NCBI RefSeq assembly: GCF_016765655.2
Contig: NZ_CP086106.1
Location: 4,920,501-4,984,500 of the forward strand
Direction of reading: 5' to 3'
DNA: 64,000 nucleotides
From: Skermanella mucosa
Lineage (GTDB): Bacteria > Pseudomonadota > Alphaproteobacteria > Azospirillales > Azospirillaceae
The notes beneath the pieces were generated by a model. It had not been told where the DNA came from. It saw only the letters and a program-made list of their open reading frames with translations, and ran no database searches. The translations under genes and the position numbers were made by a program. Every line of letters starts with the position of its first letter. Position 1 is the stretch's first letter. Below are positions 1-64,000 of the stretch, one piece after another.

Positions 1-401
1 ATCCTTCGGGACATGCGACCTTCGGAGCGGCATGCTTCCTGACCGCCTACCATTTCCTGGTGGCCAAAGGCATGGCCGAGACGGAACTCGCCGAACTCTG
101 CTTCACCTTCACGTCGGACGAGTTCAACGGCGTCAACCTGGATCCGGACGGTTCCGTGCGGCCGCGGCATACGCGGACGATGACGCTGGCACAGGCGATC
201 CACGAGAATGCCGTCAGCAGGATCTATCTGGGCGTCCATTGGAGGATCGATGCCATCGAAGGCGTCCGGCTCGGGCGGATCATCGCCGATCAAGCCGCAC
301 GGACGCTCAGCGCGCCCCGACCGGATTGCGCGGAGCGGGTCGCGGAGGCATCGGCGAAGACGGTCGAGGAGCTGAAGGAGTCGCTCCTTTCGGGAGAGTG
401 A
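1..401 (+). CDS. vanadium-dependent haloperoxidase / PAP2-like protein, C-terminal part
   Basis: The gene enters from the left edge, read in the frame beginning at base 3, so only the last 132 or so residues are visible. The first codons give PSGHATFGAACF, the vanadate/phosphate-binding motif with its catalytic histidine. About 75 residues later comes SRIYLGVHWRIDA, which holds the second conserved Arg and the His that coordinates vanadate. Both motifs are shared by vanadium haloperoxidases and PAP2 acid phosphatases. The long spacing and the helical tail (GRIIADQAA) fit the haloperoxidase-like branch. Substrate cannot be judged from this fragment. A strong hairpin follows the stop. Confidence 0.8.
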   Translation, partial: PSGHATFGAACFLTAYHFLVAKGMAETELAELCFTFTSDEFNGVNLDPDGSVRPRHTRTMTLAQAIHENAVSRIYLGVHWRIDAIEGVRLGRIIADQAARTLSAPRPDCAERVAEASAKTVEELKESLLSGE

Positions 402-432
402 AACCTCAGGGGGCTGCCTGATCAAGAGCGTT

Positions 433-459
433 GCCCGGACTTCCCATGGAGGTCCGGGC
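433..459. terminator. hairpin between convergent genes
   Basis: A 12-bp stem (GCCCGGACTTCC against GGAGGTCCGGGC, one G-T pair) encloses a 3-base loop between the stops of the haloperoxidase-like gene and the monophosphatase gene. It lacks a clear T-run on either strand. Its place between convergent genes suggests a bidirectional terminator. Confidence 0.55.
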
Positions 460-489
460 CATGATCCAGCCGGCGCGGGGGCGGTCCGG

Positions 490-1374
490 TCAGCCTGCCC
501 GCATCCGCGCCATCCGCTCGACCGCGTCGGGCTGACCGAGGATCAGGGGCCGGCGCCAGTTGCGCAGGTCGGGAGCGCCGCCCGACGCGTCCGCGACGGG
601 CTCCAGCCGCTCCAGCGGGACCCAGCCCCCGTCGCCCCGGTACCGCACCTCGCCGCCGGCGGCGAGGACCAGCGGGATGCCGCCGGCGACGTCCCAGACG
701 TTGGGACGCTCGAACCGGGCCACCCGCAGCAGCCCGGCCGCCACGAAGGCGCATTCGACCGCAGCGGAGCCGGTCTTGCGGATGTCCCACTCCAGGGCGG
801 CGTCCGGCGTCGCCTCGGGTTCCCCGGCAAGGCGCCGGCGGACCTCGGGATTGGGCCGGGGATCGAGCGCCTCCTCGTCGAAGCAGAGCGGGCCACCGGT
901 CCTGGCGTGGTAGACGCCGGGACGCAGCGCGTGGCTGGTGCTGCACCAGACGGCGCCCACGACGGGCCGGCCCCGGTGCAGCACGCCGATCGATCCGGCG
1001 AACAGCGGGAAGCCGTTGACGAAGTTGGTCGTGCCGTCGATCGGATCGACCGCCCAGACGAAGTCGTGGTCCCGGCCCGGCCGCTCGTCCATCTCCTCGC
1101 CCAGGATGTCGTGTTCGGGGAACCGGTCGCCGAGCTTGGCGCGGATCAGCACCTCGACCTGGGAGTCGACCTCGGAGACGGGATCCTTGAGGGACTCCCC
1201 GGTCGTCGGCATGCCCTCGGCGTTCCCCTTGTAGCGGACCTCCAGCGTCCGGCCGAGAGCGGCGACGATCTCCGTGCCGGCCAGCCTTGCCAGCCCCACC
1301 GCCACGCGCTCGATGTCGCGCAGCAATTCCTGCGGGACCCCTGCCGGGCCGCCGGCGACCTGTTCTCCGCTCAT
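490..1374 (-). CDS. inositol monophosphatase family protein
   Basis: A 294-residue protein of the FIG/IMPase superfamily, Mg-dependent phosphatases of myo-inositol phosphate, 3'-phosphoadenosine phosphate or related substrates. The metal sites are visible: the GEE-type glutamates (LGEEMDE), the signature WAVDPIDGTTNFVNG and the C-terminal WDVAGG aspartate. The open frame continues upstream, but the ATG at 1374 is preferred because it overlaps the stop of the upstream lipid kinase gene (ATGA). The two genes are therefore probably translated together. The exact substrate is not determinable from sequence. SuhB-type RNA-polymerase roles are also known for the family. Confidence 0.9.
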   Translation of the reverse strand: MSGEQVAGGPAGVPQELLRDIERVAVGLARLAGTEIVAALGRTLEVRYKGNAEGMPTTGESLKDPVSEVDSQVEVLIRAKLGDRFPEHDILGEEMDERPGRDHDFVWAVDPIDGTTNFVNGFPLFAGSIGVLHRGRPVVGAVWCSTSHALRPGVYHARTGGPLCFDEEALDPRPNPEVRRRLAGEPEATPDAALEWDIRKTGSAAVECAFVAAGLLRVARFERPNVWDVAGGIPLVLAAGGEVRYRGDGGWVPLERLEPVADASGGAPDLRNWRRPLILGQPDAVERMARMRAG

Positions 1375-2297
1375 GCCGCCCTGCCCGGCTTGTCCGCGGC
1401 GGCACCCGGCGCGGCGGCTGGCGGCACGAGGATGCGGGCCTGTTCGGGTTCGATCCCGATGGAGACCCGGCCGACGGCTCCCGGCGCCGGGGAGAAGTTG
1501 TCGCCGAGCCGGAGCGACTTGCCGGCCCAGACGATCTCGACCTCGCGGGCGCGGATGACGTCGAGTGGGGGCATGGCCGCTTCCGGGCCGCCGTCGAGCC
1601 ATTCCAGCATCTCCGCCCGGCGGTCGGCCCGGATATGGACGACGTCGAGCAGGCCGTCGCCGGGATCGGCTTCGGGTGCCAGCATCAGGTCGGGGCCGGT
1701 CTGGCCGATATTCATGACCTCGAACAGCAGGAAATCGCCCTCCAGCGTGCGGCCGTCGACGATGGCCTTCAGGTGTTCGAACTCGCCTCCGGCCACCTTC
1801 CGCCGGAACGTCTCCCGGCTGGTCCGGATCTGCTCCCCGCCCGATGTGCCCGCCTCGTCCACCTCGGCCATGGAACGGGCCAGCAGGCCGAGCCCGACGG
1901 CTTCGATGAAGCGGTGGTTCCCCCAGGGCCCCTTGGCGAACCCGATGTCGAAGGGCCGCGGCACCATGTTGCCCAGGGCGGACGCGATCTCGGCCGGATC
2001 GCCGGCGATCCCGAGCGCGTCGGCGATGTTGTTGGCCGTTCCCTGCGGCACGATGGCGATCGGGATGCTCCGGTCGGACAGGTGCGTCAGCACCCGGGTG
2101 ACCGTGCCGTCGCCGCCGACCGCGACCACCAGGTCGACGGGCAGGTCGGCGGGCCGGCACAGCATTTCCGCGAAATCGGTCCCGTTCACGGCGCAGGACA
2201 AGGGTTCGCACCCCGCTTGGCGGAAGGTTTCCAGGAGGTCGTCCCGCGATGGTCCGTCATCGCCGGCCGACGGGCTATGTAGAAGAAGCGTGCGCAT
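1371..2297 (-). CDS. diacylglycerol kinase family lipid kinase
   Basis: A 308-residue protein of the DAGK_cat family (YegS/DgkB type), which phosphorylates diacylglycerol or a similar lipid at the membrane. The nucleotide-binding motif VVAVGGDGTVTRV is followed by the second signature PQGTANNIADALGI. The ATG at 2297 is chosen over an upstream in-frame ATG because the protein then begins with the first beta strand (MRTLLLHSP) and has a GGGG stretch just upstream. The gene overlaps the following monophosphatase gene by 4 bases. The pairing of a lipid kinase with an IMPase-like phosphatase suggests a shared phospholipid or phosphoinositol pathway; this is inference. Confidence 0.88.
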   Translation of the reverse strand: MRTLLLHSPSAGDDGPSRDDLLETFRQAGCEPLSCAVNGTDFAEMLCRPADLPVDLVVAVGGDGTVTRVLTHLSDRSIPIAIVPQGTANNIADALGIAGDPAEIASALGNMVPRPFDIGFAKGPWGNHRFIEAVGLGLLARSMAEVDEAGTSGGEQIRTSRETFRRKVAGGEFEHLKAIVDGRTLEGDFLLFEVMNIGQTGPDLMLAPEADPGDGLLDVVHIRADRRAEMLEWLDGGPEAAMPPLDVIRAREVEIVWAGKSLRLGDNFSPAPGAVGRVSIGIEPEQARILVPPAAAPGAAADKPGRAA

Positions 2298-2561
2298 GAC
2301 CCCGGCAACATGCGGCCCGATCCGGGAGTTCCGCCGGGAATGCACAAAACCACGTCATGGATTGTTGATGATGGGAGAGGTTTCCACGCAGCGGCGATCC
2401 CCGCTGATAAAGGTGGGTCGTTATTATGGTATGCAGACACTATATAACAGGGTATCTTGTCGCAATTATCTCACAGCGAGAGGTACCGAGGTTAAAAGTT
2501 CGGTTCATCACCTGCCAGCATAATGGTGTCTTGGCACCGCGTTTCTTTGGAACTAGCTAAA

Positions 2562-3050
2562 ATGCCGCGATCTCAACTTGCCGTCATTCCATTTGAAGTC
2601 CGTCAGGGGCAATTGATGATTCTGATGGTGACCTCGCGCGAGACACGGCGCTGGGTGGTTCCCAAGGGGTGGCAGGAGAAGAAGATCGCCGATCCCGAGC
2701 AGGCGGCCCGGGAAGCCTATGAGGAAGCGGGCGCCATCGGTCAGGTCGGCATGAAGCCGATCGGCGCCTACCGCTACGAGAAGCGTCTGAAAAACGGCCG
2801 GTCGAAGACCCTGGACGTCGCGGTTTATCTGTTCGAGGTCGAGGAGTTGCTGGACGAGTGGCCTGAGATGGACGAGCGCGAGCGCCGCTGGATGACTCCG
2901 GCCCAGGCCGCCCTGGCCGTGGACGAGGGATCGCTCGCGGCACTGCTGCTCGGCCTGGAGGCGACCCCGCCGCGGCTCGGCGGCCCCGGGGCATCGGCGA
3001 AACCCTCCGCCGGCCGCAGGCCGGGTCGCGCCTTGGCCCACCCGTTCTGA
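2562..3050 (+). CDS. NUDIX hydrolase
   Basis: A 162-residue protein with a NUDIX box, the fold that cleaves nucleoside diphosphates linked to another moiety. The box begins PKGWQEKK and ends AAREAYEEAG, so the catalytic REXXEE helix is intact. The first Glu of the consensus (G-x5-E) is replaced by Ile, as is tolerated in the diphosphoinositol-polyphosphate-hydrolase-like group. Two ATG starts are possible, 2523 and 2562. The second is preferred because GGA lies about 10 bases upstream and nothing resembling a ribosome site precedes 2523. The C-terminal 30 residues are Pro/Gly/Arg-rich and probably disordered. It stands alone, divergent from the lipid kinase. Confidence 0.85.
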   Translation: MPRSQLAVIPFEVRQGQLMILMVTSRETRRWVVPKGWQEKKIADPEQAAREAYEEAGAIGQVGMKPIGAYRYEKRLKNGRSKTLDVAVYLFEVEELLDEWPEMDERERRWMTPAQAALAVDEGSLAALLLGLEATPPRLGGPGASAKPSAGRRPGRALAHPF

Positions 3051-3114
3051 TCCGCTCCGTCCCGAGGGACGGGGAAGCGGGACATGGCGGTCCGGCCGAG
3101 ACATTTGGTTCCAA

Positions 3115-3200
3115 GCGTTGGGCCACGGCCCAACCTACGATCGACGGCCCGCATCACCTCCGCCCTGCGCCAAACCGTAGGTTGGGCCGCGGCCCAACGC
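3115..3200. repeat. REP-like inverted repeat pair
   Basis: Two 25-bp arms (3115-3139 and 3176-3200) are reverse complements with one mismatch. Each arm is itself palindromic around GTTGGGCC/GGCCCAAC and carries an outer CCTACG tail. The 36-base spacer is unremarkable. This BIME-like pair of REP units sits between the stop of the NUDIX gene and the stop of the convergent cyclase gene. It may act in transcription termination or mRNA 3' stability. No third copy was noticed in this window. Confidence 0.75.
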
Positions 3201-3245
3201 GTCGCAGAACATGAGGTGGGGGAATCTTCCGTTCCGGCCTGAACA

Positions 3246-6200
3246 CTAGCCGAGCAGGCCGGACAGGCGGCGCCCCCTCTCCCTCGCCCGTGCCAGGTCC
3301 TCCAGGTCGCCGCCGGCCGCGCTGGCGACCGGCCGGTCCAGGAAGCCGCGGAGCAGGCTGAAGGCTTCCTCGGGGCGCCCCTGGTCCTCCCACAGGTCGG
3401 CGATGCTGTCGACCGCGCGCAGTTCGAGCGCCGTGGCGCCCTGCCGCCGGGCCTCCGCGAGCGCGCGGCGGAACGCGGCCTCCACCGCGGAGCCGTCGGC
3501 CGATCCGGACAGGCGCATCATGCGGCCGATCTGCCGCTCGACCTCGGGCGCCCAGATCTTCAGCCCGATGCGGCCGAACTCCTCCCGGGCGGCGATCAGT
3601 TCCGCCAGGGCCTCCTCCGGCTTGCCCGCGGCTGCCAGGACGTCCGCCAGCATGCAGTAGTAGATCGGGAAATCCTCCGACGTGCCGATCGCCTTCTGGC
3701 GGGCGAGCGCTATGCGCACCTGTTCCAGCCCGTAGGCGGTCTCGCCCCGGCGCGATGCGGCCCAGCCGCGGAACAGCAACCCCTTGGCCCGGTGGTCGGG
3801 AAAGTTCTGCTCCTCCGCCAGCGCGATCATCTCGCCGGCTCGGGCCAGCACGCGGCCGGTGTCGCGGCGGTAGAACTGGTGCATCATCGCGACGTCCAGC
3901 GCGTGGGCGCGGCTTCCGGTATGGCCGAGGCGGATCGCCCAGGCCATGGCGGTCTCCTCGGCCGCCAGGGCCTCGGCCGGAGCGCCGGTCAGCCACAGCA
4001 GGAGCGCCCGTTCGGCATGGCCGCAGACCTTGGCGTCGTGGTTGCCGTAGAGCGAGGCGTGGTGCCGGTAGTCCCCGGCCTCGTAGATCGCGAGGCCATG
4101 ATCGATGTGGCGGACGGACCGGGCCAGCTCGCCCCGGTTGAAGTGGCTGGCCCACTGGCAATGGTGCGCCTGGAGCAGGAGGCTGTCGTCTTCGCGGGCA
4201 CGGGCGCGCTCCAGCAGCGCATCGGCCCGCTGACCCATCACGGTGAAGTCGCGCGACAGCCGCCACCAGCCCCAGGAGATCGGGAAGTGCCGGCTGGTCT
4301 CCGGCAGTTCGCGGCAGAGGTCGTAGGCGTCGGCGTAGAGCCGCTCGACCTCGGGCGAGCCGGGCCCGCGCAGGAAGATCATGACCGGTCCCAGGAGGAC
4401 CAGGATCTCCAGGCGCAGTTCGAGCGCCCTCCTGTCCCGGCGCAGGCTTCCGGCCAGCTCGAGCGCGCGGGCCAGGTGGCGTTCGGCTTCCGGCATGGCG
4501 GAACGGTCGAGGCTTCGCCTGGCCGCCTTCATCAGGCAGTCGATGGCGGGGTCCACCCGGCCCGCCTCGTCGTAGTGGCGGGCCAGCAGGTCGGGGCGCA
4601 GGTCCGCCACCTCCGGAGTCAGCTCCAGCAGCGCCGCCGCGGCCCGGGCGTGGAGCGCCCGGCGGCGGTCGCGCAGCAGGCCGGCATATGTGGCGTCCTG
4701 GACCAGCGCATGCTTGAAGCTGTAGGCCGGGTGGCCGTCGCCCCTGCCCGGATCGGCGTGGAGCAGGTCGGCGCGCACCAGCACGTCCAGCGCCGCGTCC
4801 ATCTCCTCGGCGCCGAACTCCGACACCCGGGCCAGCAGGTCGCGGTCGAACGAGCGGCCGAGGACGGAACCGGCCTGCGCCAGTTCGCGGGCGCGGCCCA
4901 CCCGATCCAGCCGGGCCATCAGCGAGGCGCCGAGCGACGCCGGGATGTGTTCCGGCCGGGTGCCGTGACCGGCGGGCCGCGCCTCGACCAGGGCGCGGGT
5001 CAGTTCCTCGACGAACAGCGGGACGCCGTCCGTCCGCTCGACGATCCGCCGCTCGGTAGCCTCGTCGAGCGGGCGCTCGGCGGTCAGGCTGCGGACCATG
5101 GCGGCGCAGTCGGGCGCCGGCAGCCTCGGCATCTCCAGCAGGCGCACGCCGGGGCGGGCGGTCCAGTCCGCCGGGAACGGCCCGCGCGAGGTGACGACGA
5201 TCAGGAGACGGCGCCCGCGCACCGCATCAAGCAGCCTGTGCAGCAGCTCGACCGTGGTCGCGTCGAGCCAGTGCATGTCCTCGGCCACCAGGATCACCGG
5301 CCGCGCTTCCGATGCGAGGCAGATCTGCCGGACCAGCGCCCTGAGGGTCATCTCCTTCAACTGGCGGGGGGTCACCGAGGAGCCGTCCGCCGGCTCCCCG
5401 TCGGAAAGCGACAGCAGGGACGCATACACCCGGCGCGCCTCCCCGCGGTCGGCATCGTCGCCGAAAAGCAGGTTCTCAAGCTTGGCCATCCGCTCCGCCG
5501 GGCGGTCGAGGCGGTCGATGTCGGCGATCCGCTCGACCTCGGCGGCCATGGGGTAGAGCGGATTGCCGCTGTTGACCTCGGAACCGTGGAAGCGGAGCGT
5601 CCAGCGGGCCTCGTCGGCGCCGTCCAGGAAATCCTCGACCAGCCTCGACTTGCCGATGCCGGGTTCGCCGCGGATCAGCAGGATGGCGCCGGTGACCTCG
5701 CGCGCCTGCCGCCAGAGCTCGCGCAGCAGCGCGCGCTCGGCCTCCCGGCCGGCCAAGGGGACGCGGTGGGTCCTGTCGGCGGCGTCGCTCCGGCTCCGCT
5801 CGGCCCGGAGGCGCCAGGCCCGCACCGGCAGCGAGAAGCCCTGGAGCGCGTGGGCGCCGATATCCTCGAAAAGGAAGCGGTTAGCCGTCAGCCTCCACGC
5901 CTCTTCGGAGACGACGATGCCGTTGGGCGGAGCGAGGGCCTGCAGGCGCGCGGCCAGGTTGGGCGTCACGCCGGCGACCGGATGCTCGGTCGCGGTGCCG
6001 GACCCGATCAGGTCGCCGATCACCACGGGACCGCTCGCGATGCCGATCCGGACCCGCAGCCGGCCGCCATCCGGGCCGCCTCCGGCAATGCCGGGGGCCA
6101 GGTCGATGGTGCCGATCTTCCTCACGATGCCCAGCGCCGCGCGGAGCGCGCAGTCCGCGTCGGATTCCGACGCCTCGGGATAGCCGAACCACGCGACCAC

Positions 6201-6566
6201 GCCGTCGCCGAGGAACTTCGCGACGTGGCCGCCGGCGCGGGCGACCTGCTCGCTCGCCATCTGCTGGTAGCGCCGCATGGCGTCGAGCACGTCCTCGGCC
6301 TCGAGCCGTTCGGCCAGGGCGGAGGAGCCGACGATGTCGCAGAACAGGACGGTCAGGTGCCGGCGTTCGGCCGCCGGCCGGCGGCCGGGCCGCAGTGCGG
6401 CGACGGCCCTGAGGAAACGCTTCCGTTCCCCCATGGTGAGGCCGATCTCGCGCAGGTCGTCTTCAACCAAGTCGCCCAGGGCGGCGAAATCGATGTCGTG
6501 TTTCCGAAACGCCCCGGCCTGATGACCGAGGCCGACCGACCGGAGCCATTCCTCAAGTGAACTCAT
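3246..6566 (-). CDS. SAM domain-class III adenylate cyclase-AAA ATPase-TPR regulator
   Basis: A 1106-residue multidomain protein. Residues about 3-60 resemble a SAM domain (EEWLRSVGLG...DLREIGLTMGERKRFL). Residues about 66-250 form a class III nucleotidyl cyclase with both metal aspartates visible (D77 in FCDIVGSS, D121 in GDGVVAWFG). Around residue 300 is a Walker A motif (GEPGIGKS) followed by an AAA/STAND-like ATPase with ILVAEDMHWLD as Walker B. The remaining roughly 500 residues are Ala/Leu/Arg-rich helical repeats of TPR type. Such fusions are common in alphaproteobacteria and actinobacteria, and their inputs are mostly unknown. The ATG at 6566 has GGAGAG upstream; the frame stays open for another 1.9 kb antisense to ilvA but that part is not protein-like. 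No C-terminal DNA-binding domain is seen. Confidence 0.88.
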   Translation of the reverse strand: MSSLEEWLRSVGLGHQAGAFRKHDIDFAALGDLVEDDLREIGLTMGERKRFLRAVAALRPGRRPAAERRHLTVLFCDIVGSSALAERLEAEDVLDAMRRYQQMASEQVARAGGHVAKFLGDGVVAWFGYPEASESDADCALRAALGIVRKIGTIDLAPGIAGGGPDGGRLRVRIGIASGPVVIGDLIGSGTATEHPVAGVTPNLAARLQALAPPNGIVVSEEAWRLTANRFLFEDIGAHALQGFSLPVRAWRLRAERSRSDAADRTHRVPLAGREAERALLRELWRQAREVTGAILLIRGEPGIGKSRLVEDFLDGADEARWTLRFHGSEVNSGNPLYPMAAEVERIADIDRLDRPAERMAKLENLLFGDDADRGEARRVYASLLSLSDGEPADGSSVTPRQLKEMTLRALVRQICLASEARPVILVAEDMHWLDATTVELLHRLLDAVRGRRLLIVVTSRGPFPADWTARPGVRLLEMPRLPAPDCAAMVRSLTAERPLDEATERRIVERTDGVPLFVEELTRALVEARPAGHGTRPEHIPASLGASLMARLDRVGRARELAQAGSVLGRSFDRDLLARVSEFGAEEMDAALDVLVRADLLHADPGRGDGHPAYSFKHALVQDATYAGLLRDRRRALHARAAAALLELTPEVADLRPDLLARHYDEAGRVDPAIDCLMKAARRSLDRSAMPEAERHLARALELAGSLRRDRRALELRLEILVLLGPVMIFLRGPGSPEVERLYADAYDLCRELPETSRHFPISWGWWRLSRDFTVMGQRADALLERARAREDDSLLLQAHHCQWASHFNRGELARSVRHIDHGLAIYEAGDYRHHASLYGNHDAKVCGHAERALLLWLTGAPAEALAAEETAMAWAIRLGHTGSRAHALDVAMMHQFYRRDTGRVLARAGEMIALAEEQNFPDHRAKGLLFRGWAASRRGETAYGLEQVRIALARQKAIGTSEDFPIYYCMLADVLAAAGKPEEALAELIAAREEFGRIGLKIWAPEVERQIGRMMRLSGSADGSAVEAAFRRALAEARRQGATALELRAVDSIADLWEDQGRPEEAFSLLRGFLDRPVASAAGGDLEDLARARERGRRLSGLLG

Positions 6567-6848
6567 GAAACTCTCCAGGTCCGCCGCTCCCGTCACCCCG
6601 GTTTGCCGCCCGGATCTCCGCCGACAGCGAAGCTTAACAGAGCGGCACCCGGCGGGCAGCCGGTTTGACTTGCACGGAGACTTTGGCCAGAGACGGCGCT
6701 TGCAAGGCGCCCGGGGATGTATAGCATCCCGGGACAACCCAGAATCCGCGTCCCGGCAAGCCCAACGGCAAGCCCCGGGCCGGAACGTCCCAACGGTTTT
6801 CCCGAACGGCATCATACGATAAGGCCGGGAAACCAGGAGTCCATCCTC

Positions 6849-8405
6849 GTGCATGATTATGTGAAGAAGATCCTGACCGCCCGGGTCTACGACGTCGCCA
6901 TCGAAAGCCCGCTGGACCCGATGCCCCGCCTGTCGCAGCGGATCGGCAACCGGGTCTTCCTGAAGCGCGAGGATCTCCAGCCGGTCTTCTCCTTCAAGAT
7001 CCGCGGCGCCTACAACAAGATGAGCGGCATGGCGCGCGCCGACCTGGAGCGCGGCGTGATCTGCGCCTCGGCCGGCAACCACGCCCAGGGCGTCGCCATG
7101 GCGGCGTCGCGGCTGGGCGCGCCGGCGATGATCGTGATGCCCTGCACGACCCCCGCCATCAAGGTCCAGGCGGTCGAGCGGCGGGGCGGCCAAGTGGTGC
7201 TGCACGGCGACGGCTTCGACGAGGCCTACGCCCATGCCCGCCTGCTGGAGGCGGAGCACGGGCTGACCTTCATCCATCCCTACGACGATCCGGACGTGAT
7301 CGCCGGCCAGGGCACGGTCGGGATGGAGATCCTGCGCCAGCATCCCGACCCGATCGAGGCGATCTTCGTGCCGATCGGCGGCGGCGGGCTGGCCGCCGGC
7401 GTCGCGGCTTACGTCAAGTTCCTGCGGCCCGACGTCAAGGTGATCGGGGTGGAGCCGGACGACGCCGCCAGCATGAAGGCGGCGCTGGACGCCGGCGAGC
7501 GGGTGGTGCTGGACCAGGTCGGGCTGTTCGCCGACGGCGTCGCGGTCCGCCAGGCGGGCGCCGAGACGTTCCGGCTGTGCCGCGAGCTGCTGGACGGCAT
7601 CGTCACGGTGGACGCGGATTCCATCTGCGCCGCGGTCAAGGACATCTTCGACGACACCCGGGCCATCGCCGAGCCGTCGGGCGCCGTGGCGCTCGCCGGG
7701 CTGAAGCGCTACGCGGAGCGGGAGGGCATCTCGGACCGGGCGCTGGTCACCGTCAACAGCGGCGCCAACCTGAACTTCGACCGGCTGCGCCACATCGCCG
7801 AGCGCGCCGAGATCGGCGAGCACCGGGAGGCGCTGCTGGCGGTCACGATCCCGGAGCGGCCGGGCAGCTACCGGCGCTTCATCCAGATCCTGGGCCGCCG
7901 GTCGATCACCGAGTTCAACTACCGCTATGTGGACGATCCCGAGGCGCACATCTTCGTCGGCGTCCAGCTGACCGGAGGCGAGCGCGAGAAGCGGGAGATC
8001 ATCGGCCTGCTGCGGGACGAGGGCCTGCCGGTCCAGGACATGAGCGACAACGAGATGGCGAAGCTCCATGTCCGCCACATGGTGGGCGGGCGCGTGCCCG
8101 GCCTGCGGGACGAGCTGATCTACCGCTTCCAGTTCCCGGAGCGGCCGGGCGCGCTGCTGAAGTTCCTGGACGGGCTGGCGACGGACTGGAACATCTCGCT
8201 GTTCCACTACCGCAACCACGGCGCCGACTATGGCCGCGTGCTGGCCGGCATCCAGGTCCCGGAGGCCGACCGGGCGATCTTCCGGCAACGGCTGGCCGAG
8301 CTGGGATACCCGTGCTGGGACGAGACCGCCAACCCAGCCTACCGCTTTTTCCTGGACGGCGGCGGGCGAAAGATCCGCGACGGGAAAGATCATTATCCGA
8401 ACTAA
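6849..8405 (+). CDS. ilvA: threonine ammonia-lyase, biosynthetic
   Basis: A 518-residue PLP enzyme that deaminates threonine to 2-oxobutanoate, the first step to isoleucine. The PLP lysine lies in FSFKIRGAYNKM, the SAGNHAQGVA loop follows, and the phosphate-binding glycine loop IGGGGLAAG is intact. Two C-terminal ACT-like regulatory domains (about 330-410 and 425-510) make it the long feedback-inhibited form, close to the 514 residues of E. coli IlvA. The GTG at 6849 is chosen because AGGAG precedes it; an upstream ATG at 6717 would add an unlikely Pro-rich tail. The gene stands alone, divergent from the cyclase gene. Confidence 0.95.
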   Translation: MHDYVKKILTARVYDVAIESPLDPMPRLSQRIGNRVFLKREDLQPVFSFKIRGAYNKMSGMARADLERGVICASAGNHAQGVAMAASRLGAPAMIVMPCTTPAIKVQAVERRGGQVVLHGDGFDEAYAHARLLEAEHGLTFIHPYDDPDVIAGQGTVGMEILRQHPDPIEAIFVPIGGGGLAAGVAAYVKFLRPDVKVIGVEPDDAASMKAALDAGERVVLDQVGLFADGVAVRQAGAETFRLCRELLDGIVTVDADSICAAVKDIFDDTRAIAEPSGAVALAGLKRYAEREGISDRALVTVNSGANLNFDRLRHIAERAEIGEHREALLAVTIPERPGSYRRFIQILGRRSITEFNYRYVDDPEAHIFVGVQLTGGEREKREIIGLLRDEGLPVQDMSDNEMAKLHVRHMVGGRVPGLRDELIYRFQFPERPGALLKFLDGLATDWNISLFHYRNHGADYGRVLAGIQVPEADRAIFRQRLAELGYPCWDETANPAYRFFLDGGGRKIRDGKDHYPN

Positions 8406-8519
8406 AGTTTTCCTTGTGGCGCGCCCGGGAAATAGATATGCCGATGCGGACAATTTTCGGGATGTGCGCGGGACGGCAAGCGTCCCCTGGGACGAAACGA
8501 CGACGGGGAGGTGGCGCGG

Positions 8520-9401
8520 ATGGCGCGAGCAGCCGCATTTTCGGGAGAGGCAGCATCGGGGGAGGCGTCAACCGGCGGGAGTGGGCGTGAACCGGCCCGA
8601 CGGGCCGCCGCGGTGGCGCTCGACGGGGTCGGGATCAGCTTCGCCCTGCCGGACGGCGGGACTTACCAGGCGGTCGCCCCAACCCGCCTGGAAGTGGCGG
8701 AGAGCGAGTTCGTCGCGATCGTCGGGCCGACCGGCTGCGGCAAGTCCACGCTGCTTAACGCCGCCGCCGGGCTGCTGAAGCCGGCGTCGGGGACGGTGAC
8801 CATCCTGGGCGAGCCGCTGACCGGCCTGAACCGCCATGCCGGCTACCTGTTCCAGCAGGACAGCCTGATGCCGTGGAAGACCGCGGCCGAGAACGTCGCG
8901 ATCGGGCTTGAGGTCGCCGGCATTCCCCGGACCGAGGCGCGCGACCGTTCCCGCGACTGGCTGGGCCGGGTCGGCCTGAAGGCGTTCGGCGACCGCTATC
9001 CCCACATGCTGTCGGGCGGCCAGCGCAAGCGCGTCGGGCTGGCGCAGGTGCTGATCCGCGATCCCAGGATCATCCTGATGGACGAGCCGTTCGGCCCGCT
9101 CGACGCGCAGACCCGCCTGATCATGGGCGACCTGCTGCTGGAGCTGTGGTCGGCCGACCGCAAGGCCGTGATGTTCGTGACCCATGACTTGGAGGAGGCG
9201 ATCGCCCTGGCCGACCGGGTCGTGATCATGTCGGCGGGACCGGCCGCGCGGATCATCGGCGACTATCCGATCCCGCTGGACCGGCCGCGCGACATCGGCG
9301 AGATCAAGCTGGACCCGCGCTTCCTGGAGACCCACCGGGAGATCTGGCACGCGCTGAAGGAGGAAGTCCTGAAAGGCTATCGGCAGAGCGAGGAAGCATG
9401 A
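8520..9401 (+). CDS. ABC transporter ATP-binding protein (nitrate/sulfonate/taurine type)
   Basis: A 293-residue ATPase of the SsuB/TauB/NrtD family. Visible motifs are Walker A GPTGCGKST, the Q-loop FQQDSLMPW, the signature LSGGQRKRVGLAQ, Walker B IILMDEPFGPLD and the switch histidine in VTHDLEEA. The N-terminal 30 residues are low-complexity. The ATG at 8520 is preferred over a GTG at 8511 because GGGGAG lies 9 bases before the ATG but directly abuts the GTG. Its stop overlaps the start of the permease gene (ATGA). It is the first gene of a three-gene importer operon. Confidence 0.93.
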   Translation: MARAAAFSGEAASGEASTGGSGREPARRAAAVALDGVGISFALPDGGTYQAVAPTRLEVAESEFVAIVGPTGCGKSTLLNAAAGLLKPASGTVTILGEPLTGLNRHAGYLFQQDSLMPWKTAAENVAIGLEVAGIPRTEARDRSRDWLGRVGLKAFGDRYPHMLSGGQRKRVGLAQVLIRDPRIILMDEPFGPLDAQTRLIMGDLLLELWSADRKAVMFVTHDLEEAIALADRVVIMSAGPAARIIGDYPIPLDRPRDIGEIKLDPRFLETHREIWHALKEEVLKGYRQSEEA

Positions 9402-10186
9402 CCTTGAGCCGCGCGAAACTGCTGCCGCTCCAGATCCTCGTCGGGGTCGCCGCGATCCTGCTGTGGTACCTGGTGTCGGAGACGTCGCTGTTCGGCGATC
9501 CGAAGACCATGCGGTTCTTCTTCTCGACCCCGCTGGACGTGGCGACGCGGATCGGCGAGTGGATGGTCGGCGGCACGATCTGGTATCACCTGGGCATCAC
9601 GCTGCTGGAGGCGGCGCTGGCCTTCGTGATCGGCTCGGTGAGCGGCGTGCTGATCGGGTTCTGGTTCGCCCGGAAGCCGCTGGTGGCCGGCGTGTTCGAC
9701 CCCTACGTGAAGGCCGCGAACGCGCTGCCGCGCGTCGTGCTGGCGCCGATCTTCGCGCTGTGGCTGGGCCTGGGCATCTGGTCCAAGGTGGCGCTGGGCT
9801 TCACCCTGGTCTTCTTCATCGTGTTCTTCAACGTCTACCAGGGCGTCAAGGAAGTCAGCCCGACGGTGCTCGCGAACGCGCGCATGCTGGGCATGAACGA
9901 GCGGCAGCTGCTGCGCCACGTCTACCTGCCGTCGGCGCTGAGCTGGATGTTCTCGTCGCTCCACACCTCGGTGGGGTTCGCCATGGTCGGCGCCGTCGTC
10001 GGGGAATACCTGGGATCGTCGGCCGGGCTCGGCTACTTGATCCAGCAGGCCGAGGGCGTGTTCGACGTGACCGGCGTGTTCGCCGGCATGTTCGTGCTGA
10101 TGGCCTTCGTGATCCTGATCGACTGGCTGGTGACCAAGGTGGAGAACCGCCTGCTGGTCTGGCGCCCGCAGCCGGCGGCATCCTGA
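9398..10186 (+). CDS. ABC transporter permease (SsuC/TauC-like)
   Basis: A 262-residue inner-membrane protein with about six transmembrane segments. The conserved cytoplasmic EAA-like loop lies in TVLANARMLGMNERQLLRHVYLP and docks the ATPase. It belongs to the BPD_transp_1 family of nitrate/sulfonate/taurine importers. Start and upstream stop overlap by 4 bases, showing translational coupling to the ATPase gene. The substrate-binding protein gene follows 58 bases downstream. Confidence 0.92.
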   Translation: MTLSRAKLLPLQILVGVAAILLWYLVSETSLFGDPKTMRFFFSTPLDVATRIGEWMVGGTIWYHLGITLLEAALAFVIGSVSGVLIGFWFARKPLVAGVFDPYVKAANALPRVVLAPIFALWLGLGIWSKVALGFTLVFFIVFFNVYQGVKEVSPTVLANARMLGMNERQLLRHVYLPSALSWMFSSLHTSVGFAMVGAVVGEYLGSSAGLGYLIQQAEGVFDVTGVFAGMFVLMAFVILIDWLVTKVENRLLVWRPQPAAS

Positions 10187-10244
10187 GGCGGGGCATATCA
10201 GTCAAAACATCAATCAAGATCGGAATGCGAGAGGGGAAGCATCC

Positions 10245-11285
10245 ATGAAGTTCCTGATGAAGGGTGTGAAGGCGGGCCTGTCCGGCGTGCTCGCGGTCGC
10301 CGGCCTGGCGCTCGCCCTGGCGGGCGGCGCCGTGGCGGCGGAGCCGGAGAAGACGGACGTGTCGCTGGCGGTCGGAGGCAAGCCGCTGCTGTATTATCTC
10401 CCGCTGACCGTCGCCGAGCGGAAGGGCTTCTTCAAGGAAGAGGGCCTGAACGTGGAGATCAACGACCTGGGCGGCGGCGCCAAGTCGCTCCAGGCGCTGA
10501 TGGGCGGGTCGGTCGACGTGGTGACCGGCGCCTACGAGCACACGATCCGCATGCAGCAGAAGGGCCAGGACATCCGGGCCGTGGTCGAGCTGGGCCGCTT
10601 CCCCGGCATCGTGCTGGCGGTGCGGAAGGACCTGGCGGGCGAGATCAAGTCGCCGGCCGACTTCAAGGGCCGCAAGATCGGCGTCACGGCGCCCGGATCG
10701 TCCACCGCGCTGACGGTGCAGTACGCCATGGTCAAGAACGGCCTGGCCGCGACCGACGGCATCCTGATCGGCGTCGGCGGCGGCGCCAGCGCGGTGGCCG
10801 CGATGAAGCAGGGCCAGGTGGACGTGATCTCCCACCTGGACCCGGTCATCGCCAAGCTGGAGGCCGACGGCGACATCAGCACGCTGATCGACACCCGCAC
10901 CGAGGACGGAGCGCGGGCCCTGTTCGGCGGATCGAACCCGGCCGCCGTGCTCTACGCCAAGGCCGACTTTATCGAGAGCAACCCCGAGACCATGCAGCGC
11001 CTGACCAACGCCTTCGTCAAGTCGCTGACCTGGATCGGCAAGGCGACCGCCGAGGAGATCGCCGCGGTGGTCCCGCCCGAATACCACCTGGGCGACAAGG
11101 GCCTCTACATGAAGGCGGTCGAAAGCTCCAAGGAGAGCTATTCGCTCGACGGCATCATCAAGAAGCAGGGCATGGAGAGCATGCTGGCGATGCTGAAGAC
11201 CCTGGAGCCCGACTTCGCCAACGCCCAGATCGACCTGGACAAGACCTTCGACCCGACCTTCGTGCGGAAGGCCCAGGCGAAGTAA
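10245..11285 (+). CDS. ABC transporter periplasmic substrate-binding protein
   Basis: A 346-residue secreted protein of the NMT1/SsuA-like family. A Sec signal peptide of about 30 residues ends near GGAVAAE. The mature part begins SLAVGGKPLLYYLPLTVAERKGFF, the usual opening of this family, and has the PGSSTALTV ligand-loop region. AGAGGGG precedes the ATG. It completes the importer whose ATPase and permease lie just upstream. Ligand could be a sulfonate, nitrate, bicarbonate or a pyrimidine precursor; the sequence does not tell which. Confidence 0.9.
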   Translation: MKFLMKGVKAGLSGVLAVAGLALALAGGAVAAEPEKTDVSLAVGGKPLLYYLPLTVAERKGFFKEEGLNVEINDLGGGAKSLQALMGGSVDVVTGAYEHTIRMQQKGQDIRAVVELGRFPGIVLAVRKDLAGEIKSPADFKGRKIGVTAPGSSTALTVQYAMVKNGLAATDGILIGVGGGASAVAAMKQGQVDVISHLDPVIAKLEADGDISTLIDTRTEDGARALFGGSNPAAVLYAKADFIESNPETMQRLTNAFVKSLTWIGKATAEEIAAVVPPEYHLGDKGLYMKAVESSKESYSLDGIIKKQGMESMLAMLKTLEPDFANAQIDLDKTFDPTFVRKAQAK

Positions 11286-11415
11286 GGGGACGCTCTTCCT
11301 GGAATCGAGGGTGGTAGCGGTTCACATGAAGCTCGCTTGATGCCGTCGCCATCCCCGTTCCGGGCGTATTCGTTACGGCCATGGCACACAGTCCCGTGCT
11401 CATGGCGGCCGGCCG

Positions 11416-11535
11416 TCAGGCGGACGTGGACCGAATAAACAGCCTCTCGGCGCTGAAATCGATGACTTCGTTGAAGGTCCGCTGGAAGGTGTGAGCCTTG
11501 CCTTCGGAGCGGAGCAAGGAAGTCGCGCCCCCCCC
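11416..11535 (-). pseudogene. possible 3' remnant of a lost gene
   Basis: Read on the minus strand, 11523 down to 11416 codes for about 35 residues ending EVIDFSAERLFIRSTSA and a stop. This looks like an authentic protein C-terminus, with balanced composition and TTT/ATT codons. Upstream it runs into a 9-base C/G tract at 11528-11536 and then the 3' end of the GlxA-type regulator gene. No start codon or ribosome site fits. I do not recognise the family. It may be the residue of a deletion at the edge of the accessory module; chance cannot be excluded. Confidence 0.3.
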
Positions 11536-11551
11536 CGGGATCTCCGCGTCA

Positions 11552-12496
11552 TTACGCCATTTGGCTTAACCTATCGTTTCGCCGGATCGTCTGCGGCGGC
11601 TGCCCGAAGGCTCGCACGAACGCTCGACGCATTCGGTCTCGGTCGGCAAAGCCCGTCTCCCGCGCGACCTCGTCCATCGAATGCCGACCTTGTTCCATCA
11701 TCAGCCGTGCTGCCTCGACCCGCAGCTGCTCCACGGCCTTGGCGGGAGAACGACCCGTTTCCGCCAGGAACGTGCGGCTGAACTGCCGCGGACTCAGGTG
11801 AGCGGCGTCGGCAAGCTGTTCCACGGAGATTGTATCGGCCAGATGCTCCTTGGCGTAGGCAAGCGCATTCTGAACGCGATCGGACTTCGGTGACATGTCG
11901 AGAAGCGCGGAGTGCTGCGACTGCCCGCCCGCGCGCCGGTGATAAACGACAAGGGACTTGGCGGCATGCCGCGCCACATCCGAACCGAAGTCCTTCTCGA
12001 CCATGGCCAGTGCCAGATCGATGCCGGCGGTTGCTCCGGCTGATGTCCAGATCACGCCGTCAATGATGAATATGCGGTCTTCCTCGACTTTGATCGCGGG
12101 GAAGCGCGCCTGAAGCTCAATCGCATTGCGCCAGTGTGTCGTCGCCCTCCGTCCGTCGAGCAAACCGGCCTCAGCCAGGATGAAGGTGCCGTTGCAGATC
12201 GCCGCGATGCGGCGCGTGCCATCCTGCGCTGAACGGAGAAGGTCGAGCAGGCCTGCCGTCGGCCGTGGTGGGCCGAGCCCGGCCCCAACGATCAGCGTGT
12301 CGATCTCGCAGGGCTCGAAGGGTACTGTCTCGACGATCATGCCGAGCGAGGAGGCGACCGGACCACCGGTCTCGGAGAGGACGCTGATCTCATAGAGCGT
12401 CTCGCCGGCGAGCATGTTCGCGAACTCGAACACCGAGGCCGCCGCCAGCGTCATCATCTGGAACCGCGGGATGAGGATAAACCCAACGCGCTGCAT
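11552..12496 (-). CDS. GlxA-type AraC-family transcriptional regulator
   Basis: A 314-residue regulator. The N-terminal 170 residues form a DJ-1/PfpI-like (class I glutamine amidotransferase-like) domain, with AAICNGTFILAEAGLLDGRRATTHW as the familiar nucleophile-elbow and strand region. The C-terminal 100 residues form an AraC-type double helix-turn-helix (SVEQLADAAHLSPRQFSRTF and DEVARETGFADRDRMRRAF). It lies divergently from the SDR gene, with a 121-base spacer that would hold both promoters and its operator, so it probably controls the SDR-hydrolase-Ohr genes. The effector is unknown. Confidence 0.9.
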   Translation of the reverse strand: MQRVGFILIPRFQMMTLAAASVFEFANMLAGETLYEISVLSETGGPVASSLGMIVETVPFEPCEIDTLIVGAGLGPPRPTAGLLDLLRSAQDGTRRIAAICNGTFILAEAGLLDGRRATTHWRNAIELQARFPAIKVEEDRIFIIDGVIWTSAGATAGIDLALAMVEKDFGSDVARHAAKSLVVYHRRAGGQSQHSALLDMSPKSDRVQNALAYAKEHLADTISVEQLADAAHLSPRQFSRTFLAETGRSPAKAVEQLRVEAARLMMEQGRHSMDEVARETGFADRDRMRRAFVRAFGQPPQTIRRNDRLSQMA

Positions 12497-12617
12497 GAGG
12501 CGACTCCGGTCACATGTCCGAAAAGGCAGTGTAAACGACTTAGGGGCCGAGCGCCAGCGAGCCTAAAGTGTGCCCAGCAGCCAGCAGGGTGCTGACTGAC
12601 AAACAAAAGGCAACATC

Positions 12618-13430
12618 ATGCTTGGCCACAATAAAGGCACTGCTCTCGTCACGGGCGCATCTGCGGGCATCGGAGCAATCTACGCCGATCGCCTCGCCGC
12701 ACGAGGCTATAATCTAATCCTTGTTGCCCGGAGCCGGGTTCGACTGGACATGTTGGCGGCAGGAATTACTGACCGCACCGGACGCTCCGTCGAGGTGATC
12801 GCGGCCGATCTCGCGTTGAAGGCGGACCTCGCGCGGGTTGAAACCATCCTCAAGTCGGACGCCAGCATCACGCTCCTCGTCAACAACGCCGGAATCGGTG
12901 CGCCAGTGCCGACTTGGCAGGCCGACGTCGATCTGATGGAGCAGATGGTCGACGTCAACGTCACCGCTCTCATGCGGCTCACCTACGCCGCGGTGCCCGG
13001 CTTCGTCGCTCGCGGCAAGGGCACGGTCATCAACATCGCTTCCACCGTGGCACTGGCGCCCGAGTTCCTGCTCAACGGCGTCTACGGCGGCACCAAGGCC
13101 TTCGTGGTGGCCCTCTCGGCCTCGCTGCACAACGAGCTCGCCGACAAGGGCGTCCGGGTCCAGGTCGTGCTTCCCGGCGCTACCGCGACCGACTTCTGGG
13201 ACATCTCGGGCGTGCCGCTCGCCGGCGTACCGACTGAGATCGTGATGCCGGCCCCGGCCATGGTCGACGCGGCGCTCGCCGGCCTCGACCTTGGCGAGAT
13301 CGTCACCATCCCGGCGCTGCCCGATACCGCGACTTGGGACGCTTTCGAAGGCGCGCGCGCCGCGATGGTGCCCAACCTCTCGCGGGCGGCGCCGGCCGAG
13401 CGCTATCGCCCGACCCCCGCGGCTGCCTGA
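12618..13430 (+). CDS. SDR family NAD(P)-dependent oxidoreductase
   Basis: A 270-residue classical short-chain dehydrogenase. The cofactor motif is TGASAGIG (residues about 12-19), followed by NNAG, the catalytic serine in INIASTVA and the YxxxK pair in VYGGTKAF. It belongs to the DltE/YdfG-like group that reduces or oxidises small alcohol or carbonyl substrates. It is the first gene of a plus-strand cluster with two exported hydrolases and Ohr, and it is divergent from the GlxA-type regulator. The tail is Ala/Pro-rich. The substrate is not predictable. Confidence 0.9.
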   Translation: MLGHNKGTALVTGASAGIGAIYADRLAARGYNLILVARSRVRLDMLAAGITDRTGRSVEVIAADLALKADLARVETILKSDASITLLVNNAGIGAPVPTWQADVDLMEQMVDVNVTALMRLTYAAVPGFVARGKGTVINIASTVALAPEFLLNGVYGGTKAFVVALSASLHNELADKGVRVQVVLPGATATDFWDISGVPLAGVPTEIVMPAPAMVDAALAGLDLGEIVTIPALPDTATWDAFEGARAAMVPNLSRAAPAERYRPTPAAA

Positions 13431-13496
13431 GATCGGCGCCGGTCACAGCGCAAATCTGCAGCGCCACCGTATCCCGCTTCATCGAGGAGAACGATC

Positions 13497-14864
13497 ATGC
13501 CTGCCCTCTCGCTCGTCTCTCGCCGCCAACTGCTGCTGACGACCACGGTCTCCGTCGCGGCATTCGGCCTCGCCCTGCAGACCGGCGCCGGCTTTGCTCA
13601 GACTGTCGCCGCTCCCGCCTCGGTCAGCGTCGCCGCGCAAGACGCAACCATCCGCCCATTTCGTGTGAAAGTGCCGGAAGCGGCACTCGTCGATCTTCGC
13701 CGCCGCATCGCCGCGACCCGTTGGCCGGACCGGGAAACCGTCCCGGATCAGTCGCAAGGTGTCCAGTTGGCGAAGCTGCAAGACCTCGTCCGCACCTGGG
13801 GCACGGACTACGACTGGCGCAAGGCCGAGGCGAAGCTGAACGCCTTGCCGCAGTTCATCACCACGATCGACGGCGTCGACGTCCAGTTCACCCACGTCCG
13901 CTCGAAGCACCCTGACGCCATGCCGCTGGTCATGACCCACGGCTGGCCGGGGTCCGCGCTCGAGCTGCTGAAGGTCGTGGGCCCGCTGACCGATCCCACC
14001 GCTCACGGCGGACAGGCGGAAGACGCCTTCCACCTCGTCCTGCCGACTTATCCGGGATACGGCTTCTCCGGAAAACCGACGGAGGCGTGGGGCCCCGGCC
14101 GGGTCGGCCGCGCCTGGGATGTTCTCATGAAGCGCGTGGGCTACGAGCGCTACGTGTCGCAGGGCGGCGACTGGGGGGCGATCATCTCGCAGGTGATGGC
14201 GGTGCAGGGGCCGCCGGGGCTGCTTGGAATCCATACCAACATGCCCGGCACCACACCTCCAGCCGTGCTGAGGCTGATCCGCAACCGCGAGTCCGCGCCG
14301 GCCGGGTTTACGGACGCCGAGAAGGTGGCGTTCGCCGGGCTCGAGACCTTTTACAGGAAGGGGTTCGGTTATGCCGAGATGATGAACACCCGGCCGCAGA
14401 CGCTCGGCTACGGTCTCGCGGATTCGCCGGTCGCGCTTGCCGCCTTCCTGTACGAGAAGATCGCGACCTGGACGCACAGCGGCGGTGATCCGGAACTTGT
14501 GCTGACGCGAGACGAGATCCTCGACAACATCACGCTCTACTGGCTCACGAACACAGGCACCTCGTCATCCCGGTCCTACTGGGATGCGGCACAGGGTGAA
14601 GGCGGGCCGTTCAACGCCATCGAGATCACCAAGGTGCCGGTCGCAGTCACGGTCTTCCCGGGCGAGATCTACCGGGCGCCGCGGAGCTGGGGCGAGCAGA
14701 GCTTCAAGAAGCTCATCTACTGGAACGAGGTCGACAAGGGCGGGCACTTCGCCGCCTGGGAGCAGCCGGAGCTCTTCGCCGGTGAGATCAGGGCGGCCTT
14801 CAGACCCCTTCGCTCATCGCAGCCGTCCGACCAAGCCGATACGTTCAAGGCGGTCGAGCGATGA
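13497..14864 (+). CDS. exported epoxide hydrolase (EHN domain)
   Basis: A 455-residue alpha/beta hydrolase with a twin-arginine-like signal (SRRQLLLTTTVSVAAFG, cleavage near GFAQT). Residues about 50-160 match the N-terminal epoxide hydrolase (EHN) domain with ALVDLRRRIAATRWP. The oxyanion motif HGWPGS, the nucleophile aspartate in QGGDWGA and the catalytic histidine in DKGGHFAAWEQP make it a juvenile-hormone-type epoxide hydrolase, converting epoxides to diols in the periplasm. The stop overlaps a short ATG frame (14861-14965, 34 codons) with no recognisable product. Confidence 0.88.
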   Translation: MPALSLVSRRQLLLTTTVSVAAFGLALQTGAGFAQTVAAPASVSVAAQDATIRPFRVKVPEAALVDLRRRIAATRWPDRETVPDQSQGVQLAKLQDLVRTWGTDYDWRKAEAKLNALPQFITTIDGVDVQFTHVRSKHPDAMPLVMTHGWPGSALELLKVVGPLTDPTAHGGQAEDAFHLVLPTYPGYGFSGKPTEAWGPGRVGRAWDVLMKRVGYERYVSQGGDWGAIISQVMAVQGPPGLLGIHTNMPGTTPPAVLRLIRNRESAPAGFTDAEKVAFAGLETFYRKGFGYAEMMNTRPQTLGYGLADSPVALAAFLYEKIATWTHSGGDPELVLTRDEILDNITLYWLTNTGTSSSRSYWDAAQGEGGPFNAIEITKVPVAVTVFPGEIYRAPRSWGEQSFKKLIYWNEVDKGGHFAAWEQPELFAGEIRAAFRPLRSSQPSDQADTFKAVER

Positions 14865-15206
14865 CCGCCGGCATCACCCATCCGCTCCTCGCCAAGGCCC
14901 TTGAGGCCGACAGCGGAATCGAACTCCGGCGTGATCTCAGGGGGGATTGTCTTCCCCCGTCGTGACGGGTAGCCGCCTCCGGGATCCGAAGGGCAGCGAC
15001 ATGCCGCCGCGCCTCCCCCCAACGGGTCCACTCCCAGGAGCAGGAGCAGCAATATCTCGCGCGTAACGCTGTCGCGGAACCGGTGGCCATCATGGTCGGT
15101 GTCACCGCTCGCCCTCTCGATGACTCCCGGCGCAGCCGCCCACACTCCCGTAACGAACATAGTCAGGCCCGACACCGCGCCGATCAACAGGAGAAGGACC
15201 ACGATC
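14865..15206. other. 342-base gap between epoxide hydrolase and ohr
   Basis: No convincing gene. A 34-codon frame (14861-14965) overlaps the hydrolase stop as ATGA and ends at a TGA; it could be the start of a truncated gene. The minus strand has an open frame with a Leu-rich stretch opposite the ohr leader, judged fortuitous. AGGAGAAGGACC at the right end is the ohr ribosome site. Confidence 0.4.
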
Positions 15207-15623
15207 ATGAGCAAGCTTGAAAAGGTCGTCTACACTGCCAAGACCCACACGACTGGCGGACGGGACGGCACCTCGCGCAGTTCGGACGGGCGGCTTGAGG
15301 TCAAGCTCTCTACGCCCGGCATCGCCGGTGTGGGTACGAACCCCGAGCAGCTGTTCGCGGCTGGATGGTCTGCCTGTTTCGAGGGCGCGATGGGGCTCGC
15401 GGCGCGTAGCATGAGAATCGCGCTGCCAACAGACGCCGCGATCGATGCGGAGGTGGATCTCGGCATGACGGGGGATGCTTACCTCCTGCAAGCGCGCCTC
15501 AACGTCAGCCTGCCGGGGCTTGAGCGGGAGGTGGCTCAGGCGATTGTCGACCGGGCACACCAAACCTGTCCCTACTCCAAGGCCACGCGGGGCAACATCG
15601 ACGTGACCATCGATCTGGCCTGA
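15207..15623 (+). CDS. ohr: organic hydroperoxide resistance protein (OsmC/Ohr family)
   Basis: A 138-residue thiol peroxidase that reduces organic and fatty-acid hydroperoxides in the cytoplasm using lipoylated protein partners. Both redox cysteines are present: C57 in GWSACFEGA and C121 in HQTCPYSKATRGN. The N-terminal YTAKTHTTGGRDG is the Ohr, not OsmC, signature. The ATG at 15207 has AGGAGAAGGACC upstream, and the longer frame from 15099 is not needed. No MarR-type OhrR regulator is adjacent. The gene sits between two exported hydrolases in what may be a detoxification cluster. Confidence 0.92.
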   Translation: MSKLEKVVYTAKTHTTGGRDGTSRSSDGRLEVKLSTPGIAGVGTNPEQLFAAGWSACFEGAMGLAARSMRIALPTDAAIDAEVDLGMTGDAYLLQARLNVSLPGLEREVAQAIVDRAHQTCPYSKATRGNIDVTIDLA

Positions 15624-15695
15624 TAGACCCCGCTGCGACTGGCCGGCCGCACAGCCGGCGAGCCGGTTTTCCCGAACCCTGCCGGAGATGGACCG

Positions 15696-16736
15696 ATGAC
15701 CACGCCGCTGAATCACGACCGACGACGCTTGCTCGGTGCCGCAATGGGCATTGCCGCTGTCGGCTTTGCAAATGTGCCCGTTCCGGCGGGGGCTCAGGAT
15801 GCGCCGCAGAACGACCTCAGTCGCATGCCGCCGCCCGGCTTTGGCGCGCTCAAGCAGATCCGGGCGGGCGTTCTCGACATCGGCTATGCCGAGGCCGGCC
15901 CGTCGAGCGGCCCGCCGGTCATCCTGCTGCACGGCTGGCCCTACGACATCCACACCTACGTGGAGGTCGCTCCTCTACTTACCGCTGCCGGCCACCGTGT
16001 CATCGTTCCCTACCTGCGCGGCTATGGCACGACCCGCTTCGTCTCGAATGACACGCCCCGCAACGGTCAGCAATCCGTCTTCGGCGCCGACACGATCGCC
16101 TTGATGGATGCGCTTGGCATACGAGAGGCGGTGATCGCCGGTTGTGACTGGGGCGCTCGGACAGCGTGCGTCATCGCGGCGCTCTGGCCGGAGCGCTGCA
16201 AGGCTCTCGTCTCGGTGAGCGGCTATCTGATCGGCAGTCAGCACGCCAACAGCATGCCCTTGCCGCCCAGGGCGGAACTCGCCTGGTGGTATCAGTTCTA
16301 CTTCGCGACAGAACGTGGCCGGCTCGGTTACGAGGCGAACCGGAACGCGTTCGCGAAGCTCATCTGGCAGACCGCCTCGCCGACTTGGGCTTTTGACGAC
16401 GCCACGTTCAACCGCTCCGCCGAAGCCCTCACCAACTCTGACCATGTAGCGATCGTCATCAACAATTACCGCTGGAGGCTCGGCCTCGCTGCGGGCGAGC
16501 CGATGCTCGAAGCGATCGAGCAGCGGCTTGCGGCGGCTCCGATCATCACGGTCCCGACCATCACCCTGGAGGGCGATGCCAACGGTGCGCCGCATCCCGA
16601 GCCGTCAGCATACGCGGGCAAATTCTCCGGTCGCTATTCGCACCGGACGGTCGAGGGCGGCATCGGCCACAATCTGCCTCAAGAAGCACCCAGGGAGTTT
16701 GCAGACGCAGTAGGCGAGGTCGCTCGCTGGGCATAG
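15696..16736 (+). CDS. exported alpha/beta hydrolase, epoxide hydrolase/dehalogenase-like
   Basis: A 346-residue alpha/beta hydrolase with a twin-arginine-like signal (DRRRLLGAAMGIAAVGF, cleavage near AGAQD). It has the oxyanion motif HGWPYDIH, a nucleophile aspartate in AGCDWGARTA and a C-terminal histidine in GGIGHNLPQEAP. Asp as nucleophile points to epoxide hydrolase, haloalkane or haloacetate dehalogenase activity rather than an esterase. It is the last gene of the accessory cluster and converges on soxA. Confidence 0.85.
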   Translation: MTTPLNHDRRRLLGAAMGIAAVGFANVPVPAGAQDAPQNDLSRMPPPGFGALKQIRAGVLDIGYAEAGPSSGPPVILLHGWPYDIHTYVEVAPLLTAAGHRVIVPYLRGYGTTRFVSNDTPRNGQQSVFGADTIALMDALGIREAVIAGCDWGARTACVIAALWPERCKALVSVSGYLIGSQHANSMPLPPRAELAWWYQFYFATERGRLGYEANRNAFAKLIWQTASPTWAFDDATFNRSAEALTNSDHVAIVINNYRWRLGLAAGEPMLEAIEQRLAAAPIITVPTITLEGDANGAPHPEPSAYAGKFSGRYSHRTVEGGIGHNLPQEAPREFADAVGEVARWA

Positions 16737-16738
16737 CG

Positions 16739-16753
16739 CAGAAGGCTCTTCTG
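16739..16753. terminator. small hairpin between convergent genes
   Basis: CAGAAG-GCT-CTTCTG forms a 6-bp stem between the stop of the exported hydrolase gene and the stop of soxA. There is no long T-run, so this is a weak terminator candidate. Confidence 0.3.
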
Positions 16754-16777
16754 TATTCCGACCGGGAAACACCCGCC

Positions 16778-17548
16778 TCATGGCCGCACGCCGGGCGTCT
16801 CCATCGGCAGCCCGCGCGCCCGTGCCATCAGGAACAGTTCCAGCTCCGCGTGCTCAGGCGAGCCGTAGGCGTAGGGTTCGGCGCGGACGCCGGTCATGCA
16901 GTTGCGCAGGCGCCGCTGGAGCGATCCCATGGACTGCCATTCCAGGCGGTAGATCGGGTAGCCGGTCGGGTGCGCCTGGGGGATCACCGCGCCGCCGAGA
17001 TGCCGGCCCCAGTTGTCCTCGTGGCAGTCGGCGCAGGAGAAATCGAGCTGTCCCTTGGGGCCGGTGAACAGGTCGCGCCCGCTCTCGACGAAGGGGGCGA
17101 GCCGGGGATCGGCACCGGTCTCGACCGGCAGGCCCCGGGACTGGTGGGCGACATAGGCCGAGAGGGCCAGGAGGTCGGGGCTTTCCCAGTCGAACGGTTC
17201 CGCCTGCTGGCGGGTTTCGCGGCACTGGAGGATGCGCCCCTCCAGCGTTACGGGACGCCCGCTCTGCTCGTCGTAGGCCGGGTACCGGGCGGCGACGCCG
17301 CGCATGGACGCGGCGGCGTCGCCGTGGCAATCGGCGCAGGAGCGGCCCGGCGCGCCGGCGGCGCGGTTCCACAGCGCCTCGCCGTCCAGGACCGAGAGCA
17401 TTCCGGGATTGGACATGTCGTCCTGCTGCATCGCCCGGGTCTGCGGTCCCAGGAAATCGAAGCCGGAAAGCCGGTCGTCGCCGCCGAGGGCCGCGCCGCC
17501 CAACAGGGCAAGCGCCAGGGCGGCCGCGAAATACCTCCCCGCGGTCAT
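16778..17548 (-). CDS. soxA: SoxA, diheme L-cysteine S-thiosulfotransferase subunit
   Basis: A 256-residue periplasmic diheme cytochrome c, the catalytic subunit of SoxXA, which couples thiosulfate to the carrier cysteine of SoxY. A signal peptide ends near GGAALGG. The two heme sites are CADCH at residues 71-75 and 172-176. C109 and C217 (RNCMTGVRAEP) are also conserved; the latter sits where the persulfide heme ligand of the active site is expected. The start overlaps the soxZ stop by 4 bases. It is the last gene of the minus-strand operon; no soxB follows. Confidence 0.93.
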   Translation of the reverse strand: MTAGRYFAAALALALLGGAALGGDDRLSGFDFLGPQTRAMQQDDMSNPGMLSVLDGEALWNRAAGAPGRSCADCHGDAAASMRGVAARYPAYDEQSGRPVTLEGRILQCRETRQQAEPFDWESPDLLALSAYVAHQSRGLPVETGADPRLAPFVESGRDLFTGPKGQLDFSCADCHEDNWGRHLGGAVIPQAHPTGYPIYRLEWQSMGSLQRRLRNCMTGVRAEPYAYGSPEHAELELFLMARARGLPMETPGVRP

Positions 17549-17865
17549 TCCACCGTGATCTTGACGGTTTCCGTCTGGGTCCTGCCTTGGTCGTCGGTCC
17601 AGCTCAGCGCGATCTCGCCGCTTTCATGGGCCACCGTCGTGAAGGTGAGGAAGGGATTGGCGGTGATCGCGGGGAACAGGTCGGCGCTGAACACCTCCTC
17701 CCCGTTATAGGTGCAGGCGAAGCGGTGGATGATGTCGCGCGGGATCAGGGCGCCGTCGGAGCCGGGGCGGAAGCCGGTCTCCATGGGGTGGGAGATCAGG
17801 GCCTTGATCTCCAAGACCTCGCCGCGCTTGGCGGTGGGTGGGACGTTGATCAGGGTGCGGGCCAT
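17545..17865 (-). CDS. soxZ: SoxZ, sulfur-carrier complex subunit
   Basis: A 106-residue Ig-like protein that pairs with SoxY as the periplasmic sulfur-substrate carrier. Family features are RGEVLEIKALISHPMETGFR near the N-terminus and FTADLFPAI-like FSADLFPAITANPFLTF in the middle. As is usual for SoxZ it has no signal peptide and would be co-exported with SoxY through Tat. It lies 3 bases after the soxY stop and overlaps soxA. Confidence 0.94.
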   Translation of the reverse strand: MARTLINVPPTAKRGEVLEIKALISHPMETGFRPGSDGALIPRDIIHRFACTYNGEEVFSADLFPAITANPFLTFTTVAHESGEIALSWTDDQGRTQTETVKITVE

Positions 17866-17868
17866 GGC

Positions 17869-18333
17869 TCAGCTCTCCGCGCAGGCGGGAAGGGTCACGA
17901 TCACCTCGGCCTCGTCGGACCAGAAAGTGCCGTCGCTGAGCTGGGCGATGGCGACGATCTTCTGGGAATCGCCGAGGCGGATGCGGGTGGAAACGCTCGC
18001 CCGGCCGGATCGGGGGGTCAGGTGGAAGGTCGCGACGTTGGGCTGGGGGTTCTTCTCGTTGAACACGGCGATGGTCCGGACGAAGTCGCCGGGCTGCATC
18101 CAGTGGGCGACGTTGACGCCCAGGGGGACGGAGTTGCCGTTCTCGACCAGCGCCGGCAGGGCAAGCTCGACCTTGCCCGGGGTGACCGGCGCGCCCTTCG
18201 TGAAGTCCTTTATCGCGTCCGCCATGGCGGCCGGCGTGGCCCCGGCCGGCCGCACCAGCAGGAGCACGCCGAGCGCGGCGCCGGCGCGCAGGACATCCCG
18301 CCGCGTGGTCCCCGTCGGATCGCCATTCGCCAT
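17869..18333 (-). CDS. soxY: SoxY, sulfur carrier subunit with atypical C-terminus
   Basis: A 154-residue carrier protein with a Tat signal (TRRDVLRAG). The body matches SoxY (NGNSVPLGVNV, IAQLSDGTFW). The usual C-terminal swinging arm GGCGG is replaced here by TLPACAES: the carrier cysteine (C151) is kept but its flanking glycines are not, and three residues follow it. The family function is to hold thiosulfate-derived sulfur on that cysteine during oxidation. Loss of the flexible glycine arm could alter access to partner enzymes. It lies between soxX and soxZ in a closely packed operon. Confidence 0.9.
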   Translation of the reverse strand: MANGDPTGTTRRDVLRAGAALGVLLLVRPAGATPAAMADAIKDFTKGAPVTPGKVELALPALVENGNSVPLGVNVAHWMQPGDFVRTIAVFNEKNPQPNVATFHLTPRSGRASVSTRIRLGDSQKIVAIAQLSDGTFWSDEAEVIVTLPACAES

Positions 18334-18346
18334 GGTCAGGGTCTCC

Positions 18347-18757
18347 TCAATCCTTCAGTGTCGCCAGGAACGCCACCACGTCCTCGATCTGCCCGGCCGA
18401 CAGGATCGGCTTGCCGCGCCAGGCCTCCGCCACGCGGTCGAGCCCGTCGGTCCTGTAATAGGAGGGCATGATGGTGTTCGGATCAAGGCTGCGCGGGTCC
18501 ACGATCCGCAGACGGATCTGGCCTTCGGTCAGGCGGGCGCCGACGCCGGCCAGCGACGGCGCCAAGTCGCCCTGGAACCGCTCCTCCGGGAACGGACCGG
18601 AATGGCACAGCAGGCACAGGCCGGTCTGGCGGCTTGTCACGATTTCCCGCCCGCGGGCCGGGTCGCCGACGGCCCCGGCCAGGGGCTCCGGGATGGAATC
18701 GCCGACGACCGTATAGGCGGGTGCCAGCGCCAGGGCGAGGGTGATCGCCCACATCAT
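18347..18757 (-). CDS. soxX: SoxX, monoheme cytochrome c subunit
   Basis: A 136-residue periplasmic cytochrome c, partner of SoxA. A short signal peptide precedes residue about 20. The heme site is CLLCH (C48, C51, H52) and the distal ligand is probably M97 in NTIMPSYYR. The ATG at 18757 is chosen because it overlaps the stop of the flavoprotein gene (ATGA) and has GGAAGT upstream. It passes electrons from SoxA to the respiratory chain. Confidence 0.92.
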   Translation of the reverse strand: MMWAITLALALAPAYTVVGDSIPEPLAGAVGDPARGREIVTSRQTGLCLLCHSGPFPEERFQGDLAPSLAGVGARLTEGQIRLRIVDPRSLDPNTIMPSYYRTDGLDRVAEAWRGKPILSAGQIEDVVAFLATLKD

Positions 18758-20022
18758 CCGAACACTTCCGCCGTCACGATGTCGAACCAGGAATGGGCAT
18801 AGGCCGCCTCCTTTACCCGGGCTTCGGCGGGAGCGTCGAGCGGGCTGGTGCCGCCGGCGCCCTCCACCTCGGCCAGCGTGCCGGAGGACGGCGCATAGAC
18901 GCCGGCGACCGAGATGCCGTAGTCGGGCGCCACCAGGCTGTAGCAGGTGTTGATCAGCTTGGGCGCGGCCGGTTGCTCGCCGCGCAGCAGGGCGGCGACC
19001 GCGCCGGCGCAGACCTTGGCCTGGGCGTTGGCGGAAAAGGCCGACTTCGGCATGGCGCCGGCGATGGCGGCGTCGCCGATCACGTGGATGCCGGGCTGGA
19101 GCCGGGATTCGAACGTGACGGGATCGATCGGGCACCAGCCGGAGCGGTCCGCCACCCCGGCGGCTTCCGCGATCGCGGCCGCCTTCTGCGGCGGGATGAC
19201 GTTGGCGACATCGGCCTTCACCCGGTCGAAGTCGGTGACGAAGGTCATTCCGTCGGGCTCCACCGCGGTGACCTGCCCGCCGCCGGACAGCGGCACCAGT
19301 TCAAGCAGCCCCGGATAGAGCCTGGCCCAGGCGTCCTGGAACAGGCGCTGCTTGGAGAATCCGTCCTTGGCGTCGAGCACGATCAGCTTGGAGCGCGGCT
19401 TGCGGGTCTTCAGGTAATGCGCGATCAGGCTGGCGCGCTCGTACGGCCCCGGCGGGCAACGGTAGGGATTGGCGGGGACCGACATGACGACCACGCCGCC
19501 GTCCTCCAGGGCCTCCAGGCGGCGCGCCAGCAGGACCGTCTGCTCGCCCGCTTTCCAGGCGTGCGGCATCACTTGGGCCGCCTTCTCGTCGTAGCCGGGC
19601 AAGGCGCCGTACCGGATGTCGATGCCGGGCGCCATGACGAGGCGGTCGTAGTCAAGGGTCGTGCCATCGTCCAGCGTGACGCGGCGGGCCTGGGGATCGA
19701 CGCCGACGGCCCGCTGGTGGACGACCGAGACCCCGGCGCGCCGGATGCCGTCATAGCCGAACCGCTGCCGCTCCAGGGGGCGCAGTCCCGCCACCACCGG
19801 GTTGCTCAGCGGACAGGCGATGAAGGTCGGTTCGGGTTCGACCAGCGTCACGTCGAGGCCGAGCCGCTTGAGGAAGCGGGCGCAGGTGCCGCCGCCGAAG
19901 CCGCCCCCGATCACGACGACGCGCGGCGGTGCCTGGGCGCGCACCGGCCGCACGAGCGTCGCCGACGCCCCGGCGAGCAGGGACGCCAGCACCGCCCGGC
20001 GGCTGGGATGGAGCGGGTCCAT
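18754..20022 (-). CDS. fccB: flavocytochrome c sulfide dehydrogenase, flavoprotein subunit
   Basis: A 422-residue FAD protein with a Tat-like signal (PSRRAVLASLLAG). It follows FccB closely: the Rossmann motif VVVIGGGFGG, C70 in FIACPLSN at the place of the covalent FAD cysteine, and the redox-active cysteines in YRCPPGPYERAS and NTCYSLVAP. The C-terminal AYAHSWF is also typical. It oxidises sulfide (or polysulfide) in the periplasm and passes electrons to a cytochrome c, here probably the 99-residue cytochrome encoded just upstream. It is equivalent to SoxF of Sox clusters. The end overlaps soxX. Confidence 0.93.
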   Translation of the reverse strand: MDPLHPSRRAVLASLLAGASATLVRPVRAQAPPRVVVIGGGFGGGTCARFLKRLGLDVTLVEPEPTFIACPLSNPVVAGLRPLERQRFGYDGIRRAGVSVVHQRAVGVDPQARRVTLDDGTTLDYDRLVMAPGIDIRYGALPGYDEKAAQVMPHAWKAGEQTVLLARRLEALEDGGVVVMSVPANPYRCPPGPYERASLIAHYLKTRKPRSKLIVLDAKDGFSKQRLFQDAWARLYPGLLELVPLSGGGQVTAVEPDGMTFVTDFDRVKADVANVIPPQKAAAIAEAAGVADRSGWCPIDPVTFESRLQPGIHVIGDAAIAGAMPKSAFSANAQAKVCAGAVAALLRGEQPAAPKLINTCYSLVAPDYGISVAGVYAPSSGTLAEVEGAGGTSPLDAPAEARVKEAAYAHSWFDIVTAEVFG

Positions 20023-20032
20023 GGCGCCCCCG

Positions 20033-20332
20033 TCAGCCGCGGGAGGCGATCCAGGCGGCTATCGCCCGGATCTCCTCTTCGGTGAAGCCCTTGGATATCC
20101 GGTCCATCACCGTGGGGCTGCCCTCCCCCGCCCTGTATGCCAGCATCGCCGCCGCGATCTCGTCGGCCGATTTCGACAGGATCGGCGGGATGCCTGCCGA
20201 TGCCTCATCGCGCGATGCCTCCCCGCGCAAGGCATGGCACCCGGAGCACGACAAGGCTCCGGGCGGTTCCGCCGCCAGGCTGGCGGCAGCGGCCAGGGAC
20301 AGCGCGCCGGACACCAGGGCGAGGCGGATCAT
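20033..20332 (-). CDS. fccA: monoheme cytochrome c, FccA/SoxE-like
   Basis: A 99-residue secreted cytochrome c. The signal peptide ends near SLAAEP, the heme site is CSGCH, and the distal methionine lies in TVMDRISKGFTEEEI, a pattern seen in the single-heme FccA subunit of flavocytochrome c. The next gene is the FccB flavoprotein 10 bases downstream, supporting this pairing. The ATG overlaps the stop of the upstream molybdenum hydroxylase gene (ATGA), so it could instead be the electron acceptor of that enzyme, as isoquinoline-oxidoreductase-type operons often carry a cytochrome c. Both roles are possible. Confidence 0.85.
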   Translation of the reverse strand: MIRLALVSGALSLAAAASLAAEPPGALSCSGCHALRGEASRDEASAGIPPILSKSADEIAAAMLAYRAGEGSPTVMDRISKGFTEEEIRAIAAWIASRG

Positions 20333-22524
20333 GCCTTGCGCAGGTCCGCGTTCGCCAGGGGCACCGAGCGGATGCGCTTGCCGGTCGCCGCGAAGATCGC
20401 GTTGAGCACGGCGGGGGCCGCCACGAAGATGGTCGGCTCGCCGACGCCGCCCCAGAAGCCGCCCGACGGCATGACGATGGTCTCGACCTGCGGCATCTCC
20501 TCCATGCGCAGCATCTGGTAGGTGTCGAAATTCTCCTGCTGGACCCGGCCGTCCTTCAGCGTGATCTCGCCGTATAGCAGGGCGGAGAGGCCGTAGACGA
20601 AGGAACCCTCGACCTGCGCCTCGATCTGCTGCGGGTTGACCGCGTGGCCGCTGTCGGTGGCCGCGACGATCCGGTGGATCTTCAGGGTCCCGTCGTCGCT
20701 GACCGACACCTCGGCGCAGGCCGCCACGTAGCTGCCGTAGCCCATGTGCTGGGACAGGCCGCGATACACGCCCTCCGATGCCGGCGTGCCCCAGCCGGCC
20801 TTTTCCGCGACCGCGTTCAGCACGGCCAGGTGCTTGGGATGGTTGACCAGCAGCTTGCGGCGGAACTCCAGCGGATCGGCGCCGGCGGCGTGGGCCAGCT
20901 CGTCCACGAAGCATTCCAGGTATATCGCGTTCTGATTGTTGTTCACGCCGCGCCAGAACCCCGGGGGCACCGGCGGGTTGCGCATGGCGTGGTCGACCAG
21001 CAGGTTCGGGATGGTGTAGCCCAGCACCCCTTCCGTGCCGCCCGGGTTCAGCCCCTGGAACGTGGCCGGGTCGCGCCCGCCCTGGAGCGCCTGCGGGTTG
21101 ATCGCCGCCAGGATCGACTGGCCGGAGATCCGCATGTGCAGTCCGTCCAGGTTGCCGTCGGCGTCCAGCGCGCCGGTCAGCTTGCACTGGGTGACCGGAT
21201 GGTAGCGGCCGTGGAGCATGTCCTCCTCGCGCGACCAGATCAGCTTGACCGGCGTGCCGGGCATCTGCTTCGCGATCAGCACCGCCTGGCGGACGAAGTC
21301 GTGGCTGGACGAGCGCCTGCCGAAGCCGCCGCCGAGGTGGAGCCGGTAGACCTCGCATTGCGGGATCGGCAGCCCGGCGGCGGTGGAGGCGGTGGCGAGC
21401 GCCGCCTCCGCGTTCTGGGTCGCGGTCCAGACCTCGCACTTGTCGGCCGTGAACAGCGCGGTCGCGTTCATCGGTTCCATGGTGACGTGGTGCTGGTAGG
21501 GATAGCTGTAGACCGCCTCGACCACCTTGTTGCCGGGCTTGGCGAGCGCCGCCTTGATGTCGCCGGCCTGGTTGCCGACGAAGGCTTCGGAGGCTTCGAG
21601 CCCTTCGCGCAGCGTCGCGGCGATCGCCTCGCTGGACAGGCCGGCGTTCGGCCCCTCGTCCCACTCGACCGGCAGGGCCTCCAGGGCGGTCTTGGCGCGC
21701 CACCAGGTGTCGGCGACGACCGCCACGCCGGTGTCGCCCACGGCGACCACCCGCTTGACGCCGGGCATCCCCTCGACCGCGGCGGCGTCGAAGCTCCTGA
21801 CCTTGCCGCCGAACACGGGACATTCGCGGACCGCGGCGTTCAGCATGCCGGGCAGCTTGACGTCGATCGAGTAGACCTGGGCGCCGTTCAGCTTCTCGGC
21901 CGTGTCGAGACGCTTGAGCGGCTTGCCCGCGATCTTCCAATCCTTCGGGTCCTTGAGCGGCACGTCGGCGGGCGGATCGAGCCGGGCGGCGGCGGCCGCC
22001 ACCTTGCCGTAGGTCGTGGTCCTGCCGGACGCGGCGTGGCTGATCACGCCCTTGTCCACCGTGCATTCGGAAGCCGGGACCTTCCACTCCTCCGCGGCGG
22101 CCTGGACCAGCATCATGCGGGCGGCGGCACCACCCTTGCGGACATAGTCGTGGGAATCGCGGATGCCGCGGCTGCCCGCCGTCTGGAAATTACCCCAGAC
22201 GCGGTTTCGCGCGACGTTCTGGCCGGGCGTCGGATATTCGGTGGTGACCCGGGACCAGTCGCAGTCCAGTTCCTCCGCGACGAGCTGGGCCAAGCCGGTC
22301 AGCGTGCCCTGCCCCATCTCGACGCGGGCGATCCGGACCACCACGGTCTCGTCCGGCCGTACCACCACCCAGGCATTGAGTTCGGGCGTCGCCGCCCCTC
22401 CGCCGGCGGCGGGCGTCGCCGCCTCCGCCCCGAACGGGATGTGGAAGCCCAGCATGAATCCGCCGGCCGCGGCGGCGGAGCCGGCCAGGAAGCTCCGGCG
22501 CGACGTCTTGAGCGCGATCGTCAT
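20329..22524 (-). CDS. molybdopterin-binding xanthine dehydrogenase family protein (IorB-like)
   Basis: A 731-residue large subunit of a periplasmic molybdenum hydroxylase of the isoquinoline 1-oxidoreductase beta type. It has a Tat-like signal (TSRRSFLAGSAAAAG), the VEMGQGTLTGLAQLVAEELD motif binding the molybdopterin cytosine dinucleotide, and a C-terminal GGFWGGVGEPT segment near the active site. Such enzymes oxidise aldehydes or N-heterocycles with water. GGGGAG precedes the ATG. It is the second gene of the operon that continues into fccAB and soxXYZA, an unusual setting for this family. Confidence 0.9.
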   Translation of the reverse strand: MTIALKTSRRSFLAGSAAAAGGFMLGFHIPFGAEAATPAAGGGAATPELNAWVVVRPDETVVVRIARVEMGQGTLTGLAQLVAEELDCDWSRVTTEYPTPGQNVARNRVWGNFQTAGSRGIRDSHDYVRKGGAAARMMLVQAAAEEWKVPASECTVDKGVISHAASGRTTTYGKVAAAAARLDPPADVPLKDPKDWKIAGKPLKRLDTAEKLNGAQVYSIDVKLPGMLNAAVRECPVFGGKVRSFDAAAVEGMPGVKRVVAVGDTGVAVVADTWWRAKTALEALPVEWDEGPNAGLSSEAIAATLREGLEASEAFVGNQAGDIKAALAKPGNKVVEAVYSYPYQHHVTMEPMNATALFTADKCEVWTATQNAEAALATASTAAGLPIPQCEVYRLHLGGGFGRRSSSHDFVRQAVLIAKQMPGTPVKLIWSREEDMLHGRYHPVTQCKLTGALDADGNLDGLHMRISGQSILAAINPQALQGGRDPATFQGLNPGGTEGVLGYTIPNLLVDHAMRNPPVPPGFWRGVNNNQNAIYLECFVDELAHAAGADPLEFRRKLLVNHPKHLAVLNAVAEKAGWGTPASEGVYRGLSQHMGYGSYVAACAEVSVSDDGTLKIHRIVAATDSGHAVNPQQIEAQVEGSFVYGLSALLYGEITLKDGRVQQENFDTYQMLRMEEMPQVETIVMPSGGFWGGVGEPTIFVAAPAVLNAIFAATGKRIRSVPLANADLRKA

Positions 22525-22559
22525 CTTTTTCTCCCCGAAGAATGGCCCGACGCGCGGCT

Positions 22560-23027
22560 TCAGCCGCGCCCGACGTCGCCGCTGCCGGCGGCAAGCTTGA
22601 TGGCCGCGCGGATGCGGTTGTAGGTCCCGCAGCGGCAGATGTTCGTCATCTCGGCGTTGATGTCGTCGTCGCTGGGGTTCGGGTTGGATTCCAGCAGGGC
22701 CGCGGCGGCCATGATCTGGCCGGACTGGCAGTAGCCGCATTGCGGCACGTCCAGCTCCGCCCAGGCTTTCTGGAGCGGATGGTCGTTGTCGGGCGACAGC
22801 CCCTCGATGGTGACGATCCGCTGGTCGGCGCCGACGGCGCTGACCGGCGTCACGCAGGAGCGGACGGCGATGCCGTCCAGATGTACCGTGCAGGCGCCGC
22901 ACTGCGCGATGCCGCAGCCGAACTTGGTGCCGGTCAGGCCGACCTGCTCCCGGATCACCCAGAGAAGCGGCGTATCGGGCTCGACCTCGATGTCGTGCGA
23001 CGTGCCGTTGATCGTAAGTTGAACCAC
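22560..23027 (-). CDS. (2Fe-2S)-binding small subunit of molybdenum hydroxylase (IorA-like)
   Basis: A 155-residue electron-transfer subunit with two [2Fe-2S] clusters. The plant-type cluster uses C38, C43, C46 ([10 protein letters not shown]) and C58; the second uses C97, C100 (CGYCQSGQ), C131 and C133 (CRCGT). It shuttles electrons from the molybdenum subunit encoded 35 bases downstream to a cytochrome. The GTG at 23027 is chosen because AGGAGGAAGC lies just upstream. It is the first gene of the minus-strand ior-fcc-sox operon. Confidence 0.92.
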
Positions 23028-23123
23028 GTGCTTCCTCCTGTCCCGGCCGCCCCCTCGGTTATTTTCGGAGCGGAACCCGCAATCCCATGTAATGATTTGT
23101 TCTTTTTGTTGGCAGTTCCAATC

Positions 23124-23152
23124 AAGATAGACCGCGCGGAAGCAACGTGCAA
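23124..23152 (-). promoter_or_regulatory. sigma-70-like promoter for the ior-fcc-sox operon
   Basis: On the minus strand TTGCAC (23152-23147), a 17-base spacer and TATCTT (23129-23124) lie about 100 bases before the GTG of the first operon gene, in the only AT-rich spacer of the region. No activator site is recognised. Confidence 0.5.
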
Positions 23153-23203
23153 TCGCCGACGGCATTTTGTCATGACGGCGGGCGGATGCCGGCCTGCCGG
23201 CCG

Positions 23204-24061
23204 TCAACCCTTTGCGATGTCCGCCTCGATCGCCCTCAGGACGTTCAGAAGATGGTCGGACGTCCCGTAGGTCCGGGCTTTGCGGATCACCCGCAAGGCG
23301 TCGACCAGACGGCCCCGCTCCCGGTGGCCCGCTGCGATCGAGGTCAGCACGGCGGCCGCGGCCGGGCGGTCCCTCTCCGCGGCGGGCGGTTCGATCTCGG
23401 CCTCCAGGCGGTCGAGGTCCTGGTACAGGGGTATGGCGCGCAGGGTGGACGCGGCTTCCGCGAGCACCCACTTGTTCCCCTCCGCGCGATAGACGGCCAG
23501 GTAGAGCTTCGCCGCCACCGGCTTGCAGGCACTGTCTTGGAGCGCCCTGGCGAGCTTCAGCGCGGCCTCCGTCCCGAAGGGCCTGCCCTGGTCGATGGAG
23601 AAAAGAGTGCTGCACAGATCGAGCAGGAATCCCGGCGCGCGGTCGGCAAGGGCTTCAGACGCCTTGGGCATCGTGGCGTCCAGGCGGGCCTTCATCCTGG
23701 CGACCACCCTGTCCCGATGTTCGGCATCGACGGGGTCCCCCTCGCGCAGACCGGCGAAACGGGCATAGGCGCCGAACCAGTTGGCGTCGGCAAGGAGCCG
23801 TTCAGCATGTCGCAGCCGGTTCGCCAGCGCCAGCGACGGCGGAGTGCAGCAGTCGATCCCGCCGATGGCGAGCGCGCGAAAGACGATCCTCCGCGGACCG
23901 GCCGGAGTCTCCACGACCAGGGCGCCGTCCTCGGCACCGCGGATGGGGAAGCCATCCTCGTCGGCCCCGTCGTCATAGACGGCGCCGATCAGGTCGGACG
24001 CCCATTCCGGGTGCCTCTCCAGATGGCGGGCGAACAGCGCGCCGGGAAAGAAGGTCGACAT
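23204..24061 (-). CDS. hypothetical protein
   Basis: A 285-residue soluble protein that I do not recognise. It has no signal peptide or membrane segment. The N-terminal 80 residues are beta-rich ([23 protein letters not shown]) and the C-terminal 130 residues are helical and Ala/Leu/Arg-rich, like a short helical-repeat domain. Three cysteines occur in scattered places ([15 protein letters not shown]) but form no metal motif. The ATG at 24061 has GAGGGAGACC just upstream. It is divergent from a small hydrophilic gene and lies upstream of, but 176 bases from, the sulfur operon on the same strand. Confidence 0.65.
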
Positions 24062-24323
24062 GGTCTCCCTCGCCTGCTGCGGCATGTCACGGGATGACAT
24101 ACGCAACTGCAGGGCGGCGGATAAGAAGGGTGCGTTCCGGGCGGTCGAATCTCGACCGACCCCCGGATGTCTGGAAACCCGGCTCTCCTGCGTCGCCGGA
24201 TCGGACTGGAGGACGGAGTCCTGAAGGATGGCGAACGGACCTGAAGTGCCGGAACGCCCCGCTTGCGGGACCTGTTGAGGGCCCACGATCGACGATCGCC
24301 ACCATCCGCAAGGGGAGAGCACC

Positions 24324-24539
24324 ATGGCTGCCGACGAGAACGAGAAGACGGTGATTCCGGAAAAGACCGACCGCACCCAGGTCCAGGCGTCGCAGGGGTC
24401 CGGCACGGGAAGCGGAAGCGCCAAGCCGGTCCTGCGGGAGCCGGGCCAGAACGTCAAGGAAAGTGAGATCAAGGCGAGCGCCGCCGCCAAGGAGCGGATT
24501 AAATCCGACCAGGCGGACGACAAGGGAACCGGCCGCTGA
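24324..24539 (+). CDS. small hydrophilic protein of unknown function
   Basis: A 71-residue, highly charged protein rich in Lys, Glu, Ser, Gly and Gln, with no aromatic residue, so probably disordered. GGGGAGAG lies at good distance from the ATG and a perfect 10-bp hairpin follows the stop, so it is a complete transcription unit and likely real. Composition recalls stress-induced hydrophilins. No function is assigned. Confidence 0.65.
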   Translation: MAADENEKTVIPEKTDRTQVQASQGSGTGSGSAKPVLREPGQNVKESEIKASAAAKERIKSDQADDKGTGR

Positions 24540-24550
24540 CGAACGGAAAC

Positions 24551-24584
24551 GGCGGCGCACGGAGCCTCGGCCCTGTGCGCCGCC
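24551..24584 (+). terminator. hairpin after the small hydrophilic gene
   Basis: GGCGGCGCAC (24551-24560) and GTGCGCCGCC (24575-24584) form a perfect 10-bp stem with a 14-base loop, 11 bases after the stop codon. There is no T-run. Confidence 0.6.
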
Positions 24585-24624
24585 CATCGCAAAGCGGGAA
24601 TGCCCCTATCCCGCCCATTGCCCC

Positions 24625-24650
24625 GCCCGAGTCGTTTTTCCGACTCGGGC
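24625..24650. repeat. perfect inverted repeat upstream of the SOS-type promoter
   Basis: GCCCGAGTCG and CGACTCGGGC form a 10-bp stem with a T-rich 6-base loop. It lies just upstream of the promoter of the ATPase gene and could insulate that promoter as a second terminator. Confidence 0.55.
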
Positions 24651-24659
24651 ACAAGAATG

Positions 24660-24686
24660 TTGTGAACAAATCACGAACATTATGGT
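24660..24686 (+). promoter_or_regulatory. LexA (SOS) box within a promoter
   Basis: GAACAAATCACGAAC at 24664-24678 is an exact GAAC-N7-GAAC direct repeat, the LexA operator of alphaproteobacteria. It lies between a TTGTGA -35-like element (24660-24665) and TATGGT (24681-24686), so bound LexA would block RNA polymerase. The next gene starts 82 bases downstream. Confidence 0.7.
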
Positions 24687-24767
24687 AAGGTCCCGCCTTT
24701 CACGCCTCGCTTTCCTGGCGCGACAGCCGAAAGCAGGGCTATCGGGACAAGCTTCAGAGACTTTGCC

Positions 24768-25775
24768 ATGGCTTTCAAGCGAGTTGACAAGGATACGCTT
24801 CCCCCGCGGCGCTGGGCGCTCAAAGGCTATTACGGTGACGGCAAGTCGACCTTCATCATGGCCATGCACCAGCCGACGCTCATGATCGATGCGGACGGCC
24901 GCCGGCATGAGCTGAAGGGGAGCGAACTTTACGAATTGAGCGAGGAGCCCGCGGACCACCGCTCGGTTGAGCGCATCCAGGACATCCTCGACAAGAACAT
25001 GCCGGGTTCCGGCATCCGGACCATCGCGATCGACAGCGTCACCTCGCTGATCGGCACCTCCATCGCCCGCGCGATGCTGGACAACGCGGCCGACCGCAAC
25101 AGGAACAAGAACCAGGCCTGGGTCGACAAGGCGGAGCGGATGCGCCTGCTCCAGGACTCCGTCACCGCCCACGGCTCCCACGTCCTGTGGATCTGGCACC
25201 TGGAGGACGCCCAATTGAACGGCGTCGCCCAGATCCGCGAGACCCTGCCGGAGACCGAGCGGGAACGGCTGTTCCGCTCGCTGAACGCGTCGCTCCGCAT
25301 CGTCCGGGAAAAGGACCGGCGCGGCGTCCTGGTGGAATGGTCGCGCGAAGGTCCGGCCGGCATGGTGATCTGGGACGAGGAAGGCTTCTGGAAGGGCGTG
25401 CCGGAACGGATCGAGGCCGCGATCTACGGACGCGGCGGCGGCGCGAAGCCCACGTCTCCCAAGCCCGCAGGCTCGGAGACCGCCGCCGGCCCGATCCTGG
25501 AGGAGGCCCCCAGGGCTGCCAAAGCGGCGGCCCAGCCGGTTGCCCAGGGAGTCGCCCAGGGGACCACCCAGGGAGCCGACAACGTGCTGACCTTCTACAG
25601 CCCGACCGAGGCCGTCGCCTGGGGAGTCGACCAGGGAGCCTTCCCCGACGCGGCGGCGGCCCAGGCCGCCTACGACCAGCTCAAGGGCGAGGTCGGGCCG
25701 CGCAACGCGAAGGAAATGTACGCCGCCTGGATCGACTTCGTGTCGAACCGCAAGCCGCGCCGCCGCCGGGCGTAG
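24768..25775 (+). CDS. AAA_24/Sak4-like RecA-fold ATP-binding protein, probably SOS-controlled
   Basis: A 335-residue protein whose first 220 residues form a RecA-like nucleotide-binding core: Walker A is GYYGDGKSTF (residues about 21-30) and Walker B is RTIAIDSVTSL. It resembles phage-encoded AAA_24 proteins such as Sak4 single-strand annealing recombinases. After about residue 225 there is a Pro/Ala/Gln linker with short repeats of the type VAQG/TTQG, then a helical tail ending in a Lys/Arg-rich segment that could bind DNA. An alphaproteobacterial LexA box lies in its promoter, pointing to a DNA-damage role. No other phage genes are next to it. Confidence 0.75.
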   Translation: MAFKRVDKDTLPPRRWALKGYYGDGKSTFIMAMHQPTLMIDADGRRHELKGSELYELSEEPADHRSVERIQDILDKNMPGSGIRTIAIDSVTSLIGTSIARAMLDNAADRNRNKNQAWVDKAERMRLLQDSVTAHGSHVLWIWHLEDAQLNGVAQIRETLPETERERLFRSLNASLRIVREKDRRGVLVEWSREGPAGMVIWDEEGFWKGVPERIEAAIYGRGGGAKPTSPKPAGSETAAGPILEEAPRAAKAAAQPVAQGVAQGTTQGADNVLTFYSPTEAVAWGVDQGAFPDAAAAQAAYDQLKGEVGPRNAKEMYAAWIDFVSNRKPRRRRA

Positions 25776-25805
25776 CCGGGCCTTCGGAGGCCACGCCACC
25801 GGGCG

Positions 25806-28800
25806 TCAGCCCGCGCCTTCCAGCATCGTCCGGATCTTCGCCAGCAGGGTGCGGGCGTTGAAGGGCTTGCCCAGGACCTGGGTGCGCGGGCCGAGGATGC
25901 TTTCGTCCAGGGCGGCATCGTGGGCGTAACCGGTCAGGAACAGGACCGGCAGGTCCGGCCGGCGCCGGCGGGCGATCTCGGCCACCTGGCGGCCGTTCAT
26001 GCCGGGAAGCCCGACATCGGTCGCCAGCAGGTCGATCTTCCCGTCCGTCTCCAGGACGGCCAGGGCCGCCTGGGGCTCGTACGCCTCGATCACGCGGTAG
26101 CCCTGCCGTTCCAGCGACTGGACCAGCAGCATGCGCACGAGGCCCTCGTCCTCCAGGACGAGGATCGTCTCGCCGTCCCTGGCGCGCTTCGGTTCCGGCG
26201 GGACGGGCGCGGGCGCCGGCTCGATCCGTGCGGCGCCGCGGTGGCGCGGCAGGTAGAGCTTGACCGTGGTGCCCCTGCCCTCCTCGGAATAGATCGCGGC
26301 GTGGCCGCCGGACTGGCGGGCGAAGCCGTAGAGCTGGCTGAGCCCCAGCCCGGTGCCCTGCCCGATCGCCTTGGTGGTGAAGAACGGCTCGAAGGCCCGG
26401 GCCGCCACGTCGCGCGGCATGCCGGTACCGGTATCGGTCACCGACAGGCAGACATATTCCCCGGGCTCAAGCCCGAACTCCGTCGCGATATAGCTGCCGT
26501 CCAGGTTGGCGTTCGCCGTCTCGATGACCAGCCGGCCGCCGTCCGGCATGGCGTCGCGGGCATTGATCGCCAGGTTCAGCAGGGCGTTCTCCACCTGGTT
26601 GGCGTCGGCCCAGGTACGCCAGAGCCCTCCGGCCATCACCGCCTCGACCTGGACCGCCTCGCCGACCGAGCGCTGGACCAGCTCCTGCATGTCGCCGACC
26701 AGCGCGTTGAGGTTCAGGCTGACGGGCGCCAGGGGCTGGCGCCGGGCGAAGGCCAGCAGCCGCTGGGTCAGCGTCGCCCCCCTCTCGCCGGCCTGCATCG
26801 CGAAGCGGACGTGGCGCAGCAGGTCCGCGCGGTCCGATAGCTTGTCCCGCAGCATGTCCAGGTTGCCGAGGATCACCTGGAGCAGGTTGTTGAAGTCGTG
26901 CGCGACGCCGCCGGTGAGCTGGCCCACGGCTTCCATCTTCTGGGATTGGCGGAGCGCCTCCTCGGCGGAGCGGAGCGCGTCCAAGGCGTCGCGCTCGGCC
27001 GTCATGTCGCGGCCGACCGCGTGGATACGGGCTTCGTCCGGCACCGCCGTCCACGAGATCAGGCGATAGGAGCCGTCCTTGTGCCGGTAGCGGTTCTCGA
27101 ACCGCAGCGTCACCAGCCCCTTGGCCAGGCGGCCGGCCTCCCCCTCGGTCTGGGCGCGATCGTCGGGGTGGACCAGGTCGAGGAACGACAGGCTCAGCAG
27201 TTCGGCCTCGGTCCAGCCCAGCAGGGTCGTCCAGGCCGGGTTGACCGCGACGATCTGCCCGTCGAAGCCCGCGACCAGCATGATGTCGGTCGAAAGGCGC
27301 CACATGCGGTCGCGGTCGCGGGTCCGCTCGGCGACCTGCTGTTCGAGGGTGCGGTTCAGCAGGCGCAACGACGCCTCAGACCGGGCGCGCTCGGCAGCCG
27401 ACCAGGTGCGGTCGGCGACGTCGCGGATCAGGGCCAGTTCCTCGTCCGTCCAGGCGCGCGGCGCGACGTCGTGGATATAGAGCACCGCGGAAAACCGCCC
27501 GTCCTCCATCACCGGCACGTTGACCAGCGCCGCCACGTCGATCGCGCGCAAGGCCTCGGCATGGCCGCTGGTCCGGGGATCGGTCGCGATGTCCGGCATG
27601 ACCAGCAGCTCGCCCCGGTGCAGGTTGTCGACGAAACTGCCGTAGTGCCGGAAATCGTGGGTGCCGGCGATGCTCGCGACGCGCCCGTCGGTCCAGTCCC
27701 GCTCGATCCGGACCTTCAGCCCGCTCGCGTCGACCCTGCCGTATCCGGCCCGGGAGACCCCAAGCGCCTTGCCCAGGATTTCCGCCGCCGCCTGGGCGAT
27801 GGCGGCGGTATCGTTGAGGTCGCGCAGACGATCGCCCAGCTCGACCAGGCAGGCGGCGCGCTCGCGGGCGCGGACCAGGTCCGTGACGTCGTTGCCGTCG
27901 ACGAAGATGCCCGTGACCGTGCCGTCGGCCCGGATGATCGGCTGCAGGACGAAGTCGACGAAACGCTCCTCCCGACGGGCATTCGTCCTCCGGTCGTCGG
28001 GGTTCCGCAGGAACAGCACGCGGACGGCCCGCCCGACATAGGGTTCGCCGCCAACGTAGACCCGGTCGAGCAGCCGAACGATGCCATGCTCCTCCAGTTC
28101 CGGAACGGCCTGGCGGACCGGCTTGCCGATGATCTCGCGATCGCCGACCAGGCGGCGGTAGGAGGCGTTCGCCAGCTCGTAGACGTGCCCCGGCTCGCGC
28201 AGCACGGCCATGAAGCTGGGCGCCTGCTCGAACAGCCGGCGCAGGCGCTCGCCCTCCTCCGCCCTCTGGCGGTTCAGCGCGCCGACCGCCCGCGCCCGCC
28301 CGATGGCTTCCCAGGTCCGCTCGACCACGCCGACCGCCAGTTCGGCGTCGGCCTCGGTCCAGGATCGGGGAACCGGCTCGTGCAGGTAGAGGATGGCGGC
28401 GAGACGGCCGCCCTTGACCAGCGGGACGGCCAGCAGCGCCCGCGTGCCGATCCCGGCGGACGCGGCGGTGCCGGCCGTCCGCGGGTCGGCGGCGAGGTCG
28501 TCGATCCGAAGCGTCCGCCCGGCCCGGAGATGATCGACCACCTCCTCCCCCAGGATGCCGAGCGGGAAGGAGCGTCCGGCCAGGCTCGGCATCCGGCCGT
28601 CTGTCCAGTCGCTCTCCACCGTGAAGCCCAGCCCGTCGTGGTCGATTTCCGCATAGCCCGCGCGCGGCGCCTTGAAGTGCCGGCCGAGCATCTCCGCCAC
28701 CACGGTCGCGATGTCGCCGGAGGTATCGAGCGTGCGCAGCCGTTCGGCGAGGTCGAGCTGGAGGGACAGGCGCCGTTTCGCCATGACCTCGTGCGTCGTC

Positions 28801-29267
28801 TCCATGCACGCGCACAGGAAACCCGCGACCTCGCCCGACTCGTCGCGCAGCGGCGAGAAGGAGAAGGTGAACCAGGCGTCCTCCAGGACGCCGTTGCGGG
28901 TGGTGGAGAGGTGGAAATCCTCGAACCAGATCGCTTCTCCCGCCAGGGCGCGCTCGGTCAGCGGTCGCAGGTCGTCCCAGATTTCCGCCCACAGGCGCGA
29001 CAAGGGCTCGCCCGGCACGGCGGGATGCTTGGCGCCGAGCAACGGGATGTAGCTGTCGTTATGAAAGAAGCGGAGATCCGGCCCCCACGCCACATACATC
29101 GGATGGCGGGAGTTCAGCATGATGCCGACGGCCGTGCTCAGCGCCGCCGGCCAGTCCCGCGGCGCCCCCAGGGGCGAGGCCGCCCAGTCGTGGGCCCGCA
29201 TCCGCGCGCCCATGTCGCCGCCTCCCGACAGGAAACGCGGCTGCTCCTCCCCCGCCGCATCCCTCAT
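25806..29267 (-). CDS. hybrid sensor histidine kinase with PAS, GAF and receiver domains
   Basis: A 1153-residue soluble kinase with no membrane segment. Order by inspection: PAS-like (about 20-160), GAF (about 170-330), PAS (about 350-470), GAF (about 480-640), PAS (about 680-790), a dimerisation/phosphoacceptor helix with the histidine in GGVAHDFNNLLQVI, an HATPase domain (NLAINARDAMPDGG, DTGTGMP, GTGLGLS) and a C-terminal receiver with the phospho-Asp in LLATDVGLPGMNG. The two GAF domains are similar and may be a duplication together with their PAS partner. The ATG at 29267 is chosen; upstream sequence in frame is Pro/Arg-rich and not protein-like. The signal and target are unknown. It follows terC on the same strand. 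Confidence 0.9.
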   Translation of the reverse strand: MRDAAGEEQPRFLSGGGDMGARMRAHDWAASPLGAPRDWPAALSTAVGIMLNSRHPMYVAWGPDLRFFHNDSYIPLLGAKHPAVPGEPLSRLWAEIWDDLRPLTERALAGEAIWFEDFHLSTTRNGVLEDAWFTFSFSPLRDESGEVAGFLCACMETTHEVMAKRRLSLQLDLAERLRTLDTSGDIATVVAEMLGRHFKAPRAGYAEIDHDGLGFTVESDWTDGRMPSLAGRSFPLGILGEEVVDHLRAGRTLRIDDLAADPRTAGTAASAGIGTRALLAVPLVKGGRLAAILYLHEPVPRSWTEADAELAVGVVERTWEAIGRARAVGALNRQRAEEGERLRRLFEQAPSFMAVLREPGHVYELANASYRRLVGDREIIGKPVRQAVPELEEHGIVRLLDRVYVGGEPYVGRAVRVLFLRNPDDRRTNARREERFVDFVLQPIIRADGTVTGIFVDGNDVTDLVRARERAACLVELGDRLRDLNDTAAIAQAAAEILGKALGVSRAGYGRVDASGLKVRIERDWTDGRVASIAGTHDFRHYGSFVDNLHRGELLVMPDIATDPRTSGHAEALRAIDVAALVNVPVMEDGRFSAVLYIHDVAPRAWTDEELALIRDVADRTWSAAERARSEASLRLLNRTLEQQVAERTRDRDRMWRLSTDIMLVAGFDGQIVAVNPAWTTLLGWTEAELLSLSFLDLVHPDDRAQTEGEAGRLAKGLVTLRFENRYRHKDGSYRLISWTAVPDEARIHAVGRDMTAERDALDALRSAEEALRQSQKMEAVGQLTGGVAHDFNNLLQVILGNLDMLRDKLSDRADLLRHVRFAMQAGERGATLTQRLLAFARRQPLAPVSLNLNALVGDMQELVQRSVGEAVQVEAVMAGGLWRTWADANQVENALLNLAINARDAMPDGGRLVIETANANLDGSYIATEFGLEPGEYVCLSVTDTGTGMPRDVAARAFEPFFTTKAIGQGTGLGLSQLYGFARQSGGHAAIYSEEGRGTTVKLYLPRHRGAARIEPAPAPVPPEPKRARDGETILVLEDEGLVRMLLVQSLERQGYRVIEAYEPQAALAVLETDGKIDLLATDVGLPGMNGRQVAEIARRRRPDLPVLFLTGYAHDAALDESILGPRTQVLGKPFNARTLLAKIRTMLEGAG

Positions 29268-29427
29268 CAGGCGTCCGGCCCGGTGACGGCCATGGGGTCC
29301 CGGCGAGGATCGGGGCGGGGCGGGGTCGAGAGGGTCATGGGCACATGCAAGGTCCGGGTGAATTCGACCATAGGCCCATGCCCTCTCCCGACACAACCCG
29401 TCAAGTGGGGAGTAATCGGCGATGCCG

Positions 29428-30420
29428 TCAGGACTGGCGCGCCGCTTCGGCCTGTTCCCGGTATTCCTCGACGTCGTTCTCGACCTTGGCGAGTTCCTCC
29501 GGGACCGGCGCGTTCCGCGTCTTGATCAGGGACAGGATGACGGAGCCGCCGATCAGGGTCGCGGTGACGCCGAGCGCCAGCGCGGTGGGGACCTTCCAGA
29601 CGTCGATCAGCATCATCTTGGTCCCGATGAACACCAGCACCAGCGACAGCCCGTATTTCAGATAGCTGAAGCGGTGGATGATGCCGGCCAGCGCGAAGTA
29701 GAGCGAGCGAAGGCCGAGGATCGCGAAGACGTTGGAGGTGTAGACGATGAACGGATCGTCGGTCACCGCGAAGATCGCCGGGACGCTGTCGAGCGCGAAC
29801 ATCAGGTCGGTCGCCTCGATCATCACCAGCACGAGCAGCATCGGCGTCGCCAGCAGCAGCCCGTTGCGCCGCACGACGAAGGCGGTGCCCTCGTAATTGT
29901 CGGTCATGCGGACGCGGGCGCGGACGAAGCGGAGGATGCGGTTGTCGTCGAGGTTCTGCTCCTCGTCCGACGAGAACAGCATCTTGAAGCCGGTGAACAG
30001 CAGGAACGCGCCGAACAGGTAGATCGTCCAGTGGAACTGATGGATCAGCGCGGTGCCGGCGAAGATCAGGGCCGCGCGCATGACCAGCGCGCCCAGGATG
30101 CCCCAGAAGAGCACGCGGTGCTGGTATTGGGGCGGCACGGCGAAGTGGCCGAAGATCATCGCCATGACGAAGATATTGTCGACCGACAGGCTCCATTCGA
30201 TCAGGTAGCCGGTGGTGAACTCCAGCCCCTTGTCCACCCCCATGAACCAGTAGATGCCGCCGTTGAAGGCGAAGGCGAGGGAGATGTAGCAGGCACTGGC
30301 GATCAGCGCCTCGCGGACGGTGATCTGATGGGGTCGGCGGTTGAAGACGCCGAGGTCGAGCGCAAGCAGTACGAGGATAAAGGCGTTGAAGCCTATCCAA
30401 ATCAAGGGTGATGTTTCCAT
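29428..30420 (-). CDS. TerC/Alx family integral membrane protein
   Basis: A 330-residue membrane protein with about nine transmembrane segments. TerC signatures include WSLSVDNIFVMAMIFGHF and the acidic pair in EATDLMFALDSVPAIFA, which in this family probably bind a metal ion. E. coli Alx and its relatives export manganese; other TerC proteins are tied to tellurite resistance and metallation of secreted proteins. The C-terminal 40 residues are charged and cytoplasmic. It is preceded by a structured leader and a promoter candidate. Confidence 0.9.
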   Translation of the reverse strand: METSPLIWIGFNAFILVLLALDLGVFNRRPHQITVREALIASACYISLAFAFNGGIYWFMGVDKGLEFTTGYLIEWSLSVDNIFVMAMIFGHFAVPPQYQHRVLFWGILGALVMRAALIFAGTALIHQFHWTIYLFGAFLLFTGFKMLFSSDEEQNLDDNRILRFVRARVRMTDNYEGTAFVVRRNGLLLATPMLLVLVMIEATDLMFALDSVPAIFAVTDDPFIVYTSNVFAILGLRSLYFALAGIIHRFSYLKYGLSLVLVFIGTKMMLIDVWKVPTALALGVTATLIGGSVILSLIKTRNAPVPEELAKVENDVEEYREQAEAARQS

Positions 30421-30468
30421 CGGCCCCTCCAGATGCGGTCACGCCCGTCGGCGCAAGAGCAGAGGAAG

Positions 30469-30558
30469 GGATCCGACATCATAGGTGGCGACCCACCTAC
30501 CAGAGGGGCCCGGATCCGGTTTCGGGGACTCCCTAGCTCCGGCTGCCGCTGCTGTCAA
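30469..30558 (-). promoter_or_regulatory. terC promoter and structured 5' leader
   Basis: On the minus strand TTGACA (30558-30553), a 17-base spacer and TAGGGA (30535-30530) form a promoter candidate. The leader then contains a perfect 7-bp hairpin with GTCG loop (30499-30482) enclosed by an outer stem of GGATCCG (30517-30511) and CGGATCC (30475-30469). Mn-responsive yybP-ykoY leaders are known upstream of TerC genes, but their GGGGAGTA core is not visible here. Confidence 0.45.
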
Positions 30559-30631
30559 GGTTGCCATCCCCGCCGTGGCATGCTTGATGAAGGGGCATTA
30601 CGAAGCCCGAAACATGAGGGGGGAAAAGAAC

Positions 30632-31390
30632 ATGGCTTCCACGGAAAAGGTCGCGCTGATCACTGGCGCCGGGACGGGAGTCGGCAGGGCCGTGGCCCTT
30701 GCGCTGCTGGAAGCGGGGTACTCCGTCGTCCTGGCCGGCCGCCGCCGGGAACCGCTGGAGGAGACCGCGGCCCAAGGCGCCGGGTCCGGCGGGCGCACGC
30801 TGGTGGTGCCGACCGACATCGGCGACCCGGCCTCGGTCGAGGCGCTTTTCGCGAAGACGAAGGAGGAGTTCGGCCGGCTCGACCTGCTGTTCAACAATGC
30901 CGGCAGCGGCGCCCCGGCGATCCCGCTGGAGGAACTGACCTTCGACCAGTGGAAGAACGTGGTGGACGCCAACCTGACCGGCGCATTCCTGTGCACCCAG
31001 GGCGCCTTCCGGCTGATGAAGGACCAGGAGCCCCGCGGCGGCCGGATCATCAACAACGGCTCTATCTCGGCCACGACGCCCCGGCCCAACTCGGCGCCCT
31101 ATACCGCGACCAAGCACGCGATCACCGGCCTGACCAAGTCCACCTCGCTGGACGGCCGGAAATACGACATCGCCTGCGGCCAGATCGACATCGGCAACGC
31201 CGCGACCGACATGACCGAGCGGATGAAGGAAGGCGTGCAGCAAGCCGACGGCTCGTTCGCGCCGGAGCCGCGGATGGACCCTCGACACGTCGCGAACGCC
31301 GTGGTCCACATGGCCAGCCTGCCGCTGGAGGCCAACGTGCTGTTCATGACCGTGATGGCGACCAAGATGCCCTTCGTCGGCCGGGGCTGA
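30632..31390 (+). CDS. SDR family oxidoreductase
   Basis: A 252-residue short-chain dehydrogenase. It has the cofactor motif [12 protein letters not shown], a serine in INNGSISA and the YTATK pair with the catalytic Tyr and Lys. The NAGR-type loop after strand two (LAGRRREP) suggests NADP preference. GGGGGGAAAAG precedes the ATG at 30632; a longer open frame upstream lacks a ribosome site. It is divergent from terC. The substrate is unknown. Confidence 0.9.
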
Positions 31391-31636
31391 GGCCGGTAGC
31401 GGCGCTCCGACCATGGACCGGGCCGGAAACCGGGACCCAGGGTCGGAGCGCCCGCGTTTGCGACAACGGAGCGCGGATCCGCGCAGAGAATAAGCTTGCC
31501 AGAAACATAGGAGACGAGGCATTTCCTGCTCGCCGAAACTGGCGCGCGGCTTGCTTCGCGTTCGGCCCTGCCGTACCGCGGGCGCTGGGCATGGCGCGTC
31601 GGGATCACTGCTTGAACTTTCGTGGAGAGAGCCACC

Positions 31637-32269
31637 ATGTCTTCCATCGATCGGCTTGTCGCCGGGTTCAGGGCGTTCCGTGTCTCGAACTTCGAGCACC
31701 GCCCCGAGTTGTTCGAGCAGCTTGTCAGCCGCGGACAGGCGCCCGAGGTGCTGATGATTGCCTGCTCGGATTCCCGGGTCGATCCGGCCCTGCTGCTCAA
31801 TGCGCATCCGGGCGAGCTGTTCGTGGTGCGCAACGTCGCCAACCTCGTCCCGCCCTACGAGCCCGACGACCGGCACCACGGCACCAGCGCTGCGCTGGAA
31901 TTCGCCGTTCGCGACCTGAAGGTCTCGCATATCGTGGTCCTGGGCCACTCCCGCTGCGGCGGCATGGCGGCGCTCCGCAACTCGGCCCTCGGCGAGCGGT
32001 CGGACCGCGAGTTCATAGCACCCTGGGTCTCCATCGCGCAGGAGGCCTGCCACTGCGCCGACTCCGAGGCCCTGGCCGGGCCGGACGGCGCCCGGCTGGT
32101 GGAGCAGGCGGCCATCAAGGTCTCGCTGGGCAACCTGATGACCTTCCCGTGGGTGCGCGACCGCGTCGACGCCGGCGAGCTTCAGCTCCACGGCTGGTGG
32201 TTCGACCTGGAGAAGGGCGAGCTGTGGGCCGTCACCAACGGCGCGGAGCCGCCGGCTCTCATCGCGTGA
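31637..32269 (+). CDS. beta-class carbonic anhydrase
   Basis: A 210-residue zinc enzyme interconverting CO2 and bicarbonate. The zinc ligands and catalytic dyad are visible: C43, D45, R47 (ACSDSR), H105 and C108 (GHSRCGG). The protein begins MSSIDRLVAGFRAFR; GGAGAG lies just before this ATG, so it is preferred over an upstream in-frame GTG at 31622. The C-terminal GWWFDLEKGELW is typical of the family. It is likely cytoplasmic and stands alone. Confidence 0.94.
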   Translation: MSSIDRLVAGFRAFRVSNFEHRPELFEQLVSRGQAPEVLMIACSDSRVDPALLLNAHPGELFVVRNVANLVPPYEPDDRHHGTSAALEFAVRDLKVSHIVVLGHSRCGGMAALRNSALGERSDREFIAPWVSIAQEACHCADSEALAGPDGARLVEQAAIKVSLGNLMTFPWVRDRVDAGELQLHGWWFDLEKGELWAVTNGAEPPALIA

Positions 32270-32301
32270 GCGGCGCCGGCCGGATCAGGAGCCGGGCCGT
32301 T

Positions 32302-32754
32302 TCAGAAACCCAGCCGCTTCAGGTCGGCGATCGAGCTGGCGGCGGCGGTGTGAAGGATGAAGACTCCGCCCGCCGCCTCCCAGGGCGCCCGCGTGCCGGC
32401 CCGGTCGTCCACCAGCACATGGCCCGGACCGGCGAAGCGCGCCTTGTCGCGCGTCATGCAGGTGATGACCGGAACGTCGGCGCCCAGCATGGCCGCGACC
32501 CAGCGGCGTTTCTGCTCCGGCGCCCAGTCGCCCATGGGCAGGCCGGTCAGGATCGTCGGCCCGTGGGGCTTGCAGAACTCCCACAGCACCTGGGCGTCGT
32601 GCATCATCTCCAGGGTTCCGTAGAAGTCGGGCGCCGTGGCGAGCGCCTGCCACATGCGCTTCAGCGGCAGCTGGTCGGGGCGCCTGCCGGTCACGGCCTC
32701 GACCCCGCGGTCGAAATCGGCCAGCACGCCGTCGAGATCCAGGAAAAGCTTCAT
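32302..32754 (-). CDS. HAD-superfamily 5'(3')-deoxyribonucleotidase-like protein
   Basis: A 150-residue HAD phosphatase. The nucleophile motif is LFLDLDGVLADFDRG with both aspartates, motif II is ILTGLP and the metal-binding acidic motif is VLVDDRAGT. The size and the LDGVLADF start fit the NT5C family of small 5' nucleotidases acting on deoxynucleoside monophosphates. The gene converges on the carbonic anhydrase gene and is divergent from a His-rich exported protein. Confidence 0.82.
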   Translation of the reverse strand: MKLFLDLDGVLADFDRGVEAVTGRRPDQLPLKRMWQALATAPDFYGTLEMMHDAQVLWEFCKPHGPTILTGLPMGDWAPEQKRRWVAAMLGADVPVITCMTRDKARFAGPGHVLVDDRAGTRAPWEAAGGVFILHTAAASSIADLKRLGF

Positions 32755-32878
32755 GTCGGTCGTACCCAGGCTTGCGGGGGGTGGTCCGGAGCGCCGGGGA
32801 AGCGTCCGGCACGATCAGGAACATAGGCGGCCGGACGACGTCACGCTATTGTGGGACGGAAACTCCCGGGAGGACGTC

Positions 32879-33475
32879 ATGCCGATCCGCACCGCCGCCA
32901 GAGCCGCCGCGATGGTCCTTGCTTACGCCGTCGCCGCCGGTGGAGCGGCGGCCCAGACCGCGCCGCCGATGGACCATGGCAGCCATCATGCGGGTCACCA
33001 TGGCTCCATGGCAGCTCCGCCGGCCGGCGCGGCTCCGGCGATGCCAGGGCAGGACGCCTTCGGCGCGATCCAGGAGATCGTCCGGATCCTCGACGCCGAT
33101 CCGGCCACCGACTGGTCCAGGGTGGACGTCGAAGCCTTGCGCCGGCACCTCGTCGACATGAACGAGGTCACTTTGAACGCGACGGCCGCAGCGACGCCGG
33201 TGGAAGGCGGAGCGCGCTATGAGGTTTCCGGCGAGGGCCGCACCCTGGAAGCGATCCGCCGCATGGTCCCCGCCCACGCCCGGGAGATCGACGGCATGGA
33301 CGGCTGGACAGTCCTGGCGGAACCGTCGGAAACCGGCATGGTCCTGACCGCGACTGCCGCCGACCCCGGACAGGCCGCCCGGATCCGGGGACTCGGCTTC
33401 ATCGGCATCATGGCCCAGGGCAGCCACCACCAGGCGCACCACCTCGCGATGGCCCGGGGAGGGTTCGGGCACTGA
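32879..33475 (+). CDS. exported His-rich protein, possible metal binder
   Basis: A 198-residue secreted protein. A signal peptide ends near GGAAAQT. The first mature stretch is His/Met-rich (MDHGSHHAGHHGSM), and the C-terminus has a second cluster (GSHHQAHHLAMARGG). The middle 120 residues form a mixed alpha/beta domain without cysteines. His-Met clusters suggest binding of copper or another soft metal in the periplasm; this is inference. The start is supported by GGGAGGACGTC upstream. No metal resistance genes flank it apart from the terC gene 2.5 kb away. Confidence 0.75.
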   Translation: MPIRTAARAAAMVLAYAVAAGGAAAQTAPPMDHGSHHAGHHGSMAAPPAGAAPAMPGQDAFGAIQEIVRILDADPATDWSRVDVEALRRHLVDMNEVTLNATAAATPVEGGARYEVSGEGRTLEAIRRMVPAHAREIDGMDGWTVLAEPSETGMVLTATAADPGQAARIRGLGFIGIMAQGSHHQAHHLAMARGGFGH

Positions 33476-33662
33476 GCCATTCATCCCGATTTCCACCTCG
33501 GCTCGTGCATGACGGGCTGCGCGGGAATCCGCTGACCGAAGCCGAAGCGCGTTACCTTGCACCAGAAGGCATTGTCATTTCAGAATGACTCAACGCAAGC
33601 TGTCTCCGTCAGACTCGGTGCGGTTCAATATCGGTGCAGGCGAGTGCGTCATCTTATCGGCC

Positions 33663-35717
33663 CTAGTAATGATCAAGGGCTTTCTTTAGTGCCTCTCGCG
33701 CCGAGGGATCAAGCTGCTCACCCTTAGCTACTAGCACCTTATCAAAACGACGGAACAAGTCTTCCGTACCTGCGAAAAACTCAAAGTCGGCGTGGCCCAT
33801 TAGGTAATTTCCTCCGCAACTCAGGATCGCGAAGCTGACCAGGGCGTCATCATCCGTGCGGAGCGCGTCAGCTAGCCAATCCCGACATTCGGCGTTCCAC
33901 CGGCCGACCTCCTTCATAAGGAACAACGGCTCAACAGTGGGCAGCCGAGCAAGCAGATCACCGCGCGCATGATCTTTGTATGCTGCATCAGCGAGGCGCC
34001 CGGCGTAAGCACTAACGGCCTCTGGGGACAGGATGCACAGATGATTTTCCCCTTTGCTCTTGCCATACAGGCCATACCCGAAGAAATGATGGCGAAGGAT
34101 GGAAGTGGCGAAGGCGTAGTGACGGCGAGCGATCAGCTCCTCAAGAACAGCTGGAATATGCTGCGCCAGCTTGGTTGAATTGCCCTTTATATGTCGAAGT
34201 AAGACATCCTTAAAGGCTCGAGACATCTCGGGAATTCCATCAAACCGGGTCAGCCATCGTGGTTCAATGGGTTCAAGGAAGGAGCCAATACTGCGCCAAG
34301 TTCGGCATGGGTCCGGATCTTCCATCCCATGGTAGAGTTCGTGCAAGCGATCCACCAAGGAAGGCAGGCGATCATCCGCGATTCGTTGCCGGAGATCGGC
34401 CGTCATTGCCACTTCATCAAGGGTCAGGAATGCCTGGACATCCTTACGGGACACCCCTCCGGGAAGTAGGCCGAGACGCAAGACGGTTACCAATGGACGG
34501 CGATAGCGAATAGTATCTTCGGGAACCTCGCCGTGTATTATATTTTCACCGGTGAAGTGTGGGAAAAGGAACTTGAGGATTGGAACAATAACATCTGTGG
34601 GCATAACACCAAACGATTTTAGTTTCTCTTCCCGACTGACGTCACGGTTTTGGAGGTAGATGTTCATGGCCCGTGTTGCGAGTGGGTCAACCACCACTTC
34701 ATCGGGCCGACGTCGCAGTTGATCGACGAACTGGGGTGCTTTAGTGAGTAGAATGCAGTAGCCGAGAAGGTCCACCCACTCAACCTCGCCCTGCACCATT
34801 GGCGCCAGCACTGTGTAAGAGCCGACCATCCGTCTCACATCTCGCGGCGTCTCGATGATATTGCCAAGCGCGACATCCATCAGCATGGCGAAACGCGCGT
34901 CTTTGGACCAGTCCCGAGGCAGTCCTCCTTCACCCGAAAGTGCAGCCAATTCCGTCAGCATGAGTTCCCGCATCTCTACATCGAGCGAGACGGGCAACGG
35001 GACCTGCAACTGAACGATTTTCTCCAGGTACGCATTGCCACGCTCACCACCACCGAGCGCATGAATGACACGCTCGCGGTCGTATGCGAGCAAATACGAC
35101 AGGCCGGGAAAGTCTGCGACGGCGCGCACCAACTGCGCGACGGCGCGAACCTCGACATCTTCGACGCGATCGAGTTCGTCAATCAGCACGACGATTGGCA
35201 CCTCGACACCAGCAAGAGAGGTGATAAGGTCACTCCGTTGACTGGACAAGCTTTCCGTGCGATCAAAGGTTTGGCCGAGGGATTTCAGTGCCTCTCGTAG
35301 CCCTGGGATGGGCAGGCCGAGAAGTGCGGAAGCAGGAGCCAAATCGGCAGCATACTTTGCCAAGCGACCAGCAAGTTGAGTGGCCACTTTGCCGACCTGC
35401 GGGTTATTCGTTCCCACTTCCTTTATGCGTGCCAGCATCTCCTCGAAGAATTGGGTGATCAAGTCGTCGCGCTTGGAAACCAACCAAGGGTCGAACCGCA
35501 CGACCACGGCGGCTGGATAACGAAGCTCGATCTCCGCCTGCATCAAGTTGAGCAGGGAAGACTTGCCGCTGCCCCAAGGGCCGGTGATGCCGACTACTAC
35601 GCCGCGAGCATGACCGGTGGAATCGATGAGCGCATCGCAAAGGCGGCCGATGAACGGGCCACGTTCGAGGCGGTCGTGATCGGGGGAGGTGATCGGACGT
35701 TCCGAGCGCGTGGCCAT
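33663..35717 (-). CDS. KAP-family P-loop NTPase
   Basis: A 684-residue NTPase of the KAP group (STAND-related). Walker A is GPWGSGKSSLLNL near residue 50, Walker B is VVLIDELDRVED, and the sequence FDPWLVSKRDDLITQFFEEM is typical of KAP proteins. Unlike many KAP NTPases no transmembrane pair interrupts the P-loop domain, so it appears cytoplasmic. The rest (about 350-684) is helical and unrecognised. Codon use is less GC-biased than in the neighbours, suggesting recent transfer. KAP NTPases occur in phage-exclusion and other defence loci, so an antiviral role is possible but unproven. Confidence 0.85.
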   Translation of the reverse strand: MATRSERPITSPDHDRLERGPFIGRLCDALIDSTGHARGVVVGITGPWGSGKSSLLNLMQAEIELRYPAAVVVRFDPWLVSKRDDLITQFFEEMLARIKEVGTNNPQVGKVATQLAGRLAKYAADLAPASALLGLPIPGLREALKSLGQTFDRTESLSSQRSDLITSLAGVEVPIVVLIDELDRVEDVEVRAVAQLVRAVADFPGLSYLLAYDRERVIHALGGGERGNAYLEKIVQLQVPLPVSLDVEMRELMLTELAALSGEGGLPRDWSKDARFAMLMDVALGNIIETPRDVRRMVGSYTVLAPMVQGEVEWVDLLGYCILLTKAPQFVDQLRRRPDEVVVDPLATRAMNIYLQNRDVSREEKLKSFGVMPTDVIVPILKFLFPHFTGENIIHGEVPEDTIRYRRPLVTVLRLGLLPGGVSRKDVQAFLTLDEVAMTADLRQRIADDRLPSLVDRLHELYHGMEDPDPCRTWRSIGSFLEPIEPRWLTRFDGIPEMSRAFKDVLLRHIKGNSTKLAQHIPAVLEELIARRHYAFATSILRHHFFGYGLYGKSKGENHLCILSPEAVSAYAGRLADAAYKDHARGDLLARLPTVEPLFLMKEVGRWNAECRDWLADALRTDDDALVSFAILSCGGNYLMGHADFEFFAGTEDLFRRFDKVLVAKGEQLDPSAREALKKALDHY

Positions 35718-35733
35718 CTATACCCCAAAGGAA

Positions 35734-35774
35734 GGATAAATTTATCCAATAGTTAGAGGTATAGGTCACCACAA
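35734..35774 (-). promoter_or_regulatory. promoter and palindromic operator of the KAP gene
   Basis: On the minus strand TTGTGG (35774-35769), 17 bases and TATTGG (35751-35746) form a promoter candidate. A perfect 14-bp palindrome GGATAAATTTATCC (35747-35734) overlaps its -10 element and ends 16 bases before the ATG. This is the position of a repressor operator. Confidence 0.5.
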
Positions 35775-36206
35775 TCAATCGTAAACAGGTGCAGCGCTTG
35801 GATCTCGGGTGAACAACAAGTTATACCCTTTCCGCCCGAGAAGTTTTCTCATGGCGATATAAGGGAAGTGCGGGAATCATCGATTCGGCAAAGGCGTGAG
35901 TGCTCGTTTGAAAAATCATGGATGGGCGACTCTTCTGAGCATGAGTGCGCCCATGGCAAGGTATGTCATGCCGCCCGATACATCCTCAGCGCGAAATCGA
36001 CCATCTCGTTGGGTCATCCGCGTATCGAGATCTCGCCATCCTCAAAGCGCAGCAATGCGCAACACTGTTACAGGTTAGTTTACGATGCGGTAATGTCCCG
36101 GCAATCAAATCAACGAGGGATTTATCGCCGCAGTTGGTCAAAGCCATACGCGTGCCAACAACAATGACGAAGGCAGCGCCTTGAAGGAACATCGATCGTT
36201 TGAAAC
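35775..36206. other. lower-GC spacer between KAP gene and alkB-like gene
   Basis: This stretch of over 400 bases holds only short frames with no recognisable protein on either strand, the longest being about 99 codons on the plus strand (35868-36167) with an atypical composition. It may contain remnants of a decayed gene. No repeats, tRNA or terminal inverted repeats were seen. Confidence 0.5.
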
Positions 36207-36824
36207 ATGGGTTTTCCAGCCATGAGGCCCGATGTTTGCGGACCACTCCCCTTCGTGGAAGAGGTGCCGGTTCCGGGGCTCACCCTGATCGACGACTGGA
36301 TCGGCAAGTCGGATGAAGATCAATTGCTGGGTTTGGTTGACGCTGGCAATTGGCGAAACGACCTTAAACGCCGGGTGCAGCACTTCGGCTATCGCTATGA
36401 CTATCGCGCCCGCTCGGTTTCGCTCGCGGACCACCTGGGGCCGTTGCCGGGTTGGTTGGCCATGCTCGCCGGGCGCCTTGTCGACGGAGGCGCGTTCTCC
36501 AAACCGCCTGATCAGGTCATCATCAACGAGTACCTGCCGGGCCAGGGTATTTCAGCGCATATCGACTGCGTTCCGTGTTTCGGCGAGACCATCGCCATCC
36601 TCAGCCTTGGCGGTTCGACCGTCATGAAATTCCAGTGCTCCGCCAACGGCGCGGGGAGGGAATTGACGCTGCCGAATTGCAGTCTGCTGACGCTGATGGG
36701 GCCAGCGCGCTACGACTGGCTTCATGCGATCCCCGCAAGAATGTCCGACGTAATCGACGGCGTGAAAACGCCGCGCATCCGGCGGGTGTCCCTTACTTTC
36801 CGTTCAGTCAATATCGCCGCTTGA
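36207..36824 (+). CDS. AlkB-like 2-oxoglutarate/Fe(II) dioxygenase
   Basis: A 205-residue member of the AlkB family, which removes alkyl groups from DNA or RNA bases by oxidation. The iron ligands H118 and D120 (SAHID) and H173 (DWLHAIP) are present, together with the 2-oxoglutarate-binding arginines in RRVSLTFR. The substrate-lid region INEYLPGQGI is typical of the ALKBH8/AlkB2-like group found in proteobacteria. Neither candidate ATG (36207, 36222) has a clear ribosome site. It lies beside a KAP NTPase gene in the lower-GC patch and close to tRNA-Ser. Confidence 0.88.
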   Translation: MGFPAMRPDVCGPLPFVEEVPVPGLTLIDDWIGKSDEDQLLGLVDAGNWRNDLKRRVQHFGYRYDYRARSVSLADHLGPLPGWLAMLAGRLVDGGAFSKPPDQVIINEYLPGQGISAHIDCVPCFGETIAILSLGGSTVMKFQCSANGAGRELTLPNCSLLTLMGPARYDWLHAIPARMSDVIDGVKTPRIRRVSLTFRSVNIAA

Positions 36825-36944
36825 GCGTAAACTTGGTGGAGTCGTTTCAATGTGCCCCCGCCAGGGGAGCCGCATCTACGGTATCTTGCGGATTTATGCG
36901 CGACAGCGCGGAAAGGGCCGCATTCGCACGTAGTCATGCGCAAA

Positions 36945-37034
36945 TGGCGGACGGGGTGGGATTCGAACCCACGGTACCCTTGCAGGTACGCCGCATTTCG
37001 AGTGCGGTGCCTTCAACCACTCGACCACCCGTCC
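36945..37034 (-). tRNA. tRNA-Ser(CGA)
   Basis: A 90-base tRNA on the minus strand. The acceptor stem GGACGGG pairs with CCCGTCC, then G and an encoded CCA end. The anticodon stem-loop CCGCA-CTCGAAA-TGCGG gives anticodon CGA. A long variable arm (GTACC...GGTAC) and the GGTTCGAATCC T-loop confirm a class II serine tRNA. Its 3' end faces the lower-GC KAP/AlkB patch. Confidence 0.95.
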
Positions 37035-37411
37035 GACGCAGCAGCTTCAACCACCGTCTGGCGGCGAAGCGGCGCGGAAACTAGCGTATGGAGCCGGCCT
37101 CCGCAAGGCCATCTTTGCTCTCGCGGAGCAATATCAGGCGAGGCTGTCAGGAGCACGTCCCGCCGGTCCGGCAAGCCCATGCAGGTATCGCCGATCCATT
37201 GATCGCCGCACCGGCCCGCGATCGAGCGCCGCACGGCCGACGGATAACATACTCTCTCTTTCAAGAGTTCATCCGCCCCCGCGGAATCCGCAATCCCCCT
37301 GTTGACTCTCCCCTGCCGATGAGTATAGTCGCCGCTCCTTACCAGCGGGCTCAAATCTCGGACGAGGTTTGTCGTGCCCGTAGTTTGTATTCAGATACGG
37401 CAGTGGCAAAC
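37035..37411. other. 377-base spacer between tRNA-Ser and rplU
   Basis: No gene is supported. The right third carries the rplU promoter at 37302-37329 and a leader of about 75 bases. The left part would contain the tRNA promoter on the minus strand, which I could not pin down. Confidence 0.5.
37302..37329 (+). promoter_or_regulatory. sigma-70 promoter of rplU-rpmA
   Basis: TTGACT (37302-37307), a 16-base spacer and TATAGT (37324-37329) are close to the housekeeping consensus. Transcription would start near 37336, leaving a leader of about 75 bases before rplU. Confidence 0.7.
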
Positions 37412-37723
37412 ATGTTCGCAGTGATCCGCACCGGCGGCAAGCAGTACAAAGTCGCCAACGGCGACGTGATCAAGGTCGAGAAACTGGCCGGCGAGGCTGG
37501 CGCTTCCATCAACTTCGACGAAGTCCTGATGGTCAGCGATGCCGGCAACACGACGGTCGGCACCCCCCTGGTCGCAGGGGCTGCGGTCACCGCCGAAGTC
37601 ATCGCCCAGGATCGCGGTCCGAAGATCATCGTCTTCAAGAAGAAGCGTCGCCAGAACTACCGGCGCAAGAACGGGCACCGTCAGGACCTGACCGTGCTGC
37701 GCATCACCGGGATCAGCGCGTAA
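37412..37723 (+). CDS. rplU: 50S ribosomal protein L21
   Basis: A 103-residue ribosomal protein that binds 23S rRNA. The N-terminus [14 protein letters not shown] and the basic signature [21 protein letters not shown] are diagnostic. A longer frame begins upstream at 37088 but the conserved N-terminus fixes the start at 37412. It is the first gene of rplU-rpmA, expressed from the promoter 80 bases upstream. Confidence 0.97.
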
Positions 37724-37777
37724 CCCGCGCTCGATATCCCTGTTCGGTACGATCCTGGCCCATAGGAGTTCAGAGCA

Positions 37778-38062
37778 ATGGCACATAAAAAGGCAGGCGG
37801 TAGCTCCCGCAACGGTCGCGACAGCGCCGGCCGTCGTCTTGGCGTCAAGAAGTACGGCGGCGAGAGCGTCATCGCCGGCAACATCATCGTGCGCCAGCGC
37901 GGCACCCAGTTCCATCCCGGCGCCAACGTGGGCGTCGGCAAGGACCACACCCTGTTCGCCCTCGTCGAGGGGCAGGTCAGCTTCCGCAAGTCGATCGCCG
38001 GCCGGACCTTCGTCTCGGTGAACGGTAACAAGGCCGAAGAAGTGCCGGCGGCCGCCGAGTAA
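37778..38062 (+). CDS. rpmA: 50S ribosomal protein L27
   Basis: A 94-residue protein of the peptidyl-transferase region. The N-terminus [20 protein letters not shown] is the conserved flexible arm that reaches the active site; no cleavable Firmicute-type extension is present. GGAG lies at the right distance before the ATG. A strong hairpin terminator follows. Confidence 0.97.
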
Positions 38063-38096
38063 CGGCGCCCCAGCATCCTGCGGTCAGGAACTGGAT

Positions 38097-38133
38097 AATC
38101 GGGGGGTCGGTTCAGCCGTCCCCCCGATTTTCG
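38097..38133 (+). terminator. rho-independent terminator after rpmA
   Basis: AATCGGGGGG (38097-38106) pairs with CCCCCCGATT (38120-38129), with a further CGG/CCG inner pair around a TTCA loop, followed by TTTCGTTT. Confidence 0.8.
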
Positions 38134-38185
38134 TTTGGGCTCCCCCTACCCTCGCCGGACTGCGCTCCCCACCTCCCGCAGATGA

Positions 38186-40559
<2,374 letters not shown>

Positions 40560-40606
40560 CAGGTCCTTTCCTGACACGCACTCCGCCCGATAATCCGGAA
40601 CACCCG

Positions 40607-41257
40607 ATGATAAGAGCCGTCCTCTGGGACATCGACGGCACGTTGCTGGACAGCGAGCCCCATCACTTCAAGTCCTTCGTCGCGGTCTGCGAGAGCCACG
40701 GCCACACCCTGGCGAAGGCCGACTACGACCGCCTGCTGGGCCGCTCCATGGCGGAGGTCTACGCCCTGCTGAACGCCGTCCAGCCGCTGCCGCTGGACCT
40801 GCCGGAATTCGCCGCCGCCTGCTCCGACCACTACGTCACCCATGTGGCCGACGTGCCGCCGCGCCCCGGCGCTCTGGAGAAGGTCGCCGACCTCGCGGGC
40901 GCGGGCATCGCCCAGGCCTGCGTGTCGAACAGCGCCCGGCGCGTCGTCGAGGCGAACATGGCCGTCATCGCCATGCCCGAGGCGCTGGGCTTCGCCCTGT
41001 CGCGCGACGACGTGACCCGGGGCAAGCCCGACCCGGAACCGTACCTGCGCGCAGCCGAGCGGCTGGGCTTGCCGCCGGACGCCTGCGTCGCGGTGGAGGA
41101 CAGCCCGATCGGCGCCCGCGCCGCCAAGGCGGCCGGCATGGTCACCATCGCCTGGCCGCAGCACCGGACGCTCGAATTCGACACGGTGGACCGGATCGTC
41201 GGGCGACTGGACGAGATCGACTGGACAGCCCTTCTCCGGGACCGGAAAATCACCTAA
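40607..41257 (+). CDS. HAD family hydrolase (beta-phosphoglucomutase/phosphatase-like)
   Basis: A 216-residue HAD-IA phosphatase. Motif I is VLWDIDGTLLDSEP, motif II CVSNSAR, motif III with the lysine in RGKPDPEPYL and motif IV AVEDSPIGARAAKAAG. The cap insertion is of the alpha-helical type. It acts on an unknown small phosphate ester. It lies between proB and proA, a placement seen in related genomes, but no role in proline synthesis is established. Confidence 0.88.
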   Translation: MIRAVLWDIDGTLLDSEPHHFKSFVAVCESHGHTLAKADYDRLLGRSMAEVYALLNAVQPLPLDLPEFAAACSDHYVTHVADVPPRPGALEKVADLAGAGIAQACVSNSARRVVEANMAVIAMPEALGFALSRDDVTRGKPDPEPYLRAAERLGLPPDACVAVEDSPIGARAAKAAGMVTIAWPQHRTLEFDTVDRIVGRLDEIDWTALLRDRKIT

Positions 41258-41297
41258 AGTCCCGCCCCCAACGAACCGAGACCGGGAGTAAGCCGCC

Positions 41298-42578
41298 GTG
41301 ACCGCCGTCAAGCACACCGTCGATCCCTTGCAGGGGGAAATGCAGCAGTTGGGGCGCGCCGCGCGCGCCGCGGCGGCGGTGCTTGCCCAGGCCCCGACCG
41401 AGCGGAAGGACGCGGCGCTGCGCGCGGCGGCCGCCGCGATCCGGGAACGGTCCGCCGCGATCCTGGAGGCCAACGCCCGCGACGTCGCCAATGCCGGCGC
41501 GCGCGGCATGGCGTCCGCCCTGATCGACCGGCTGAAGCTGGACGGGGCGCGGGTGGAGGGCATCGCCAAGGGCCTGGAGGACGTGGCCGCCCTGCCCGAC
41601 CCGATCGGCACCGCCATGGCGGAGTGGGACCGGCCCAACGGGCTGAGGATCGCCCGCGTCCGGGTGCCGCTGGGAGTCATCGGCATCGTCTACGAGAGCC
41701 GCCCCAACGTCACCGCCGACGCCGGCGGGCTGTGCCTGAAGTCGGGCAACGCCTGCATCCTGCGCGGCGGCTCCGACAGCTTCGAATCTTCCCGCGCCAT
41801 CATCGCCTGCATGCGCGACGGCCTGCACGCCGCCGGCCTGCCCGAGGACGCGATCCAGCTGGTGCCGACCACCGACAGGGCCGCCGTCGGCATCATGCTG
41901 ACCATGGTGGACGACATCGACGTGATCATCCCGCGCGGCGGCAAGTCCCTTATCGAGCGGGTCGCGGCGGAGAGCCGGATCCCCGTGATCAAGCATCTCG
42001 ACGGCATCTGCCACGTCTATGTGGACGCCGCGGCCGATCCGGCGAAGGCGCGCGACATCGTGCTGAACGCCAAGATGCGCCGCACCTCCGTCTGCGGTGC
42101 CGCCGAGACGCTGCTGGTGGACCGTTCCGTTTCCGAAACCGTCCTGCCCGCCGTCCTGGACGCCCTGATCGCGGCCGGCTGCGAAGTTCGCGGCGACGAG
42201 GCGACCCGGAGGATCGACGGACGCGCCGTCCCGGCAACATCCGCCGACTGGGACACGGAATATCTGGACGCGATCATCTCGGTCCGGGTGGTGGACGGCG
42301 TCGAGGCCGCGATCGAGCACGTCAACCGCCACGGCTCGCACCATACCGACAGCATCGTGACCGAGGACGCGACGGCGGCCGAGAAGTTCCTGAACCAGGT
42401 GGACAGCGCCATCGTGCTGCTGAACGCCTCGACCCAGTTCGCCGACGGCGGGGAGTTCGGCATGGGGGCGGAGATCGGCATCTCCACCGGCAAGCTCCAT
42501 GCCCGCGGCCCCGTCGGCGCCGAGCAGCTGACCAGCTACAAGTACCAGGTCCGCGGCACCGGGCAGATCCGCCCATGA
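41298..42578 (+). CDS. proA: gamma-glutamyl phosphate reductase
   Basis: A 426-residue NADPH enzyme, second step of proline synthesis, reducing gamma-glutamyl phosphate to the semialdehyde. The catalytic cysteine lies in [16 protein letters not shown], and [17 protein letters not shown] and ALKSGNA-like [14 protein letters not shown] are family landmarks. The start is a GTG with GGGAG upstream. It is part of obgE-proB-HAD-proA-nadD. Confidence 0.96.
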
Positions 42579-42624
42579 TCGGGAGCATGACCGGCATTCC
42601 GGCCGAGGGGAGCCCGGGCCCGGC

Positions 42625-43266
42625 GTGACGAGGGTGACACTCTACGGTGGCCGGACCTGGGCCGGCCGGCGGGTCGGCCTGCTCGGCGGGTCGTTCAACC
42701 CGGCCCACGAAGGCCACCGCCACATCAGCCTGCTGGCGCTCAAGCTGCTCGACCTGGACTATGTCTGGTGGCTGGTCAGCCCGCAGAACCCGCTGAAATC
42801 GACCCGCGGCATGGCGTCGCTGGAAGAGCGGCTGGCCGGCGGACGGCTGGTCGCCCGGCACCCGCGGATCATCGTCACCGACGTGGAGTGCGCGCTGGAA
42901 ACCCGCTTCACGGCGGAGACCCTGGCCGGGCTGCACCGGTACTTCCCGCGGACCCGGTTCGTCTGGCTGATGGGGGCCGACAACCTGACGCAAATCCCGC
43001 GCTGGCAGAACTGGACGCGAATCTTTAACGGGACACCCGTTGCAGTCTTCAGTCGTCCTCCATATTCTTTAAGTGCGTTGCACGGCCAAGCCGCGCAACG
43101 CTACAGGTGTCGCCGGGTCGGCCAGGCCCGGGCCCGGGGGCTCGCGGAAATGCAGCCGCCGGCCTGGGTGTTTTTCCAGAACCCGTTGCATCCGGCATCG
43201 GCGACGGAAATCCGGAAGCGTCGCGCGCAAGCGGCGGCGGCTTCCGGCGGTCAACCGGTTCAATAG
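42625..43266 (+). CDS. nadD: nicotinate-nucleotide adenylyltransferase
   Basis: A 213-residue enzyme transferring AMP to nicotinate mononucleotide in NAD synthesis. The nucleotide-binding motif GLLGGSFNPAHEGH and the C-terminal HPASATEIRKR (the SSTxxR-type motif) are visible, and WLMGADNL is conserved. Start is a GTG 46 bases after proA. The last part is Ala-rich. Confidence 0.94.
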   Translation: MTRVTLYGGRTWAGRRVGLLGGSFNPAHEGHRHISLLALKLLDLDYVWWLVSPQNPLKSTRGMASLEERLAGGRLVARHPRIIVTDVECALETRFTAETLAGLHRYFPRTRFVWLMGADNLTQIPRWQNWTRIFNGTPVAVFSRPPYSLSALHGQAAQRYRCRRVGQARARGLAEMQPPAWVFFQNPLHPASATEIRKRRAQAAAASGGQPVQ

Positions 43267-43289
43267 AGGTGAAAGCCATAGCTACGTTC

Positions 43290-43712
43290 ATGCAACAGAC
43301 CCCCGAGAACGGGTCGAATTCCCAACAGCTCCGCCCTGTGGAACTCTCCCACATGGACCTGCCCAGGCAGCTGAGCGATCTGGTCGTCAAGTCGCTGGAC
43401 GACGACAAGGCCGAGGACATCGTCGTGATCGACCTCGCCGGCAAAACCACCATCGCGGACTACATGGTCGTGGCATCGGGCCGCTCGACGCGGCAGGTCG
43501 GCGCCATGGCCGAGCATCTGCGCGAGAAGCTGAAGGTCGCCGGGGCCGCCGCCGTCGAGATCGAGGGCCTGCCGCAGGCGGACTGGGTCCTGATCGATGC
43601 CGGCGACGTCATCGTCCACCTGTTCCGGCCCGAGGTCCGCAGCTTCTACAACATCGAGAAGATGTGGGGCATCGAGCCGCCGGCGGCGCGCCAGGACATG
43701 CTGTACGCCTGA
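43290..43712 (+). CDS. rsfS: ribosome silencing factor RsfS
   Basis: A 140-residue protein of the Iojap/RsfS family that binds L14 and keeps ribosomal subunits apart in starvation. Conserved features are DIVVIDLAGKTTIADYMVVASGRS, GLPQADWVLIDAGDVIVHLF and FYNIEKMW. The start is uncertain: ATG at 43290, a GTG at 43269 or ATG at 43353 are all in frame. The core domain begins near the last. It lies between nadD and rlmH as in most alphaproteobacteria. Confidence 0.92.
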   Translation: MQQTPENGSNSQQLRPVELSHMDLPRQLSDLVVKSLDDDKAEDIVVIDLAGKTTIADYMVVASGRSTRQVGAMAEHLREKLKVAGAAAVEIEGLPQADWVLIDAGDVIVHLFRPEVRSFYNIEKMWGIEPPAARQDMLYA

Positions 43713-43726
43713 CCGGCAGGCTTGGA

Positions 43727-43785
43727 CGGATCGGTCCCGTGCGGAACGGCCCCGTTCGGAACGGCCCCGTTCGGAACGGTTCGGC
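43727..43785. repeat. 15-bp tandem repeat between rsfS and rlmH
   Basis: Two perfect copies of CGGAACGGCCCCGTT (43742-43756, 43757-43771) are flanked by one degenerate copy on each side (43727-43741 and 43772-43785). It fills the whole spacer and could vary in copy number between strains. Confidence 0.8.
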
Positions 43786-43802
43786 ACTGAAAAGGTAGGC
43801 CC

Positions 43803-44261
43803 ATGAAGATCTGGCTCGCCGCCGTCGGGCGGGCGCGGGCCGGGGCGGCGCGCGACCTGTACGAGGAGTACGCCCGGCGGATGACCTGGCCGCTCGTCCT
43901 CAAGGAGGTCGAGTCGAAGAAGCGCGTGCCGCCCGACGAGCTGAAACGCCTGGAAGCCGACCTGCTGCTGTCGGCCGTCCCCAATGCTGCCATGATCGTG
44001 GCGCTGGATGAGCGCGGTGCGGCCCTGTCGAGCGAGCGCTTCGCCGAGAAGCTGGGCGGCTGGCGGGACACGGGAGTCGGCGACGTCGCCTTCCTGATCG
44101 GCGGGGCGGACGGCCATGGCGAGGCGGTGGCGAAGCGGGCGGACCTGATGCTGGCGCTGGGTCCCATGACCTGGCCCCACCTGATGGTGCGCGCCATGCT
44201 GGCGGAGCAATTGTACAGGGCGCAACAGATTCTGGCGGGACACCCTTATCATCGTGCATAA
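43803..44261 (+). CDS. rlmH: 23S rRNA (pseudouridine1915-N3)-methyltransferase
   Basis: A 152-residue SPOUT methyltransferase acting on the 70S ribosome. Landmarks are MKIWLAAVGRARAG at the start, FLIGGADGHGEAV as the SAM-binding knot and the ending HPYHRA. It follows rsfS after a 90-base spacer filled with the 15-bp tandem repeat. Confidence 0.96.
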   Translation: MKIWLAAVGRARAGAARDLYEEYARRMTWPLVLKEVESKKRVPPDELKRLEADLLLSAVPNAAMIVALDERGAALSSERFAEKLGGWRDTGVGDVAFLIGGADGHGEAVAKRADLMLALGPMTWPHLMVRAMLAEQLYRAQQILAGHPYHRA

Positions 44262-44329
44262 ACTGTCCGTTGGGTCCGGCCTGTTCCACGGCTGCCGAAA
44301 CGGATCCTTTACCAAACTGGGATAGTGCT

Positions 44330-45916
44330 ATGTCCGCCATGACCGATACCAAACGCCCCCGCCCCGTCGTCCTTTGCGTTCTCGATGGCTGGGGCTATCG
44401 CGAGGATCCGGCGGACAACGCCGTGGCGCAGGCCCATACCCCCGTGTTCGACCGGCTTTGGCAGTCCTGTCCCCGCGCCTTCCTCCACGCGTCGGAGGAG
44501 GATGTCGGATTGCCCAGGGGCCAGATCGGCAACTCCGAGGTCGGCCACATGAATCTCGGCGCCGGGCGGGTCGTGTTCCAGGACCTGCCGATGATCGACA
44601 AGGCGATCGCCGAGGGCGAGCTGGAGCATAACCCCGCGCTGAACGGCCTGATCGACGCGCTGAAGGCCTCGGGCGGCTCCTGCCACCTGATGGGCCTGCT
44701 GTCCCCCGGCGGCGTCCACAGCCACCAGTCCCATTTCACCGCCCTTTGCAAGGCGCTCAGCGCCGCCGGCGTGCCGGTCGTGATCCACGGCTTCCTGGAC
44801 GGCCGCGACGTGCCGCCGCGCAGCGCCCGCGAACAGGTCGGCGAGTTCCTGAAGTCGATCGAGGGCGTGCCCGGCATCCGCTTCGGCACCATCGACGGCC
44901 GCTACTACGCCATGGACCGCGACAAGCGCTGGGAACGCGTGGAGCGGGCCTACAACGCGATGGTCGCCGCCCAGGGCCTGGAGGCGCCGGACCCGCTGAA
45001 CGCCATCGACGCCGCCTACGCGGCGGACACCGGCGACGAGTTCGTCCTGCCCACGGTGATCGACGGCTATACCGGCATGAAGGACGGCGACGGCGTCCTG
45101 ATGGTCAATTTCCGCGCCGACCGCGCGCGGGAGATCCTGACCGCCCTGCTGGACCCCGCCTTCAAGGGCTTCGACCGGCGCAACCCGATCCGGTTCGCCG
45201 CCGCCGCCGGCATGGTCGAATATTCGGCCGAGCTGAACCAATATCTGAGCGCGATCTTCCCGCCGAAGGAGCTGACCAACGTCCTGGGCAAGGTCGTGTC
45301 CGACGCCGGGCTGACCCAGCTTCGCATGGCCGAGACCGAGAAGTACCCGCACGTGACCTTCTTCTTCAACGGCGGGGAAGAGAAGGTCTATCCGGGCGAG
45401 GAGCGCATCATGGTGCCCTCCCCCAAGGTCGCCACATACGACCTCCAGCCCGAGATGTCGGCGCCCGAGCTGGCGGACAAGGCGGTCGAGGCGGTCGGGA
45501 CCGGCAAGTTCGACATGCTGGTGATCAACTTCGCCAACCCCGACATGGTCGGCCATTCCGGCATCCTGGAAGCCGCGGTCAAGGCCGTCGAGGCGGTGGA
45601 CGCGTGCCTGGGCCGCCTGGTCGACGCCGTCGCGGCGCAGGGCGGAGCCCTGCTGGTCACCGCCGACCACGGCAACTGCGAGATGATGCGCGACCCGGTC
45701 ACCGGCGGCCCGCACACCGCCCATACGCTCAACCTGGTGCCGCTGATGCTGGTCAACGGGCCGGCCGACGCGGCGGGGCTGGCCGACGGCAAGCTGGCCG
45801 ACATCGCGCCCACCATGCTCGACCTGATGAAGCTGCCGCAGCCGGCCGAGATGACCGGACGGTCGCTGATCCGCCGGGACTCGGCGGGCCGCGCGACAGA
45901 TCGCGCGGTGGAGTAG
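44330..45916 (+). CDS. gpmI: 2,3-bisphosphoglycerate-independent phosphoglycerate mutase
   Basis: A 528-residue Mn-dependent enzyme interconverting 3- and 2-phosphoglycerate. Visible are LCVLDGWGYRED, the phosphoserine nucleophile in GNSEVGHMN, HGFLDGRDVPPRSA and the metal motif TADHGNCE. The ATG at 44330 is the second in the frame; the upstream extension is not family-like. It is followed 4 bases later by the envC-like gene, forming the usual alphaproteobacterial gpmI-envC-ctpA operon. Confidence 0.96.
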   Translation: MSAMTDTKRPRPVVLCVLDGWGYREDPADNAVAQAHTPVFDRLWQSCPRAFLHASEEDVGLPRGQIGNSEVGHMNLGAGRVVFQDLPMIDKAIAEGELEHNPALNGLIDALKASGGSCHLMGLLSPGGVHSHQSHFTALCKALSAAGVPVVIHGFLDGRDVPPRSAREQVGEFLKSIEGVPGIRFGTIDGRYYAMDRDKRWERVERAYNAMVAAQGLEAPDPLNAIDAAYAADTGDEFVLPTVIDGYTGMKDGDGVLMVNFRADRAREILTALLDPAFKGFDRRNPIRFAAAAGMVEYSAELNQYLSAIFPPKELTNVLGKVVSDAGLTQLRMAETEKYPHVTFFFNGGEEKVYPGEERIMVPSPKVATYDLQPEMSAPELADKAVEAVGTGKFDMLVINFANPDMVGHSGILEAAVKAVEAVDACLGRLVDAVAAQGGALLVTADHGNCEMMRDPVTGGPHTAHTLNLVPLMLVNGPADAAGLADGKLADIAPTMLDLMKLPQPAEMTGRSLIRRDSAGRATDRAVE

Positions 45917-45920
45917 ACGC

Positions 45921-47240
45921 ATGCGGAGGGCGGCATTGGCGGCGGCTGCCCTCCTCGGCGCCGCGGGCGGTTTCGGCGGGCCTTCCGGGCAACCTGCCTG
46001 GGCGCAGGCCGACCCCCGCGCGTCCCAGCGCGCGCTGACCGAGATCGAACGACAGATCGAGGCGGGCCGGCAGCGGGACGCGGCGCTCGCCCGCTCGGGC
46101 GAGGCGCTGGAGCGGGAGCTGGAAGGCCTCCGCACCCGGCTGGTCCAGACCGCCGACGAAGCCGCCCTGCTGGAAACCGAGCTGACCGGGCTGGAGGAGA
46201 CGCTCCGCGCCCTGGAGGCGGAGGAGACAGCCCAGGCCGGCAAGCTCGACGCCGACAAGGCCAGCATCGCCGAACTGCTCGGCGGGTTGCAGCGGCTGTC
46301 GCGGATCCCGCCCGAAGCCATGATCGCCCGCCCGGAATCGCCGGTCGACACGCTCCGCAGCGCGCTGCTGCTGCGCTCCGCCGTGCCGATCCTGCGCGAA
46401 CGGGCGGAGGCGCTGGCCCTGTCCCTGCAAAGGCTGGCCGACCTGCGCGCCGACCTGGCGGCCCGCCGCGCCCAGGCGCAGGACGCCCGCACGGCGCTGG
46501 CGGCCCGCCAGGACGAAATCGCCAAGCTGGTCGAGCGCCGGCAGGAGCTTCAGCAGCAGACCGAGGCGGAACGCCGGCAGGTCGCGGACCGGATGGCCCG
46601 GCTGGGCAACGAGGCGCAGGATCTGCGCGGCCTGATCGAGCGGCTGGAGCGCGAGGCCGAGCAGCGCCGGCGCGAGGAGCAGCGCCGCAAGGCCGAGGCG
46701 CTCGCCCGGGCCAAGGCCGAACGGGAGAAGGCGGAGCGCGAGCAGGCCGCCCGCGCGGCGGCCGCCGCCGCGGAGCGGGAGCGCGAGATCGCCGCCTCGA
46801 TCACGCCGCCGACCCCGCCCGATCGTCCGGACGGCGGGCCAGGGGACGGGGCATCGCGCCTGCCGGTGGCGGGCCAGATCACCACCCGCTACGGCGAGGC
46901 GGACAAGTTCGGCGTGACCAGCCGCGGGCTGACGGTCTCGGCCCGGCCGGGCGCCCAGGTGGTGGCACCGTCGTCCGGATCGATCATGTTCGCCGGGCCG
47001 TTCCGGGGCTACGGCCTCATCTTGATCGTTGAACATCCGAATGGATACCATAGTCTTATCGCAGGACTGGGCCGTATCGACACCAAGGTCGGCCAGCGCG
47101 TGCTGGCGGGCGAACCCTTGGGCGTGATGGGTAGCCCGGCGGACGGCGATCCCGATCTCTATTTCGAGCTGCGACGGAACGGCCAACCCATCAACCCGCA
47201 GCGCGGCCTCCCCGCTTCCGATGGGAAAGGACAAGGTTAG
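45921..47240 (+). CDS. envC: EnvC-like murein hydrolase activator (degenerate LytM)
   Basis: A 439-residue exported protein. After the signal peptide (cleavage near PAWAQA) comes a long coiled coil (about 35-290, rich in Ala/Glu/Arg) and a C-terminal M23/LytM domain. The zinc motif HxGxD is replaced by SRGLTVS and the HxH motif by YHSLI, so the domain lacks metal ligands and should be an activator of amidases rather than an enzyme, as in EnvC. It lies between gpmI and ctpA, whose products also act in the periplasm or on cell separation. Confidence 0.9.
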   Translation: MRRAALAAAALLGAAGGFGGPSGQPAWAQADPRASQRALTEIERQIEAGRQRDAALARSGEALERELEGLRTRLVQTADEAALLETELTGLEETLRALEAEETAQAGKLDADKASIAELLGGLQRLSRIPPEAMIARPESPVDTLRSALLLRSAVPILRERAEALALSLQRLADLRADLAARRAQAQDARTALAARQDEIAKLVERRQELQQQTEAERRQVADRMARLGNEAQDLRGLIERLEREAEQRRREEQRRKAEALARAKAEREKAEREQAARAAAAAAEREREIAASITPPTPPDRPDGGPGDGASRLPVAGQITTRYGEADKFGVTSRGLTVSARPGAQVVAPSSGSIMFAGPFRGYGLILIVEHPNGYHSLIAGLGRIDTKVGQRVLAGEPLGVMGSPADGDPDLYFELRRNGQPINPQRGLPASDGKGQG

Positions 47241-48638
47241 ATGATGAAAACGATCAGTGCTGCCGCCCTGGCGGGCATATTATTCCTGGCGCCGGCTTGT
47301 GCGATCGCCGAGACCAACACCTCGGAAACATACAGGCAGCTCAACCTCTTCGGCGACGTGTTCGAGCGCGTCCGGTCCGAGTATGTGGAGCCGGTCACCG
47401 ACGAGCAACTGATCGAGACGGCCATCAACGGCATGCTGACCTCGCTGGACCCGCATTCCAGCTACCTGAACCGCAAGAGCTTCCAGGACATGCAGGTGCA
47501 GACCCGGGGCGAGTTCGGCGGGCTCGGCATCGAGGTCACCATGGAGAACGGCCTGATCAAGGTCGTCTCGCCGATCGACGAGACGCCGGCCTTCCGCGCC
47601 GGTCTCCAGCCGGGCGACCTGATCACGCACCTGGACGGCGAGGCGATCTCCGGCATGAGCCTGGCCGACGCGGTCGAGAAGATGCGCGGGCCCGTCGGCA
47701 GCGACATCAAGGTGACGATCCGGCGGGGCGAGGGCTCCGAGCCGTTCGACGTCAGCATCACCCGCGACACCATCAAGATCCAGTCCGTCCGCTACCGCGA
47801 GGAGGGGGATGTCGGCTATATCCGCATCACCACCTTCAACGAGCAGACCCAGATGGGCCTGGAGCGGGCGGTCGAACGCCTGGAGAAGGACCTGGGCAAC
47901 AAGCTGACCGGCTACGTGATCGACCTGCGGAATAACCCGGGCGGGCTGCTCGACCAGGCGATCTCGGTGTCCGACAGCTTCCTGGACAAGGGCGAGATCG
48001 TCTCGACCCGGGGCCGCAAGCCGGAGGACGGGCAGCGCTACAATTCCAAGGCGGGCGACCTCGCCAAGGGCAAGCCCATCGTGGTCCTGATCAACGGCGG
48101 CTCGGCATCGGCGTCGGAGATCGTCGCCGGCGCGCTCCAGGACCACCGCCGGGCGATCGTGCTGGGCACCCAGTCCTTCGGCAAGGGCTCGGTCCAGACC
48201 ATCATCCCCCTGCCCGGCCACGGCGCCATGCGCCTGACCACCGCGCGCTACTACACGCCGTCGGGCCGCTCCATCCAGGCGCTCGGCATCAGCCCGGACA
48301 TCGAGGTCCAGCCCGCGCGGGTCGAAGAGATCCAGCAGGGGCTGCGCCGCCGGGAGTCCGACCTGCGCGGCGCGCTGCGGAACGACACCGTGACCGGCGG
48401 CCAGCAGGGGCAGCCCGCTCCCCAGGCGGCTCCGCCCACCCCGGCCCCCGGCACCCCGGCTCCCGCCACGCCGGCACCCGGTCCCGGCGCGCAGGGGGCG
48501 CCCCAGGGGACGCAGCAGGGCGAGAACGGCGACGCGGCGGCGGCCGCCGGGGCCAACGACCAGTTCGACTACCAGCTCGCCCGGGCGCTCGACCTGATCC
48601 GCGGCGTTTCGCTGTTCAACACCCGCGCCGTCAACTGA
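47241..48638 (+). CDS. ctpA: S41 family carboxyl-terminal processing protease
   Basis: A 465-residue periplasmic Ser/Lys protease. A signal peptide ends near ACAIAET, a PDZ domain spans about 85-165 (GLGIEVTMENG) and the S41 domain has the catalytic serine in NGGSASASEI and the lysine in QSFGKGSVQT. Residues about 390-435 are a Pro/Ala/Thr/Gly-rich linker before a short helical tail. The ATG directly follows the envC stop. It degrades or trims periplasmic proteins, often those controlling murein hydrolases. Confidence 0.95.
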   Translation: MMKTISAAALAGILFLAPACAIAETNTSETYRQLNLFGDVFERVRSEYVEPVTDEQLIETAINGMLTSLDPHSSYLNRKSFQDMQVQTRGEFGGLGIEVTMENGLIKVVSPIDETPAFRAGLQPGDLITHLDGEAISGMSLADAVEKMRGPVGSDIKVTIRRGEGSEPFDVSITRDTIKIQSVRYREEGDVGYIRITTFNEQTQMGLERAVERLEKDLGNKLTGYVIDLRNNPGGLLDQAISVSDSFLDKGEIVSTRGRKPEDGQRYNSKAGDLAKGKPIVVLINGGSASASEIVAGALQDHRRAIVLGTQSFGKGSVQTIIPLPGHGAMRLTTARYYTPSGRSIQALGISPDIEVQPARVEEIQQGLRRRESDLRGALRNDTVTGGQQGQPAPQAAPPTPAPGTPAPATPAPGPGAQGAPQGTQQGENGDAAAAAGANDQFDYQLARALDLIRGVSLFNTRAVN

Positions 48639-48654
48639 GGCCCGCGCACCCCCG

Positions 48655-49956
48655 ATGGCAACCGCCGCCAAACAGGCTCCGTCCAAGGACAAGGCTCCCA
48701 AGGCCAAAGCCAAGGTCAAGGTCGCCATCGACATCGCCGCCATCCGCCGCGCCGTGGCCCAGGCCTTTGCCAAGCTGAAGCCGCGGCGGCGGAAGGCGGC
48801 CGGACCGGTGGTCGACGGCGAACGGACGCTGTCGACCGAGATCGACACCGGCGTCGAGCGCAACCTGGTCACCCGGCGCATCCGGACGGCAGCATTGGCG
48901 GCGAAGGCGACGGCGAAGTCGCGCAACGGCCGCCGGATCGCGGCGGTCGTCGCGATCCTTCTTCCCGTCCTGCTGGCCGGCGGGACGGCGGCCTGGCTGG
49001 TGGACGGGGCCGAGGAGACCGAGCGGGAACTGGAGGCGGCGGTACCCCGCATCGTCGTTCCCGTCCTGGCGCCGGACAGCGGCGGCGTGATCCAGGCCGA
49101 GCCGGCCAAGGCGGCGCCGGCCTCCGTCAACTCGCCCTACGACCCGGTCCCGATGGTGCCGGCGCCGGCGGCCGGACTGATCGAGGACTCGCCGCGCGGT
49201 CCGCTGCCCCGGATCGCGTCGGACGGCAGGACGCCGTGGCAAACCTATGCCCGGCCCTTCTTCCACGACGACAAGCGCCCGCGCATCGCCCTGGTGGTCG
49301 GTCCGCTGGGGATCTCGTCCAACGCGACGCTGCGGGCGATCGAGGGGCTGCCGGGCGCCGTCACCCTGGCCTTCTCCAGCACCGCCGGGCAGCTCGGCAC
49401 CTGGGTGGACCAGGCGCGCCGGCTGGGACACGAGGTGATGCTGGACCTGCCGGCCGAACCGGCGGATTTCCCGCGCAACGATCCCGGCCCCGGCGCCCTG
49501 CTGGTCTCGCTCGACGGCGACCGCAACCAGCAGAGGCTGCTGGGATCGCTCGGGCGGGTATCCGGCTATGTCGGCGTCCTGTCCCTGTCGGGCACCCGCT
49601 TCACGGGCGCCCCCGACAGCGTCCGCCCGATGCTGGCGGAGGTCAACCGGCGCGGCCTGATGTTCCTGGACGCCCGCGCCGGTGCCCGCAGCATCGCCGC
49701 GCGGGAGGCGACCCGGATCGGCCTGCCCCGGGCCATCGCCGACACGCTGGTCGACGAGGTTCCCTCCCGGTCCGCGATAGAGGCCCGCCTGCGCCTGCTG
49801 GAGGAAGCGGCGCGGCTGGACGGCGCCGCAGTGGGCATCGCCCAGCCCTACCCGGTCACGCTGGACCAGCTCGGCGAATGGATCAAGACGCTGGAGGGGA
49901 AAGGCATCGTGCTGGCCCCCATCACGGCACTCGTCAACAAGCAGGCCGACCGGTAA
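48655..49956 (+). CDS. divergent polysaccharide deacetylase family protein (YibQ-like)
   Basis: A 433-residue protein. Its first 95 residues are cytoplasmic and very Lys/Arg/Ala-rich, followed by a single membrane segment (IAAVVAILLPVLLAGGTAAWLV) and a periplasmic domain. The last 220 residues match the YibQ/DUF610 deacetylase fold (RPRIALVVGPLGIS, EVMLDLPAEP, GLMFLDARAGARS). The long basic cytoplasmic arm is unusual for length. It is in the gpmI-envC-ctpA-yibQ-rppH order common in alphaproteobacteria; the enzymatic activity is not established. Confidence 0.9.
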   Translation: MATAAKQAPSKDKAPKAKAKVKVAIDIAAIRRAVAQAFAKLKPRRRKAAGPVVDGERTLSTEIDTGVERNLVTRRIRTAALAAKATAKSRNGRRIAAVVAILLPVLLAGGTAAWLVDGAEETERELEAAVPRIVVPVLAPDSGGVIQAEPAKAAPASVNSPYDPVPMVPAPAAGLIEDSPRGPLPRIASDGRTPWQTYARPFFHDDKRPRIALVVGPLGISSNATLRAIEGLPGAVTLAFSSTAGQLGTWVDQARRLGHEVMLDLPAEPADFPRNDPGPGALLVSLDGDRNQQRLLGSLGRVSGYVGVLSLSGTRFTGAPDSVRPMLAEVNRRGLMFLDARAGARSIAAREATRIGLPRAIADTLVDEVPSRSAIEARLRLLEEAARLDGAAVGIAQPYPVTLDQLGEWIKTLEGKGIVLAPITALVNKQADR

Positions 49957-49983
49957 ACCGTCCGGCAGGAAGACACCCACCCC

Positions 49984-50466
49984 ATGAGCAAAGCGGACAA
50001 GCTGCCCTACCGCCCCTGCGTCGGCATCATGCTGGTCAATGCAGGCGGCAAGGTCTTCGTCGGCCGGCGGCTCGACACCCCCGACGCTTGGCAGATGCCC
50101 CAGGGCGGCATCGATCCCGGCGAAACCCCGCGCGAGGCCGCTCTCCGCGAGCTGGTCGAGGAGATCGGCACCGGAGCCGCCGAGGTCGTCGCCGAGACGG
50201 CGGGCTGGCTGCGCTACGACCTGCCGCCCCACCTGATCGGCAAGGTCTGGAAGGGCAAGTACCGCGGGCAGGAGCAGAAATGGATCCTGGCCCGCTTCAC
50301 CGGAACCGACGGCGACATCGACCTCGCCACCGACCATCCGGAGTTCGACGCCTGGCAGTGGGTCGAACCGGACCGCCTCGCCGACCTGATCGTCCCCTTC
50401 AAGCGGCCGATCTACGAGGCGGTGGTGGCGGAGTTCCGGACCCTGCTCACGCCTCTACCGGACTGA
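49984..50466 (+). CDS. rppH: RNA pyrophosphohydrolase
   Basis: A 160-residue NUDIX enzyme that removes pyrophosphate from mRNA 5' ends to start decay. The NUDIX box is full ([22 protein letters not shown]). [11 protein letters not shown] at the start and WILARFTG with [11 protein letters not shown] near the end are RppH-like. Its last 20 bases overlap the 3' end of the convergent kinase gene. Confidence 0.94.
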
Positions 50467-51694
50467 CCACGCGCGTTTCCAGGCGTTCGGCGGGGAAGTA
50501 GAGGGTGACCGTGGTGCCATGGCCGGAGACGCTGTCGATGCGCAGCCGGCCGCCATGCAGCTCGACCAGCCGCCGGGTCAGGGGAAGTCCCAGCCCCGTG
50601 CCCTTCTGGCGGCGGTTCATGGCGTTGTCGATCTGGCTGAACGGCTCCATAGCCCTGACCTGCTCGTCGGGACTCATCCCGATCCCGGTATCCGAGACGG
50701 CGACGGCCAGCCCGCCCTCCTCGGTCAGGACCGCGGAAACCGTCACGCCGCCGCCGGCCGGCGTGAACTTGACCGCATTGGAGACCAGGTTCAGGACCAT
50801 CTGGCGCAGCTTGCGCTCGTCTCCCCACAGCGGCGGCAGCGGCGCCGGGACTTCCGCCCGGAGGGTGACGCCGCCGCGCTGCGCCAGCTCGGCGACGATC
50901 CTGACGCTGGACCCCACGATGGACCGGACATCGACCCTGCCCTCGCTCAGTTCCAGCCGGTTCGCCTCGGCTTTGGACAGGTCGAGCAGATCGTTGATCA
51001 GGTCGAGCAGATGGTGGCCGCTGACACGGATATCCGCCGCGTATTCCGCATAGCGCTCGTTGCCCAGCGGCCCGAACACCTCCGACTCGATCAGCTCGGC
51101 GAACCCGATCACCGCGTTCAGCGGCGTGCGCAACTCATGGCTCATGTTCGCCAGGAAGCTGCTCTTGGCGGAGTTGGCCGCCTCGGCCGCCTTGCGGGCC
51201 TCGTCCAGCTCGCGGTTCTTGGCCCGCGCCTGCTCGACCGACCTGCCCATCAGAGCCAGCGCCGTCGCGATCCCGCGATACTCGCCCCCCTCCGTGATGA
51301 TGAAGCCGCTGACCAGCGCCCCGGGCTTGTCGTGGGCGATACGCTGGCTGACCTCGTCCAGGCTGAGGTCGGCGTCGACGACCAGCGGCAGGCGGTCCAT
51401 GAGGAGGGAAATCGGCCGGCGCTCGTACAGGTCGCGCAGCAGCGGCTTGGCGAAGGTCGCGTACAGGTCCGGCCGGGCGATCATTCCGACCACCGCGCCG
51501 CGATTCACCACGGCCAGCCCCGGCCATTCCGGATGGTCGGCGAAGGTGTCGTAGACCCGCGTGCAATGCACCAGCGGATCGATCGACGGCAGCGGGATGA
51601 CAAGATCCCCGGCCCTGAAGCCGCCTTCCGCGGGCGTCGCCCTGTTCGGTCCTGGCAAGCGGTAGCTGCGCGGCACGGGCGCACATGCAGACAT
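50447..51694 (-). CDS. sensor histidine kinase with CBS-like N-terminal domain
   Basis: A 415-residue cytoplasmic kinase. Residues about 30-165 resemble a pair of CBS motifs ([22 protein letters not shown] and [21 protein letters not shown]), followed by a coiled coil, the phosphoacceptor helix with His in [13 protein letters not shown] and an HATPase domain ([29 protein letters not shown]). No receiver is fused and no response regulator is adjacent. CBS modules often sense adenine nucleotides. The ATG at 51694 has CGAGGCAAG upstream and is preferred over a GTG at 51727. Confidence 0.85.
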
Positions 51695-51835
51695 GTCGTC
51701 TTGCCTCGAAATTTCAGGGAATGACACCCCGCAATATAGCGGAGGTGCATGACGGATTTTTGACGGTCCGGTTTCACTGCCCGCAAAAGATTTCGTGGCC
51801 GACGGTTCTTCCCGGCCTGATGATCGGCCGACGGG

Positions 51836-52714
51836 CTACTCGGAGGTGACCGTCACCTCGACCTCCATGCCCAGGAAGTCCTCCGCCTCGCCGAACCAGT
51901 CGCCGGTCAGGGGAACCGCCTGGGCGGGGTCGCGGGTGACGGCGACGCGGATAAGGCCGGCGCCGCCCACGATGCCGTTGGTCGGGTCGAACTCGACCCA
52001 TCCGGCACCCGGCAGGTAGATCTGGACCCAGGCATGGGTGGCCCCGCCGCCGACGCGGCTCTCGGGATCGCCGTCGACCGCCGGGTCGTAGAGATATCCG
52101 GAAACGAAGCGGGCGGCGAAGCCCAGCGTGCGGGCCGCCTCCATCATCAGGAGGGCGAAGTCGCGGCAGGTGCCGGACCGCGACTCCAGGGTCTCCGCCG
52201 GGCTCTGGGTCCCGACGGCGACCCGCGCCTTATAGGTGAAGCTTTCCTTGATGGTGCCGGTCATGGCGACCAGCATCTCCTGGGTCTCCGTCGGGCCGTC
52301 GGTCCGGATGAACTGCTTGGCCCATTCGTCGACCAGATGGTCCGGATCGGGGAAATGCCGCTCCGTCGTGCGCCCGAGATCCGGGATCTCCGCGGCCGAG
52401 TAGGAGAAAGGATAGGTCTTCGCGTAGTCCTCGATCGGGAAGTCGGGATTGGAAAGGCCGAAATGGTCAAGCCGGATGAAGCTCTCGAACCGCAGTTCGG
52501 TCGCGGTCTGGTCGAAGGAGGCGATGGCGATCGAGTTGCCGAAAACGTCGTGCATCCAGCGGATGTCGGTCGGCGGTGGGCTGATCATCATCCTGGTTTC
52601 GAGCAGCCGCATGTCGTGACTGTCGCGCGGCCTGAACATCAGGCGGTGCTCCCCGAAGCTCACCGGCGCCGAGTAGCGGTATACGGTCACGTGCTTTACG
52701 TTCAGGACGGTCAT
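51836..52714 (-). CDS. transglutaminase-like cysteine protease family protein
   Basis: A 292-residue protein with an N-terminal bacterial transglutaminase-like beta domain (VTVYRYSAPVSFGEHRLMFRPRDS) and a C-terminal catalytic core. The triad is visible: Cys in RSGTCRDFALLM, His in THAWVQIYLPG and Asp in EFDPTNG. Family members are probable peptidases or amidases of unknown substrate, cytoplasmic as no signal is present. AAGGTGACGACG precedes the ATG at 52714. Confidence 0.9.
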   Translation of the reverse strand: MTVLNVKHVTVYRYSAPVSFGEHRLMFRPRDSHDMRLLETRMMISPPPTDIRWMHDVFGNSIAIASFDQTATELRFESFIRLDHFGLSNPDFPIEDYAKTYPFSYSAAEIPDLGRTTERHFPDPDHLVDEWAKQFIRTDGPTETQEMLVAMTGTIKESFTYKARVAVGTQSPAETLESRSGTCRDFALLMMEAARTLGFAARFVSGYLYDPAVDGDPESRVGGGATHAWVQIYLPGAGWVEFDPTNGIVGGAGLIRVAVTRDPAQAVPLTGDWFGEAEDFLGMEVEVTVTSE

Positions 52715-52803
52715 CGTCGTCACCTTTGCCGGCACCCGAAGGGCACGGGCGCGGCATCAACGCAACGACCGACCAAAGGTTCCCACCCGCCCCGACGCCG
52801 ACA

Positions 52804-52835
52804 GGGCACGCTGGAATCGGGGCACGCTGGAATCG
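52804..52835. repeat. 16-bp tandem duplication
   Basis: GGCACGCTGGAATCG occurs twice with a period of 16 bases in the spacer between the phasin and transglutaminase-like genes. Confidence 0.6.
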
Positions 52836-52888
52836 AACAAGGCCGCGGCGGTGCCGGCGCGGCCTGGACGACCCGATGGCGTTGATCC

Positions 52889-52916
52889 GGCGCGGCAGCG
52901 GTCCCGCCGCCGCGCC
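52889..52916 (-). terminator. hairpin after the phasin gene
   Basis: GGCGCGGC and GCCGCGCC form an 8-bp stem with a 12-base loop, 8 bases after the phasin stop (minus strand). No T-run follows. Confidence 0.45.
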
Positions 52917-52923
52917 CGCGATC

Positions 52924-53337
52924 TCAGGCGGCCTTGGAGACCGTCAGCGCCTTCAGTTCGGCGACGCTTTCCTGGGTACGGGAGCTGATGACCGAATAGG
53001 CTTCCCGGCCGCCCTTGGCGGCGATCTCCGACAGTTCGCGGACCTGCGCGCTGACCTTGTCGGCCGTGGTCTTCGCCAGTTCCGCCTGCATGTTCAGGGT
53101 GGCCGGCAGATCCTTGACCGCCAGGACGGCCTTGGCGCTCTCCGCGGAATCCTTCAGGTTGGCCTCGGCGATCTCGACCTGACGCTTGATCAGGGACTGG
53201 GCCGTATCGGCGAAAATCCTGCCGACCTTGACCATGGCTTCGAAATTGCGGTTCTGCGCATCGATCAGCGCCTTGACGTCGACATTCGGAATTTGGCCAT
53301 TGAACAGCTTGCCGAAGTCGAAATTGTTCTGGGACAT
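52924..53337 (-). CDS. phasin family protein
   Basis: A 137-residue amphipathic helical protein of the Phasin_2 type that coats polyhydroxyalkanoate granules. Features are VDVKALIDAQNRNFEAMVKVGRI near the start and a heptad-rich centre without cysteine or tryptophan. GGAG lies 9 bases before the ATG at 53337; an in-frame ATG at 53361 lacks one. PHA storage is usual in Azospirillum-type bacteria. Confidence 0.88.
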   Translation of the reverse strand: MSQNNFDFGKLFNGQIPNVDVKALIDAQNRNFEAMVKVGRIFADTAQSLIKRQVEIAEANLKDSAESAKAVLAVKDLPATLNMQAELAKTTADKVSAQVRELSEIAAKGGREAYSVISSRTQESVAELKALTVSKAA

Positions 53338-53739
53338 CTGTTGGAACTCCAATAGTTTCATTCTTGTTGCACCGCAGCAAACTGATGTAGCTTTTATAAA
53401 TGCCGTTCCGATGCTTTGCCAACATGGAATCGCACACCCCGATCATCGAACGGCACCGGCAGACAATTTGCCGCAGGCAAGCTCAGGAATGACAGACAAA
53501 CAGGGCGTTCCGAGTAGACCGGACGAGGAAAGGCATCCAGAACGGCAAAGGCGCTTCGTCTAATACTTACGCTTCACCTTTAATAGACCGACTTGTTTGT
53601 ATTTATCATGGGCCGAAGTCCGTCAGCTACCCCTTTCGAGGCATTTTATTTTTACAACATGTGCTATCGATACAACATCTTTGCTTGCTGGCGGAACGGC
53701 CGCCGCTGTAGAAGGAGAAAACAGGCCAGGGAGCGGACG
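53338..53739. other. 402-base divergent intergenic region
   Basis: It contains the opposing promoters of the phasin and CHAP genes in unusually AT-rich sequence (for example 53560-53680). I see no conserved small gene or structured RNA here. GGGAG before 53740 is the CHAP ribosome site. Confidence 0.4.
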
Positions 53740-54243
53740 ATGCCTTTTCTCCGGTTGACGACGTCGGGAGTTGCCGCGGTTCTATTCTCTCTGACGGCCC
53801 TGTCGCTGTCCGGACCGGCCTTGGCCGGTTACGTGAACTGCGTCCAGTTCGTCAGGCAAGCGGGCGCGATCGAACTCTCGGGCAATGCCTGGATGTGGTG
53901 GCCCCACGCCAAGGGGCGATACGAAACGGGACAGCATCCCCACCGTGACGCCGTGATGGTCTTCCGGCGGACCAAGGCGATGCCGTTCGGCCACGTGGCC
54001 CTGGTAAGACATGTGCTGGATTCGCGCACGATCGTGGTGGAGCACGCCAACTGGGCGCCGCGCGGCGGTGCCAAGGGCCGGATCTCGCGGGACCTGGTCC
54101 GGGACGTCTCCCCCGGCAACGACTGGACGGCGGTACGGGTCATGTACCGGCCGACGGGAAGCTACGGAAAGGTGTACCCCGCCGATGGCTTCATCCACCC
54201 CAATCCGCCCGACTCCTTCGCCGCTCCGATCATCGAGCCCTGA
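53740..54243 (+). CDS. secreted CHAP domain protein
   Basis: A 167-residue exported protein with a signal peptide ending near GPALAGY. The mature part has a CHAP amidase/endopeptidase core: the cysteine in YVNCVQFVRQAG directly after the signal, the histidine in FGHVALVRHV and the acidic partner in VVEHANW. Proteins of this shape cleave murein peptides or are inhibitors/relatives of such enzymes. It is monocistronic and has a long AT-rich upstream region. Confidence 0.82.
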   Translation: MPFLRLTTSGVAAVLFSLTALSLSGPALAGYVNCVQFVRQAGAIELSGNAWMWWPHAKGRYETGQHPHRDAVMVFRRTKAMPFGHVALVRHVLDSRTIVVEHANWAPRGGAKGRISRDLVRDVSPGNDWTAVRVMYRPTGSYGKVYPADGFIHPNPPDSFAAPIIEP

Positions 54244-54391
54244 CCGCCCGAATTACCCCCTCTGTGTCATTTTTGGGTAATTTGCTTCTCCATATAACTT
54301 TCTGCGTTGTCATACGATCGTCTGCATAGTACCAAAGCCATATCAGCTTTCGCCCAATGCATATTTGGCTAACAGAGTGGTGGTGGTGTCG

Positions 54392-54781
54392 ATGCAAGCG
54401 ACGAATATGGACACGGCATTGATTTGCCGTAACGTGACGGTCTCAGGACGCCGGACCAGCATTCGGATGGAGCAGGTGATGTGGACCTCGCTTACCGACA
54501 TTTGCCGGCGCGAGGAGCGGTCCATCAACGAGATCATCTCGATGATCGACGAGAAGCGGGCCGACACCAATCTCACGGCCGCGATCCGGGTTTTCCTGAT
54601 CTGCTATTTCCGGGATGCCTCGGCCTTCCAGAGCCTGCGCTTCGCCGGCATGGCGGAGGAGTCGGATTTCGACGTGAACGCTGACCCCTCCCCTGACGAA
54701 GGACTCCGGTGCGGCGCCCTGGTAAACTCGGCGCTCGACGTCGTCGGCCCGCGGCGCCCGGCGGCAAGCGACGGCAACTGA
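54392..54781 (+). CDS. ribbon-helix-helix domain protein
   Basis: A 129-residue protein. Residues about 12-70 form a ribbon-helix-helix module of the RHH_4 type: the DNA-contacting strand RRTSIRMEQVMW is followed by SLTDICRREERSINEIISMID and a second helix (LTAAIRVFLICYF). The rest is probably disordered. The start is uncertain between a TTG at 54365 and ATGs at 54392 and 54407. RHH_4 proteins are common in Rhodospirillales; most are presumed repressors with unknown targets. Confidence 0.75.
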   Translation: MQATNMDTALICRNVTVSGRRTSIRMEQVMWTSLTDICRREERSINEIISMIDEKRADTNLTAAIRVFLICYFRDASAFQSLRFAGMAEESDFDVNADPSPDEGLRCGALVNSALDVVGPRRPAASDGN

Positions 54782-54799
54782 TCGCCGGGATCGGCGCCC

Positions 54800-54835
54800 C
54801 AGGCCGGCTCCGCCCTGCGGGCTGAGGCCGGCCTG
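54800..54835. terminator. strong hairpin between convergent genes
   Basis: CAGGCCGGC (54800-54808) pairs with GCCGGCCTG (54827-54835), and an inner GCCC/GGGC pair extends the stem. It lies between the stops of the RHH and HAD genes. Confidence 0.65.
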
Positions 54836-54862
54836 CAATTCAATTCGACGCCCCGCGTTTGG

Positions 54863-55756
54863 TTACCAGTGGAACCGAGGAATGGCGCCCCGAGGAGTAT
54901 GACCGCTCGCGGCTGCCGCGGCGGCCAGCCTGGCCGGGTCGGGGTGCTCGCCCCAGGCGGTCGCCAGCTCCTCCAGGTGGATGCCGCTGGTCACCAGGAG
55001 GGCGTCGATCCCGGCGGCGTTGGCCCCCGCCACGTCGGTCCGGAAGCTGTCGCCGACCGCGACGATCCTCGTCCGGTCCTGGATGCCGAGCAGGTCGAAG
55101 CAGCGCCGGTAAACCGGGGCGTGCGGCTTGCCGTGATAGCGCACCGAGCCGCCCAGTTCCTCGTAGCGCTGGGCCAGCATGCCGGCGCAGATCGCCATCT
55201 TCGTGCCGACCACCACGACCAGGTCCGGATTGGCGCAGACCATCGGGAGCGAGTGGTCGGCGCAGGATTTCAGGATCGCCTCGTAGTCGGCGATCGTCTC
55301 GTCGAAGCTGTCGATGCCGGTATTGACGACGAAATCCGCCCGCGCCGGATCGTCGACCATCTCGATACGGAGCCCTTCGAACACGTCCCCGTCGCGCGGC
55401 GGCCCGATATGGAGGCAGCGGCGACCAAGGCCCGCGTGCCACTCGTCCGGCGGATCGGCCAAGGCGTCGTGCGTGGCCTCGCCGGAGGTCATCAGGTGGT
55501 CGTAATGGTCCGGCGTGATGCCCATGCCGGCCAGCTTCTCCGCGACGCCGGCGCAGCGGCGCGGCGCGTTGGACAGCAGGCAGACGCGCTTGCCCCGGGC
55601 CCTCAGCCGGTCCAGGCAGTCGATCACGCCCGGATAGGCTTCGACACCGTTGTGCAGGACTCCCCAGAGATCGAGGATGTAGCCGTCATAGCGGTTTGCC
55701 AGCGCGGCGATCCCGGGATGGAGCGGGACCGCCGCGGGAGTTTCTTCGGAATGCAT
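54863..55756 (-). CDS. HAD-IIA family phosphatase (TIGR01459-like)
   Basis: A 297-residue HAD phosphatase of the NagD/CECR5-like subclass IIA. Motif I is YILDLWGVLHNG, where the second catalytic Asp is replaced by Trp-Gly as in the TIGR01459 group. Motif II is CLLSNAPR, and the metal site is AVGDSFRTDVAGA. Such proteins dephosphorylate sugar or nucleoside phosphates. Lacking the usual acid/base Asp, activity could be altered. It lies 8 bases after the pyrD stop, in the same operon. Confidence 0.88.
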   Translation of the reverse strand: MHSEETPAAVPLHPGIAALANRYDGYILDLWGVLHNGVEAYPGVIDCLDRLRARGKRVCLLSNAPRRCAGVAEKLAGMGITPDHYDHLMTSGEATHDALADPPDEWHAGLGRRCLHIGPPRDGDVFEGLRIEMVDDPARADFVVNTGIDSFDETIADYEAILKSCADHSLPMVCANPDLVVVVGTKMAICAGMLAQRYEELGGSVRYHGKPHAPVYRRCFDLLGIQDRTRIVAVGDSFRTDVAGANAAGIDALLVTSGIHLEELATAWGEHPDPARLAAAAAASGHTPRGAIPRFHW

Positions 55757-55764
55757 GTCGCCCT

Positions 55765-56856
55765 TCAAGCTGCGGGAGAAACGGGTGAAGCCCGCCGGTG
55801 GTCGGCCCCGACGGCGTCCTTCAGGGAAGAGAACCCGTCGGCGCGCAAAAGGGCAGCAAGGTCGCGGTTGATCTCGCTCACGAGACGCGGCCCCCGGTAG
55901 ACCAGGGCGGTATAGAGCTGGACCAGCGAGGCGCCGGCGCGGACCTTGGCATAGGCGTCGCGGCCGGACTCGATGCCGCCGCATCCGACCAGCGGAAGCC
56001 TGCCTCCGGTCAGGCGGTACATGTCCGCCAGCACGGCGGTGGACGCCGCCTTCAGGGGAGCCCCGCTCAGCCCGCCGGTCTCGGCCGCGACCGCCGGCGG
56101 CAGTCCGGGAGGGCGGGAGACCGTCGTGTTGGAGACGATCAACCCGTCGATGCCGCTGGCCAGCGCCACTTCCGCGATATCGCCCTTGTCCTCGTCGGTC
56201 AGGTCCGGCGCGATCTTCAGCAGCAGCGGCGGCGCCTTGCCGGCGGCGGCCGTCTCGGCGCGCGCGGCCAGCGAGCGGTCGAGCAGTTCGGCCAGCGGTC
56301 CGCGGCCCTGGAGCGTGCGCAGGCCGGGCGTGTTGGGCGACGAGACGTTGACCACCAGGTAATCCGCGAGCCGGGCCAGCCGGCGTATGCCGATCGCGTA
56401 GTCGGCCGCGGCGTCCGCCGTCTCCTTGTTCTTGCCGACATTGGCACCGACCAGCCCCGGCCGGCCCGACCGGGCCTCCAGTCGGGCGGCGACGATGTCC
56501 AGCCCGTCATTGTTGAAACCGTAGCGGTTGATCAACGCCCGCTGCTCCGGCAGGCGGAACACGCGCGGACGCGGATTGCCCGGCTGCGGGCGGGGCGTCA
56601 CGCTGCCCACCTCGACGAAGCCGAAGCCCTGGGCCAGCATGGCGTCCGGGACCTCCGCGTTCTTGTCGAACCCGGCGGCGAGGCCGACCGGATTGGCGAA
56701 GTCCAGCCCCCACAGGCGGCAGGCCAGGGCCGGATCGGCGGCGGCGCGGTTGGCCGGCACCAAGCCGGTCTTCAGAGCAGAGACGGTGAGGCCGTGGGCC
56801 GTTTCCGGATCGAGACGGCGGAGCAGTGGCCCCGCGACGGGAAAGAGGTCGATCAA
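55765..56856 (-). CDS. pyrD: dihydroorotate dehydrogenase (quinone)
   Basis: A 363-residue class 2 enzyme of pyrimidine synthesis, bound to the inner membrane face and reducing ubiquinone. Family landmarks are GLDFANPVGLAAGFDKNAEV, VGSVTPRPQPGNPRPRVFRL, VNVSSPNTPGLR and the C-terminal LYTALVYRGP. The N-terminal helix binds quinone. The start overlaps the stop of the DUF952 gene by 4 bases. Confidence 0.96.
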   Translation of the reverse strand: MIDLFPVAGPLLRRLDPETAHGLTVSALKTGLVPANRAAADPALACRLWGLDFANPVGLAAGFDKNAEVPDAMLAQGFGFVEVGSVTPRPQPGNPRPRVFRLPEQRALINRYGFNNDGLDIVAARLEARSGRPGLVGANVGKNKETADAAADYAIGIRRLARLADYLVVNVSSPNTPGLRTLQGRGPLAELLDRSLAARAETAAAGKAPPLLLKIAPDLTDEDKGDIAEVALASGIDGLIVSNTTVSRPPGLPPAVAAETGGLSGAPLKAASTAVLADMYRLTGGRLPLVGCGGIESGRDAYAKVRAGASLVQLYTALVYRGPRLVSEINRDLAALLRADGFSSLKDAVGADHRRASPVSPAA

Positions 56857-57233
56857 TTTCCGTCAATACTCCGGGGATCGTCGGCGAGGGCCTGCGGGAA
56901 GCGGTGCCGACCATCTGGACCCAGCGGCAGGGGATCGACCGCGACGACCGCCTCGACCGGCAGGGCGCCGTAGAGATGGGGGAAGAGTTGCCCGCCGCGT
57001 GACGGCTCCCATTTCAGGGCGGGTCCCAGCCGGTCGGCGCGCACCGTCAGCAGGACCAAGCCGGCCTGCCCCTTCCTGTGCTTGGCGGCGCTCTCGACGA
57101 TCTGGGCGGCGGTGGAGAAATGGATGAAGCCGTCGGCAGCATCCTGGGACGAGCCTGGATAGCTTCCGGAGCGCTCGGCCGCCGCCCATTCCTCGGCCCG
57201 GCACATATGATAGATGACGGTGTCGCTGGTCAT
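56853..57233 (-). CDS. DUF952 domain-containing protein
   Basis: A 126-residue protein of the DUF952 family, found upstream of pyrD in many alphaproteobacteria. Typical features are IYHMCRAEEWAAAE, DGFIHFST and WEPSRGGQLFPHLYG. It resembles glutathione-S-transferase-like C-terminal regions in some annotations but its function is unknown. It is coupled to pyrD by an ATGA overlap. Confidence 0.9.
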   Translation of the reverse strand: MTSDTVIYHMCRAEEWAAAERSGSYPGSSQDAADGFIHFSTAAQIVESAAKHRKGQAGLVLLTVRADRLGPALKWEPSRGGQLFPHLYGALPVEAVVAVDPLPLGPDGRHRFPQALADDPRSIDGN

Positions 57234-57538
57234 GGCCGGGACACTAGCCCAAACGCGCCGCGGTGCAAAGGCCGGGCGTCTTCCGTGGAATAACCCTATT
57301 CGCTTTGCAGAATGCGAGACCCGATGCGCGGATCTTTCGGCAATTTGCAAAGCCGGACTGGTTGCTAATCTGTCGCTAACCATAGCGATAGGGTTGGATT
57401 CGGCCGACGCCATCGCGGCATATCCGTTAAACCCATGTTCCGCCATGCGTTTTGTTTCTTGTCCGAGGTAACGATCGGACCCTTGGGTGACTGGCATCAA
57501 TCTTGCCTCTGCAGGTTCACCACCAGGAGGAGGAAACC
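57234..57538. other. 305-base divergent region with sigma-54 promoter
   Basis: It separates the DUF952-pyrD-HAD operon from the 72-residue gene. Besides the sigma-54 element at 57492-57506, no gene is seen. An AT-rich part (57290-57460) could hold the pyrD-operon promoter and activator sites. Confidence 0.45.
57492..57506 (+). promoter_or_regulatory. sigma-54 promoter candidate
   Basis: TGGCATCAATCTTGC matches the -24/-12 pattern TGGCAY-N5-TTGC exactly in spacing. Transcription would start about 12 bases after the TTGC, leaving a short leader that carries AGGAGGAGG in front of the ATG at 57539. Confidence 0.65.
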
Positions 57539-57757
57539 ATGGATACGCGACTGCATTACCAAATCGACGAGAAGCGGCCTTCGAGCAACGCGATGAACTA
57601 CGCGCTGAACGTGGTCGAGACCATGGGCGATACCGGCCTGGTCAGCGTCCCCATCAAGCCGACCACCGCGATGCTGACCGCCGGCGCCCGTTCGGGCCAC
57701 GTCAGCGTCGAGACCGCCTGGAAGATCTATCAGGCGATGATCAACGAGGAAGGCTGA
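57539..57757 (+). CDS. small protein of unknown function, sigma-54 type promoter
   Basis: A 72-residue soluble protein that I do not recognise. It is compact and balanced (YQIDEKRPSSNAMNYALNVVE ... SVETAWKIYQAMI), without signal, cysteine or membrane segment. The perfect ribosome site AGGAGGAGG is 7 bases before the ATG and a bidirectional hairpin follows, so it is a strongly translated stand-alone unit. The sigma-54 promoter suggests control by nitrogen status, motility or another enhancer-binding regulator. Confidence 0.8.
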   Translation: MDTRLHYQIDEKRPSSNAMNYALNVVETMGDTGLVSVPIKPTTAMLTAGARSGHVSVETAWKIYQAMINEEG

Positions 57758-57793
57758 CGTCCCGCCCCGGCTTGACGGTCCGGCCCCTGACGG

Positions 57794-57816
57794 CGCGGCG
57801 GCATGATGCCGCCGCG
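57794..57816. terminator. palindromic terminator between small gene and prophage
   Basis: CGCGGCGGCAT and ATGCCGCCGCG form an 11-bp inverted repeat around one base. It lies between the stop of the 72-residue gene and the stop of the convergent holin gene. Confidence 0.65.
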
Positions 57817-57827
57817 GCCGCCACGCG

Positions 57828-58382
57828 TCAGGACGCCCCCTTTCCGGCCCGGCGCGCCAGGAAAGCGAACGGCCCGGACTCCGGCCCGTCGCCCGCCGCG
57901 ACCCGCTTGTCGTCGGACCTCTTGTAGACATAGATGCCCAGCACGCTGAGACCGACCGTCCAGATCGTGCCCAGGGAGGTCATCGCCGTGATGACCAGGT
58001 TCGCCTGCCCGGGGTCGGTGACGATCACCCAGGCTATGGCGAGCATCTGGGCGAGCCAGGTCAGCGCCATGATATAGCCGAAGGTCGGCCGCATCCGCCG
58101 GACATAGGCATCCTCCGACGCGACCTCCGCCCGCAGGCTCCGGTTCACTTCGGTCAGCGCGACCCGCCGGTCGGCGGAGTCCAGCTCGGCCATCCGTTCC
58201 ACGTGGCGGTTCGCCTCGGCGACCTTCGCTGCCGGGATGCTGCCGTCGCCCACCGCGGCATCCACCGCCCGGACGGCCTGCGCGGCCTGGGCCGCGACGG
58301 GGCCGTCGATCTTCTCCAGCCCCGCCCCGACCGCCTTCAGGAGCAGCGGGAGCCCAAGCTGGGCCAGCGCCAGCGGGATCAT
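57828..58382 (-). CDS. holin of 3TM family
   Basis: A 184-residue phage-type membrane protein. An N-terminal hydrophobic segment (IPLALAQLGLPLLLKAVG), a charged helical middle and two C-terminal membrane segments (YIMALTWLAQMLAIAWVIV and LVITAMTSLGTIWTVGLSVLGIYVY) match the 3TM holin layout. It would open the inner membrane to release endolysin. Its start overlaps the endolysin stop by 4 bases. It is the last gene of the phage lysis module. Confidence 0.82.
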   Translation of the reverse strand: MIPLALAQLGLPLLLKAVGAGLEKIDGPVAAQAAQAVRAVDAAVGDGSIPAAKVAEANRHVERMAELDSADRRVALTEVNRSLRAEVASEDAYVRRMRPTFGYIMALTWLAQMLAIAWVIVTDPGQANLVITAMTSLGTIWTVGLSVLGIYVYKRSDDKRVAAGDGPESGPFAFLARRAGKGAS

Positions 58383-58906
58383 GAGGGCACCCCGCTTCCG
58401 GATTCCCCGCCCGCCGGTTCAGCGGCCGCGTAGAACAGGCGGTCGCCGATCTCCGCGGTCGGTGCCAGCCGAGCCGCCCAATCCGGCAGGACCCCGCCGT
58501 CATGGTACAGGGTGGCGCCCCCGGTCGGATCGTCCAGCAGGCCGGCCGCCGCCCGCCGGGCGATCCGCAGGCAGGTCGCGAACAGCAGGGCGTCGGACGA
58601 AGCCCTGCCGCTCCCCGCCGGAACGGAGGGCTGGACGACCGAAAGCCGGAACCGCTCCGGGTTGTCGGCGCTCCAGCAGGGAAACCGCCGACAGATGTCG
58701 GCGATGGCGACGCCGGGCTCCAGGGCCGCCCGGTTCATGACGACGGCTGCCAACGCCTCGATGCCGCGTAGCGTCTCGGTGCGCGCCTCTCCCCACAGGG
58801 TGCGGGCGAAGGTATCGACGGTGCCGTCGTCCGGCCGGTCCTGGACGGGCCGGGTGGCGGGCGAGGCAGCCGGCGACGGGATAGGCACCAGCCTCCGGCG
58901 GGTCAT
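58379..58906 (-). CDS. SleB-type cell wall hydrolase (endolysin)
   Basis: A 175-residue murein hydrolase of the Hydrolase_2/SleB family. The catalytic glutamate is in LWGEARTETLRGIEALAAVVMNR, and GGATLYHDG with PDWAA near the end is typical. No signal peptide is seen, in keeping with holin-dependent release. It lies between the membrane/coiled-coil gene and the holin gene with 4-base overlaps on both sides. Confidence 0.87.
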   Translation of the reverse strand: MTRRRLVPIPSPAASPATRPVQDRPDDGTVDTFARTLWGEARTETLRGIEALAAVVMNRAALEPGVAIADICRRFPCWSADNPERFRLSVVQPSVPAGSGRASSDALLFATCLRIARRAAAGLLDDPTGGATLYHDGGVLPDWAARLAPTAEIGDRLFYAAAEPAGGESGSGVPS

Positions 58907-59226
58907 CGCCGCTCTCCCGACCGCTCGGCCTGGATCAGGGCCGCCCCGTCCAGCTTCGCGTCGATCCGCAGCAGGTGGTCGGTCAGCCGGCGCTCGACGT
59001 CCTTCAGGTAGCCGACGGACACGTAGGTCTTGGCGACCTCCAGCTTGTAGGCGGACAGGCTCCCCCGCATCTGGGACAGCGCCGTCTCGGACAGGCGGTG
59101 GACACGGTCGAGCGCCTCCTCCGACTCCTGGCGGACATGCCAGATCAGCCAGAACAGGGCGGCCAGCATCGGCAGCTCGACGACGGTGATCCACCAGGAG
59201 AGATTGATCCCGGAAGCTTCAGGCAT
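58903..59226 (-). CDS. small membrane/coiled-coil phage protein (spanin-like)
   Basis: A 107-residue protein with one N-terminal membrane segment (WWITVVELPMLAALFWLIWHV) followed by a charged helical coiled coil. This shape and the position in the lysis module suggest an inner-membrane spanin or a DUF2730-like phage protein. It is the first gene after the terminator that ends the terminase transcript. Confidence 0.65.
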   Translation of the reverse strand: MPEASGINLSWWITVVELPMLAALFWLIWHVRQESEEALDRVHRLSETALSQMRGSLSAYKLEVAKTYVSVGYLKDVERRLTDHLLRIDAKLDGAALIQAERSGERR

Positions 59227-59249
59227 TTGGCTTTCTCCTGATCAGGACG

Positions 59250-59276
59250 AAAAAAGGCCGCCCCGAATGGGCGGCC
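59250..59276 (-). terminator. rho-independent terminator after the terminase gene
   Basis: On the minus strand GGCCGCCC, a 5-base loop and GGGCGGCC are followed by TTTTTT. It is a textbook intrinsic terminator 25 bases after the terminase stop. A second short hairpin (TTCCCGC-TG-GCGGGAA, 59283-59298) lies just before it. Confidence 0.9.
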
Positions 59277-59300
59277 CGGTCATTCCCGCTGGCGGGAAGG

Positions 59301-60806
59301 TCACACTTTGAAATCGGTCACGGCCCGGCCCGGCGGGCCACCGCGCCAATCGGCGCTCCGGCCGGGCCTGCCGACCGCGCTGAAACGGACCGGCTCGTTC
59401 GACAGGCAGCCGGCGACGGCGTCCAGGCCGTCGTCATGGCCCTTGTGCCGGCCGCCGGGGCGCCACTCGCGCATTTCCCGCACGAAAGGCGTGTCCCAGA
59501 CGCTGCGGTGGGCATGCAGCGCGCCGGCGGCCAGCACGGCGTCGAACGCCTCCAGGATGCGGCGGTCCTTCGGCACGCTGGAGCTCTTCTCCACGACCGA
59601 GGCCCCGACCCCGCACCGGGCCAGCTCCCGCCGCAGGATGCCGGGCAGGAACTTGCCCACGCCGTTGGTCTCCAGCATGACCGACGGCAAATGGAGGTCG
59701 CGCAGGAACTCCGCCACCTGCCGGCACTGCTGCGCCGCCTCGTGGTCGTCGCCGTCCGGAACCGCCGTCAGGTAGCGGATCCGGTGCAGCCAGTAGCCTC
59801 CGTCGGCGTCGGAGAAGACGGCGGCCAGGACGCTGCCGTCGCCCGCCCTGCCCTCCCGCGCGGCGCCCTCAGGCGCCCCGTAGGCCGGGTCCCACCAGCA
59901 GCTGGCCGAGACCATCCGCCGGTCGCCCAGCATCAGCACCGGAATGCCGCGGGCCTCGCGGTAGTCCAGCTCGGCCTCGTAGGGCAGCAGGCGGTCCGGG
60001 TCGAGCCGCCCGTCGGCGATGCTGACCGGCTTCAGCATCATCTGGCTCTCGAACTTGTTCGGCCCCGTCGCCCGGCGGATGCGTTCGATCGCCTCGTCCG
60101 GGAAGCGCGTCGGCCAGGCGCTTTTCCCGTCGGCGTCCCGGATCGGGATCAGCAGCCGCTGGAACCCGTCGAGGAAGGGAACGGCCTCGCCGATCTCGGC
60201 ACGCGGCTCGTCGGCATAGATAGTGTAGTAGCTGTGCGGCGTGCCGACATAGAGCTGCATGCCGCCGGGCACCAGGATATAGTCGATCTCGCTCAGCCGC
60301 TCGCGCAGGTCCTCCCGTTTCGGCGCGGTGTCGCAGGTGCGCGGGACCTCCACGTCGTCGCAGATCACGACGTCGGCCCGGCTGCCGGTCAGGTTCGCCC
60401 CGATCCCGCGGGCCAGCATGCTGGGATCGCGCAGTTCCATCGGACGCCGGACGGTGAACTGGTCGCTGGCCCACTGGTCGGCCCGCTCGGGCTTGAGGCC
60501 CTGGGTCTGGGGGTGGCGTTCGACGATCCGCTTGACGGTGCGGACCATCTTCTTGGCCAGCGCCAGGTCGGCCGCCAGCACCATGATCCTCAGGGAAGGA
60601 TCGGTCTTCAGCAGCCAAGCCGCGAACAGCCCGACCACGGTCGATTTCCCGCTGTTGCGGAACGCCATCAGCAGGAGCCGGCGGTCTCCCCCGTACCAGC
60701 CCGTGGTCAGCCATTCGGCGATGCGCATGTGGTGGTCGGGCGACGGCAGGTCCTGGAACGTGTTCCACACGATCAGGAAATCCCTGAAACTCTCGAACCT
60801 TTCCAC
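59301..60806 (-). CDS. phage terminase large subunit
   Basis: A 501-residue packaging ATPase/nuclease. Walker A is AFRNSGKSTVVG, Walker B VVICDDVEVPR, and the C-terminal nuclease domain contains ILMETNGVG-like VMLETNGVGK and HDDGLDAVAG acidic motifs. The type is nearest to T7 gp19-like and related podoviral terminases. It ends at a strong terminator. It starts 6 bases after the small-subunit gene. Confidence 0.9.
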   Translation of the reverse strand: MERFESFRDFLIVWNTFQDLPSPDHHMRIAEWLTTGWYGGDRRLLLMAFRNSGKSTVVGLFAAWLLKTDPSLRIMVLAADLALAKKMVRTVKRIVERHPQTQGLKPERADQWASDQFTVRRPMELRDPSMLARGIGANLTGSRADVVICDDVEVPRTCDTAPKREDLRERLSEIDYILVPGGMQLYVGTPHSYYTIYADEPRAEIGEAVPFLDGFQRLLIPIRDADGKSAWPTRFPDEAIERIRRATGPNKFESQMMLKPVSIADGRLDPDRLLPYEAELDYREARGIPVLMLGDRRMVSASCWWDPAYGAPEGAAREGRAGDGSVLAAVFSDADGGYWLHRIRYLTAVPDGDDHEAAQQCRQVAEFLRDLHLPSVMLETNGVGKFLPGILRRELARCGVGASVVEKSSSVPKDRRILEAFDAVLAAGALHAHRSVWDTPFVREMREWRPGGRHKGHDDGLDAVAGCLSNEPVRFSAVGRPGRSADWRGGPPGRAVTDFKV

Positions 60807-60812
60807 CGCCGT

Positions 60813-61154
60813 TCAGTCCCCGTCCGGGGCATCCGTCCCGTCTAGTTCGGCGATCGTGCGCGCCGCCCGGGCATAGACCTCGGCGAACGGATCGCCCGGA
60901 GCGCCATCGCCTGGGGCGGCACCGTCCGGCTCCGCCTTCGGCAGCGTCGCCGTGACCAGCCGGTGGAGCTGGAACAGAGCCGTCAGGTGGCTGATCGCCG
61001 CCTTGCAGGCGCCCTGGAGGGCGGTGAACTCCTTCGGATCGCCGGGCGGCGGGACTTCGCAGATCTTCCCGTAGGCTTCGACGGCCCGCTTCACCGCCGG
61101 CGGCAGGACCACCGCCAGCAGGGTGGTCCGCATATCCTGTCCTTCATCGAGCAT
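60813..61154 (-). CDS. probable terminase small subunit
   Basis: A 113-residue protein immediately upstream of the large subunit. It is mostly helical with a Pro/Gly/Asp-rich linker (PDGAAPGDGAPGDP) before the last helix. The call rests on position and size; the sequence alone is not diagnostic. Two ATG starts (61154, 61133) both have purine-rich sites. Confidence 0.6.
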   Translation of the reverse strand: MLDEGQDMRTTLLAVVLPPAVKRAVEAYGKICEVPPPGDPKEFTALQGACKAAISHLTALFQLHRLVTATLPKAEPDGAAPGDGAPGDPFAEVYARAARTIAELDGTDAPDGD

Positions 61155-61170
61155 CGGGTTCCAGGTCCTT

Positions 61171-63201
61171 TCATGGGTTGCGCGCCAGGATGTGCCAGGC
61201 GGCGCCGTTGGACATCGCGGTCACCGCATGCCCCTTCTCGACGAGCGCGATGGCCTCGCCGTCGGGTCCGCCGCCGCCCGCCTGGGTGACGGTCACGGCA
61301 TTGCCGCTGACGTCGGATTTCTTGATCGTGACGGTGCGCCCCACCGCCAGGGTGGCGGACGGGGCCGGCAGTCGGACCTCGGTCGGACCGCCATAGGCGC
61401 TGACCAGGTAGAAGCATCGCGCCAGGTCCGGCTCGAACAGGCTGCCGCCCTCGAAGAAGCCGGCGTTGCCCGGCACCGCGTGGGCCGCCGTGATCCACCA
61501 CGCCGCCCCGTTGGAGACGACGGTGACGAAATCGTACCGGCTGCCGAGCGGGAACGGCCTGCCGTCCGGCCCCGATCCGGTGGCGTCGGTGACCGTCACG
61601 GCGTTGCCGCTCAGGTCCATCTTCTTGACCGTCAGCGACCGCCCCTCGGCATCCAGCGGGGCCGGAAGGCGGAACTCGACAGCGCCGTTGAAGGCGCTGA
61701 CCAGATGGACCGAGCGCGTCATGTCCGGCAGCACCAGCCCGCCCGCGACCGGATCGACGAAGCGGGTTTCGTACCGCATCGCCTCCACCGTCAGGTCGGT
61801 GACCTGGCTCTTCTTGAACCGGTTCTTGGCGGGATAGCCCGCGTTGTAGGCCGTGAACTCGCCGCCGGACTGGTCCCAGATCGCCGGCCCGCCGCTCGCC
61901 GAGAACAGGTTGGTGATCGAGGTCTCCCGCGAGCCCGCCTCCAGGTAGACGTTCGGCACGCCGCCGACCGATTCGGTATAGAGGTTGACCAGCAGGTTCT
62001 TGTCGGTGTCCGGCCCGATCCGGAAGCAGGAATGGGCGGTGGTGGACAGGTTCGCCTCGCAATCGACGAAGGCGTTGTTGTAGCGCCCGTGCTGGACATA
62101 GAAGCCCGACCCGGCGCTGGGCACCGCCAGCGAATAGACGCGGACGCAGTGGAACTTGTTGGCGTTCGGCGTGTCGCCTTCCCCGGTGCGGACCAGGTGG
62201 ACGCCGTGCAGCAGGTGGCGGACCACCAGCACCCGGGCGAAGTTGTTCCAGTAGCAGGGCCGGTCCGGGCTGTCGCCGCCGTCCAGCACGATCCCGGTCC
62301 CGGTGTCCCACACCGTCACGTCATGGACGGCGTTCTGGACGCACGGCCCGTCGCGCCCGGTCAGCTTGATGCCGACGCTGCCCTGCTCGATCCGCAGATG
62401 GTGCAGGCTGGCGTAGCTGTCGGGCAGCAGGACGACCGGAAAGCCCTCTCCGTCCGCGCGCAGGATCGACCCGGCGCCCGACCCGTGCAGCGTCTGCCCG
62501 TATCCCACCGGCAGCGTCCCGGTCACCCGGTAGAGGCCCGGCGGCACGAAGACGGACGTGGCGGCCGTCAGCGCGGCCTGGATCGCCAGGGTGTCGTCGG
62601 CGATGCCGTCGCCCACCGCGCCGTAGTCCCGCACCGACGCCACGTCGGCCAGCTTGTCCCGGATCGAGCGCCGGACCGCGCCCGCTCCCGGGGCCACGAA
62701 GCTGCTCAGCGCGTCGGCGTCCACCGCCGGAGTCACGGTCGGGTTGCCGCCGCCGTCGAACGCCAGCAGCCGGTTCGCCCGCGCCGCCCGTCCGGGCAGC
62801 AGCGAGGAGGCCGGCAGGTCGGTCGCGGCGTAGCGAAGCGTCAGCAGCGCGTCGTCGGCGAGCTGCTGGACGCAGGCGGTCAGGTAATCGAACTCGTCGT
62901 TGAGCGACCGGGCCGGCAGCGCGCCGCTCTCCAGGAAGTCGGTAACCCGCTCGTAGGGCAGCCGGCGCAGCAGCGTGACCTGGACACCCTCGGGCGGGGC
63001 CACGTCGAAGGTGACGGTGCCGCCCGCCGTGGCGCCGCTTCCGGTCACCGTGAAGCCGCCGGTCTGCAGCGCGGCGTCGAGATGGACCTCGAGGTCCTCC
63101 GACGCGAAGATCGGGAACGGATAGGCGAAGGCCCGCTGGGTCCCGTCCGCGATATAGTGCCGACGCGGGGGGACCGCGCCGATCTTGATGTGTCCGGTCA
63201 T
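61171..63201 (-). CDS. tail fibre/tailspike protein with T7-type head and pectate-lyase fold
   Basis: A 676-residue virion protein. Residues about 1-130 match the T7 gp17 N-terminal attachment domain (HYIADGTQRAFAYPFPIF and GVQVTLLRRLPYERVTDF). From about 165 (VRDYGAVGDGIADDTLAIQAAL) a pectate-lyase/GH28-type beta-helix begins, typical of tailspikes that bind or cleave capsule polysaccharide. The C-terminal 175 residues contain two similar copies of about 80 residues (HLVSAFNGAVEFRLPAP and YLVSAYGGPTEVRLPAP; both with SGNAVTVT and SNGAAW). GGAAGTGG precedes the ATG. Confidence 0.9.
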   Translation of the reverse strand: MTGHIKIGAVPPRRHYIADGTQRAFAYPFPIFASEDLEVHLDAALQTGGFTVTGSGATAGGTVTFDVAPPEGVQVTLLRRLPYERVTDFLESGALPARSLNDEFDYLTACVQQLADDALLTLRYAATDLPASSLLPGRAARANRLLAFDGGGNPTVTPAVDADALSSFVAPGAGAVRRSIRDKLADVASVRDYGAVGDGIADDTLAIQAALTAATSVFVPPGLYRVTGTLPVGYGQTLHGSGAGSILRADGEGFPVVLLPDSYASLHHLRIEQGSVGIKLTGRDGPCVQNAVHDVTVWDTGTGIVLDGGDSPDRPCYWNNFARVLVVRHLLHGVHLVRTGEGDTPNANKFHCVRVYSLAVPSAGSGFYVQHGRYNNAFVDCEANLSTTAHSCFRIGPDTDKNLLVNLYTESVGGVPNVYLEAGSRETSITNLFSASGGPAIWDQSGGEFTAYNAGYPAKNRFKKSQVTDLTVEAMRYETRFVDPVAGGLVLPDMTRSVHLVSAFNGAVEFRLPAPLDAEGRSLTVKKMDLSGNAVTVTDATGSGPDGRPFPLGSRYDFVTVVSNGAAWWITAAHAVPGNAGFFEGGSLFEPDLARCFYLVSAYGGPTEVRLPAPSATLAVGRTVTIKKSDVSGNAVTVTQAGGGGPDGEAIALVEKGHAVTAMSNGAAWHILARNP

Positions 63202-63226
63202 GATGTGTCCACTTCCCGTGCCGCCC

Positions 63227-63835
63227 CTAATAGGCGTTGCCGAACAGTTCGAGCCGCTGGCGCTCGGCAAGCTGAGACTGGTCCAGCAGGTTGCGCCGGC
63301 GGGTATCCTCGGACTCCTGGGACAGCGCCTGCCCGCGCAGCCGCTCGACCGCCTGGGCGTTCCGGCTGTCGGCGTCGGTCCGGTTGACCAGCCCCAGCAG
63401 CACCGCCTCCCCGGACCCATCTGAGGTGCCGCCGCCTCGCGTTCCCAGGCTGGTGCGGGTGCGCCCGACCGCCCGGCGAAGGGCATCGCGGCGGGCCGCC
63501 TCGTCGGCCTCGGCGCTGGCCTGGATCTGGGCACGGCGGGTCTCGATGTCGGCCCGCTGCGCCTCTGCCGCCGCCTCCTGGTCCTGGAGGAGCCGGCGGG
63601 TCTGGAGGGCGTGGGTCTCGCGCAGCACCTCCTCGGCGTGGCGTTTCTGGTCGGCCAGCTCCCGCTGGCGGTTCGCCTCCTTCTGCCTTTCGAACTCCAG
63701 CTCCTCGGCCCTCTGCCGGGCCTCGGCCTCCGCCGCCTTGCGGGCGTCCGACGCGCTGGAGAAGCCGTTGACCACCCGCTGCGCGCTGGAGATCACCGGC
63801 AGGGCCTGCAAGGCCACGTTGGCAATGCCACCCAT
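63227..63835 (-). CDS. coiled-coil internal virion-type protein
   Basis: A 202-residue protein dominated by a highly charged Ala/Glu/Arg/Gln coiled coil (about 40-140). It begins MGGIANVALQALPVISSAQ and ends RQRLELFGNAY, a shape common for podoviral internal or core proteins that sit between the tail tube and tail fibre genes. AAGGTG lies upstream of the ATG. Its start overlaps the stop of the next gene (TGATG). Confidence 0.65.
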   Translation of the reverse strand: MGGIANVALQALPVISSAQRVVNGFSSASDARKAAEAEARQRAEELEFERQKEANRQRELADQKRHAEEVLRETHALQTRRLLQDQEAAAEAQRADIETRRAQIQASAEADEAARRDALRRAVGRTRTSLGTRGGGTSDGSGEAVLLGLVNRTDADSRNAQAVERLRGQALSQESEDTRRRNLLDQSQLAERQRLELFGNAY

Positions 63836-64000
63836 CAGTCGTTCACCTTCAATTCCATGGTTACGGAGAGCAGCGTGAACGGCAGGGGAGCGTCCTGCTC
63901 GATCCGCCACAGCGGTGCGGTCTGGTCGCGCGCCCAGCCGAGCGAGCGCAGCCGGCGGTCGCCGCTGACCCGTTGCGGGGCCGCGTCGCCGAGCGCCGCG
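63835..64000 (-). CDS. phage tail (nozzle-like) protein, C-terminal end
   Basis: The gene enters from the right edge; about 54 C-terminal residues are visible, ending LPFTLLSVTMELKVND. The sequence RSLGWARDQTAPLWRIEQDAPLPFTLL resembles the C-terminus of T7-like tail tubular/nozzle proteins. Its identity is inferred from this and from gene order. Confidence 0.5.
   Translation of the reverse strand, partial: AALGDAAPQRVSGDRRLRSLGWARDQTAPLWRIEQDAPLPFTLLSVTMELKVND

Follow-up and report, generated by a model that had tools for sequence, protein, structure and literature searches.

We analyzed a window of 64,000 nucleotides (G000:C1:4920501-4984500) from the 7.84-Mb genome of Skermanella mucosa. 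The window contains an insert whose only cargo is a KAP NTPase gene and an AlkB-like gene and which abuts a tRNA-Ser(CGA) gene. The features of the locus are as follows, in window coordinates.

33523..33633, no strand: left flank remnant, aligning to L037 5075-5186, beyond the MFS gene at L037 3583-4887
33634..36943, no strand: insert (island), low GC, 3310 bp, found only in S. mucosa among 5 congeners
33663..35717, minus strand: KAP P-loop NTPase, 684 aa, Pfam KAP_NTPase (PF07693) 2.7e-43, 148.7 bits, cut-off 20
35718..36206, no strand: intergenic region between the divergent KAP and AlkB genes, 489 bp
36207..36824, plus strand: AlkB-like 2OG-Fe(II) dioxygenase, bacterial ALKBH8 type, 205 aa, Pfam 2OG-FeII_Oxy_2 3.1e-16
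36945..37034, minus strand: tRNA-Ser(CGA), called by ARAGORN and Rfam RF00005, with its 3′ end at 36945, the junction

The original prediction, made from the letters of the window, had described a lower-GC patch at about 33.6 to 36.2 kb that held a 684-residue KAP NTPase without a membrane insert and a nucleic acid dealkylase, and we found all three. The GC content is 0.51 to 0.59 across about 33.5 to 36.2 kb, versus about 0.70 on the left side. Relative to the 52 other open reading frames (ORFs) of the window, the KAP gene has a GC content of 0.564 and a GC3 of 0.606 (z scores of -3.5 and -3.1), and the AlkB gene has a GC content of 0.607 and a GC3 of 0.728 (z scores of -2.3 and -1.5). The KAP gene is a clear composition outlier. 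The shift of the AlkB gene is mild and, because its z scores are only of this size, weak if taken alone. Elsewhere in the window, three ORFs in a row (52924-54781) have a GC content of 0.60 to 0.63, below that of their surroundings. In the intergenic region, we found small ORFs without a Pfam match, no Rfam match, and no similarity to the other fetched loci; an Rfam scan of the insert region gave the tRNA alone.

We placed the borders of the insert by comparison with G001 (L037), a sister species that keeps both flanks. Homology to G001 stops at window position 33633 and restarts at 36944, the base adjoining the tRNA 3′ end, and the 3310 bp in between correspond to 160 bp of unrelated sequence in G001. 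The patch thus ends at the 3′ end of tRNA-Ser(CGA), as had been proposed, but its left edge lies at 33634 and not at 33580. The MFS transporter gene is cleanly missing at window 33522/33523; it is present in G001 and G003, and fragments of it remain in G002. On its other side, tRNA-Ser(CGA) adjoins rplU-rpmA-obgE in the congeners.

The insert resembles a tRNA island in that it ends exactly at the tRNA 3′ end and is absent or replaced in relatives. It differs in lacking the integrase and the duplicated tRNA 3′ end (attL/attR) of such islands: a Pfam search of the insert recovered no recombinase, and the window yielded neither an integrase nor a second copy of the tRNA 3′ end, so we rejected a classical att site. 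We also rejected a degraded integrase of the Azospirillum type, for which tblastn gave nothing significant in the window, and a phage origin, for which about 50,700 phage records gave no match to KAP or AlkB. In the congeners, the tRNA-Ser locus is nearly empty (the 160 bp of G001) or otherwise occupied. This comparison supports the view that the patch is a horizontally acquired island at the 3′ end of tRNA-Ser(CGA).

In every congener, homology breaks off at the 3′ end of the tRNA, and the sequence beyond it differs in each. At the same nucleotide, G002 carries a dynamin-like GTPase pair (PADLOC LeoBC, 377 bits; LeoA, 254 bits), and G003 carries a DUF4365 protein with a partner (PADLOC PDC-M02B, 373 bits; PDC-M02A, 163 bits). 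In G004, an unrelated GDSL/RTX-repeat gene lies about 0.5 kb from the tRNA, and the left flank is rearranged. The LeoBC/LeoA-like pair of G002 spans L038 4384-8355 and 8348-10111, with no integrase found, and the PADLOC candidate PDC-M02A/B of G003 spans L039 11474-12619 and 12610-13128. We found no recombinase in any of three inserts, those of the window, G002, and G003, which come from three sister species including S. mucosa. In more distant relatives, tRNA-Ser(CGA) still adjoins rplU, and recombinases lie on its 3′ side in four relatives of other genera. A tyrosine integrase starts 78 bp from the tRNA in L069, a P4-type integrase lies about 7 kb from it in L071, L074 has a truncated P4-type integrase, and a serine recombinase overlaps the tRNA end in L077. 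Because the cargo varies across the congeners and recombinases occur 3′ of the tRNA in these four relatives, the 3′ end of tRNA-Ser(CGA) is a recurrent insertion target.

Previous work demonstrated that tRNA genes host 18 of the 41 defense hotspots of Escherichia coli (PMC10121019). The feature shared with those tRNA-anchored hotspots is variable defense cargo adjoining a tRNA gene. In contrast to them, the site described here lies in an alphaproteobacterial genus, at tRNA-Ser(CGA)-rplU, and no integrase was found in the three sister-species inserts. Many hotspots reportedly lack integrases, and double recombination in the flanking core genes is a proposed route into them (PMC5635113). At this site, each of two sister species holds virus defense genes of another kind, so the S. 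mucosa island, with its probable anti-virus ATPase, adds a further occupant to a known type of defense hotspot. The same observation bears on a neutral-remnant reading, in which the island has decayed and the genes left in it are not selected for any function at this position. The lack of an integrase and att repeat, together with the loss of the neighboring MFS gene, would fit such decay. However, the KAP and AlkB ORFs are intact with all catalytic motifs present, and the sister species hold defense-type cargo at the same position. We consider a neutral remnant distinctly unlikely.

The AlkB-like protein has the human ALKBH8 structure 3thp as its best PDB match (7.5e-24, 87.6 bits), followed by ALKBH6 at 48.5 bits. 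Its oxygenase domain is thus closest to ALKBH8, and the catalytic residues are present (HxD at 118-120, H173, and R193/R199 of RxxxxxR), which places it in the ALKBH8 type. Like the bacterial ALKBH8-type proteins of Rhizobium etli and Roseobacter denitrificans, it has the ALKBH8-like oxygenase domain without an RRM or Zn finger. The ALKBH8 type is one of four bacterial AlkB groups, and its tested members repair etheno adducts; in Agrobacterium, knockout of an ALKBH8-type gene left tRNA-Gly(UCC) modification unchanged (PMC4051686). Homologues of the AlkB gene are scattered. One with 59% identity lies at a different place in G004 (L042), and others are on plasmids, the closest being a 53% identical relative on the 5.8-kb R. 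denitrificans plasmid pTB4. The pTB4 gene (L080 983-1570) sits alongside a BrnT/BrnA pair.

The original prediction had suggested that KAP and AlkB could form a small defense or repair unit. In such a two-gene unit, KAP would restrict phage and AlkB would strip alkyl or modified-base marks from phage or host nucleic acid. The genes are indeed adjacent and divergent within one 3.3-kb insert. However, no AlkB gene was found around any of 18 KAP loci (up to 8 kb on each side, less at contig ends), and AlkB relatives occur without KAP, for example in G004 and on the 5.8-kb Roseobacter plasmid. The composition of AlkB is also milder than that of KAP, and AlkB has no PADLOC match. Because AlkB lies near no other KAP homologue examined, a joint unit is not supported, and we regard it as very improbable. 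For the same reason, AlkB most probably travels as an independent passenger, with a putative nucleic acid repair or RNA modification activity. The defense part of the suggestion held up better, as KAP homologues are associated with defense genes (see below).

We therefore treat KAP separately from its neighbor. Its Walker A (residue 46) and Walker B (residue 176) motifs are intact and conserved in 20 homologues. Many KAP NTPases, but not all, carry transmembrane segments within the NTPase domain, and such segments are not required. We found no transmembrane segment in the window KAP, whose 19-residue hydropathy peaks at 1.75, over the Walker B strand. In the AF2 model (pLDDT, 82), the N-terminal half is AAA+-like, and the C-terminal half is all-helical and has no named domain. 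By fold, the closest PDB entries are RdrA of RADAR (E value, 6e-5; TM score, 0.32 to 0.39) and Orc/Cdc6 proteins; sequence searches of solved structures gave no convincing match. Because the TM scores are low and the likeness lies mainly in the AAA+ core, the fold matches support only a putative AAA+-type machine. Counting S. mucosa itself, 1 of the 5 congeners and 6 of the 82 genomes of the order carry a KAP homologue; the four other congeners gave none. In a phylogenetic tree, the window KAP is sister to the Azospirillum KAPs (100/99) and falls within a 17-member clade (100/99) that does not include PifA; the position of some outer members, on long branches, is uncertain.

PifA is the KAP NTPase of the F plasmid that excludes phage T7, and the KAPs PifA, Tmn, and QatA are known defense proteins. 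The PADLOC PifA model (PDLC02361) matched the window KAP at 3e-72 and 242 bits, but only over positions 5-346 of its 720, while a plasmid PifA scored 868 bits over profile positions 4-718. Control KAPs scored similarly to the window KAP: four from related genomes gave 206 to 410 bits, and generic KAPs gave about 170 to 260 bits, in most cases from the N-terminal domain only. Because generic KAPs score in the same range, matches to this model should not be read as PifA, and with the tree setting the clade apart (100/99) we rejected PifA as the identity of the window KAP. The two do share a KAP P-loop domain, a single-gene arrangement, a mobile DNA context, and, for a plasmid PifA, about 30% identity over residues 39-407. 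They differ in that the C-terminal half of the window KAP is unmatched by the PifA model and PifA is plasmid borne and adjoins pifC. Tmn is also a KAP NTPase and acts as a single-gene defense (PMC11846954), but it has transmembrane segments, which the window KAP lacks; it is not a Tmn. Similarity to QatA of QatABCD is in the N-terminal P-loop/KAP region (38 to 47 bits), but the score of 38.3 bits is far under the curated cut-off of 600, QatB to QatD are missing from the insert, and KAP is not a QatA. RdrA, like KAP, is an AAA+ ATPase with a long helical C-terminal part, but at the TM scores given above, about 10 to 13% identity, and no RdrB, this is a resemblance only. KAP NTPases are already known in defense, and the window KAP belongs to a separate clade among them. 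The patch had been called possibly undescribed, which is correct only in part.

We scanned 92 neighbors of KAP homologues with PADLOC and matched 102 families at 1e-10; many of these models overlap on the same small set of proteins. A small control of 64 proteins, drawn from the window and L042 and unmatched by genome, yielded no complete system and matched five families, each of them generic. In Pseudomonas fluorescens H24, the Septu genes PtuB and then PtuA lie less than 300 bp downstream of the KAP homologue on the other strand (L052), and in P. aylmerensis the homologue has IetA-IetS immediately upstream, in the same orientation (L061). Both KAPs belong to the 100/99 clade. These were the only two loci to which complete systems could be assigned; near most of the clade members examined, no PADLOC system was found. 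A ThsB match among the neighbors was placed at no locus by two rescans, and we did not count it as a located system. The two loci support an association of KAP homologues with defense loci (Septu and IetAS), as had been anticipated. The locus is also neither syntenic in all relatives nor of normal composition, in line with the original prediction.

A different kind of neighbor was found in Azospirillum. In L043, L044, L045, and L048, the start of a tyrosine recombinase gene overlaps the KAP stop or comes immediately after it (L043 10001-13465, L044 7992-11455, and L048 7977-13854). In A. lipoferum, two tandem KAPs precede the tyrosine recombinase gene. In two Azospirillum species, a gene family without a Pfam match is divergent from KAP (L044 6562-7896 and L048 6502-7158). 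On plasmid p4 of A. brasilense Sp7, KAP is divergent from an upstream gene set encoding a Mu-type transposase, TniB, and TniQ. This linkage raises the main rival to a defense role, that KAP is an accessory ATPase that assists a tyrosine recombinase or Tni-type transposition and that stayed here when the recombinase was lost. However, in Bradyrhizobium, Mesorhizobium, Pseudomonas, and other genera, the KAPs of the clade have no adjacent recombinase of the Azospirillum-type family, and two clade members adjoin complete defense systems. We consider a recombination accessory unlikely. Since the Azospirillum kin adjoin a tyrosine recombinase and some others of the clade are neighbors of Septu or IetAS, the evidence supports a reading of KAP as a putative mobile, single-gene anti-phage NTPase.

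Taken together, these data suggest, with modest confidence, that the patch is an integrase-free, defense-type cassette in which the active part would be a soluble KAP NTPase acting alone and AlkB would be a passenger. An anti-phage role for KAP is, on the combined testimony of clade, neighbors, and site, somewhat favored. According to this model, a small genomic island without an integrase entered the genome beside tRNA-Ser(CGA), at its 3′ end, and the working part of the island would be KAP as an ATP-driven, single-protein sensor and effector. We infer that phage would trigger NTP-dependent assembly of the AAA+-like domain, following the logic of PifA or of another KAP defense ATPase. The helical C-terminal half may serve as the sensor or effector, and the outcome would be halted phage growth or host shutdown. 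The element may once have had a recombinase that has since been lost. Weighing against this model are the breadth of the KAP family, the small number of clade members near a PADLOC system, the N-terminal-only match to the PifA model, the low TM scores, a C-terminal half with no named domain, and an insert without an att repeat or integrase, which leaves its mode of entry presumptive. More tentatively, the clade might represent an undescribed single-gene KAP defense system that differs from PifA, Tmn, and QatA and that current profiles reach through the ATPase domain alone. In Azospirillum it would spread as an element of KAP plus tyrosine recombinase, and at the 3′ end of tRNA-Ser(CGA) it would be exchanged with other defense modules by an integrase-free route.

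The site adds a defense-type hotspot with nucleotide-exact borders and differing cargo in sister species, in a bacterial group in which few have been mapped. The PADLOC PifA model reaches this KAP clade through the ATPase domain only, and the predicted role can be tested with one gene. Three integrase-free inserts at a single tRNA end also make this a clear case for how such cargo swaps.
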